30,959 nt of DNA, from positions 1-30,959 of the IMG/VR virus record IMGVR_UViG_3300028766_000025, one strand, 5' to 3'. The translations under genes and the position numbers were made by a program. The notes beneath the pieces were generated by a model. The model made no database searches, was not told where the DNA came from, and was given only the letters and a program-made list of their open reading frames with translations. The first letter of the stretch is position 1, and every line of letters begins with the position of its first letter. This stretch comes from a virus. This document shows, piece after piece, positions 1 to 30,959 of this stretch.

Positions 1-1
1 G

Positions 2-556
2 GGAGCGACGGCGATGATGGCGGCGATCAGCGATCATGAAGTGAAGGATATGGAGTCGAGCAATGAAGCGAACAAGATGCTCCTCGACGCCCAGCAGATC
101 CTGAAGACCATCGACGCTCGGAGAAAGTTCTTCGTGGATCCATACAAAGCGGTGGCGAAGGGGATCGACGCGATCTTCAACCGCACATACGATCCGCTCG
201 ATGTCGCAGTACGCTCACTGCGCACGAAGATGGGAGACTACGCGATGAAGGTGGAGCGCGAGGCTCGGGAAAAGGAAGCGGCCATCCTCAAGAAAGAGGC
301 CGAAGGAAGGATCAAGCCGGAGACGGCAGTGAAGCAGATGGCGAAGGTAGAGACGATCGCACCGATCGCACGAAGCGAAGCCGGATCGATCAGCTACCGC
401 ACCGACCAGAAGCTCCGTATCGTGGACGCAACGAAGATCCCGCACGAATACATGGTGCCGAACGAAGCCATGATCTTCGCAGCACTGAAGGGAGGGCAAA
501 AGGTCGCCGGCGCCGAACTCTACGAAGTGAAAACCCCAGTGGGTCGCAAATACTAA
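2..556 (+). CDS. Phage coiled-coil protein of the recombination block, 5' end cut by window edge
   Basis: The frame is open to the first base of the window, so the gene probably starts upstream; the first ATG inside is at 14. The visible ~180 residues start with helical sequence carrying charged heptad-like stretches (KVEREAREKEAAILKKEAEG) and end in a compact domain with the pattern 'RTDQKLRIVDATKIPHEYMV' followed by 'KVAGAELYEVK'. This layout matches uncharacterised phage proteins that usually lie just upstream of RecT/ERF-type annealing proteins; an ERF gene lies 1 kb downstream. A role with the recombinase is inferred from context only. No catalytic motif is seen. The next gene starts 1 nt after the stop. 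Confidence 0.7.
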   Translation, partial: GATAMMAAISDHEVKDMESSNEANKMLLDAQQILKTIDARRKFFVDPYKAVAKGIDAIFNRTYDPLDVAVRSLRTKMGDYAMKVEREAREKEAAILKKEAEGRIKPETAVKQMAKVETIAPIARSEAGSISYRTDQKLRIVDATKIPHEYMVPNEAMIFAALKGGQKVAGAELYEVKTPVGRKY

Positions 557-557
557 G

Positions 558-785
558 ATGATCATCGAAGAAAAAGACTTCAAATACATGTCATCGGCCG
601 CTGGCGAAGAAGACCTCTGTGGATTCATCATCGAAACGCTCGGCGACGCATGCGAGATGGCGAAGAAGAACTACAACGCCGATCCCGGCAAGATGAGCGA
701 CAAAGCCAAGCAGGCATTCTACTGGAGAGCGAAGATGCTTGAGCATGCGATGCTATACGTCGAAGACTGGAAAAATTCAATATAA
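558..785 (+). CDS. Hypothetical protein, 75 aa
   Basis: Small acidic protein, not recognised. It contains one cysteine (CGFIIETLGDACEMAKKNY has two closely spaced Cys) and looks mainly helical. It sits 1 nt after the preceding stop and 2 nt before the next start, so it is part of one transcript. There is no SD sequence before the ATG. The tight packing and collinearity with neighbours support it being a real gene; function is unknown. Confidence 0.6.
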   Translation: MIIEEKDFKYMSSAAGEEDLCGFIIETLGDACEMAKKNYNADPGKMSDKAKQAFYWRAKMLEHAMLYVEDWKNSI

Positions 786-787
786 CC

Positions 788-1009
788 ATGGACCTCGAAC
801 GCAACCCCAGCCAAGACTACTGGACGATCAAGGCCATGACGACATACGGCGGGGGATTCGTGAAAGCCCTCGGCCACGCGGCCGCGCAAGCCGACGACAA
901 CAACCTGCGAAGGATTAAAGCGGCCTTCCCCGAATACTGGAAGCAATACGCCGACATGGGGACGCACCTCGAAACTGCGGACGCCGCGAAAAGAATAAAG
1001 CAATCATGA
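788..1009 (+). CDS. Hypothetical phage protein, 73 aa
   Basis: Short protein with the pattern 'DYWTIKAMTTYGGGFVKALG' then 'ADDNNLRRIKAAFPEYWKQY'. This resembles small uncharacterised proteins often present in phage early regions (a YGGGFV...AD..NL.RI..AF..YW..Y pattern). I know of no assigned function. Its stop overlaps the next start as ATGA (1006-1009), which implies translational coupling to the repeat protein. The ATG is preceded by 'aataacc', with no SD. Confidence 0.7.
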   Translation: MDLERNPSQDYWTIKAMTTYGGGFVKALGHAAAQADDNNLRRIKAAFPEYWKQYADMGTHLETADAAKRIKQS

Positions 1010-1524
1010 AGAAATATAAATTGACAGAGGAAACGAAGATCAGCGAATGGTCTGGTAGAAAGGTGACGCGCATTGAGGCAATCATCGACTTCGGACTGGT
1101 CAAGGCGGGTACGAAAGGTGGTTTCGTCGAAGACGAACGAAACCTCAATGTTGAAAAAGAAGCCGGCAACGCTTGGGTGTACGGCGACGCTGAGGTGTCC
1201 GGCAACGCTTGGGTGTCCGGCAACGCTCGGGTGTACGGCGACGCTTGGGTGTCCGGCGACGCTCGGGTGTACGGCAACGCTCGGGTGTACGGCGACGCTT
1301 GGGTGTCCGGCGACGCTCGGGTGTACGGCGACGCTTGGGTGTACGGCGACGCTTGGGTGTCCGGCGACGCTCGGGTGTACGGCGACGCTTGGGTGTCCGG
1401 CGACGCTCGGGTGTACGGGAAAATAAAATGCGAGACCGGCTACTACTTTGCCTTCAAATCGAAGGAATGGAAAGTGACCGAGATCGAGCTTGAGGACGGC
1501 GATAAGGTCCTCTACCACGAATAA
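1006..1524 (+). CDS. Hexapeptide-repeat (beta-helix-like) protein
   Basis: Residues 1-53 form a non-repetitive N-terminal domain (EWSGRKVTRIEAIIDFG, KGGFVEDERNLN). Residues 54-137 are 14 consecutive six-residue repeats of the form G-[DN]-A-[WRE]-V-[YS]. The last ~35 residues (ETGYYFAFKSKEWKV) cap the array. A six-residue period with small residues, Ala and Val at fixed positions is what left-handed beta-helix solenoids use, and G-D-A-x-V-x arrays occur in other phage early proteins of unknown role. There are no acyltransferase active-site residues, so an enzymatic role is not supported. A protein-protein or DNA-mimic role is speculation. The array is encoded by a near-identical 18-bp minisatellite. 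Confidence 0.8.
   Translation: MKKYKLTEETKISEWSGRKVTRIEAIIDFGLVKAGTKGGFVEDERNLNVEKEAGNAWVYGDAEVSGNAWVSGNARVYGDAWVSGDARVYGNARVYGDAWVSGDARVYGDAWVYGDAWVSGDARVYGDAWVSGDARVYGKIKCETGYYFAFKSKEWKVTEIELEDGDKVLYHE
1165..1416 (+). repeat. 18-bp coding minisatellite, 14 units
   Basis: Fourteen head-to-tail 18-bp units, each built on GGCGACGCTTGGGTGTCC with variation at a few positions (gac/aac, ctt/ctc/ctg, gtcc/gtac). Two unit types roughly alternate, giving a partial 36-bp higher order. All copies preserve the frame. The unit also lacks stops in the other forward frames and at least two antisense frames, so long repetitive shadow ORFs appear there. Copy number probably changes by slippage or recombination. 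Confidence 0.95.
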
Positions 1525-1525
1525 C

Positions 1526-2329
1526 ATGAGAAAAAAAATAACCAAGAAGGATACCTCGCTTGCCATCGCCTCCGAGAACAAGGATATGACGCCAATGGCT
1601 CTCATGGCGCTCGCGGTGGCGAAAGGAGATACCTCGATCGAGATCATGAAGGGCATTATGGATCTTCAAGACCGGCATGAAGCGAAGATGGCAAAGAAAG
1701 CATTCGACGAAGCCATGGCACGATTCCAAGCACTCTGCCCGACCATCAAGAAAGACAAGGCGGTGCTGAACAAGCCGGAGAAAGGCGGCGGACTACGCTA
1801 TAAATTCGCACCTCTCGACAGCATCGTGGGGCAAGTGAAGAAGATCCTGCAAGAGTGCGGGTTCAGCTACACGATCACGGCGAAGATGGAAGGAAATCAG
1901 ATCACGGCGATCTGCAAAGTGACACATCAGCTCGGCCACAGCGAATCATCAAGCTTCCAAGTCCCGACGGATCCGGACGCATACATGAACGTGCAGCAGA
2001 GAGTGGGCGCCGCGCTCACCTTCGCAAAGCGATATGCCTTCTGTAACGCCTTCGGCATTATGACCGGCGACGAAGACAATGATGCGAACCAGGCGCCTCC
2101 GACGATCGGAAAAGGAGCGACAGCCACTGCGCCGGCGAAAGGGCAGGAACCGGAGAATAAGATGGACGCTACCCGGATGAAATACATCGGGACGCTCGCC
2201 GCGAAGAAGGACGTGAAGGGACTCGAACAGCTCCGCGAGCAGATCAGTGAGAACGTCGACCTCACGAATCAGGAAAAAATGAAGTACATGGGCCTGATCA
2301 ATGACCACCTCAAGAGCCTCAAAAAATAA
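1526..2329 (+). CDS. erf: ERF-family single-strand annealing recombinase
   Basis: 267-residue protein of the ERF superfamily of phage single-strand annealing proteins (prototype P22 Erf), which pair complementary single strands in recombination, genome circularisation and repair. Recognisable blocks: a helical N terminus (MALAVAKGDTSIEIMKGIMD, ~28-47), 'GGGLRYKFAPLDSIVGQVKK' (~87-106), and the family hallmark 'QQRVGAALTFAKRYAFCNAF' followed by GIMTGDEDNDAN (~157-188), which corresponds to the G-S/A-A-L-T-Y-A-R-R-Y core plus acidic tail. The ATG at 1526 is preferred over an in-frame ATG at 1490 because the latter lies inside the upstream gene and the family N terminus begins after it. The C-terminal ~28 residues overlap the nuclease gene's start. 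Confidence 0.93.
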   Translation: MRKKITKKDTSLAIASENKDMTPMALMALAVAKGDTSIEIMKGIMDLQDRHEAKMAKKAFDEAMARFQALCPTIKKDKAVLNKPEKGGGLRYKFAPLDSIVGQVKKILQECGFSYTITAKMEGNQITAICKVTHQLGHSESSSFQVPTDPDAYMNVQQRVGAALTFAKRYAFCNAFGIMTGDEDNDANQAPPTIGKGATATAPAKGQEPENKMDATRMKYIGTLAAKKDVKGLEQLREQISENVDLTNQEKMKYMGLINDHLKSLKK

Positions 2330-3029
2330 GCTCTGGTGGCCCCGGCCGTACATCAGCTGGAGCGCATTCGAGAAGTGGACCGGCAGTCCGAATGAGTTCG
2401 TGAAGCACTACTGCCCGCCTCAATGCCGATCGTGCGGAGAGATCCTCTGGCGGCCGGACTGGGAAAGCGGGAAGTGCCACACCTGCGGCCAGCCGGTGAT
2501 CAGCGAATGGACGAACCCCCCGATGCAGATCGGACTCCGGGTGGCGGACATGCTTGAATCGGACGATCCGCAGGAAGACGAAATGCTCGAACACTACCGC
2601 ACCTTGCTACCAAAATATCCGCATAGAGAGTTCGCCATCAACGAGGAGTTCGCGGGCATCCGGTTCGCCGGCAAGCTCGACGGATGGAACCCCGGCACGA
2701 TGACGATCGGCGAATACAAGACCGGAAAGGATTGGAGCCAGCGCCGGGCGGACGAACACCGCCAGCTCGACTTCTACCAGCTCCTGATCTTCCTGCTCTA
2801 CGGAAAGCTCGCCGAACGCATCAGGCTTCACTGGATGCCGACTCGATTCAACTTCGGGACGATGCTGCCCGAGCTGACCGGCGCCATAGAGACATTCGAG
2901 ACCATGAGGACGAAGGCTGACGCGCTTAAAATGGCCTCCGATGCCATAAAGGCATACCAAGAGATCGGTGAGCGATGCGGAAGCCTACCTATGCCCAGCG
3001 GATACACAGGGCTATCCCCAGAAAAATAA
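2301..3029 (+). CDS. PD-(D/E)XK nuclease (RecB/Cas4-like) with Zn-finger insert
   Basis: 242-residue nuclease. The fold signature is 'FAGKLDGW' (Asp127), 'TIGEYKTGK' (Glu138-x-Lys140, the (D/E)XK motif) and a following helix 'QLDFYQLLIFLL' (QxxxY motif, 155-167), as in the RecB/Cas4/AddB-like nucleases (PDDEXK_1). An N-terminal insert has Cys38, Cys42, Cys45, Cys59 and Cys62 (CRSCG...CHTCG), which looks like a zinc ribbon rather than the Cas4 Fe-S arrangement, because the cysteines lie before and not around the active site. It follows the ERF annealing protein with a 29-nt overlap, so the pair probably acts like exonuclease plus annealase (compare lambda Exo/Bet). That pairing is inference. 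Confidence 0.88.
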   Translation: MTTSRASKNKLWWPRPYISWSAFEKWTGSPNEFVKHYCPPQCRSCGEILWRPDWESGKCHTCGQPVISEWTNPPMQIGLRVADMLESDDPQEDEMLEHYRTLLPKYPHREFAINEEFAGIRFAGKLDGWNPGTMTIGEYKTGKDWSQRRADEHRQLDFYQLLIFLLYGKLAERIRLHWMPTRFNFGTMLPELTGAIETFETMRTKADALKMASDAIKAYQEIGERCGSLPMPSGYTGLSPEK

Positions 3030-3194
3030 TGGTAATCCCCAAGATATACACAGGGCAAAGTGAGCAACCATATGGCTCAAAATGAAGATTCGATGAATTT
3101 TGAGGGGTCGCTAATAACAATAAGTTCTTATCTTCTCTTCAGATCTTAAGATTCTCTTAAATAAGATTTGCGGCAAAAAATTAAAAAAACGACC
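3002..3194. promoter_or_regulatory. AT-rich non-coding region with direct repeats; candidate control region or replication origin
   Basis: From the end of the nuclease gene to 3194 there is no coding signal. An 11-bp direct repeat ATACACAGGGC occurs at 3002-3012 (still coding) and 3046-3056. Between them are two related 'ATCCCCA' elements. ATATACACA at 3044-3052 differs by one base from the DnaA-box consensus TTATNCACA. Downstream is a strongly AT-rich stretch with small palindromes: ATAAGTTCTTAT (3120-3131), ATCTTAAGAT (3143-3152) and AGATCT (3141-3146). This could be an origin, operator sites for the nearby winged-helix or ParB-like proteins, or a promoter region. I cannot choose between these from sequence alone. 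Confidence 0.4.
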
Positions 3195-3461
3195 ATGCCA
3201 ACACCAACAAAAAAGCCGTTCGACATAGCGAAGCACAATGCTCTCTACCTCGAGCGCGGCTGGATCCATGCCGACGATTGCGCATGCAAGCTCCGGGAGA
3301 ATCAACCCGGGTACGCGCCGGTCACGATCAAGCCTCAAAAGACGAAGAAGGCAAAAGCAGAACCCGCCCCGGACGTCGACCAGGACGATGAAAATATACC
3401 CGGCACATTCGAGCCGCTGTTCGAACCAGACGAGGACGAGGCCGAGCCACGATTCCTATGA
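3195..3461 (+). CDS. Hypothetical acidic-tailed protein, 88 aa
   Basis: Starts at ATG 3195; a TTG nine codons upstream is less likely. The N-terminal half has 'AKHNALYLERGWIHADDCAC' and the C-terminal half is very acidic (DVDQDDENIPGTFEPLFEPD). Acidic tails are common in phage DNA-metabolism accessory proteins, but I recognise no family. The stop overlaps the next start (ATGA at 3458). It is the first gene after the AT-rich region, so it may be the first gene of a transcript. Confidence 0.6.
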   Translation: MPTPTKKPFDIAKHNALYLERGWIHADDCACKLRENQPGYAPVTIKPQKTKKAKAEPAPDVDQDDENIPGTFEPLFEPDEDEAEPRFL

Positions 3462-3787
3462 TCCAAGAAACATCCGTAGAAGCGAGGAACAAAATGAACA
3501 TGGGCAGATTGGCGAAAAATTATAAAGCCCTCTTGGAATCGAAGCTGTCACTCACCGATCAGGAAGCCGGCATGCTGATGGAAATAGCACCATCGACGAT
3601 ATCGGGCATCCGATGCCCACTCGTCCGCACCGGCGCCGTGGTGAAGGATATAAAGCGGAAGTGTCGAGTCACCGGCAATACCGCCTTCTCATGGAAACTC
3701 GCACCATTGCAAAAAGTCGAAACACAGCCGATCGCGCACGACGAGCTGATCCCCGGCCTGAGATTCATCCAAGGACCACTGCTATGA
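3458..3787 (+). CDS. Winged helix-turn-helix DNA-binding protein
   Basis: 109 residues. Residues ~30-81 match the phage winged-helix pattern: 'SLTDQEAGMLMEIAPSTISG' (HTH, with Ser-Thr at the recognition helix), then 'IRCPLVRTGAVVKDIKRKCR', then the wing strand 'TGNTAFSWKL'. Compare the common pattern LT..EAA..lgi..sTvsgR...L...G.v....rkr.T.sGr.a.vW.L. It probably binds DNA as a regulator of this block or as a replication accessory. The start is set by the ATGA overlap with the gene before; an internal ATG at 3491 would also keep the domain. Its own stop overlaps the 18-codon ORF. Confidence 0.75.
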   Translation: MIQETSVEARNKMNMGRLAKNYKALLESKLSLTDQEAGMLMEIAPSTISGIRCPLVRTGAVVKDIKRKCRVTGNTAFSWKLAPLQKVETQPIAHDELIPGLRFIQGPLL

Positions 3788-3840
3788 AATTCATCACGAA
3801 CATGCTCGTTATCAACCAAAAGAATACCGCTCCAGTATGA
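3784..3840 (+). CDS. 18-residue micro-ORF bridging two genes
   Basis: ATG at 3784 overlaps the stop of the winged-helix gene (ATGA), and the micro-ORF's own TGA overlaps the ATG of the ParB-like gene (3837-3840). It therefore fits exactly between the two by the same overlap used elsewhere in this genome. It translates to MKFITNMLVINQKNTAPV. It could encode a peptide, or act simply as a ribosome-relay ORF that couples translation of its neighbours. No family is recognisable. Confidence 0.4.
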   Translation: MKFITNMLVINQKNTAPV

Positions 3841-4169
3841 ATAGGAGAAATTACCGAAAGCTGATGTACGTGAAGATCGATCGCATCGTGTCGACGAATA
3901 GCAAACTCGACCGGGCCGTGATCGAAGAAATCAAGAAGGATATCGACCTCGAAAAGCTCACAGCATTCCCAGCGTGGCACGATGGATCCCGAAACGAATG
4001 GGTCATCACGGACGGCAATCATCGCCTCCAAGCGCTCAAGGAGCTGGAATACGCATACGTGCCGATCGTGGAGATATCCCGGAAGGAGTTCGATCTGATC
4101 GCGTGGGAGAAAAAGGAAATCGACATCATCGTCGTGGTGCCGAAAAAAATAAAAGTAATAGGTATATAA
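3837..4169 (+). CDS. ParB/Srx-fold protein
   Basis: 110 residues. The ParB-like core is visible: 'YVKIDRIVSTNSKLD' (beta strand and the 'I..I' pattern), then 'WVITDGNHRLQALKELEYAY' (residues 55-74) matching the family motif v-x-D-G-x-H-R-l-x-A, then VPIVEI. In phages this fold occurs in DNA-binding, nuclease or nucleotide-hydrolysing proteins and is often next to methyltransferases. A cytosine methyltransferase follows shortly. The specific activity is unknown. The basic C-terminal tail (VVVPKKIKVIGI) is encoded by an A-rich stretch. Confidence 0.82.
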   Translation: MNRRNYRKLMYVKIDRIVSTNSKLDRAVIEEIKKDIDLEKLTAFPAWHDGSRNEWVITDGNHRLQALKELEYAYVPIVEISRKEFDLIAWEKKEIDIIVVVPKKIKVIGI

Positions 4170-4171
4170 TC

Positions 4172-4369
4172 ATGGAAATAAGAGCGAGAAAAGTGAGCGC
4201 GGAGAAGCGGCAGCAGGTTCGGGAAATGCTTAAATTCTACCGACGGCAAAATGGCACGGCGCTGGCAGTCAACCCAGACCTCGCCGTGAAGCTCCGGGAG
4301 AACAAGATCAACCCCGAGCTGTACGCGATCCGCATGACGGAAAAGGTCACCGCGAATATAAACGCATGA
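4172..4369 (+). CDS. Hypothetical basic protein, 65 aa
   Basis: Small, charged, probably helical protein (MEIRARKVSAEKRQQVREML...). It is not recognised. The ATG lies 2 nt after a stop, and TATAAT ends 1 nt before it, too close for that hexamer to serve this gene as a -10. Its TGA overlaps the ATG of the methyltransferase (4366-4369), so the two are probably translationally coupled. Confidence 0.6.
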   Translation: MEIRARKVSAEKRQQVREMLKFYRRQNGTALAVNPDLAVKLRENKINPELYAIRMTEKVTANINA

Positions 4370-5778
4370 AAATAACGCACATAGACCTATTCTCCGGCAT
4401 CGGCGGAGCAAGCATAGCAGTAGATGAAGTATTCGGAAAAAATAACGTAACCCACATATTCTGCGACAATGAACCATTCGCCCAAGCAATCCTCAAAAAA
4501 CACTGGCCCGAAGCACCTATCATCGGAGACATCCGGGCCTTTACTACCAACGCCGACATCAAGCGACGCGTTCACGGGGAATCTAAAAAGCAGTCAGCAA
4601 AAACCCACAACGAAACACTCAGTGAATTTATCGCAAGCGTTGGATCACCCTTTATACTCACCGGCGGCTTCCCATGCCAACCCTTCAGCCAAGCCGGACG
4701 AAGAAAAGGAACGGATGATGACCGTTATCTCTGGCCGGAAATGCTTAGGGTTATTCGAGAGTTCAAACCTCAATGGGTCATCGGTGAAAATGTTGCGGGA
4801 CTACTTACTTGGGACGAGGGCGTGGTACTCGAACAAGTGTGCCTTGACCTGGAAGGTGAAGGTTACGAAGTACAACCGTTCGTTATACCAGCTGTCGCCG
4901 TCAATGCGCCGCACCGAAGGGACAGGGTCTGGATTGTTGCCCACCGCGAGAGTGGGAGGGAACGGTTCGGCAAGCAAAAAGGAAATTGCAATGGGGAATC
5001 CAAAACACAGATTAGAAACGACAATCGAGATGCTTCCAACGCCAGTAGTAAAACCCACGGAAGATGTTGTTATTGTCCCGGTTGCGATAAAGGATGGGAT
5101 GAATGTACCTGCGATGCTTCCCACGCCAGACAGCCACATGGAACGAGGAGTAGCGAAAGAGTGGAAGCCAATAAGACCGAGCGGAGCGCACGCATCGTTT
5201 CCTCTGAACGAGGCAGTAGCTGGGACGAAAACTGGCTTGAAGTTGCAACCTGGCTTTGTGGAGTATTTAATGGGCTATCCGAAGGATTGGACAAAGATAT
5301 GAGTGATGGGGTATTATTGAAGTATGCCCCGACCCTCAATGCTATTACCCGACAAGATTTGCCCTATCTGTGGAAAGGTTTTCAATCGAAAGCGTTTCAA
5401 TGGCGTATTGGAAGATTCGACACGGTACAAGACCCGGATTACGTGTTCGCAGTCCTGTGGAAACTCAAAAATCGAGCCGACAAGCAAATCTGCCTTCCGT
5501 TCGAAAGCGAAGAAGTTCAAAACGCTTATATGCGAAATGTGTGGGACGACGAAAAATCTCGACGCGCATCACGTGGACCGGAATATCAAGAACAATACGC
5601 CAGAGAACATCAAGACACTTTGTCATCCATGTCACATGAAGTCGCACTGGCGGCGGCGGAAATCCAAAAGTCGTTTTTGAAAGATAGGAACGCTCGGCTC
5701 AAAGGACTCGGCAACGCCTGGGTCCCACGGGTGGCGGAGGAAATCTTTGCCGCCATTAAACATATCGATCGAACATAA
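4366..5778 (+). CDS. DNA (cytosine-5) methyltransferase
   Basis: 470-residue C5 cytosine methyltransferase that would transfer a methyl group from SAM to cytosine, probably to evade host restriction. Motif I is 'IDLFSGIGGAS' (6-16). Motif IV is 'GGFPCQPFSQAGRRKG' with catalytic Cys104 (100-115). Motif VI is 'GENVAGLL' (140-147). Motif VIII is 'APHRRDRVWIVAHRESG' (181-197). The C-terminal motif X region is 'RLKGLGNAWVPRVAEEIFAA' (444-463). Residues ~198-440 replace a standard target-recognition region and have odd composition, with a Cys-rich patch (CCYCPGCDKGWDECTC, 234-249) and 'DENWLEVATWLCGVFNGL' (287-304), which recurs in related phage enzymes. Most of this region is encoded by DNA that also encodes two other proteins in the +1-shifted frame. 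Confidence 0.93.
   Translation: MKITHIDLFSGIGGASIAVDEVFGKNNVTHIFCDNEPFAQAILKKHWPEAPIIGDIRAFTTNADIKRRVHGESKKQSAKTHNETLSEFIASVGSPFILTGGFPCQPFSQAGRRKGTDDDRYLWPEMLRVIREFKPQWVIGENVAGLLTWDEGVVLEQVCLDLEGEGYEVQPFVIPAVAVNAPHRRDRVWIVAHRESGRERFGKQKGNCNGESKTQIRNDNRDASNASSKTHGRCCYCPGCDKGWDECTCDASHARQPHGTRSSERVEANKTERSARIVSSERGSSWDENWLEVATWLCGVFNGLSEGLDKDMSDGVLLKYAPTLNAITRQDLPYLWKGFQSKAFQWRIGRFDTVQDPDYVFAVLWKLKNRADKQICLPFESEEVQNAYMRNVWDDEKSRRASRGPEYQEQYAREHQDTLSSMSHEVALAAAEIQKSFLKDRNARLKGLGNAWVPRVAEEIFAAIKHIDRT
4469..5302 (+). CDS. LPTP-repeat protein nested out of frame inside the methyltransferase gene
   Basis: 277 codons without a stop, entirely inside the methyltransferase gene but shifted by one base. 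The translation is not noise. It has Leu-Pro-Thr-Pro-type elements at residues 26-29, 157-160 (LPTA), 189-192 and 217-220; a central block 'CALTWKVKVTKYNRSLYQLS' plus PSMRRTEGTGSGLLPT (124-159); and a C terminus 'TGLKLQPGFVEYLMGYPKDW' (256-275). These features recur in phage/prophage proteins found with C5 methyltransferases (pattern LxPxFVEWLMG[FY]PxxWT). Function is unknown; the name 'methyltransferase' sometimes attached to such proteins is not supported by motifs here. The start is uncertain because the N terminus is not conserved. It ends 21 nt before the nested HNH gene in the same frame. Confidence 0.82.
   Translation: MNHSPKQSSKNTGPKHLSSETSGPLLPTPTSSDAFTGNLKSSQQKPTTKHSVNLSQALDHPLYSPAASHANPSAKPDEEKERMMTVISGRKCLGLFESSNLNGSSVKMLRDYLLGTRAWYSNKCALTWKVKVTKYNRSLYQLSPSMRRTEGTGSGLLPTARVGGNGSASKKEIAMGNPKHRLETTIEMLPTPVVKPTEDVVIVPVAIKDGMNVPAMLPTPDSHMERGVAKEWKPIRPSGAHASFPLNEAVAGTKTGLKLQPGFVEYLMGYPKDWTKI
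5324..5680 (+). CDS. HNH endonuclease nested out of frame inside the methyltransferase gene
   Basis: 118-residue protein in the +1 frame relative to the methyltransferase. An N-terminal zinc knuckle uses Cys13/Cys16 (CPICGKVFNRKR) and Cys41/Cys45 (CSQSCGN). The HNH domain is 'ICEMCGTTKNLDAHHVDRN' (Cys70, Cys73, His82-His83), then 'NNTPENIKTLCHPCHMKSHW' with Asn91/92, Cys100, Cys103, His104 and His108. This is the complete beta-beta-alpha-metal core, so nicking or cleaving activity is expected. The ATG lies 21 nt after the nested LPTP gene's stop. The same DNA encodes methyltransferase residues ~320-438. Having a complete HNH core in an overlapping frame by chance is very unlikely. Confidence 0.87.
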   Translation: MPRPSMLLPDKICPICGKVFNRKRFNGVLEDSTRYKTRITCSQSCGNSKIEPTSKSAFRSKAKKFKTLICEMCGTTKNLDAHHVDRNIKNNTPENIKTLCHPCHMKSHWRRRKSKSRF

Positions 5779-5784
5779 AAAACT

Positions 5785-6000
5785 ATGAACACATCAATAT
5801 CACTCCTGCTCCAATTGGCACTCTTCATGATCACGAAATATCCGTCGACCACGACGATCGCCATGGCGCAGCAGGCAGTGACGGTAGCTGAAGAATCGAT
5901 AGCGGCCGCACCGGCGCCGGTAGCGGAGACGGCGCCAACGCCGGTGCAGACATCAACCCCCGAGCCGCACATTGGCATCATCGCCATGCCGGCATACTAG
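5785..6000 (+). CDS. Small protein with hydrophobic N terminus and Pro/Ala-rich tail
   Basis: 71 residues. The N terminus 'MNTSISLLLQLALFMITKYP' is hydrophobic enough for a short membrane or signal segment but lacks a positively charged start. The rest is low-complexity Ala/Pro/Thr (AAAPAPVAETAPTPVQTS). It starts 6 nt after the methyltransferase stop. It may be a small membrane-associated or exported phage protein; I recognise no family. Confidence 0.5.
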   Translation: MNTSISLLLQLALFMITKYPSTTTIAMAQQAVTVAEESIAAAPAPVAETAPTPVQTSTPEPHIGIIAMPAY

Positions 6001-6002
6001 CC

Positions 6003-6332
6003 ATGAGAAACATCCTGCAAATCACAAACGATCATCTGGCCGATCGACATAACGCGCAGTACGGCAATCCGATCGGCTTTGTGATGAAAAAAGCGGAGGA
6101 GGTCATGAAGGAAGCCGAGCGGGCAAAGTCGGACCCGAGCTGTCTTGCCCTATCCACGCACTTCGCGGTAGAATTAGAACAACAGCTCGAAAGTATGGGT
6201 GTCAACCTGCCTCCCGGAGTTCTCCGGGGACTGGGGACAAGCGCAATCGCCGTTGCGATCCGCGAATGGGAAAAAATAAATCAGGAGTACGAGGCACAGC
6301 TCACCCCTCAACAACCAAAACAAATCTCATGA
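6003..6332 (+). CDS. Hypothetical helical protein, 109 aa
   Basis: Charged, mostly helical protein ('MKKAEEVMKEAERAKSDPSC', then 'THFAVELEQQLESMGVNLPP'). No family is recognised. The ATG is 2 nt after the previous TAG, and its TGA overlaps the next ATG (6329-6332), so it is packed into the same operon. It lies just upstream of the RusA resolvase, in the DNA-metabolism block. Confidence 0.6.
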   Translation: MRNILQITNDHLADRHNAQYGNPIGFVMKKAEEVMKEAERAKSDPSCLALSTHFAVELEQQLESMGVNLPPGVLRGLGTSAIAVAIREWEKINQEYEAQLTPQQPKQIS

Positions 6333-6541
6333 TCGAAGACTATACCGCCGAGTGCGAAGTGCATAAGGTCAAGTACAACAAGCGTATCAAGAACCTCTGG
6401 TGGTATGGCCAGTGGACGGCATGCAAGCATACGAATGCGACCTACCACGGATGGCGCAATTATATGGCATGCCCGGACTGCAAGATCGGAGCGTGGAAGG
6501 GAATGAAAATGTCGGATCTTGATCGGTCAAACTTCGAATGA
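6329..6541 (+). CDS. Small Cys/His-containing protein, 70 aa
   Basis: Start chosen at ATG 6329 because it overlaps the preceding TGA; an upstream in-frame ATG would run deep into the neighbour. The sequence has Cys9, His12, Cys32, His34, Cys48 and Cys51 (ECEVH, ACKH, CPDC), spaced as might suit a small zinc-binding fold, with Trp-rich 'KNLWWYGQWTACKH'. No family is recognised. Its stop overlaps the ATG of the RusA gene. Confidence 0.6.
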   Translation: MIEDYTAECEVHKVKYNKRIKNLWWYGQWTACKHTNATYHGWRNYMACPDCKIGAWKGMKMSDLDRSNFE

Positions 6542-6948
6542 CCATAACACTCCACGGCCATGTGCCAAGCAAGAAAAACTCGAAGCGCCTCGTCTACGCC
6601 GGGCATCGGCCGGTGATGATAAGCTCGAAGGCGCACGAAGCATGGCATACGGTCGCATCATACGAACTCAAAAGCCAAGTGAAGGGGTCGGCGAATCGCA
6701 TCGCGCTCTCCGGCCCCAAGCAAATTTCAATAACTATATTCGGAGCGACACGACGCAAGGAGGATCTCACGAATAAAGCGGAAAGTCTGATGGATCTTCT
6801 TGTGGATAACTTCGTCCTCGCGGACGACAATTGGGAGGAAGTGCCAGAGATCTATCTTCGCTACGGCGGATACGATAAAGCGAATCCCAGGGCAGAGATA
6901 GAGATATCGGCAGTAAAGGTCGGCAAACCAACATCAAAAAAATCATGA
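6538..6948 (+). CDS. rusA: RusA-type Holliday junction resolvase
   Basis: 136 residues, the usual size for RusA. It would cut four-way DNA junctions left by recombination or replication before packaging. Visible features: N-terminal 'HGHVPSKKNSKR' (the family's G-x-P-x-xKxR/N-x-R entry motif), then 'RRKEDLTNKAESLMDLLVDN' with Asp76 and Asp86, and 'FVLADDNWEEV' with Asp96/Asp97. The spaced acidic residues plus Lys80 match the active site of E. coli RusA (Asp70, Asp72, Lys76, Asp91 by family knowledge). With the ERF annealase and the PD-(D/E)XK nuclease it completes a recombination set. Stop and start are shared by ATGA with the following small gene. Confidence 0.92.
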   Translation: MTITLHGHVPSKKNSKRLVYAGHRPVMISSKAHEAWHTVASYELKSQVKGSANRIALSGPKQISITIFGATRRKEDLTNKAESLMDLLVDNFVLADDNWEEVPEIYLRYGGYDKANPRAEIEISAVKVGKPTSKKS

Positions 6949-7121
6949 TCCAAATAACCATCACGAAGAACGACGACGGGACATTCACCGCCGCCTATTT
7001 CGTTGCGGGACAGGGTGAGCAGCAGAGCCAGACGTTCGCGGATGTCCCGACCCTCACGGCCGGTCTTCCCGAGATCCTCGCGCTCGAACTCGCCGCAGAG
7101 CAGAAGCAGGCAGGCGAATAG
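6945..7121 (+). CDS. Small hypothetical protein, 58 aa
   Basis: ATG at 6945 overlaps the RusA stop (ATGA) and the frame runs to TAG at 7119-7121. The protein begins with a likely beta hairpin (MIQITITKNDDGTFTAAYFV) followed by a helix (VPTLTAGLPEILALELAAEQ). It is the last gene of the early block, and a hairpin and a promoter follow. No family is recognised. Coupling and amphipathic periodicity suggest it is real. Confidence 0.6.
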   Translation: MIQITITKNDDGTFTAAYFVAGQGEQQSQTFADVPTLTAGLPEILALELAAEQKQAGE

Positions 7122-7134
7122 TACGATCGGGGGC

Positions 7135-7164
7135 GCGGGAGATTCCCCGAGCAGGGTCTCCCGC
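7135..7164 (+). promoter_or_regulatory. Strong stem-loop after the early block
   Basis: GCGGGAGA (7135-7142) pairs with TCTCCCGC (7157-7164). Inside the loop, CCC (7145-7147) can pair with GGG (7154-7156), leaving a long GC-rich hairpin with a small internal bulge. No U-tract follows, so it is not a textbook intrinsic terminator. It may protect the 3' end of the early transcript or slow polymerase before the downstream promoter. Confidence 0.5.
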
Positions 7165-7245
7165 TGGGAAAATAGGCGAACCACGCCGCGGCTGGTCTTT
7201 TACTTCTACCCAGGTACTCCCCACCCGCCGGGTATCAGGCCGCCC

Positions 7246-7274
7246 CCGACACTCCTTTTAAAATGTTGTATAAT
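7246..7274 (+). promoter_or_regulatory. Sigma70-like promoter giving a leaderless mRNA
   Basis: CCGACA (7246-7251; four of six matches to TTGACA), a 17-nt spacer and a perfect TATAAT (7269-7274). Transcription would normally start 6-8 nt after the hexamer, at about 7281-7282, which is the A of the ATG at 7282. The mRNA would then have essentially no 5' leader. There is no SD sequence upstream of this ATG, consistent with leaderless translation. Confidence 0.6.
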
Positions 7275-7281
7275 ATAATTC

Positions 7282-8491
7282 ATGAAGATCACGCTCATAC
7301 CAATTGAAGATCTCAAGCCCTACGGCAAAAATGCAAAGAAGCATCCCAAGGGGCAGATAGAGGCGATCGCCCGGAGCATCAAAGAGTTCGGGTTCAATCA
7401 ACCGGTAGTCGTCGACAAAAATAATTCGGTCATCGTGGGTCACGGTCGCATGCTCGCGGCCATACAGCTCAAGATGTACGATGTGCCGGCGATCAAGGCA
7501 ACCGACCTCACGGATGCGCAGATCAAAGCGTATAGGCTCGCGGACAATAAACTGAACGAAAGCGACTGGGACATGGACCTCGTGATCGAGGAACTGAAGG
7601 AGCTGAAGCTCGAAGGCCTCGATATCACGATTACCGGATTCGATGACGATCTCACGATCGAGACGAAGGAAGACGATGACGCACTCGGGGAAGCCATGGG
7701 AACGATAGAGCCGATCGTGAAGGTGGGAGATCTCTGGCGGCTCGGGGATCATCTGCTTTATTGCGGCGATGCCACGGAAAAGAAGTCATACGATCGCCTG
7801 CTGGGCAAGGACCGGGCAAGAATGATATTCACGGATCCGCCCTATGGCATCAAATACCAGGACAGCGACGGCGAGGGCATCATGAACGACGACAAAAAAG
7901 ATGCGGCGCTCGTGAAGTTCTTCCAAGATGCTCTGAAACAGATCCATGCATATTCGGCGAATGACGCCACGCTCTACTGGTGGTACAGCGAACGATTCAC
8001 GGCGGAGAACCTCGAGGCATGGGGGGGGGGCCGGATGGAAGTGGAGCCAGACGGTGCATTGGCTAAAGAACGGCCCCACATGGGCGCCAAGCCTCCTGTA
8101 TCAGCGTCTAAGCGAACCCTGCATGGTGGGATGGAAGAAGGACAAGAAGCATTATCAGGATCTCGCATTTTCGAAATTCACGGAGCTATGGGATCTCCCC
8201 AAAGCCCGCTTCGCGCAGCATCTCGATTGGTGGTACGAAAAGCGCGACGACCCGAAGACCTATATCCATCCGACGCAGAAGCCAGTGCAACTCTCCGAAC
8301 GCGCGATAAAGCGATCGAGCGAGAAGGGAGATATCGTGCTGGATGTGTTCTGCGGATCCGGGAGTTCGCTCATAGCATGCGAACAGCTCGGGAGAAAAGG
8401 TCGTGCGATGGAACTCGATCCCAAGTTCTGTGATCGCATCATAAAGCGGTGGGAGAATTTAACGAAAAAAACGGCGAAGAAATTAAAATAA
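7282..8491 (+). CDS. ParB-like domain fused to DNA N6-adenine methyltransferase, frame broken at a G10 run
   Basis: Residues 1-~110 are a ParB-like domain ('IEDLKPYGKNAKKHPKGQIE', 'VIVGHGRMLAAIQLKMYDVP'). A beta-class methyltransferase follows: motif IV 'MIFTDPPYGIKYQ' (DPPY at 185-188), then in the next frame 'YIHPTQKPVQLSERAI' and motif I 'VLDVFCGSGSSLIACEQLG'. DPPY followed by the SAM motif fits N6-adenine enzymes. The first frame runs from 7282 but becomes nonsense after Ala246-Trp247 at ten G's (8021-8030), reading on to a stop at 8433. The true continuation is in the +1 frame to 8491. With nine G's it would read through as 402 residues. Either a phase-variable tract, slippage or a sequence error explains this. 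It probably protects phage DNA from restriction. Confidence 0.88.
8021..8030 (+). repeat. Poly-G tract (G10) at the methyltransferase frameshift
   Basis: Ten G's lie exactly where the recognisable protein sequence switches frame. Removing one G joins '...ENLEAW' to 'GAGWKWSQTVHWL', restoring a normal methyltransferase. Runs of this length are hypermutable by slippage and are the classic basis of phase-variable methyltransferases; they are also a common site of assembly error. Confidence 0.9.
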
Positions 8492-8503
8492 TTCTATCGG
8501 AAA

Positions 8504-8773
8504 ATGACCATCACCTGCATCAAGAAGCATATAGTCCTCTCTAAAGATCCGGGCAAAGGAACGATTCTCATAAAGTGTCGCCCGCACAAAGAATTCGAGG
8601 AGATGATGCAGTGTCCGACGAGAGAAGGTCAAAGGGAATATCATCTGCCCTGGGGATTCAATCCGAAGAAGATCGAGGGCGTGCAATACGTGCCTGATCC
8701 TCTGACGGTGATCAATAAGAATATCGACGAGAATGAAAAAGAAAATCGGCAAAAAATCGAAAAAGACGCCTAA
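8504..8773 (+). CDS. Hypothetical protein, 89 aa
   Basis: Starts 12 nt after the methyltransferase stop. It begins with strand-rich sequence ('MTITCIKKHIVLSKDPGKGT') and 'CRPHKEFEEMMQCP', and ends in a charged helix. It is not recognised. Its last 41 nt overlap the start of the next gene in another frame. It lies in the operon leading to the terminase, so it may be a packaging or DNA-modification accessory. Confidence 0.55.
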   Translation: MTITCIKKHIVLSKDPGKGTILIKCRPHKEFEEMMQCPTREGQREYHLPWGFNPKKIEGVQYVPDPLTVINKNIDENEKENRQKIEKDA

Positions 8774-9116
8774 AAATACCAACCCTGCCATCAGGAAAGA
8801 GCAGGATGGAGTTCGTGATCCCAAAACTGGGCTATTCCTTCCCGGCCAATCGGGAAATCCAAGCGGCCGGCCGAAAGGCGTCTCGATAACGAAAATGCTC
8901 CTCGAGACGCTCGAGAAAACGCCTGAAGGTTCGAAGATCACCTACGCTGAAGCGATCCTCAAGAAGCTCCTCACAAAAGCGATCGCCGAAGGCAACACGA
9001 CGGTGCTGCTCGAGATATGGGACAAGATTGACGGCCGGTCGAAACAAACGCTCGGGTTCGAAGACGATGATCTCGCGGTGTTCCTGCGCGGCCCGGACAA
9101 AAAGAAAGAAATATAG
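8733..9116 (+). CDS. DUF5681-like protein, possible small terminase subunit
   Basis: 127 residues. A Lys-rich start is followed by 'DPKTGLFLPGQSGNPSGRPK', the hallmark of the DUF5681 type of phage protein (xFxxGxSGNPxGRPKG), then a helical region (KMLLETLEKTPEGSK, AEAILKKLLTKAIAEGNTT) and an acidic/basic tail. Proteins with this motif very often lie directly upstream of a large terminase, as here, so a DNA-recognition role in packaging is plausible. That role is inferred from position and is not shown by the sequence. Confidence 0.75.
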   Translation: MKKKIGKKSKKTPKNTNPAIRKEQDGVRDPKTGLFLPGQSGNPSGRPKGVSITKMLLETLEKTPEGSKITYAEAILKKLLTKAIAEGNTTVLLEIWDKIDGRSKQTLGFEDDDLAVFLRGPDKKKEI

Positions 9117-9118
9117 CC

Positions 9119-9280
9119 ATGACACGATACTGCTCACACTGCCAAATAAGGCTCGGAAGAATATACCTCGAGGCACCGGTCACGCGCACCGGAAAAAAGC
9201 GCTATACGCGTGTGTGCTGGAACAAGGACTGCCCGCTCTTCAAGCAAATAATCAAAAAGAAAACCAATGCGCGAGCTTGA
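9119..9280 (+). CDS. 53-residue zinc-ribbon protein overlapping the terminase start
   Basis: ATG at 9119 follows the previous TAG by 2 nt, and the frame ends at TGA 9278-9280, 14 nt inside the terminase gene. The protein has Cys5-x2-Cys8 (CSHC) and Cys33-x4-Cys38 (CWNKDC), four ligands that could hold one zinc, with a basic tail (KQIIKKKTNARA). It may be an HNH remnant, a small DNA-binding protein or a terminase accessory; I cannot tell which. Confidence 0.6.
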   Translation: MTRYCSHCQIRLGRIYLEAPVTRTGKKRYTRVCWNKDCPLFKQIIKKKTNARA

Positions 9281-10682
9281 TATCGATAAGATCTCCAATT
9301 TCACCGAGAAGCAGACACGCGCCGAGGGATTGGTGTACGACTTCAAGTACCTGCTCTATGGCGGCGCAATGGCCGGCGGAAAGTCATACTGGCTCAGGTG
9401 GATGCTCGTAAAGCTCCTTGTGTATTGGGCGATCAACGGCGTTCGGCATCCGACAGTCGCTCTCTTCTGTGAAGACTTCCCAAGCCTCAAGGACCGGCAC
9501 ATATCGCGCATCAAGCATGAGTTCCCGCCCGAGCTGGGAACGTACAACGCTACCGACCACAACTTCACGCTGAAGAAGCGGTGGGGCGGCGGCACGATCG
9601 CATTCAGAAACCTCGACGACGCGAGCAAATATCAATCGAGCGAGTTCGCCGCGATCGCTGTGGACGAGCTGACGAAGAACGATCGCAATACGTTCGACTT
9701 CCTCCGCACTCGTCTCCGCTGGAAAGGCATCAAGCATCCGAAGTTCATCGCGGCAACCAATCCGGGCGGGAAGGGATCGCAATGGGTGAAGCAGATGTGG
9801 CTCGATCGCATCTACGACCCGAACGAAAAGGAAAGCGACCAGTTCATGTACGTGGCGGCGAAAGCGAGCGACAATCCGTATATCACCGGCGACTACATGC
9901 GCACATTGGAATCGATGCCGGAAGTGCTGCGACGGGCGTTCCTCGAGGGCGACTGGGATGTGTTCCAAGGGCAATACTTCAAAGAATGGCGGCGGGATCT
10001 CCACGTCATCACGCCGAAGATGCCTCTGCGCTACCACAAGAAATATATCTGTGTGGACTATGGCTATGCGGCGCCGTCCTGTGCGCTCTGGTTCTACGTC
10101 GACGAGTTCGGTCGCGCGATCTTCTACCGTGAGCTGTACAAGACCGGCCTCACCTATCGGGCATTGATGGCCGAAATCTGCGCTATGACGCCTCTCGACG
10201 AGGAAATCGTGTACATGGTCTGCGATCCCGCTATCTGGGCCAAGAAGGGCGAAAATGACCACGAATTGAGCGGTGCAGACATCATGGCGGCCGAGTATCA
10301 GCTGATCCGCAAAAGGACGATCATTATGCAGAAAGGAGACAACCGGCGCATACCCGGATGGACGGTCATGCGCGAATATCTGGCGCCGGCGATGGTGAAC
10401 GGCGTCCTCTCCCCAAGGATGCTCGTATGCGAAACGTGTCCGAACCTGATCCGCACACTGCCCTCGCTCATTTACGACGACAAGAACGTGGAAGACTGCG
10501 ACTCCGACGGCGAAGATCACGCACCGGACGCAGCACGCTATGGCCTCATGAGCAGGCCCCAAGCATCGCATGCCGTGGCAACAACCGTAGGCGACAAGGT
10601 CGGCCGCCTGCTCGGGCAAAACACCTTCCGAGGCAATAATCAGTACAGTGCCGAGGATCGTAAAAAAGACTCATTCGAATGA
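9267..10682 (+). CDS. terL: Terminase large subunit (packaging ATPase/nuclease)
   Basis: 471 residues, normal for TerL, the motor that pumps DNA into the procapsid through the portal and cuts the concatemer. Walker A is 'YGGAMAGGKS' (31-40). Walker B is 'FAAIAVDELT' with Asp133-Glu134. The coupling motif is 'AATNPGGKGSQW' (162-173). 'FLEGDWDVFQGQYF' (225-238) leads into the RNase H-like nuclease with Asp264 in 'ICVDYGYA', Asp320 in 'VCDPAIW' and the C-terminal 'GEDHAPDAARYGL' (Asp417/Asp421). It resembles the PBSX/Terminase_6 group. The start at 9267 overlaps the zinc-ribbon gene by 14 nt; the stop overlaps the next start (ATGA). Confidence 0.95.
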   Translation: MRELDIDKISNFTEKQTRAEGLVYDFKYLLYGGAMAGGKSYWLRWMLVKLLVYWAINGVRHPTVALFCEDFPSLKDRHISRIKHEFPPELGTYNATDHNFTLKKRWGGGTIAFRNLDDASKYQSSEFAAIAVDELTKNDRNTFDFLRTRLRWKGIKHPKFIAATNPGGKGSQWVKQMWLDRIYDPNEKESDQFMYVAAKASDNPYITGDYMRTLESMPEVLRRAFLEGDWDVFQGQYFKEWRRDLHVITPKMPLRYHKKYICVDYGYAAPSCALWFYVDEFGRAIFYRELYKTGLTYRALMAEICAMTPLDEEIVYMVCDPAIWAKKGENDHELSGADIMAAEYQLIRKRTIIMQKGDNRRIPGWTVMREYLAPAMVNGVLSPRMLVCETCPNLIRTLPSLIYDDKNVEDCDSDGEDHAPDAARYGLMSRPQASHAVATTVGDKVGRLLGQNTFRGNNQYSAEDRKKDSFE

Positions 10683-10906
10683 GCGGCAACGTATCGGGAT
10701 TCCCAAAACAGAAAACGCCGGCCGAAGAACTGGAGAATATCCAGGTGCTTCAGGACGCGCTCTCGAAAGACGAAATGCGGCTCGTCATGGCGTACCGGAA
10801 ACTGGTGCCGCTATCGACGCTCAAGGTCTCCGTGCGGCAAGGCGGCAAAATTGTCGATATCGTGATCACGCATCAAGAGTTCGTGCCTCTTGACGGCAGA
10901 GAGTAG
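10679..10906 (+). CDS. Hypothetical protein between terminase and portal, 75 aa
   Basis: Coupled to the terminase by ATGA. A helical first half ('EELENIQVLQDALSKDEMRL') is followed by a strand-rich second half ('STLKVSVRQGGKIVDIVITH'). It is not recognised. It is the last gene before the attenuator-like RNA element. Confidence 0.6.
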   Translation: MSGNVSGFPKQKTPAEELENIQVLQDALSKDEMRLVMAYRKLVPLSTLKVSVRQGGKIVDIVITHQEFVPLDGRE

Positions 10907-10918
10907 AGTGCTAAAGTT

Positions 10919-10949
10919 ATCTCATAAGCGCTGAAGCCACGGCGAGCGC
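10919..10949 (+). ncRNA. Attenuator-like RNA element, copy 1
   Basis: GCGCT (10928-10932) pairs with AGCGC (10945-10949) around the 12-nt loop GAAGCCACGGCG (10933-10944). The same loop, with one C-to-U change, occurs at 20881-20892 with different but still complementary flanks. AGCGC is also the 5' arm of the terminator that follows, so the two hairpins exclude each other. The upstream 'ATCTCATA' resembles 'ATCTATA' of copy 2. I do not recognise it as a known RNA class. Confidence 0.6.
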
Positions 10950-10972
10950 ACCCAAACGAGGTGCGCTATTTT
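10945..10972 (+). terminator. Terminator-like hairpin before the portal gene
   Basis: AGCGCACC (10945-10952), loop CAAACGA, GGTGCGCT (10960-10967), then ATTTT. The eight-bp GC-rich stem is strong but the U-tract is interrupted by an A, so it may terminate only partly and allow read-through into the head genes. Confidence 0.65.
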
Positions 10973-10988
10973 ATTACCCACAACACAC

Positions 10989-12815
10989 ATGAGCTTTCTG
11001 AAGGACATGAACAAATATACGCGCACGGTCACCATGCCGGGCGGGTATGGGCATAACCTCCCCGATACGATCCGCCAGATCGATCGCCACTGGGAGGGAA
11101 AGTTCAAAGGCGGAACGCAGGACTCGCAAGGAAAGTACAAATACTGGATGCACACATCGCGGCCACTCTCGGAGATGGCCTCGAAGAACGTCGACGTGAA
11201 CACCTCGATGATCAAGCTGATCGGCATACCGAAGCAAAGCGAGCTATCCACATGGGTGATGGAGCGCGAGCTTCGCCAATGGCTGACCGAGAACGACTTC
11301 GATAGCCTCCTGAACGATATCGTCGAGCAATACCCGAAATTCGGGCATGTGGTGATCAAGAAGCATAAGCGCGTCGGCGAATCGATCGGCGTCTCGATCG
11401 TGCCGATAGAAAACCTCCGCATGGATCCGAGCAACAAGTGGCTCAAAGATTCCGGGTTCGTGGGCGAGCTTCACCGCATGAGCCGCGGCGAGATTCTCCG
11501 TCACAAGGAATGGGATAAGAACGAAGTGCAACGCCTCTTCAAGATCGGCAAGCAGGATTACGATATTTATGAATACTACACAATGGAAGAAGAAGGCTAT
11601 AAGCGCACGTGGTATGCCTGGGTGATCCGTCCGAACGCATCGAGCGGCGGCAGCACATTCGGCATCGAAGCGAACATCAACCAGCCGGACAACATGGCAT
11701 TCCCTCCGATCAAGCTCTACAGCGACGAAGTGGATGAACTGCCATACCGGGAATTGAAATGGAGCAACGTCGCTGGCAGGTGGCTCGGAGGCGGAGAGAT
11801 GGAATACCTCGCCGACAATCAGCGTCATGACAATGAGACTGGCTACCTCGAGCTGAAAGGACTGTATCTGAAGGCGCTCAAGATCTTCACGACCGACGAC
11901 GACAGCCTCGGAGGGAACGTGATACGTGAAATGCAGATCGGGCAGCTCATCAAAACGCAGGGCGACCTCAAGATGGTGCAAAGCGACAACACCGACCTCT
12001 CGGCATTCAGCCAGAACAACGCGCGGTGGGACAAAAACGCCTCCCAGAAGGCGTTCTCAAGCGATCCTGCGGGAATGGGCGGCAAGCCGAACAAACAGGC
12101 CATAGCGTGGCTCCAGTCGAACACAGCGAGCTACTACAAAAAGAAGCAGGAGAACCTCGGTATCTTCCTCCGTAAGCTCCTCATGAACGACATCCTCCCG
12201 AGCTTCAAGGACGACAAGAAGCGCAAGCACATGTTCACCTTCGTGGGATCGTATGCGGACATCGATCAGTTCACGAAATTCATCGTCGAAGCGCAGGTGA
12301 ATAATGCCGCGCTCGCGTACGTGAAAAAGACCGGGTTCATGCCGAGCCAAGATGAACGCGCGAAGGAATCCATGCGCATCGAGAAAGCGCTCCGCAACCG
12401 GAACAACCACGGCATGGAGATCCCGGCATCGTTCTACGAGAACCTCGTCGCGCGACTCGAGATCGTGATCACCGGCGAGAACAAAGACCTCCAAGGCATG
12501 ACGCCGATCCTCCAGCAGTTCCTCACACTCATTGCGCAAAATCCGGCAGTGCTTCAGAATAAAGCTACGAGAGCGATCGCATTCAAGATCCTCGAGTTCA
12601 GCGGCATGCAACCGGCCGAACTCGATATGCTCGAGCAGCAAATGACCCAGCAGGCGAACTCTCCGCAGGCGCAGCAACCGCAAGGACCAGGCGCAGGCCA
12701 GCCAGATCCGAACGCTCCGATGAAGCCCGGCGCATCGATGCCTAAAATTGCGCCGCCGGGAGGCAATAACGCCCCCGCTGCAGTCGGCGCCGGGCCAACC
12801 AGCAAACAACTATGA
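10989..12815 (+). CDS. Portal protein (putative)
   Basis: 608 residues. Assigned mainly from position (after terminase, before scaffold and capsid), size and composition. It has an N-terminal alpha/beta region with 'LLNDIVEQYPKFGHVVIKKH' and 'VSIVPIENLRMDPSNKWLKD', which resemble portal core segments; a long helical region after residue 300 ('GQLIKTQGDLKMVQSD', 'AWLQSNTASYYKKKQENLGI'); and a Gln/Pro/Gly-rich tail. The dodecamer would form the DNA channel. The tail contains MKPGASMPKIAPPGG (12720-12764), a motif found again in a small basic protein downstream (13507-13548). The ATG has no SD and follows the RNA element. Confidence 0.75.
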   Translation: MSFLKDMNKYTRTVTMPGGYGHNLPDTIRQIDRHWEGKFKGGTQDSQGKYKYWMHTSRPLSEMASKNVDVNTSMIKLIGIPKQSELSTWVMERELRQWLTENDFDSLLNDIVEQYPKFGHVVIKKHKRVGESIGVSIVPIENLRMDPSNKWLKDSGFVGELHRMSRGEILRHKEWDKNEVQRLFKIGKQDYDIYEYYTMEEEGYKRTWYAWVIRPNASSGGSTFGIEANINQPDNMAFPPIKLYSDEVDELPYRELKWSNVAGRWLGGGEMEYLADNQRHDNETGYLELKGLYLKALKIFTTDDDSLGGNVIREMQIGQLIKTQGDLKMVQSDNTDLSAFSQNNARWDKNASQKAFSSDPAGMGGKPNKQAIAWLQSNTASYYKKKQENLGIFLRKLLMNDILPSFKDDKKRKHMFTFVGSYADIDQFTKFIVEAQVNNAALAYVKKTGFMPSQDERAKESMRIEKALRNRNNHGMEIPASFYENLVARLEIVITGENKDLQGMTPILQQFLTLIAQNPAVLQNKATRAIAFKILEFSGMQPAELDMLEQQMTQQANSPQAQQPQGPGAGQPDPNAPMKPGASMPKIAPPGGNNAPAAVGAGPTSKQL

Positions 12816-13057
12816 AACTAACCCCTCTCAATACACAGGTTCTGAACACCTATCGCGCGATGAAAGCCGCGCACCTAGAATACTGCGAGAAGGTGATCGC
12901 GGAGATCGGTGACCTCGAGCATCTCTCCAAGGAGGAGTTCGAAAGCGCAAAGATTGCCATTGTCGCAATACGGAAGTACTTCATCAACCCGGTCAAGCTC
13001 TCGGAGCGGGTCGAGCCGGGGCAGGAAGTAGGAAAAACACAGGAAGATTTCGGATAA
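12812..13057 (+). CDS. Hypothetical helical protein, 81 aa
   Basis: Starts inside the portal stop (ATGA overlap). Helical: 'NTYRAMKAAHLEYCEKVIAE' then 'LSKEEFESAKIAIVAIRKYF'. No family is recognised. Its place directly after the portal suggests a head-assembly accessory, which is positional inference only. Confidence 0.55.
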   Translation: MKLTPLNTQVLNTYRAMKAAHLEYCEKVIAEIGDLEHLSKEEFESAKIAIVAIRKYFINPVKLSERVEPGQEVGKTQEDFG

Positions 13058-13069
13058 TAAAACATCACT

Positions 13070-13357
13070 ATGGACGACAATTATAACTTCACCAATATCA
13101 CGACCCAGACGACGACCATCGTATCGACGACCGGGTCGAAGCTGATCAAGGTCATCATCAATACCCCGCTCGCAAACGGCGTGGTGACGATCTACAACAA
13201 TAAAGTCGGAAGCGGCGCAAAACTCGGGACGATTACGCAGGCCTCGGTCTTGACCGCAATCGGACCGAACGCAGTCGAGTATGGCGTCTCAATGCAGAAT
13301 GGCATCACGATCGTGACCTCCGGCGCGAACCAGGACATCACCGTTGTGTGGAAATAG
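13070..13357 (+). CDS. Small beta-rich virion protein (putative)
   Basis: 95 residues, nearly all strand-forming: 'TTGSKLIKVIINTPLANGVV', 'TIYNNKVGSGAKLGTIT', 'GVSMQNGITIVTSGANQDIT'. This pattern (VIN.P...G.v.iYn...gs.a..GTIT....GV....GI.i...G.nqDiTV) is common in small structural or decoration-like proteins near phage capsid genes. A minor head protein is the best guess. It starts 12 nt after the previous stop. Confidence 0.65.
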   Translation: MDDNYNFTNITTQTTTIVSTTGSKLIKVIINTPLANGVVTIYNNKVGSGAKLGTITQASVLTAIGPNAVEYGVSMQNGITIVTSGANQDITVVWK

Positions 13358-13380
13358 AAAAGTCTTAGAATAAAAATAAT

Positions 13381-13629
13381 ATGGCAAAACTACCAAGCGA
13401 ATCTGATGCTGGATCCATGAAGGGATATAACCCGAATCTTGGACTGCCAAAAAATCAGGTTCCCAATTCCGGCTACACGCCGAAGACAGGACCGGCCGCA
13501 CCGAAGATGAAACCCGGTGCGTCTCCGATGAAGATCAATCCGCCCGGCCGCATGCGCCCAACGCCTATGCAGAAGCCGGCTCGACGTCGATCGCCTCGTC
13601 CGCGATTGAATAAAAAAATGATCGCATAA
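13381..13629 (+). CDS. Small basic Pro/Met-rich protein 1
   Basis: 82 residues, with no expected globular fold: Lys/Arg/Pro/Met-rich, ending 'MQKPARRRSPRPRLNKKMIA'. It contains MKPGASPMKINPPG (13507-13548), nearly the motif in the portal tail. TAGAAT (13366-13371) lies 9 nt before the ATG. It may be a DNA-condensing or internal head peptide that docks where the portal tail docks; that is speculation. It is the first of a run of three or four such genes. Confidence 0.6.
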   Translation: MAKLPSESDAGSMKGYNPNLGLPKNQVPNSGYTPKTGPAAPKMKPGASPMKINPPGRMRPTPMQKPARRRSPRPRLNKKMIA

Positions 13630-13633
13630 GATC

Positions 13634-13888
13634 ATGGCAAAACACACACCGAAAGGATCCAAAGGACAGACCGGAAAGCAGCTCACGAAAGTGCCGCATG
13701 CTCCCGGAACGCCCGGCGGAACAGAAGTGCGATCTGGGAAGTATCCTGCGAAGGGTGCGCCCAGACGCAGGCTTGCAATGGTCAGCTTGAGAGCTGCGCC
13801 AGTGGATGCCCAGCAGAAGGGCAGCAAAAACATGAAGGCCGCAAAATCGGCGTTCAATCGGATGAATAAAAAAGGTCGGAAATCCTAA
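13634..13888 (+). CDS. Small basic protein 2, 84 aa
   Basis: Lys/Gly/Pro-rich throughout ('MAKHTPKGSKGQTGKQLTK'), ending 'AAKSAFNRMNKKGRKS'. That ending resembles the start of the next protein ('SKQAKRAFNKMTGNGRTK'), suggesting that the run arose by duplication. No SD; it starts 4 nt after the previous stop. The composition suggests nucleic-acid binding; no family is recognised. Confidence 0.55.
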   Translation: MAKHTPKGSKGQTGKQLTKVPHAPGTPGGTEVRSGKYPAKGAPRRRLAMVSLRAAPVDAQQKGSKNMKAAKSAFNRMNKKGRKS

Positions 13889-13901
13889 CACCATCAAAAC
13901 C

Positions 13902-14204
13902 ATGGAAACAGCAGGATCAAAACAGGCAAAGAGAGCATTCAACAAGATGACCGGCAATGGACGCACGAAGCCGGCAGGTGCGATCACCAAGGGGAAGACG
14001 TACCAAGCAGCCTCGAAGCTTACCGGTCACAAGGCGCCGGGCATCACGAAAGGATCTGGCAATCGGAAGGCCGCGCAAGCGACACGATCTGGTCGCCAAG
14101 GTGCTATGCCGGGAGTTCCCGCATCAACCACGACCGGAGGCGGCCGTAAGATGCATTCGCAAGGACCGAAAGGTGCAGTGAAGCGCAAAGTCAATCGAAT
14201 ATAA
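13902..14204 (+). CDS. Small basic protein 3, 100 aa
   Basis: Starts 'METAGSKQAKRAFNKMTGNG', sharing the A-F-N-[KR]-M motif with the end of the previous protein. The rest is Lys/Arg/Gly/Thr-rich ('KGSGNRKAAQATRSGRQGAM', 'GPKGAVKRKVNRI'), with no hydrophobic core. It fits a disordered, polycationic protein. Its position between portal and scaffold suggests packaging into, or help in assembling, the head. Confidence 0.55.
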   Translation: METAGSKQAKRAFNKMTGNGRTKPAGAITKGKTYQAASKLTGHKAPGITKGSGNRKAAQATRSGRQGAMPGVPASTTTGGGRKMHSQGPKGAVKRKVNRI

Positions 14205-14228
14205 ACGGCAGGTCTGGCTCTCTGTACC

Positions 14229-14351
14229 ATGGGCGGAATAAAACCGGCCAAGGCGCTCATGGCACAGGGAGTCATCCCTGTGAGTCGAGGATCTCTTAAA
14301 ACCTCCGTCGATCTTCGAACGTCGACGCTAAATCGAGTAACCATCTCTTAA
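14229..14351 (+). CDS. Possible 40-residue protein before the scaffold
   Basis: ATG at 14229 to TAA at 14349-14351, 1 nt before the scaffold ATG. It begins 'MGGIKPAKALMAQGVIPVSR'. The start context (accATG) is the same as for several genes here. A perfect 8-bp hairpin, CACAGGGA/TCCCTGTG with loop GTCA (14263-14282), lies inside it, so the stretch may be regulatory RNA instead of, or as well as, coding. Confidence 0.35.
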   Translation: MGGIKPAKALMAQGVIPVSRGSLKTSVDLRTSTLNRVTIS

Positions 14352-14352
14352 A

Positions 14353-14934
14353 ATGGAGAACGAAAAAACCCCGAATGCCAACGGTAACAATGGCAGTGAG
14401 CCAAGCCTCGAAGATCTCATCAAACAAAATAACGAGGCCACCGACTTGGAAACGGTGAAAAAGCTGAATACGCAAATTTTCGCACGTCTCAAAAAGACGG
14501 AAGAAAAACCGAAGGACGATAAGGGTAACGAGCAGGTTCCGCAGAATGGTGACCACAAAGTCACGCCTCCGGCATCCAACTCGGAGGAAGCGCCAATCAC
14601 TACGATGGAGCTGATCACCCTGCAAGGTGACGGCTATTCCAACGCAGAGATCATCAATATCGCCAAACTGGCGAAGGAGATGAAACTGACGCCCGCAGCG
14701 CTGATGGCTAACCCCATCCTCAAAGCCGGCATCGAGGCGCAAAGAAAGCAGACCCGCGGTCGGGACGGTACACCCCCCCCGAGCAGTCGCGTTGGTTCGA
14801 TCTTGTCTAACGACGAGATTCCGGGCTACAGCGATGCGAAGACCCCTGCCGATCGGCAGAAAGCGGTCATCGATAATGCTCGATCTGTCTTCGAGAAGCG
14901 TGTTCAGGGAAAACAAGGGGGTAGCGAAGAATAA
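14353..14934 (+). CDS. Scaffold / capsid assembly protein (putative)
   Basis: 193 residues, acidic and helical, with low-complexity starts and ends ('MENEKTPNANGNNGSEPSLE', 'EKRVQGKQGGSEE') and a central helical region ('EIINIAKLAKEMKLTPAALM'). It lies directly upstream of the major capsid protein. Position, size, charge and expected disorder match scaffold proteins, which template procapsid assembly and are then removed. There is no sequence motif to prove it. A run of eight C's (14773-14780) is read in frame. Confidence 0.65.
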   Translation: MENEKTPNANGNNGSEPSLEDLIKQNNEATDLETVKKLNTQIFARLKKTEEKPKDDKGNEQVPQNGDHKVTPPASNSEEAPITTMELITLQGDGYSNAEIINIAKLAKEMKLTPAALMANPILKAGIEAQRKQTRGRDGTPPPSSRVGSILSNDEIPGYSDAKTPADRQKAVIDNARSVFEKRVQGKQGGSEE

Positions 14935-14954
14935 CCCATCTTTAACAACTTAAA

Positions 14955-15893
14955 ATGGCTAGTTTTTCCAGTCAGTTTACAGCAGCCAACCTCGCAGCTT
15001 CCATCCCGGAAATTTGGACCCCGATCGTACTCGAACAGATGTTCGCGTCGACCGTCGCATCCAACTTCTTCCTCGATTTGAGCGAGTACGCGACTGAAGG
15101 CGGCTCGACGTTCGACATTGCGAACCTCTACACCAACACGTTCTCGGTGCAGACGCAGTCGACGCAGGGCGCCCAGGTCACACTCGCGGATCCGGCACAG
15201 GTGAAGGTGCAGCTCGCGATCAACACGCACAACTACGTTGCCGCCCTCGCAGGCGACAAGGATATTGCCCAGCTCCAAAAGAGCTTCAATTTCAACGTAG
15301 AGTACGCGAATCAGATGAGAAAGACGACTATGAACGCCCTCGAGGTCTCCCTCTTTGGCCTCTGGTCCTCGCTCTCGACGAACTTGATCACGAACAGCGC
15401 CGCAGCCTTCACGGATCAGGAAGCCCGCCAGGCGATCGCCAACATCGAAGCCCAAAACCTCGACGACACGGAGTTCGGGAACCTCGCGTTCTTCCTCCAT
15501 CCGAACGTGTTTTGGAACCAGGCGGCGGCGATCACCAAGTATTACCAGGCCTATTCGTTGAATAGCCGGGACAATAGCTCCGTTGTGGAATCAGGCACGA
15601 TCAATGGCAAACCCCATTCGAACGGCCTCCGCGGCGAGATCTATAACATCCCGATCTATGTCTCGACGAACGTCGTGGATAACTTGGGAGGCTACCGTAA
15701 CCTGTTGGCCCACAAAAACGCATTCGGCTTCGGCATTCAGACCCCAGGTGGTTCGAAAGTCCGCGTTCAGAGCGAGTATCTCCTTGAGAACCTCGGCCTC
15801 TTGATCGTGACTGACATCATCTTCGGTACGATCGTCGTCCGCGATCCGTTCGGTGTGGTCATTACAGTTTCCGATACCGCCACGGTCTCCTAG
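14955..15893 (+). CDS. Major capsid protein, HK97 fold
   Basis: 312 residues. It starts 'SSQFTAANLAASIPEIWTPI' and 'VLEQMFASTVASNFFLDLSE', and continues with E-loop and P-domain-like strands, a long helix ('DKDIAQLQKSFNFNVEYANQ'), A-domain segments ('NLAFFLHPNVFWNQAAAITK', 'IYNIPIYVSTNVV') and a C-terminal 'RDPFGVVITVSD'. The pattern 'IYNIPIYVSTN' followed by 'HKNAFGFGIQ' is typical of phage capsid proteins of about this size. Location after the scaffold supports it. Like GroEL-dependent capsids it may need the GroES-like protein encoded 0.9 kb downstream. Confidence 0.88.
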   Translation: MASFSSQFTAANLAASIPEIWTPIVLEQMFASTVASNFFLDLSEYATEGGSTFDIANLYTNTFSVQTQSTQGAQVTLADPAQVKVQLAINTHNYVAALAGDKDIAQLQKSFNFNVEYANQMRKTTMNALEVSLFGLWSSLSTNLITNSAAAFTDQEARQAIANIEAQNLDDTEFGNLAFFLHPNVFWNQAAAITKYYQAYSLNSRDNSSVVESGTINGKPHSNGLRGEIYNIPIYVSTNVVDNLGGYRNLLAHKNAFGFGIQTPGGSKVRVQSEYLLENLGLLIVTDIIFGTIVVRDPFGVVITVSDTATVS

Positions 15894-15914
15894 TGAGTCG
15901 TGACCCTATCTCTT

Positions 15915-15977
15915 GTGCGCCCTGCCACAGCAGTTTGTGGTGGTGGGGCGAGAGTTGCGCACACAAACTCTCTCGCC
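15915..15977 (+). promoter_or_regulatory. Structured intergenic RNA after the capsid gene
   Basis: Two hairpins: GCCC(15919-15922)...CCACA (15925-15929), loop GCAGTT, TGTGG (15936-15940)...GGGC (15946-15949); and GGCGAGAG (15947-15954) with CTCTCGCC (15970-15977). GTGCGC (15915-15920) is complementary to GCGCAC (15957-15962) in the second loop, allowing a pseudoknot or a switch. It may shield the 3' end of abundant capsid mRNA or act as a processing site. No U-tract follows. Confidence 0.5.
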
Positions 15978-16002
15978 TCGCATGCACAGGAAAAACTAGC
16001 CA

Positions 16003-16011
16003 TGGTACACT
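16003..16011 (+). promoter_or_regulatory. Extended -10-like element before the post-capsid gene
   Basis: TGGTACACT (TGn plus TACACT, two mismatches to TATAAT) ends 7 nt before the ATG at 16019. This is the same -10-to-ATG spacing seen at 7269, 20458 and 27184, and would again give an almost leaderless transcript. No convincing -35 is visible. Confidence 0.35.
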
Positions 16012-16018
16012 TAAAACA

Positions 16019-16441
16019 ATGAAATTCCAAAAGCTATATTGGTTCCGAAAGCCGGACGGCAACATCGTCCAGTTCACGGAAAAAGACGCATGGCAGCCCT
16101 ATGCGCAATACGAACCTCGCTGGAAGCTCATGGGAGTATCCAATGGGCAGATCTATCGGGAGATGACGAAGGTGCCGCGCAATGCGCTCGCCGTATTGAT
16201 GGCGCAGCGGACCCAGCTCATCAACGCCAAACAGACGATCCCGGCGAAGCTCGAGCGCGACATCGAAAAGGCAAACTTGGTGTTCAATAAGGCCAATAAC
16301 GATGCCCAGCGAGCCGAATACACGGCAGCAAAAGGTCACTTTGAACGGCCGCCCCGCAACACGAAAGTGTACATGGGCGATCCGGAGCTGATCGAGGAGA
16401 TGCGCAACGGCGGCATCCGCTCGAAACTCTCCGTCGACTAG
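16019..16441 (+). CDS. Putative head-associated protein, 140 aa
   Basis: Start at ATG 16019: an in-frame GTG at 15893 would give a 42-residue Cys-rich extension translated from the structured intergenic region, which is unlikely. The protein starts 'MKFQKLYWFRKPDGNIVQFT' and has 'AQYEPRWKLMGVSNGQIYRE', then a charged helical region. No firm family; it sits between capsid and the GroES gene, so a virion or assembly role is plausible. Confidence 0.6.
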   Translation: MKFQKLYWFRKPDGNIVQFTEKDAWQPYAQYEPRWKLMGVSNGQIYREMTKVPRNALAVLMAQRTQLINAKQTIPAKLERDIEKANLVFNKANNDAQRAEYTAAKGHFERPPRNTKVYMGDPELIEEMRNGGIRSKLSVD

Positions 16442-16442
16442 C

Positions 16443-16844
16443 ATGAAGGAGATGACGACAATGCCGAATATCGGCGGAGGTCTCGACCGCAAGGTCCGGG
16501 ATCGGCTGATCTGCATCAACAACGAATGCTGGGACGTCGTATCGAAGAAGATCCGCACCGGCCTCACGAAAGACACGACGGACTACTCGACGATCAACAC
16601 GGCCATGGAGCTTCTTGAATCGCGCAGCACTCCCGAAGACAAAAAAGCGGTGTTGCGTCAGCTCATCGTGGGCGGGAAAATGACCCCGCAGAAAGCGTCC
16701 GAGGTCAATGAGCTATTCGAGCGCGAACTGTCGCTCTGCATGGATACCAAGATCCAAATAGCGATCAGAAAAGGACTCTTGCCGGCGCCGAGCAAGAACG
16801 ATCCGATGATGGCACGAATGAACCGGCGCATACCGAAAAAATGA
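16443..16844 (+). CDS. Hypothetical helical protein, 133 aa
   Basis: ATG at 16443 follows the previous TAG by 1 nt. A second ATG at 16461 has AAGGAG (16446-16451) 9 nt upstream, one of the very few good SD sequences in the window, so the true start may be 16461. The protein is helical ('LTKDTTDYSTINTAMELLES', 'TPEDKKAVLRQLIVGGKMTP') with a basic end ('MMARMNRRIPKK'). No family is recognised. Its stop overlaps the GroES start. Confidence 0.55.
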   Translation: MKEMTTMPNIGGGLDRKVRDRLICINNECWDVVSKKIRTGLTKDTTDYSTINTAMELLESRSTPEDKKAVLRQLIVGGKMTPQKASEVNELFERELSLCMDTKIQIAIRKGLLPAPSKNDPMMARMNRRIPKK

Positions 16845-17116
16845 CGATCAAACCATTGCGCAACAACCTATTCGTCGAACCTCTTGCGGTCGAAAACAAG
16901 AGCAAGTCCGGGATCATCATCACCGGCGCGGACGAACCGAGCGGCACGAAAGGAACGGTGAAGTATGCCGGGCCTCTCTGCATTGCCGTGAGTGTTGGCG
17001 ACGTGGTATATTATAAAAAATATGCACCCGAGGAGATCGAGCTTGAAGGCGTGACATACGGCGTGATCTCCGAAGATGATGTAATGGCAATCATTCCACA
17101 AAATCATGAAGGATAA
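16841..17116 (+). CDS. groES: GroES/Cpn10 co-chaperonin
   Basis: 91 residues, close to the usual 95. It begins 'IKPLRNNLFVEPL' (family: IkPL.drVlVkp), then the mobile loop 'KSKSGIIITGADEPSG' with hydrophobic Ile25-Ile27 that would dock on GroEL, 'GTVKYAGP', 'VSVGDVVYYKKYAPEEIELE' and 'YGVISEDDVMAII'. All the beta-barrel landmarks are present. It would cap the host GroEL ring and probably helps fold the capsid or another virion protein, like T4 gp31, though this one is a sequence-typical GroES. No GroEL partner is in the window. It is coupled to the previous gene by ATGA and overlaps the next by 11 nt. Confidence 0.93.
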   Translation: MTIKPLRNNLFVEPLAVENKSKSGIIITGADEPSGTKGTVKYAGPLCIAVSVGDVVYYKKYAPEEIELEGVTYGVISEDDVMAIIPQNHEG

Positions 17117-17507
17117 AAATAATTTCTACGTGAAGAATCCCCACGGCACAGTGGTCGTGGTGGGAGAGAGCGAACTCGTGGGCATCAAGCGGAATATCGA
17201 AGCCGGCCTGAACTTCGAGATCCTCGGCCCGGTGGCCGCGCAGGAAGGCGAATCCGGAGTGGGAGTCGAACTACCGGAAAATCAAGACAAGAACCCACTC
17301 GAATGCCTAACATGCGGCCACGTGGCGGAAAGCCCGGAATCGCTGACGGAACATCTGATGGAGCATCTCCCCGAGTCCGAAAGGTCCTCTACATCGGCAA
17401 CTTCTTCGCCGACTACCTCACCGAAACCCACCTCTCGAAAAGCCTCGAAGAACTCGGCATCGAAGTCGTCAGGATCAGCGAAAAAAACTGTAGCGAAAAA
17501 GCGATAA
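17106..17507 (+). CDS. C2H2 zinc-finger protein with basic Ser/Thr/Lys tail
   Basis: 133 residues. The N terminus is beta-rich ('NFYVKNPHGTVVVVGESELV'). Then 'CLTCGHVAESPESLTEHLME' plus His87 forms Cys67-x2-Cys70-x12-His83-x3-His87, the spacing of a classical C2H2 finger, rare in phage. Residues 92-133 are Ser/Thr/Lys-rich ('SRKASKNSASKSSGSAKKTV'). The last 205 nt overlap the start of the glycosyltransferase gene in another frame. Both readings look natural, so the tail is probably real, but a frameshift joining the two proteins cannot be excluded. Confidence 0.6.
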   Translation: MKDKNNFYVKNPHGTVVVVGESELVGIKRNIEAGLNFEILGPVAAQEGESGVGVELPENQDKNPLECLTCGHVAESPESLTEHLMEHLPESERSSTSATSSPTTSPKPTSRKASKNSASKSSGSAKKTVAKKR

Positions 17508-18316
17508 GAGATGCTGCTGTCGGATGCGATACGGTCTTCTACCAGCGAACATTCGGCATGCCGTTCGACTTTACCAAGCTGGGCATCCGATCAGTTTCTT
17601 ACACTCTTGACCTCTATCTCGGGCTTAACCGTGCCATGGGAATGGCAAATAATCCATTTTGGCGGGCAGACTACGTATTTACTGTCGACGGAGGCCACGA
17701 TGATATCTTCGAAGCTCGTGGGATCAGGCATCACTATCTTCCTGCAGCGGTATACGGGGCTGAATGTGGAATGGGTACCGCCAAAGAGGAATACGCATGT
17801 GATGTGGCGTTTGTCGGAACCTATCACTACCTGAAGGAATGGCCGTACCGGCGCAAGCTGGTGGACTTCCTCAAGAAGACCTATGGCGACCGCTTCAAAC
17901 TGTTCGGCGACGTGATTGGCAACGAGGATCCGGGCCACAAGATCATGGTGTTCGGAAAAGACCTGAATGACGTCTACGCATCGGCAAAGGTGGTGGTCTG
18001 CGACAGCCTGAACAGCCGCGAGTACTGGAGCAACCGGGTGTACGAAACGATCGGGCGCGGCGGGTTCGCCATCCATCCGAAAGTGGTAGGACTCGAGAAA
18101 GAGTTCGAATATGGCAAGCATCTCGTGCCATACGATTACGGAGACTTCGAAGGGCTGAAGCGCAAGATCGATTACTATCTCGCGCACCCGACGGAGCGAG
18201 AACGGATCCGCGCGGCAGGCATGGAGTACGTCTCGAAGCACAAGACCTTCGTGAACCGGGCAGAGCAGATCCTCAAGGTCATCGCGGGCAAAAAAATTGA
18301 TCCATACAAAACATGA
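17303..18316 (+). CDS. CgeB-like glycosyltransferase
   Basis: 337 residues as drawn. The catalytic part begins at 'VRKVLYIGNFFADYLTETHL' (residue ~25), a Rossmann-type start. Later, 'CDVAFVGTYHYLKEWPYRRK', 'SNRVYETIGRGGFAIHPKVV' and 'IRAAGMEYVSKHKTFVNRAE' match the CgeB/Glyco_trans_1_2 type (sNRvyE.iG.GGf). It should move a nucleotide sugar onto an acceptor. Starts available are ATG 17303 and 17312, both inside the zinc-finger gene. The first 24 residues are unusual (Gly/Pro/Arg-rich) because they share DNA with the finger. Stop couples to FkbM-1 by ATGA. Confidence 0.85.
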   Translation: MPNMRPRGGKPGIADGTSDGASPRVRKVLYIGNFFADYLTETHLSKSLEELGIEVVRISEKNCSEKAIRDAAVGCDTVFYQRTFGMPFDFTKLGIRSVSYTLDLYLGLNRAMGMANNPFWRADYVFTVDGGHDDIFEARGIRHHYLPAAVYGAECGMGTAKEEYACDVAFVGTYHYLKEWPYRRKLVDFLKKTYGDRFKLFGDVIGNEDPGHKIMVFGKDLNDVYASAKVVVCDSLNSREYWSNRVYETIGRGGFAIHPKVVGLEKEFEYGKHLVPYDYGDFEGLKRKIDYYLAHPTERERIRAAGMEYVSKHKTFVNRAEQILKVIAGKKIDPYKT

Positions 18317-18936
18317 TCCTCGATATCCAAGACGACAAAGAGCAAGGCATCTATGACGAGATATGGGTGGATAAAGTCTACGGCGAACAGCCGGAGCCGG
18401 GCCAGATTGTCCTCGATATCGGGGCAAACATCGGCTACTTCACGCTCTATGCCCTCCAGGCGAGCGCGAAAGTGTACGCATTCGAACCCGAGCCGCACAA
18501 CTACGACCGGCTGGTGGCGCAGGTCAAAGCCAATGACTTCATATTCGCAAGCGGTTCGGCATTCAAGATGGCCGTAGCGGGAGATGAGGGCGGCCGCACT
18601 CTCTACCTCAACCCGGTGAATATCGGAGGCCATAGGATCGTGGGAGATATTGGCGCCGGCAAGATCAAGGTGGCAAGCATCACCCTCGACGAGATCTGTA
18701 AGGACCTGGACCGCATCGATATGATCAAGATGGACTGCGAAGGCGCAGAGCATGAGATATTCGAAGCCGCCTCACCCGAGACGATGGCGAAAATCCAAAA
18801 GATCGTGATGGAGTTCCACCCGGTGAAGCCGCTCGAGGGATTCCTCGATATCCTGCGGCCATATTTTGATATTCAGCTGAAGCAAAACAAGTGGGACTCG
18901 TCGCTCCCTTACATCTGGGCAACCAAAAAGCAATGA
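18313..18936 (+). CDS. FkbM-family methyltransferase 1
   Basis: 207 residues. SAM-binding motif I is 'IVLDIGANIGYFTLYAL' (32-48); motif II has the acidic residue Glu58 in 'YAFEPEPHNYDRL'; the family block 'ASITLDEI...IDMIKMDCEGAEHEIFEAA' lies at ~116-152. FkbM enzymes mostly O-methylate sugars or small molecules. Placed between two glycosyltransferases, it probably methylates a virion or host-surface glycan. It has a paralog immediately downstream, joined by ATGA. Confidence 0.92.
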   Translation: MILDIQDDKEQGIYDEIWVDKVYGEQPEPGQIVLDIGANIGYFTLYALQASAKVYAFEPEPHNYDRLVAQVKANDFIFASGSAFKMAVAGDEGGRTLYLNPVNIGGHRIVGDIGAGKIKVASITLDEICKDLDRIDMIKMDCEGAEHEIFEAASPETMAKIQKIVMEFHPVKPLEGFLDILRPYFDIQLKQNKWDSSLPYIWATKKQ

Positions 18937-19592
18937 AAGAAAAATATCGACATGACGCATTCGATCTGAAGTGGCTCGTTCGAAACTCGACCGACGAGGC
19001 GATCATCCAAGAGGTGTGCGCACAGAAGGTCTATGGCGACACGATCAAGCCGGGCGACAAGGTGATCGACATCGGGGCGCAACTCGGGAGCTTTACGGTG
19101 TTCGCGGCATCAAAAGGGGCTTCTGTGAGGTCTTTTGAGCCGGATCCCGACAACTACGCCACTATGCTCGAAAACATCGCCCTGAACGATTTCCAGGCCA
19201 CTGTGACCCCCTATAACGACGCCGTCTGGTCAAACCATGGCGAAATTACCCTCTATGACAGCTGTTCGGAGAATTTGGGCGCCCATTCGGCCATATTCGC
19301 CCGCGACGCAAACGCATCCGTGAAGGTCCCGGCGATCACGCTCGACGAGGCGATGGAAGGCTGGGACGAGGTGGACTTCCTGAAGATGGACTGCGAAGGT
19401 AGCGAGTTCGAGATCATGAAAAGCGATCGCGTGAAAGACATCAAAGCATTTTCGATGGAAGTGCATGGCTTCGTCACGAACATCGAGGACTATATGAAAT
19501 TCCGGGACCGGCTTGCGCAGTGGTTCGATCTGCGCGAAGGGGTATGGCATGAGGTTATCTTCTACCTCCATGGAACGCGCAAAAACCAATAA
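18933..19592 (+). CDS. FkbM-family methyltransferase 2
   Basis: 219 residues from ATG 18933, which overlaps the previous TGA; an in-frame ATG at 18891 lies inside the previous gene. Motif I is 'VIDIGAQLGSFTVFAASKG', motif II 'SFEPDPDNYATMLENIALND', and the family block 'VDFLKMDCEGSEFEIM'. It is clearly paralogous to the preceding enzyme but divergent, so the two probably methylate different hydroxyls or different sugars. The last 23 nt overlap the second glycosyltransferase. Confidence 0.92.
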   Translation: MKEKYRHDAFDLKWLVRNSTDEAIIQEVCAQKVYGDTIKPGDKVIDIGAQLGSFTVFAASKGASVRSFEPDPDNYATMLENIALNDFQATVTPYNDAVWSNHGEITLYDSCSENLGAHSAIFARDANASVKVPAITLDEAMEGWDEVDFLKMDCEGSEFEIMKSDRVKDIKAFSMEVHGFVTNIEDYMKFRDRLAQWFDLREGVWHEVIFYLHGTRKNQ

Positions 19593-20565
19593 GCGAATAG
19601 GATTCATTGCCCGGTGCGATGATACCGGACTCGGCGTCGAGTCTATGGAGTTCGTTGAGCATGTGAAGCCGGACAAGATCATGACGCTCATGATCGGATA
19701 CAAGAAGCAGCACCCCGAGCGATTCCCTGGCTCGACCGTGATCAGGGGCGTACCGAGCGAGCATGAGATCCGCACATGGCTCGAAGGACTCGACGTGGTG
19801 TTCGCAATCGAGACTGGCTATCATCCGTTCTTCTTCTCGATATGCCACCGCGCCGGCGTGAAAACGATCCTGCGCGTGAATTACGAATACCTCGACGTAT
19901 GCACCGGCATCAATCGCCCCGATCTCTTCCTGCTGCCGACGCCATGGCATGAAGCTGACGTACCGAATCCCAAAAAGGTGCTACCGTTCCCCATCAATAC
20001 CGATCGCGTGAAAGCGCGGGAGATCAAAACGGCGCAGACGTTCGTCCACATCGCAGGCCACCGCGGGTATATGGACCGGAACGGAACGGAACTATTCCTC
20101 CGCGTGATTCCCTTGGTGAAAAGCCCGGCGAAGTTCATCATCTACGACCAAGCGGGCGGCCTGAAGACAAAAGACAAACGCGCCGAGATCAGGGGAGAAG
20201 CGAAGCACTACTGGGATATGTATGCCGACGGCGACGTTCTCGTGATCCCTCGAAAGCATTCCGGGCAATGCCTCCCCATGAGGGAAGCAATGGCGGCAGG
20301 TATGCCGACATTGATGCCCGATATGGACCCGCAAAACAAGATCCTCGAGCCGGAGTGGCTCATCCCGATCCGCCGCGAGCTATCGGTGGATATCAAGAAG
20401 CGAATCGAGTATGCGGATATCGATCCGGCAAAGGTCGCACAAAAAATAGACGAATGGTATAATAAAAATATATGGCAGACTTCCTCAAAGTTGATAAAGA
20501 AGGCACAGTCCGAAAATTGGACGGCACTCCTACCGGAGTATCTCAAGCTCCTGCAAAATCTGTAG
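19570..20565 (+). CDS. Glycosyltransferase, GT-B / family 4-like
   Basis: 331 residues from ATG 19570; an earlier in-frame ATG lies far inside the methyltransferase. An N-terminal Rossmann half has 'KRIGFIARCDDTGLGVESME' and 'YHPFFFSICHRAGVKTILRV'. A C-terminal half has 'QTFVHIAGHRGYMDRNG', 'KFIIYDQAGG' and 'VIPRKHSGQCLPMREAMAAG', the last matching the sugar-nucleotide site of GT4 enzymes (P...G.gl...EAmA.G.P). It completes the GT-FkbM-FkbM-GT cassette. The last 94 nt overlap the next gene in another frame, and its promoter-like element lies inside this coding region. Confidence 0.85.
   Translation: MERAKTNKRIGFIARCDDTGLGVESMEFVEHVKPDKIMTLMIGYKKQHPERFPGSTVIRGVPSEHEIRTWLEGLDVVFAIETGYHPFFFSICHRAGVKTILRVNYEYLDVCTGINRPDLFLLPTPWHEADVPNPKKVLPFPINTDRVKAREIKTAQTFVHIAGHRGYMDRNGTELFLRVIPLVKSPAKFIIYDQAGGLKTKDKRAEIRGEAKHYWDMYADGDVLVIPRKHSGQCLPMREAMAAGMPTLMPDMDPQNKILEPEWLIPIRRELSVDIKKRIEYADIDPAKVAQKIDEWYNKNIWQTSSKLIKKAQSENWTALLPEYLKLLQNL
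20455..20463 (+). promoter_or_regulatory. Extended -10 element inside the glycosyltransferase gene
   Basis: TGGTATAAT (TGn plus a perfect TATAAT, 20458-20463) ends 8 nt before the ATG at 20472. Spacing predicts a transcript starting at or within a few bases of the ATG, without leader. The -35 region (TCGCAC at 20435-20440) is poor, as is usual for extended -10 promoters. Confidence 0.5.
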
Positions 20566-20867
20566 CACAGAAAGAGCAGGACGCATTGAACGATCCGTGC
20601 CAAGCGCTTGTGGATAAGTACCAGATCCCGCAAGAGATCGTGGGCAAGGTTATGAGCCGCAAGGATACGATCGGCTCGATCATCCAAGCGAACCTCGACG
20701 GCCTCCAGCGCGACTACATCATGGAAAAGTATTACAGCAAGCAGCTGATCATCAGCACTGCGCAGTCGCAGGTGTGGCGCCAGCAGCTCGGGGTGATCCA
20801 ACAGAGCATCAAAGGAAAGGTGGCGATCGTGGAGTACTTGACACCCCTCTACCGGGAGTTAGAATAA
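20472..20867 (+). CDS. Hypothetical helical protein, 131 aa
   Basis: Starts inside the glycosyltransferase gene and overlaps it by 94 nt. Begins 'MADFLKVDKEGTVRKLDGTP' and continues with helical sequence ('VGKVMSRKDTIGSIIQANLD', 'ISTAQSQVWRQQLGVIQQSI'). The N-terminal composition and a well-formed promoter in front support the overlap being real. No family is recognised; it sits before the second RNA element and the connector gene. Confidence 0.65.
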   Translation: MADFLKVDKEGTVRKLDGTPTGVSQAPAKSVAQKEQDALNDPCQALVDKYQIPQEIVGKVMSRKDTIGSIIQANLDGLQRDYIMEKYYSKQLIISTAQSQVWRQQLGVIQQSIKGKVAIVEYLTPLYRELE

Positions 20868-20898
20868 ATCTATAGTTGCTGAAGCTACGGCGAGCAAC
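20868..20898 (+). ncRNA. Attenuator-like RNA element, copy 2
   Basis: GTTGCT (20875-20880) pairs with AGCAAC (20893-20898) around GAAGCTACGGCG (20881-20892). Compared with copy 1 the loop differs only by C to U, while the stem changes on both sides yet still pairs (GCGCT/AGCGC versus TTGCT/AGCAA). This is compensatory change, evidence that the stem matters. The 3' arm is again shared with the following terminator, giving two mutually exclusive structures. Confidence 0.65.
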
Positions 20899-20920
20899 CC
20901 CTGTCGGGGTTGCTTTTTTT
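20893..20920 (+). terminator. Intrinsic terminator before the connector gene
   Basis: AGCAACCCC (20893-20901), loop TGTC, GGGGTTGCT (20906-20914), with a run of seven T's (20914-20920) beginning at its final base. This is a complete rho-independent terminator. Its 5' arm can be taken by the upstream copy-2 hairpin, which would prevent termination. Confidence 0.9.
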
Positions 20921-20933
20921 ATCCACCAAAACC

Positions 20934-21686
20934 ATGCAATGGAGCGATCCCACTAACCATCAAGGCATCATCCAGCGAACATTCTTCAAGACGTTCGGAG
21001 ATTCGCTCGACCATAGCGCCGATTGGGCGCTGACCGACGTCACCGCATCGGGAAATCTTGCCCTTGCAAAGATTGCCACCGCACTGTGGAAGGCTTCGGA
21101 CATTTGGACGTGGGACGACACCAACCAGACCTCGCTTCCGGTCGCCACGACCAATCTCGTGAGCGGACAGACCGACTATAGCCTCGGCTCGACGATCCTT
21201 CAGATCAAAGGCGTCTCGATCCTCGACATCAATGGCAATTGGGAACCCCTGAACCAGATCGATCCCCTCGAAATCGAACGCGAGACTGGTATGGACTTCG
21301 ATTATTACAACAACATTCCGGGCCTGCCGGGCGAATACGCGCTGATCGGCAATTCTCTCTGGCTGAAGCCAGCCGCCGACAATGGGATATCCTGCACCAT
21401 GACAAACGGACTCAAGGTATGGGTCGCAAGGTCGACAACGCAATTCGCCGTTCCTGCGAGCTATGGCACTGCCGATACCACCGTGCCAGGGTTCGATTCA
21501 AACTTTCACGATGCTCTCTGCCTGTTCATGGCCGATGATTATCTGAGCGCGAACGGACAGGAGGCGAAGGGCGCTGGCTATGTAGCACAAGCCAATGCGA
21601 TCGTTCAAAGCCTCGCGCATGCGACCGGAACACGCGACAAAGATAAGCCGGACGTCGTCGGCATGCGTCCCGAGAGTATCGAATAA
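20934..21686 (+). CDS. Head-to-tail connector / neck-like protein (putative)
   Basis: 250 residues from ATG 20934; an ATG at 20910 lies in the terminator stem. Pattern: N-terminal helices ('FFKTFGDSLDHSADWALTDV', 'NLALAKIATALWKASDIWTW'), 'TTNLVSGQTDYSLGSTILQI', 'GEYALIGNSLWLKPAADNG', and 'VPGFDSNFHDALCLFMADDY'. The order 'G...Y.L......i.gV.i.d..G.w..L' then 'Y.l.GnsL.L.Pa' then a helical end occurs in phage connector or adaptor proteins that sit under the portal. Assignment is by pattern and position. Confidence 0.55.
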   Translation: MQWSDPTNHQGIIQRTFFKTFGDSLDHSADWALTDVTASGNLALAKIATALWKASDIWTWDDTNQTSLPVATTNLVSGQTDYSLGSTILQIKGVSILDINGNWEPLNQIDPLEIERETGMDFDYYNNIPGLPGEYALIGNSLWLKPAADNGISCTMTNGLKVWVARSTTQFAVPASYGTADTTVPGFDSNFHDALCLFMADDYLSANGQEAKGAGYVAQANAIVQSLAHATGTRDKDKPDVVGMRPESIE

Positions 21687-21703
21687 AAAATAACAATAAA
21701 TCT

Positions 21704-22273
21704 ATGAAAAAAATCACACACTTCATTCTTCATCTGCCCTATGTAGGGCCTGCAATCGGTTTCTATTTCGGAGTCAAGGGATATAACCGGATCAAAGCGA
21801 AGATCATCCGGCCAGTGGGACAGCATCTCACGATCCGCGATCTATTCCTGAACACCATGCCTTCATTCAACTCGCGCGTGAATAAGGGCGCCGACCTCAT
21901 CGGATCGCTTATCACCGGGACGAGCTTGAACAGCATCACGTCGCCTCTCCCGCCGAAGTACATCGCGCTCTCGCCGACCGTCCTCACGCCGGCGGCCGGT
22001 GATACCACGCTCTCCGGTGAAACAGCAAACTCCGGCCTCGCGCGAACCCTTGGAACGCAGGGAAGCTACACTGGCCCCAGCTCTCTCGACGGTGCGGCAT
22101 CATACACGGTGAGCAATACCTTCACCTGCGGAGCAACTCCGACAAACATCAACTCGGCAGCTCTCTTGGATGCGGCATCGAGCGGCAACCTGTTCGTCGA
22201 AGCGAACCTTTCGAGCCAGGCTACCCTCACGAATGGCGTCCAACTTCAGATCGTATGGACGGTAAATTACTAA
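21704..22273 (+). CDS. Phage structural / appendage protein
   Basis: 189 residues. The N-terminal ~30 residues include a short hydrophobic stretch ('FILHLPYVGPAIGFYFGVKG') and look unrelated to the rest. From ~90 on: 'ALSPTVLTPAAGDTTLSGET', 'SYTVSNTFTCGATPTNINSA' and 'FVEANLSSQATLTNGVQLQI', a beta-rich pattern (P.aaDTtLs.E....GlaR..GT......sy.v..tFt.....tI...aLf.a..Gnl......s....l..Gd.l...w.v) that I know from many phage tail or capsid-surface proteins. Confidence 0.65.
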   Translation: MKKITHFILHLPYVGPAIGFYFGVKGYNRIKAKIIRPVGQHLTIRDLFLNTMPSFNSRVNKGADLIGSLITGTSLNSITSPLPPKYIALSPTVLTPAAGDTTLSGETANSGLARTLGTQGSYTGPSSLDGAASYTVSNTFTCGATPTNINSAALLDAASSGNLFVEANLSSQATLTNGVQLQIVWTVNY

Positions 22274-22305
22274 GGTCGAAAAAAATAAAACATTAAAAAA
22301 ATATC

Positions 22306-22806
22306 ATGCTTCTTCTTTACCAAAACGGCGCAATGCCAACAACCGCAGCCCCGGTGAAAGTAACGACCGGAACGGCGATCAAGACGATGCTTCAGCTGAA
22401 ACTCAACTCGGGCGTCACCGGAAAAGTCGTAGAATGGGGTATCTCATTCGATGGATCGGCCGCCGCAACCCCGATCGAGTGCGAGCTGGTCGAGACAGGG
22501 ACGGTATTCGCCACCGTGACTGCTGCCGTGGCACAAGATATCACCCGCCTCAATCCACTCGAACAAGATCCAACGACTGCCTATGTGTCAGTCGGAACGA
22601 CCGCGACCGGATATACATCGACCGCAGAAGGTTCGATCACGGCAACGCGCGAGCTTGATTATCAGCTCGTCGCTCCGTCAAACCAGTACGTGAAGCAATT
22701 CCCGCTGGGACGTGAGCCTATGCTTAACGCCGCATCCGCGCTCCGCATCCGCGTGACCGCCGGCGCGGCAGTGAACGCTTACTGTTACGTCATCGTCGAA
22801 GTCTAG
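22306..22806 (+). CDS. Beta-rich virion protein
   Basis: 166 residues. 'PVKVTTGTAIKTMLQLKLNS', 'VVEWGISFDGSAAATPIECE', 'TAEGSITATRELDYQLVAPS' and 'YVKQFPLGREPMLNAASALR' form a pattern commonly seen in phage structural proteins. An N-terminal extension of ~10 residues precedes the conserved part, so ATG 22333 (MPTTAAPVK) may be the true start. Probably an exposed virion protein. It is followed by a GC hairpin. Confidence 0.65.
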   Translation: MLLLYQNGAMPTTAAPVKVTTGTAIKTMLQLKLNSGVTGKVVEWGISFDGSAAATPIECELVETGTVFATVTAAVAQDITRLNPLEQDPTTAYVSVGTTATGYTSTAEGSITATRELDYQLVAPSNQYVKQFPLGREPMLNAASALRIRVTAGAAVNAYCYVIVEV

Positions 22807-22818
22807 CGATGGAAAATC

Positions 22819-22838
22819 CCCCCCGCAAAAGCGGGGGG
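22819..22838 (+). promoter_or_regulatory. GC-only stem with AAAA tetraloop after a structural gene
   Basis: CCCCCCGC (22819-22826), loop AAAA, GCGGGGGG (22831-22838), very stable. No U-tract follows (AGTCGGATAAG), so it is more likely an mRNA 3' protection or pause structure than a terminator. A seventh unpaired C precedes the stem. Confidence 0.55.
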
Positions 22839-22866
22839 AGTCGGATAAGAATAGAAAAATACCACT

Positions 22867-23586
22867 ATGGCAATCGCACTAGATAATTCAGGTCAGGGAA
22901 ACAGCACATCGCAAGCCGCCGGTGTTGCTTTTACTTTTTCCTATACCGTCAATTCAAACGCGAACGGGATTTTAGTGATCGCCATTCAGACTGGAGATAA
23001 CGCTGGGTCAAACCATCAATCGCCATCGGCTGTTAGCTACGGTGGGCAGGCGCTCACAAATACCTCCGCAAGTTTTCTCGGAGCACAATGCTATATGTGG
23101 GTAGGGTATCTCCTCAATCCACCGACGGGATCGAATACGGTATCGGTGACGATCCCCAGCACCGGAAGCGGTTCGGGAGCGTCGCGCGAAATCGTATATT
23201 GCGGATCTTATACCGGAGTAAAACAAACCGGCGAGCCTGACAGCACAACAAACAGTAATGCAACTTCGGGAAGTACGTTTAGCACAAGTATCACCACTGC
23301 CGCAGACAACTCGTGGGCAATAGGACTATTTTTTAATAACCAAGGGCCAGCAATTTCAGCAAGCACGGGGACAACGTTGCGACAAAGTAGCACCGCCATT
23401 GGATCAGGAACACTTTTCGGAGATAGCAACGGCGTTATACATCCTGCCGGAAGTTATTCGATGAGTGTTACTGGCAACTCGGGATTTTGGGATGGAAGTC
23501 TTATATCAATCGCCCCAGCACCCTCTTCTCTTTCTATCCCGCCAATTAATATAAACCAGTCGGTGAAACGATCTAATTACTTCTAA
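22867..23586 (+). CDS. Beta-sandwich appendage protein (putative)
   Basis: 239 residues of Ser/Thr/Gly-rich strand-forming sequence: 'QAAGVAFTFSYTVNSNANGI', 'PSAVSYGGQALTNTSASFLG', 'YMWVGYLLNPPTGSNTVSVT', 'YCGSYTGVKQTGEPDSTTNS'. The sequence 'V.yGG.aLt.......W.GyL.nPptGsntV.vt' and 'SYTGV.Q' is a recurring exposed domain in phage and bacterial surface proteins. A tail-fibre or head-decoration role is likely; the receptor is unknown. Local base composition is more AT-rich than in neighbours (for example 'ttttttaataacc'), suggesting separate acquisition. Confidence 0.6.
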   Translation: MAIALDNSGQGNSTSQAAGVAFTFSYTVNSNANGILVIAIQTGDNAGSNHQSPSAVSYGGQALTNTSASFLGAQCYMWVGYLLNPPTGSNTVSVTIPSTGSGSGASREIVYCGSYTGVKQTGEPDSTTNSNATSGSTFSTSITTAADNSWAIGLFFNNQGPAISASTGTTLRQSSTAIGSGTLFGDSNGVIHPAGSYSMSVTGNSGFWDGSLISIAPAPSSLSIPPININQSVKRSNYF

Positions 23587-23588
23587 AA

Positions 23589-24038
23589 ATGGCACGTCAC
23601 GGTAGAGCATTTCCTATCAAGGCGCACATCGGCAAAATGCCCTTCGTGCAAAATTATAGTTTCGCTCTCACCGTGACGATGATGAACGCCGCCTCGAGGC
23701 TCACGACGCTGTTCGGGCAGCAGATGCAGTTCTTTTTCAATCTCTCGGTCTCGATGATGAACAATGCGTCTCGCCTCGCGGTCCTTACGACCGGCAATAT
23801 GAAAATCTTGGTGGTCAACATGATGAATGCCGCCAGCCGCTTCACTACACTGACGCCAAAAATCTTGGTCTATATCTTCAATTTGAGCGTGAACATGATG
23901 TACTCAGTAAACCGACTGACAAAATTCATCGTATCGATCCCCGGCCAATGGAACTTCCGCCCGAAAAATATCACCACCTGGACATTCCGCCCGAAAGACA
24001 ATCTTGGTCCGCAAAACATTCCATCCCAGCCAAACTAA
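23589..24038 (+). CDS. Protein with four MMN-A-SRL repeats
   Basis: 149 residues. Four imperfect repeats carry 'TMMNAASRLTTL', 'SMMNNASRLAVL', 'NMMNAASRFTTL' and 'NMMYSVNRLTKF', spaced ~22-28 residues apart and separated by strand-like hydrophobic sequence ('FNLSVSMMN', 'FNLSVNMMY'). The C terminus is Pro/Trp-rich ('WNFRPKNITTWTFRPK', a second short duplication). No family is recognised. Possibly a small trimeric fibre or plug protein with repeating folds, which is a guess. Confidence 0.55.
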   Translation: MARHGRAFPIKAHIGKMPFVQNYSFALTVTMMNAASRLTTLFGQQMQFFFNLSVSMMNNASRLAVLTTGNMKILVVNMMNAASRFTTLTPKILVYIFNLSVNMMYSVNRLTKFIVSIPGQWNFRPKNITTWTFRPKDNLGPQNIPSQPN

Positions 24039-24039
24039 A

Positions 24040-24369
24040 ATGACCACCTCCACTATTCTTCAAGATATGATGTTCGTGCTTGGGATTCTGGGCGTCATTT
24101 TTGGCATATACCAATACTTCAGGAATCCGCAGATCGCAGAGGATAAAAAAGCCGCACTGCTCGCGCAAGAGGTGAAGACACAGACGAACTCGGTAGATAG
24201 CCGATTCGAGGCGATGCAAGAGAATTTCAAAGGCCTTCTTCTCCAGAGTAACAATCACATTCATACCCTCGAGGTGAAGATCGACGAAATCAATAAAATC
24301 ATAGGGGACGTTCGGGTGAACGTGGCGACGCTCTCGACCATCATCGACGAGAGGATTCCGAAAAAATAA
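24040..24369 (+). CDS. Single-TM coiled-coil membrane protein, holin-like or spanin-like candidate
   Basis: 109 residues from ATG 24040, 1 nt after a stop. One transmembrane helix at ~9-27 ('DMMFVLGILGVIFGIYQYFR') is followed by charged helical sequence with heptad spacing ('HTLEVKIDEINKIIGDVRVN'). The N terminus is short and outside or periplasmic, the C terminus long. The shape fits small phage lysis-related or membrane-anchored proteins, but no specific holin family is recognised and no endolysin is seen in the window. Confidence 0.6.
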   Translation: MTTSTILQDMMFVLGILGVIFGIYQYFRNPQIAEDKKAALLAQEVKTQTNSVDSRFEAMQENFKGLLLQSNNHIHTLEVKIDEINKIIGDVRVNVATLSTIIDERIPKK

Positions 24370-24370
24370 C

Positions 24371-26236
24371 ATGGCAAAAAAAGGAACGACAACCACAAAG
24401 GATCCAAAAAGCACAGGCACTGATAGCGAGAAAGTATACTCGCAATTCGCCGGTGGCCTTCAGCGCGATGACAAGTCAGCGATCGCTGGCGGTGGATTGG
24501 CGATCGAGGAGCTTGATATCCTCGAAAACGCGAACTTCGTACGCCCGGCGCAGGTATTCTCCGCAGATGCTACCGTGCCGGCAAACCAAGCATTCCATTC
24601 CTACTGCGAAGATCCTCTTTTGGGGACCGGCTATGCCGTCGGAGGCGATAACAATGGCAACACCTATGCGCAGGTTTTTTATAATACGGCGATTGGAACG
24701 CCAACGGCGAGCGGATGGACGTCGGTGGGATCAAACGCGCCTCTTGTGGCAAACCCCATCTCGGGATCAGCCGTGCATTATGAGATCGAAAGCGGCGCAA
24801 CCACTCCTACGCTCGCGGTCTACTTCATCACCGGACAAAACGTGGTGACGCGCTATACGGCATCGGGAAACATTGCGACGACCGTATGGACGCTCTCGAC
24901 ACTCACCTCGAATATGGGGCATATCTCCTTCAGGGAGATCAATACGATCACCTATATCGCGGCAGGCAATTATATTTCAACGATTGATCCGGGCAGCACA
25001 TCGACCGGCCCGAACTTCAACGAGAAAGCCTTCGCGCTTCCTACCGGATACGTGGCCATCGACATCTGCCAGGCAGGGCAGTATTACTTCATTCTCGCGG
25101 AGACAAGCGACCTCATCTCGAACAAGTCGGTGATCTTCATCTGGGACGGCGTATCTCCTCAATATACCGATCAGATCCCGGTCCCTATGGGCGGACCCCA
25201 GTGGATATATAACTTCAAGCAGACGGTGACGATCTGCTGCACCGCTGGCGGCAAAATGAAGCTGTTCTACCTGAATGCGCCGACCGTGGGCGCCCTCTGC
25301 AAGGCATATCCGAACATTCAGATCCAAAACGTCCAGCTTCCAAACCAGACGCTGTGGATAGGAGCGACCGGAAACCACGGCGTCAACTGGGTGGTGCCGG
25401 TATCTCCCTCAAAGTCGGTATTCGTGAAAGACGACATCCTGTACTTTGCATTGTGGAAATTCGACAAGACCGCGCTCTATGCGCTGGGCCAGCTCGACTC
25501 AAAGAGTCCGTTCGCGCTCTGGCTCGCAAAACGATTCAGCACCGCAGACTATAGCCAAATGGTACCCTTCGCGGCCTACTGCTTCGGACAGAAAATCTTC
25601 GCCGCATTCCAGACCGGCTATTTCACGCAGGGAACGAACGCGACGAATTGCGCGATCTGCGACCCGGCGATCGCCAACAGAAGCTCTCAAGCGATATTCA
25701 CCAGCACGTGGGATGACGACGGCGAGCCAATGAACCCGAAAGACCTCATCCGGGCATATATGCAATCCTATCCGATCCCGCGCGGCTGTTCGCTCCAGCT
25801 CAACTTCGCATTCGATTATGGGACGACCTATACGACCATGGTGCAGGCCGGAAATAGCATCATGAATACCCTCAACCAGGTATTCTCGATCATGCGCCCG
25901 ACCGGCGCCCTCAACAAGAAGCTATTCCAGTGGCAGGTAGCATTCACATCGAGGCAATCCGTGGTGACGACCCTGAACGGCACTATCACCTCCTCTGCGA
26001 CGACCGTGGTCATCACCTCTGGGACTGGGTTTGTAAACGGCGACATCATCAGCATCGACCAAGAGCAGATGACGATCGTATCGGGAGGTGGAACGACTAC
26101 GCTCACCGTTACGCGCGGCACAAATGGCACGATACAATACCTTCATACGAGCGGTGTCAATGTGGTAGATCTAAGCGTAGCCCCACAGCTCACCGCAGTC
26201 GGGATGAGAAAAATAATCAAAGCCCTCGATGCCTAA
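24371..26236 (+). CDS. Tail hub / nozzle-like structural protein (putative)
   Basis: 621 residues. After a Lys/Thr-rich lead it is beta-rich and aromatic ('YAVGGDNNGNTYAQVFY', 'YYFILAETSDLISNKSVIFI'), with many short strand blocks like the beta-propeller proteins forming the tail nozzle of podoviruses, e.g. T7 gp12 (by analogy; no direct motif). Residues ~533-606 are a separate module ('TLNGTITSSATTVVITSGTG', 'GGGTTTLTVTRGTNGT') repeated twice in the next gene. The last 8 nt overlap the next start. Confidence 0.55.
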   Translation: MAKKGTTTTKDPKSTGTDSEKVYSQFAGGLQRDDKSAIAGGGLAIEELDILENANFVRPAQVFSADATVPANQAFHSYCEDPLLGTGYAVGGDNNGNTYAQVFYNTAIGTPTASGWTSVGSNAPLVANPISGSAVHYEIESGATTPTLAVYFITGQNVVTRYTASGNIATTVWTLSTLTSNMGHISFREINTITYIAAGNYISTIDPGSTSTGPNFNEKAFALPTGYVAIDICQAGQYYFILAETSDLISNKSVIFIWDGVSPQYTDQIPVPMGGPQWIYNFKQTVTICCTAGGKMKLFYLNAPTVGALCKAYPNIQIQNVQLPNQTLWIGATGNHGVNWVVPVSPSKSVFVKDDILYFALWKFDKTALYALGQLDSKSPFALWLAKRFSTADYSQMVPFAAYCFGQKIFAAFQTGYFTQGTNATNCAICDPAIANRSSQAIFTSTWDDDGEPMNPKDLIRAYMQSYPIPRGCSLQLNFAFDYGTTYTTMVQAGNSIMNTLNQVFSIMRPTGALNKKLFQWQVAFTSRQSVVTTLNGTITSSATTVVITSGTGFVNGDIISIDQEQMTIVSGGGTTTLTVTRGTNGTIQYLHTSGVNVVDLSVAPQLTAVGMRKIIKALDA

Positions 26237-27170
26237 CGAACTCGAAGACCTCCAAGAACAAATAGACTTCCTTTTTGCGCAGGTGAACAGCCTGAAGATC
26301 AACACGCTCCAATCAAATAGCGGGTATGGATCCGTGCCGATGTTCACAACGGGAGGTGCCGCTTGTGCAACGACCTTGAGCGCGGCGATAACCTCGATCA
26401 CGCAGACTGCCATCACGGTGGCCGCAGCGATCAACATTTTGAACACGACCTATATGCTGATCGATGACGAAATCGTCCAAGTGACCGCCGGAGGCACTAC
26501 GACAAGCCTCACGATCCTTCGGGGCCAGTTCGGCACGGTCCCGGCACTCCATGCGAACGGCGCCGTCGTAGACAATTCGCTCAATCCTTTTACCTATCTT
26601 AATCCGCTGAACCACGTACCTCTAAAGATCGCCATGAACGCGAGCTTCGTGATCGGCACGACCACAATCGGCATATCGAATGGCATCTATGAGTCACCGA
26701 AAGCGACGACCAACAACAAATCGCGGCAGATCTTCGAGTTCGCCATCCTTCAGCCAGGAACCGCAAGCGCACCGGCATATAACGGAATCACTACCCTTGG
26801 CGCCGCAATCACGACGACCACCGCAACGACGATCACGGTCACCTCGGGAACAAATATCGCAAACGGCCAATATATTCAGCTCGGATTGATGCCTCCACAA
26901 GCGGGAGAAATCATGCGCGTCGTGGCAGGCGGCGGTACGACGACATTGACGGTTCGGCGAGCGCAGCTCGGGTCGACGGCTGCGACGTACTCGAATGGTT
27001 CAGCAGTCTACCTATTCCCATACGGATACGTGTGCTATTTCATCCTCGGCGGGAACGGCATGCGTGCATGGATCGTGACGACGCCGAAAAATGTGATCGT
27101 ATTTTTTACGCAGATCGGGTCGGGATTTGCGAATACGACTCTCAACTTCACCCTCGACACTCTCGGCTAA
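26229..27170 (+). CDS. Tail protein with two copies of a ~70-residue beta module
   Basis: 313 residues. An N-terminal coiled coil ('ELEDLQEQIDFLFAQVNSLK') may trimerise it. Module 1 (res 48-116) and module 2 (res 188-261) share 'TTL.AAIT....T.ITV..........y..i......i..V.aGG.TT.LT..R.q.Gt..A..aNG'. The same module ends the previous protein. This sequence type is widespread in phage tail and fibre proteins. A short coiled-coil trimeric fibre attached to the hub is plausible. Confidence 0.65.
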   Translation: MPNELEDLQEQIDFLFAQVNSLKINTLQSNSGYGSVPMFTTGGAACATTLSAAITSITQTAITVAAAINILNTTYMLIDDEIVQVTAGGTTTSLTILRGQFGTVPALHANGAVVDNSLNPFTYLNPLNHVPLKIAMNASFVIGTTTIGISNGIYESPKATTNNKSRQIFEFAILQPGTASAPAYNGITTLGAAITTTTATTITVTSGTNIANGQYIQLGLMPPQAGEIMRVVAGGGTTTLTVRRAQLGSTAATYSNGSAVYLFPYGYVCYFILGGNGMRAWIVTTPKNVIVFFTQIGSGFANTTLNFTLDTLG

Positions 27171-27183
27171 AATATAAATGATA

Positions 27184-27189
27184 TATAAT
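27184..27189 (+). promoter_or_regulatory. -10 hexamer 7 nt before the internal virion protein gene
   Basis: A perfect TATAAT at 27184-27189 ends 7 nt before the ATG at 27197, in the short gap after the tail protein. It matches the spacing at 7269 and 20458 and predicts a leaderless mRNA for the ejection-protein genes. No good -35 is at the right distance; TCGACA (27154-27159) is 24 nt away. Confidence 0.5.
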
Positions 27190-27196
27190 TAAAACA

Positions 27197-29308
27197 ATGG
27201 ACAAAATCACGAGTTTCATAAAATCGATGTTCGGAGGTGGGGGCATCAGCTCTCCCGGATCAACGATGGTCGGAAGCTCTCCCTCGGCTGGATCCTCTGT
27301 GCCATTCGCGGCGCCAGCGCTGAATGCCGGCGGCATGACATTCTCCCCTGCTCCGCAGATCCCCGCAGCCGCAAGCGCGGCCGCTCCCGCTGTTTCTGCC
27401 GCGGCTCCGGTAAATACGAAAAAGGCATCGAGCACGGCGCCATCATCCGCTACGCCAGCATCTCCTGCCGCACCGGCTGCAAGTTCGAGCGCGGCGCCAG
27501 CCACTGCTCCCGCATATATTCCTTTCACTGGGTACGGCACTCCTCCGGGCCTCACACAGACAAAAACTCCGCAGGGCGGAACGGCATGGCAGGACGCACA
27601 GGGCAATATGTATATTCAAGATGCTGGAGGATTCAAACTGGTGACCTCATTGCCGGGCCAGAATCAAACGACAACGAGCTATTCCACTCCAGCCGGGCCG
27701 GTATCACCGGCATACGCTGCCGCGGCCGCAGATGGATCGAGCGGACAGTCAGCAAGCGATATCACGGCAGTGACGAGTCCTTCCGCGCAACCCGGAGCGA
27801 ACGTGAACGTGGGACCGACAGCGCCGACCGTTTCATCCGGCACTGGGCTTCCCTCATTCAGCGCAGGAAGCGTTCCCTCGACCTTCGACCTTGGATCGAT
27901 CACCTCGAGCCTCGCAAGCGTAGAAAGCGGACTCTCCGATGGATCAATGGACGCTCCTACGGCATCCGATACGATCGCCAAACTTCAGTCCGCGATCAAT
28001 GACGAGATCTCCTCGGCAACGGCCGCGCCATCGACGCCTGGCGGAACGACCTACAACGTGGCTCCTTCGACAGTATCGGGAGGAGATCCAACGATCGATA
28101 GCGCCATTGCTTCGGATCCGGCGACATTCAACGCGCTTAATGCACAATTCGGCGTCCCACAGCTTCAGACGCAGTACATCAACGCCCTCACCGGAGTGAA
28201 TAGCATCAATGCGGCCGTGACGAAGCTGACCGACGAGATCAACAACAATACCGACATCCCGCAATGGCTCGCGGTGCGACAGGTGGCATATCTCGCAAAT
28301 AAAGCGAGCGAATTGACCGGCCCGCTCACCAATCAGGCGAACACGATCAAGGCGCAACTCTCCTATGCGACCTCGAACATGAAGCTCTACTACACGCAAC
28401 AAAACACGCAGGCACGGCTTGCGCTCACTTCGAACGCGCAAATGCAGGCGCAGTTCAAAACGGCACTCGCAAACGGCGGCATCAATGCGGCAGATCCAAA
28501 TAGCATTGCTTCCTGGTCCTCGATCACCGGATTCCCGCAATCAGAGGTATATGCGATGGCATCGAACGCCAATCTCACGAAAGCACTCACGATATCCGGC
28601 AAGCAAGCGACGCAGGCCGCGAATAACATGATGCTTGAGGCAGCGAACGATCCGAACTATATCGCCGGCATGGCAGGCGCCCTCGCATCCGGTGCGCTCA
28701 CGATCCAAGACCTTCCCTATGCAACCGGCCGAGGCACGATCGGATCCGCGCTCACTTCGAAAATCATGATGGCCGCACAATCAATGGCGAATGCTTCAGG
28801 AAATCCGAACGGTATAAATTTCTCGGCGCTCCAAGCTCAATATGCTTACTCCGCGAGCCCGGCAGTGAAGACACAGATCGCCGCCATTCAAACGACGCAG
28901 AACATGGCGCAGCAACTCATGAACCTTTCGCAGCAAGCCGAACGCAGTAACTATCCGACGGTCAACGCAATGCTCAAAGCGACCGGCATCGAATTCGGCG
29001 GAACGACTTATAACAACTGGAACCAATTCATGACGGCATACCAAGACGCACTCTCCGGAGCGCTCGGGTACGGATCGGCGACCGAAATGACGCGCGCAAT
29101 GGCTATGGAATGGGCAGATCCAAATCAGTCGCCTGCACAATTCATCTCGGCATTTAACAATGTTGTTACTCCCGCTCTTCAGGCAAAGGCTGACGCCTTC
29201 GCTTCACAGATGGGACCGTTCGCCGGATCAGCAAATCTCACATCGCCAACATCTGCAGCACAAACGGGAGCGGGATCGACCGCTGACCCTGCAGGGCTTG
29301 GACTATGA
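27197..29308 (+). CDS. Large Ala/Ser-rich putative internal virion (ejection) protein 1
   Basis: 703 residues. Residues 1-~260 are low-complexity Ser/Ala/Pro/Thr ('AAASAAAPAVSAAAPVNTKK'), likely disordered. Residues ~300-660 are long helical sequence ('LNAQFGVPQLQTQYINALTG', 'TQIAAIQTTQNMAQQLMNLS', 'ALQAKADAFASQMGPFAGSA'). Large, helical, Ala/Gln-rich proteins after the tail-hub gene are a hallmark of podovirus ejection proteins that form a channel through the cell envelope. No tape-measure features or lytic motif are seen. The family is not identified by motif. Confidence 0.5.
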   Translation: MDKITSFIKSMFGGGGISSPGSTMVGSSPSAGSSVPFAAPALNAGGMTFSPAPQIPAAASAAAPAVSAAAPVNTKKASSTAPSSATPASPAAPAASSSAAPATAPAYIPFTGYGTPPGLTQTKTPQGGTAWQDAQGNMYIQDAGGFKLVTSLPGQNQTTTSYSTPAGPVSPAYAAAAADGSSGQSASDITAVTSPSAQPGANVNVGPTAPTVSSGTGLPSFSAGSVPSTFDLGSITSSLASVESGLSDGSMDAPTASDTIAKLQSAINDEISSATAAPSTPGGTTYNVAPSTVSGGDPTIDSAIASDPATFNALNAQFGVPQLQTQYINALTGVNSINAAVTKLTDEINNNTDIPQWLAVRQVAYLANKASELTGPLTNQANTIKAQLSYATSNMKLYYTQQNTQARLALTSNAQMQAQFKTALANGGINAADPNSIASWSSITGFPQSEVYAMASNANLTKALTISGKQATQAANNMMLEAANDPNYIAGMAGALASGALTIQDLPYATGRGTIGSALTSKIMMAAQSMANASGNPNGINFSALQAQYAYSASPAVKTQIAAIQTTQNMAQQLMNLSQQAERSNYPTVNAMLKATGIEFGGTTYNNWNQFMTAYQDALSGALGYGSATEMTRAMAMEWADPNQSPAQFISAFNNVVTPALQAKADAFASQMGPFAGSANLTSPTSAAQTGAGSTADPAGLGL

Positions 29309-29336
29309 TCTAACGAAACAAGAAATTAATAAAAAT

Positions 29337-30959
29337 ATGGATCCACAAAAAAACCTCTCACCGTTTCTCACTCCGGCATCACCGGCAACCGCCGCGGCTC
29401 CTGCAGTAGTGCCGGCTCCAACTCCCGCAGCGGCCGCACCGGTAGCACAAACTCCACCGGCTCCGGTCCCGGCACCTTCTGCGACCACTCCGGCCGCGAC
29501 AACCGTCCCATCCGGCAAGGGGATGACGCTCGAGCAGCTTGGGCAGATGATCAAAACGCAAAATCCAACGTATGCCCCTTACCAACAATATGGTGATGGG
29601 TTTTTGGGCATGGTAGCCGCCTCGAAAAATCCGCAATATAAAACCCAGCTCGATCCCAGCCAGACCTCCCGAATCCCTGCAAATATCGATCAACACATCG
29701 CCATGTTCAAGCAGGCGATAGCAGATCAGAACCCGCAACCGGCCGCAGCACCGGCAGATGATACCGGCGGACCGCTCAATTCGGGCGTCCTTCCCCAGTT
29801 CGCCACCGGCGTCGATAAATCGGTCATTGGAACCGTTGGCGGCATCGGAACACTCGGCATGAAACTCGGAAACTGGATGTCGAAGATCCCCGGCCTTGGC
29901 TATCTCTATACCGATCCGAACGGAGCCGCCGCAAAATCCGTCGACGCAGTGAATGCCGCGGCGCAACCCTCGAACGACGTTCAGGGCGCAGGTAAAATCA
30001 CCGGAGACATGGCGCAGTTCTTCATTCCGGGCGGAGCCGAGGCTGACGCCGTGAAAGGCATCAGCGCAGGGGTGGATGCGGGAAAGATTGGCAACATGAC
30101 CCTCGACTATGGAAAGATCGCCGACGTCCTCGGCCCCAAAGCACCTGATATCATCAAGGGCATTCTTAAGGTCGCCGGCGCCGGAGCAACAAGCGCGACA
30201 TCAATGGCGGCCGTGACTGCCGCAGAGACTGGCGGCAATAAAGCACAAACGGAGCAAGCGGCAGGATTGGGTGCGGTCGGCGGATCACTCACCGAAGCGC
30301 TCTCGATGGCAGCGCCGGCACTCGGCAAGGCTCTCCAGCATGCCGACTTCAAGCTCTCGCCGGTCGCATCCGCCAAAGCATCAAAAGTAGCCGACGACGC
30401 GGCGAGTTTCATGCAAACGAATAAGATCCTCGGATCGGAATCGAGCAAATATCGCCAGCTATCCGATATCACCGGAAACCTCGAAAGCACTCTCCAAAAA
30501 TCTATCCCCGACCTGAAGGTTCCAAAGACGCAGATCGTGGACGGAATCAATCAGGGCGTCGAGGTGTTTCAAAAGAGCAATCCGGCAGTATACCAAGTTG
30601 CCCGCGCCGATGCAGATGAAGCGATTAAGACGCTCCAAAAAGACCCAAGCGCGAAGATCACGACCGAAGACACTTTGAACGGCAAGCGATCATGGGGCCA
30701 GCGAGCATTCAATACGACAAAATATAAAACGCAGAATCCGACCGTAAGCTCGGAAGGCGCATACGCGGTGGAAATGGCATATCAGAAAGCATTCAGCGAT
30801 TCCCTCGATCGCGTAGGAGGCACGATCAAGCTCCCTTCGAATCTTCAAGATATGTTCGGCGGCAAGAGCGAAGTGGGCATCGATGAGTTCAATAGCATAT
30901 ATAGCAAAGCGATCAATTCGCGGAACCTCACGATGATGGCGCAGAAGAAGCTCGACACC
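29337..30959 (+). CDS. Large Ala/Pro/Gly-rich putative internal virion protein 2, 3' end cut by window edge
   Basis: The frame is open from ATG 29337 to the last base, 541 codons so far. The N-terminal ~60 residues are Ala/Pro-rich ('VVPAPTPAAAAPVAQTPPAP'). Then comes a helical part with hydrophobic Gly-rich segments ('SVIGTVGGIGTLGMKLGNWM', 'AAGLGAVGGSLTEALSMAAP') that could insert in membranes, then more charged helices. It starts 28 nt after the previous gene and probably continues well beyond the window. Features fit a membrane-active ejection protein; a glycoside hydrolase or peptidase domain may lie in the missing part. Confidence 0.5.
   Translation, partial: MDPQKNLSPFLTPASPATAAAPAVVPAPTPAAAAPVAQTPPAPVPAPSATTPAATTVPSGKGMTLEQLGQMIKTQNPTYAPYQQYGDGFLGMVAASKNPQYKTQLDPSQTSRIPANIDQHIAMFKQAIADQNPQPAAAPADDTGGPLNSGVLPQFATGVDKSVIGTVGGIGTLGMKLGNWMSKIPGLGYLYTDPNGAAAKSVDAVNAAAQPSNDVQGAGKITGDMAQFFIPGGAEADAVKGISAGVDAGKIGNMTLDYGKIADVLGPKAPDIIKGILKVAGAGATSATSMAAVTAAETGGNKAQTEQAAGLGAVGGSLTEALSMAAPALGKALQHADFKLSPVASAKASKVADDAASFMQTNKILGSESSKYRQLSDITGNLESTLQKSIPDLKVPKTQIVDGINQGVEVFQKSNPAVYQVARADADEAIKTLQKDPSAKITTEDTLNGKRSWGQRAFNTTKYKTQNPTVSSEGAYAVEMAYQKAFSDSLDRVGGTIKLPSNLQDMFGGKSEVGIDEFNSIYSKAINSRNLTMMAQKKLDT

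Follow-up and report, generated by a model that had tools for sequence, protein, structure and literature searches.

A +1-frame protein nested in a phage C5-cytosine methyltransferase gene as the probable specificity subunit of a two-chain enzyme

A methyltransferase gene of a virus (IMG/VR virus record IMGVR_UViG_3300028766_000025) contains, fully within its open reading frame (ORF) and shifted by +1, a second ORF rich in Leu-Pro-Thr-Pro (LPTP) elements. Are two proteins encoded by the same stretch of DNA and, if so, what does the nested one contribute? The outer protein is here called alpha and the nested protein beta; coordinates are positions in the window, which is the whole stretch of DNA analysed, 30,959 nt in length. 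The comparisons described below suggest that the locus very probably encodes a two-subunit C5-methyltransferase of the M.EcoHK31I kind, with beta as its specificity subunit.

Two coding frames in the methyltransferase gene

Residues 4-225 of alpha match Pfam PF00145 (E 4e-38), and alpha also matches phrog_363 (E 2e-64), with the motifs aligned; PCQ, RDRVWIV and GLGNAWVP stand at residues 103, 185 and 447, as given in the original prediction. The LPTP elements, CALTWKVKVTKYN and FVEYLMGYPKDW are likewise present in the +1 frame as it had claimed, and beta matches phrog_1008 (E 2.6e-24). The locus is not a local assembly error, since an identical (100%) sequence is found in contigs from other metagenomes (L006 and L007, IMG/VR). 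Its features are collected in Table 1.

Table 1. Features of the methyltransferase locus, in window positions
Feature	Position	Strand	Remarks
Alpha, C5-cytosine methyltransferase subunit, 470 aa	4366..5778	+	Motifs I-VIII and X; own frame without IX
Alpha motif I (DLFSGIGG)	4384..4407	+	
Alpha motif IV with catalytic PCQ	4663..4698	+	
Alpha motif VIII (APHRRDRVWIVA)	4906..4941	+	
Alpha motif X (RLKGLGNAWVPR)	5695..5730	+	
Beta, nested +1-frame protein, 277 aa, ATG	4469..5302	+	Putative specificity subunit
Beta N-terminal LPTP module	4541..4642	+	5' of conserved core
Beta conserved core	4697..4930	+	Overlaps alpha motifs IV-VIII; both frames constrained
Predicted hairpin CALTWKVKVTKYNRSLYQL in beta core	4838-4894		pLDDT 74-85
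Beta recognition region	4931..5218	+	Cassette similarity to other loci; beta alone constrained family-wide
Degenerate module GLLPTARV.. in recognition region	4931-5029		
Module MLPTPVV.. in recognition region	5030-5113		
Module MLPTPDS.. in recognition region	5114-5218		
Beta motif-IX-like end (GLKLQPGFVEYLMGYPKDWTKI)	5234..5299	+	Best-conserved part of beta
HNH endonuclease ORF, 118 aa	5324..5680	+	Out of frame within alpha; phrog_1271, E 9e-14

The exact start of beta is uncertain, because the +1 frame is already open from about 4451, upstream of the putative start ATG at 4469, and no Shine-Dalgarno-like site was found before this ATG. A strong Shine-Dalgarno site is present at the first beta ATG in 41% of loci versus 23% of control ATGs, and the medians of the two groups are nearly equal (Mann-Whitney p 0.21).

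Beta was used to gather related loci from collections of phages, plasmids, viruses and bacterial genomes, and a separate set was gathered with alpha alone; every forward frame of 283 loci was then scanned with profiles of alpha I-VIII, alpha X, the beta core and the IX-like end of beta. In 270 of them one ORF holds alpha I-VIII and X, and a second ORF, at +1, holds the beta core and IX; the beta IX profile matches the alpha frame in none of the 283. The pair is also found in 79 of the 80 loci identified by alpha alone, the remaining one being cut by the end of its contig. At 95% identity the set comprises 211 non-redundant loci, with overlaps of 465-1464 nt (median 774 nt), and the record titles of the genome contigs collected include Bacteroidota, Clostridia, Gammaproteobacteria, Acidobacteria, Nitrospirales, Omnitrophota and Parcubacteria.

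One alternative is that no beta is made and that the +1 frame owes its openness and conservation merely to the conserved residues of alpha and to codon bias. In its favour, some conserved alpha motifs are mirrored in the +1 sequence (RDRVWIVA reads SGLLPT). It is hardly credible, given that the frame was open in only 1 of 20,000 shuffles of the synonymous codons of alpha with the protein fixed (mean 8.6 stops), that canonical C5-methyltransferases of the same genomes, taken as a control, show 7-30 stops in the +1 stretch from PCQ to their end, that fourfold-degenerate sites in the overlap are conserved, and that the constrained frame over the recognition region and motif IX is that of beta and not of alpha. 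Openness by chance or through codon bias was rejected on the first three of these grounds.

Double coding is real, as established computationally; the claim of true double coding in the original prediction is borne out by the shuffles, by the 270 loci and by the pattern of selection. The same count of loci agrees with the view that the nested protein is conserved, and contradicts the statement that such an arrangement is very rare.

Division of motifs and of selection between the frames

In a profile comparison with canonical enzymes, alpha aligns over motifs I-VIII (E 2e-43) and motif X is also present, but motif IX is missing, the alpha frame at that site reading EVATWLCGVFNGLSEGLDK. The sole part of beta that can be aligned to canonical enzymes is its end, which falls on motif IX (LTPRECARLQGFPDNF vs LHSDFVGWMMGYPQDW) with a weak profile similarity (E 0.011, probability 4%). 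Counted across frames, the IX-like end and X lie a median of 18.7 codons apart (n=210), compared with 17 aa in canonical enzymes. This spacing is canonical; along the DNA the order I-VIII, recognition region, IX, X is therefore preserved, with a change of frame only. The locus differs from the canonical layout, in which motifs I-X are in one chain and one frame, in having a constrained recognition/IX segment in the +1 frame. It resembles M.AquI (CYCGRG), a split C5-methyltransferase, in that alpha carries I-VIII; the small subunit of M.AquI contains the distal recognition region, IX and X (PMC3404938), however, whereas here X (GLGNAWVP) is in alpha.

In the +1 arrangement the third codon position of alpha is the second of beta. 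Divergence at fourfold-degenerate alpha sites is 0.366 inside the overlap versus 0.646 outside it for pairs 70-80% identical, and 0.225 versus 0.553 for pairs 80-95% identical, despite an alpha amino-acid identity that is slightly lower inside the overlap than outside. Synonymous-site conservation in the overlap, put forward in the original prediction as a check, is observed.

Substitutions were also sorted by their effect in both frames, using disjoint pairs and DNA alignments of which only stretches at least 75% identical were kept; this test was redone on DNA alignments because a beta-guided alignment could favour beta, and the redo gave the clearer result. Over motifs IV-VIII, NN/SN for alpha is 0.17 and NN/NS for beta 0.38, which indicates constraint in both frames. 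On DNA alignments, the corresponding values are 1.49 for alpha and 0.21 for beta in the recognition region, and 0.78 and 0.17 over motif IX, such that beta is the constrained reading in both. Selection is thus divided along the same border as the motifs. Purifying selection in one frame only, which was to have spoken against double coding, is not what is found over IV-VIII; in the recognition region and motif IX, it is beta that is constrained.

In the recognition region, alpha is carried along almost neutrally. With the beta protein held fixed, 4.7 alpha-frame stops are expected there and the probability of an open frame averages 2.3%, yet alpha is open, a result inflated by the choice of the 211 loci for an intact alpha, although 270 of all 283 are intact. 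When the N-terminal LPTP module of the window is compared with locus L009, 31 of 34 aa are identical in the beta frame and 9 of 34 in the alpha frame, and of the DNA differences 6, 3 and 21 fall on the first, second and third beta codon positions.

It had been suggested that beta might be an inhibitor, or a decoy against host restriction, that is, a regulator independent of alpha. Nothing was found in favour of either role; beta would bring exactly the segment that is missing from alpha, at its canonical place, and neither alpha nor beta has been seen lost singly from an intact locus, all of which makes an independent regulator highly improbable. A little less improbable, but still very unlikely, is that beta arises solely by programmed frameshifting, fused to alpha in a single chain of I-VIII, target-recognition domain (TRD) and IX. 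The order of the segments along the DNA does match one chain, and the beta start in the window is without a Shine-Dalgarno site. Nevertheless, beta is constrained over IV-VIII and its N-terminal module, which would be left untranslated by a fusion after VIII, alpha is kept open as far as motif X, which would be absent from such a fusion, and M.EcoHK31I is composed of two polypeptides (PMC3404938).

In the favoured two-subunit reading, alpha would make the large catalytic domain, with AdoMet binding, the PCQ catalytic cysteine, ENV, motif VIII and motif X, whilst beta would make the small domain, consisting of a conserved N-terminal part, a target-recognition region built as an array of ~40-aa LPTP units, and the motif-IX element. 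A specificity partner, the first of the three roles originally suggested for beta, is supported by the motif division, the IX-to-X spacing and the selection. As to its physical role, we infer that the two chains associate and depend on one another, forming one enzyme that would methylate cytosines of the phage's own DNA through recognition by the LPTP array, most likely as a means of escaping host restriction.

LPTP modules of the nested protein

From the 211 betas, 519 LPTP modules with a median length of 40 aa were cut. Most betas have 1-5 modules after the core, and some have 1-2 before it. Although their backbones are less than 50% identical, 305 module pairs share 60% identity or more across 28 aa or more, and 16 of these link N- and C-terminal positions. 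The N-terminal module of the window is itself similar to C-terminal modules elsewhere (73% in L274, 65% in L002). Conversely, the number of modules differs in 10 of 24 locus pairs whose backbones are at least 85% identical. Judged by these comparisons, LPTP units behave as shuffled cassettes of ~40 aa. They are probably target-recognition modules, each of which would read DNA.

An alternative would retain the two-subunit enzyme but see in the LPTP modules structural linkers or protein-interaction repeats instead of DNA-recognition units. The predicted structures of beta leave room for this: both of the two models are of low confidence (pLDDT 58 and 66), a Foldseek search with them gave no meaningful match and no PDB match, and the beta sequence has no match in the PDB. 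However, the modules lie between VIII and IX, the usual site of the recognition region in C5-methyltransferases (PMC3404938), and they are swapped between dissimilar backbones, as expected of specificity cassettes. A linker role is for these reasons considered unlikely.

With the modules taken as recognition units, a bolder proposal, which we regard as quite possible without favouring it outright, is that the beta frame holds target-recognition cassettes in a swappable array, in which ~40-aa LPTP modules, each with its own methylation target, are traded, gained and dropped by phages and bacteria, while the overlapping alpha frame is kept merely open. Several recognition domains per enzyme are described for the multispecific phage C5-methyltransferases SPR, phi3T and M.phiBssHII, those of M.phiBssHII being separated, in the titles of papers cited by PMC8936443. 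SPR and M.phiBssHII would by analogy be precedents for exchangeable LPTP specificity cassettes, with the difference that the SPR, phi3T and M.phiBssHII enzymes are single chains in one frame and the enzyme of the window is split over two.

Inserts, variants and known relatives

The unusual length of alpha is due to an HNH gene inserted within it. The HNH ORF is in the frame of beta but past the beta stop, between the beta end and alpha motif X, and has an ATG start with a possible Shine-Dalgarno site. The site holds ~26 nt in other loci and an insert of ~400 nt in the window, 357 nt of which are ORF. Only one other of the 211 non-redundant loci, L205, carries such an insert; its HNH homologue occupies the same position (45% over 109 aa). 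The alpha frame is open across the insert in both, with a shuffling P of 0.0004 for the window and 0/2000 for L205. That the insert belongs to a group I intron or another known RNA was considered and rejected, as the window has no Rfam match and nearly all of the insert is ORF. The ShiLan element is a homing HNH gene concealed in another frame of a phage methylase gene (PMC11855218). The two cases are alike in layout, both having an out-of-frame HNH ORF in a phage methylase gene whose own frame is free of stops (PMC11855218); unlike that of ShiLan, the HNH ORF of the window has an ATG with a possible Shine-Dalgarno site and is placed between the beta stop and motif X.

Elsewhere in the window (7282-8433 and 7946-8491, + strand) there is a second DNA methyltransferase, with a ParB N-terminal domain and an N6/N4 methyltransferase (phrog_498), apparently split by a +1 frame change: positions 33-281 of the phrog_498 profile match the first ORF and 292-430 the second. 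This split may reflect a sequencing error, decay or frameshifting.

Divergent +1 pairs are also found in E. coli prophages and in Acinetobacter, Klebsiella and Xanthomonas phages. In Klebsiella virus KpV2811 (L318, 1676-3035) the beta frame is stop-free into the downstream endonuclease VII gene, and in a prophage copy of the pair in E. coli PCP07014 (L316, 1874-2635) alpha is broken by an internal stop. Other variants divide the motifs at a different point. In the gp6/gp5 pair of Mycobacterium phage Firecracker (L317, 1544-2489), annotated 'DNA methyltransferase', alpha has I-VIII and the overlapping +1 beta ends in IX and a motif-X-like GNGVCP, which looks like an AquI-type split in overlapping +1 form. 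In Gordonia phages CheeseTouch and SchottB (L321 and L322; methyltransferase annotated at 1809), IX and X are in the alpha frame and a +1 ORF of about 250-267 codons bears LPTP modules. The pair probably originated from a one-frame gene whose recognition/IX segment came to lie in +1 through a pair of compensating frame changes, with beta probably extended upstream thereafter by overprinting alpha. The Firecracker, Gordonia and divergent +1 variants would fit such a one-frame ancestor, in which the recognition segment slipped to +1 and the point of return varied.

The closest characterised layout is that of M.EcoHK31I (E. coli, YGGCCR), in which, as reportedly described by Lee, Kam and Shaw in 1995, the gene for the small subunit lies within that of the large one in another frame, and both subunits are said to be needed in vitro. 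The large polypeptide contains I-VIII and X and the small one IX (PMC3404938). The locus described here shares an alpha with I-VIII and X but without IX, and a beta encoded inside the alpha gene in another frame. Since the layout is that of M.EcoHK31I, beta is best read as an obligate specificity subunit and not as an inhibitor or decoy. The locus is, however, phage-borne, has an HNH gene within alpha, and has a longer beta (277 aa) with several LPTP modules, one of them 5' of the core. In addition, selection places the recognition region in beta, whereas the predicted TRD of M.EcoHK31I has been assigned to the large subunit (PMC3404938). A search of plasmids and E. coli genomes for an M.EcoHK31I record returned only divergent prophage pairs.

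The function of the nested protein, held in the original prediction to be undescribed, is anticipated by this layout (PMC3404938), by the PHROGs name of phrog_1008, 'DNA methyltransferase', and by annotations in Paenibacillus phages. In pairs of the latter, such as gp56/gp57 of Bloom, the same families phrog_363 and phrog_1008 are found and both nested genes are annotated 'DNA cytosine methyltransferase'; their betas are ~32% identical to that of the window, and they lack the HNH insertion.

No description of widespread nested methyltransferase subunits was found in the literature searched, which took in few subscription papers. The kind of enzyme is known; as far as that literature goes, its breadth, the frame-by-frame selection, the shuffling of cassettes and the HNH layer have not been described together. 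M.EcoHK31I, hitherto a single characterised enzyme, becomes part of a widespread case in which a DNA genome encodes two proteins over a long stretch of one strand, seen at ~200 distinct loci of phages and bacteria in which selection can be mapped per frame into segments where both frames matter, where only beta matters and where alpha must merely stay open. This points to many methyltransferase annotations from which the subunit that would set specificity is missing. Should the LPTP modules indeed be recognition cassettes, it could become possible to decode what many phage enzymes methylate; and should they form a swappable array, a combinatorial specificity system of wide occurrence would be encoded within another gene.
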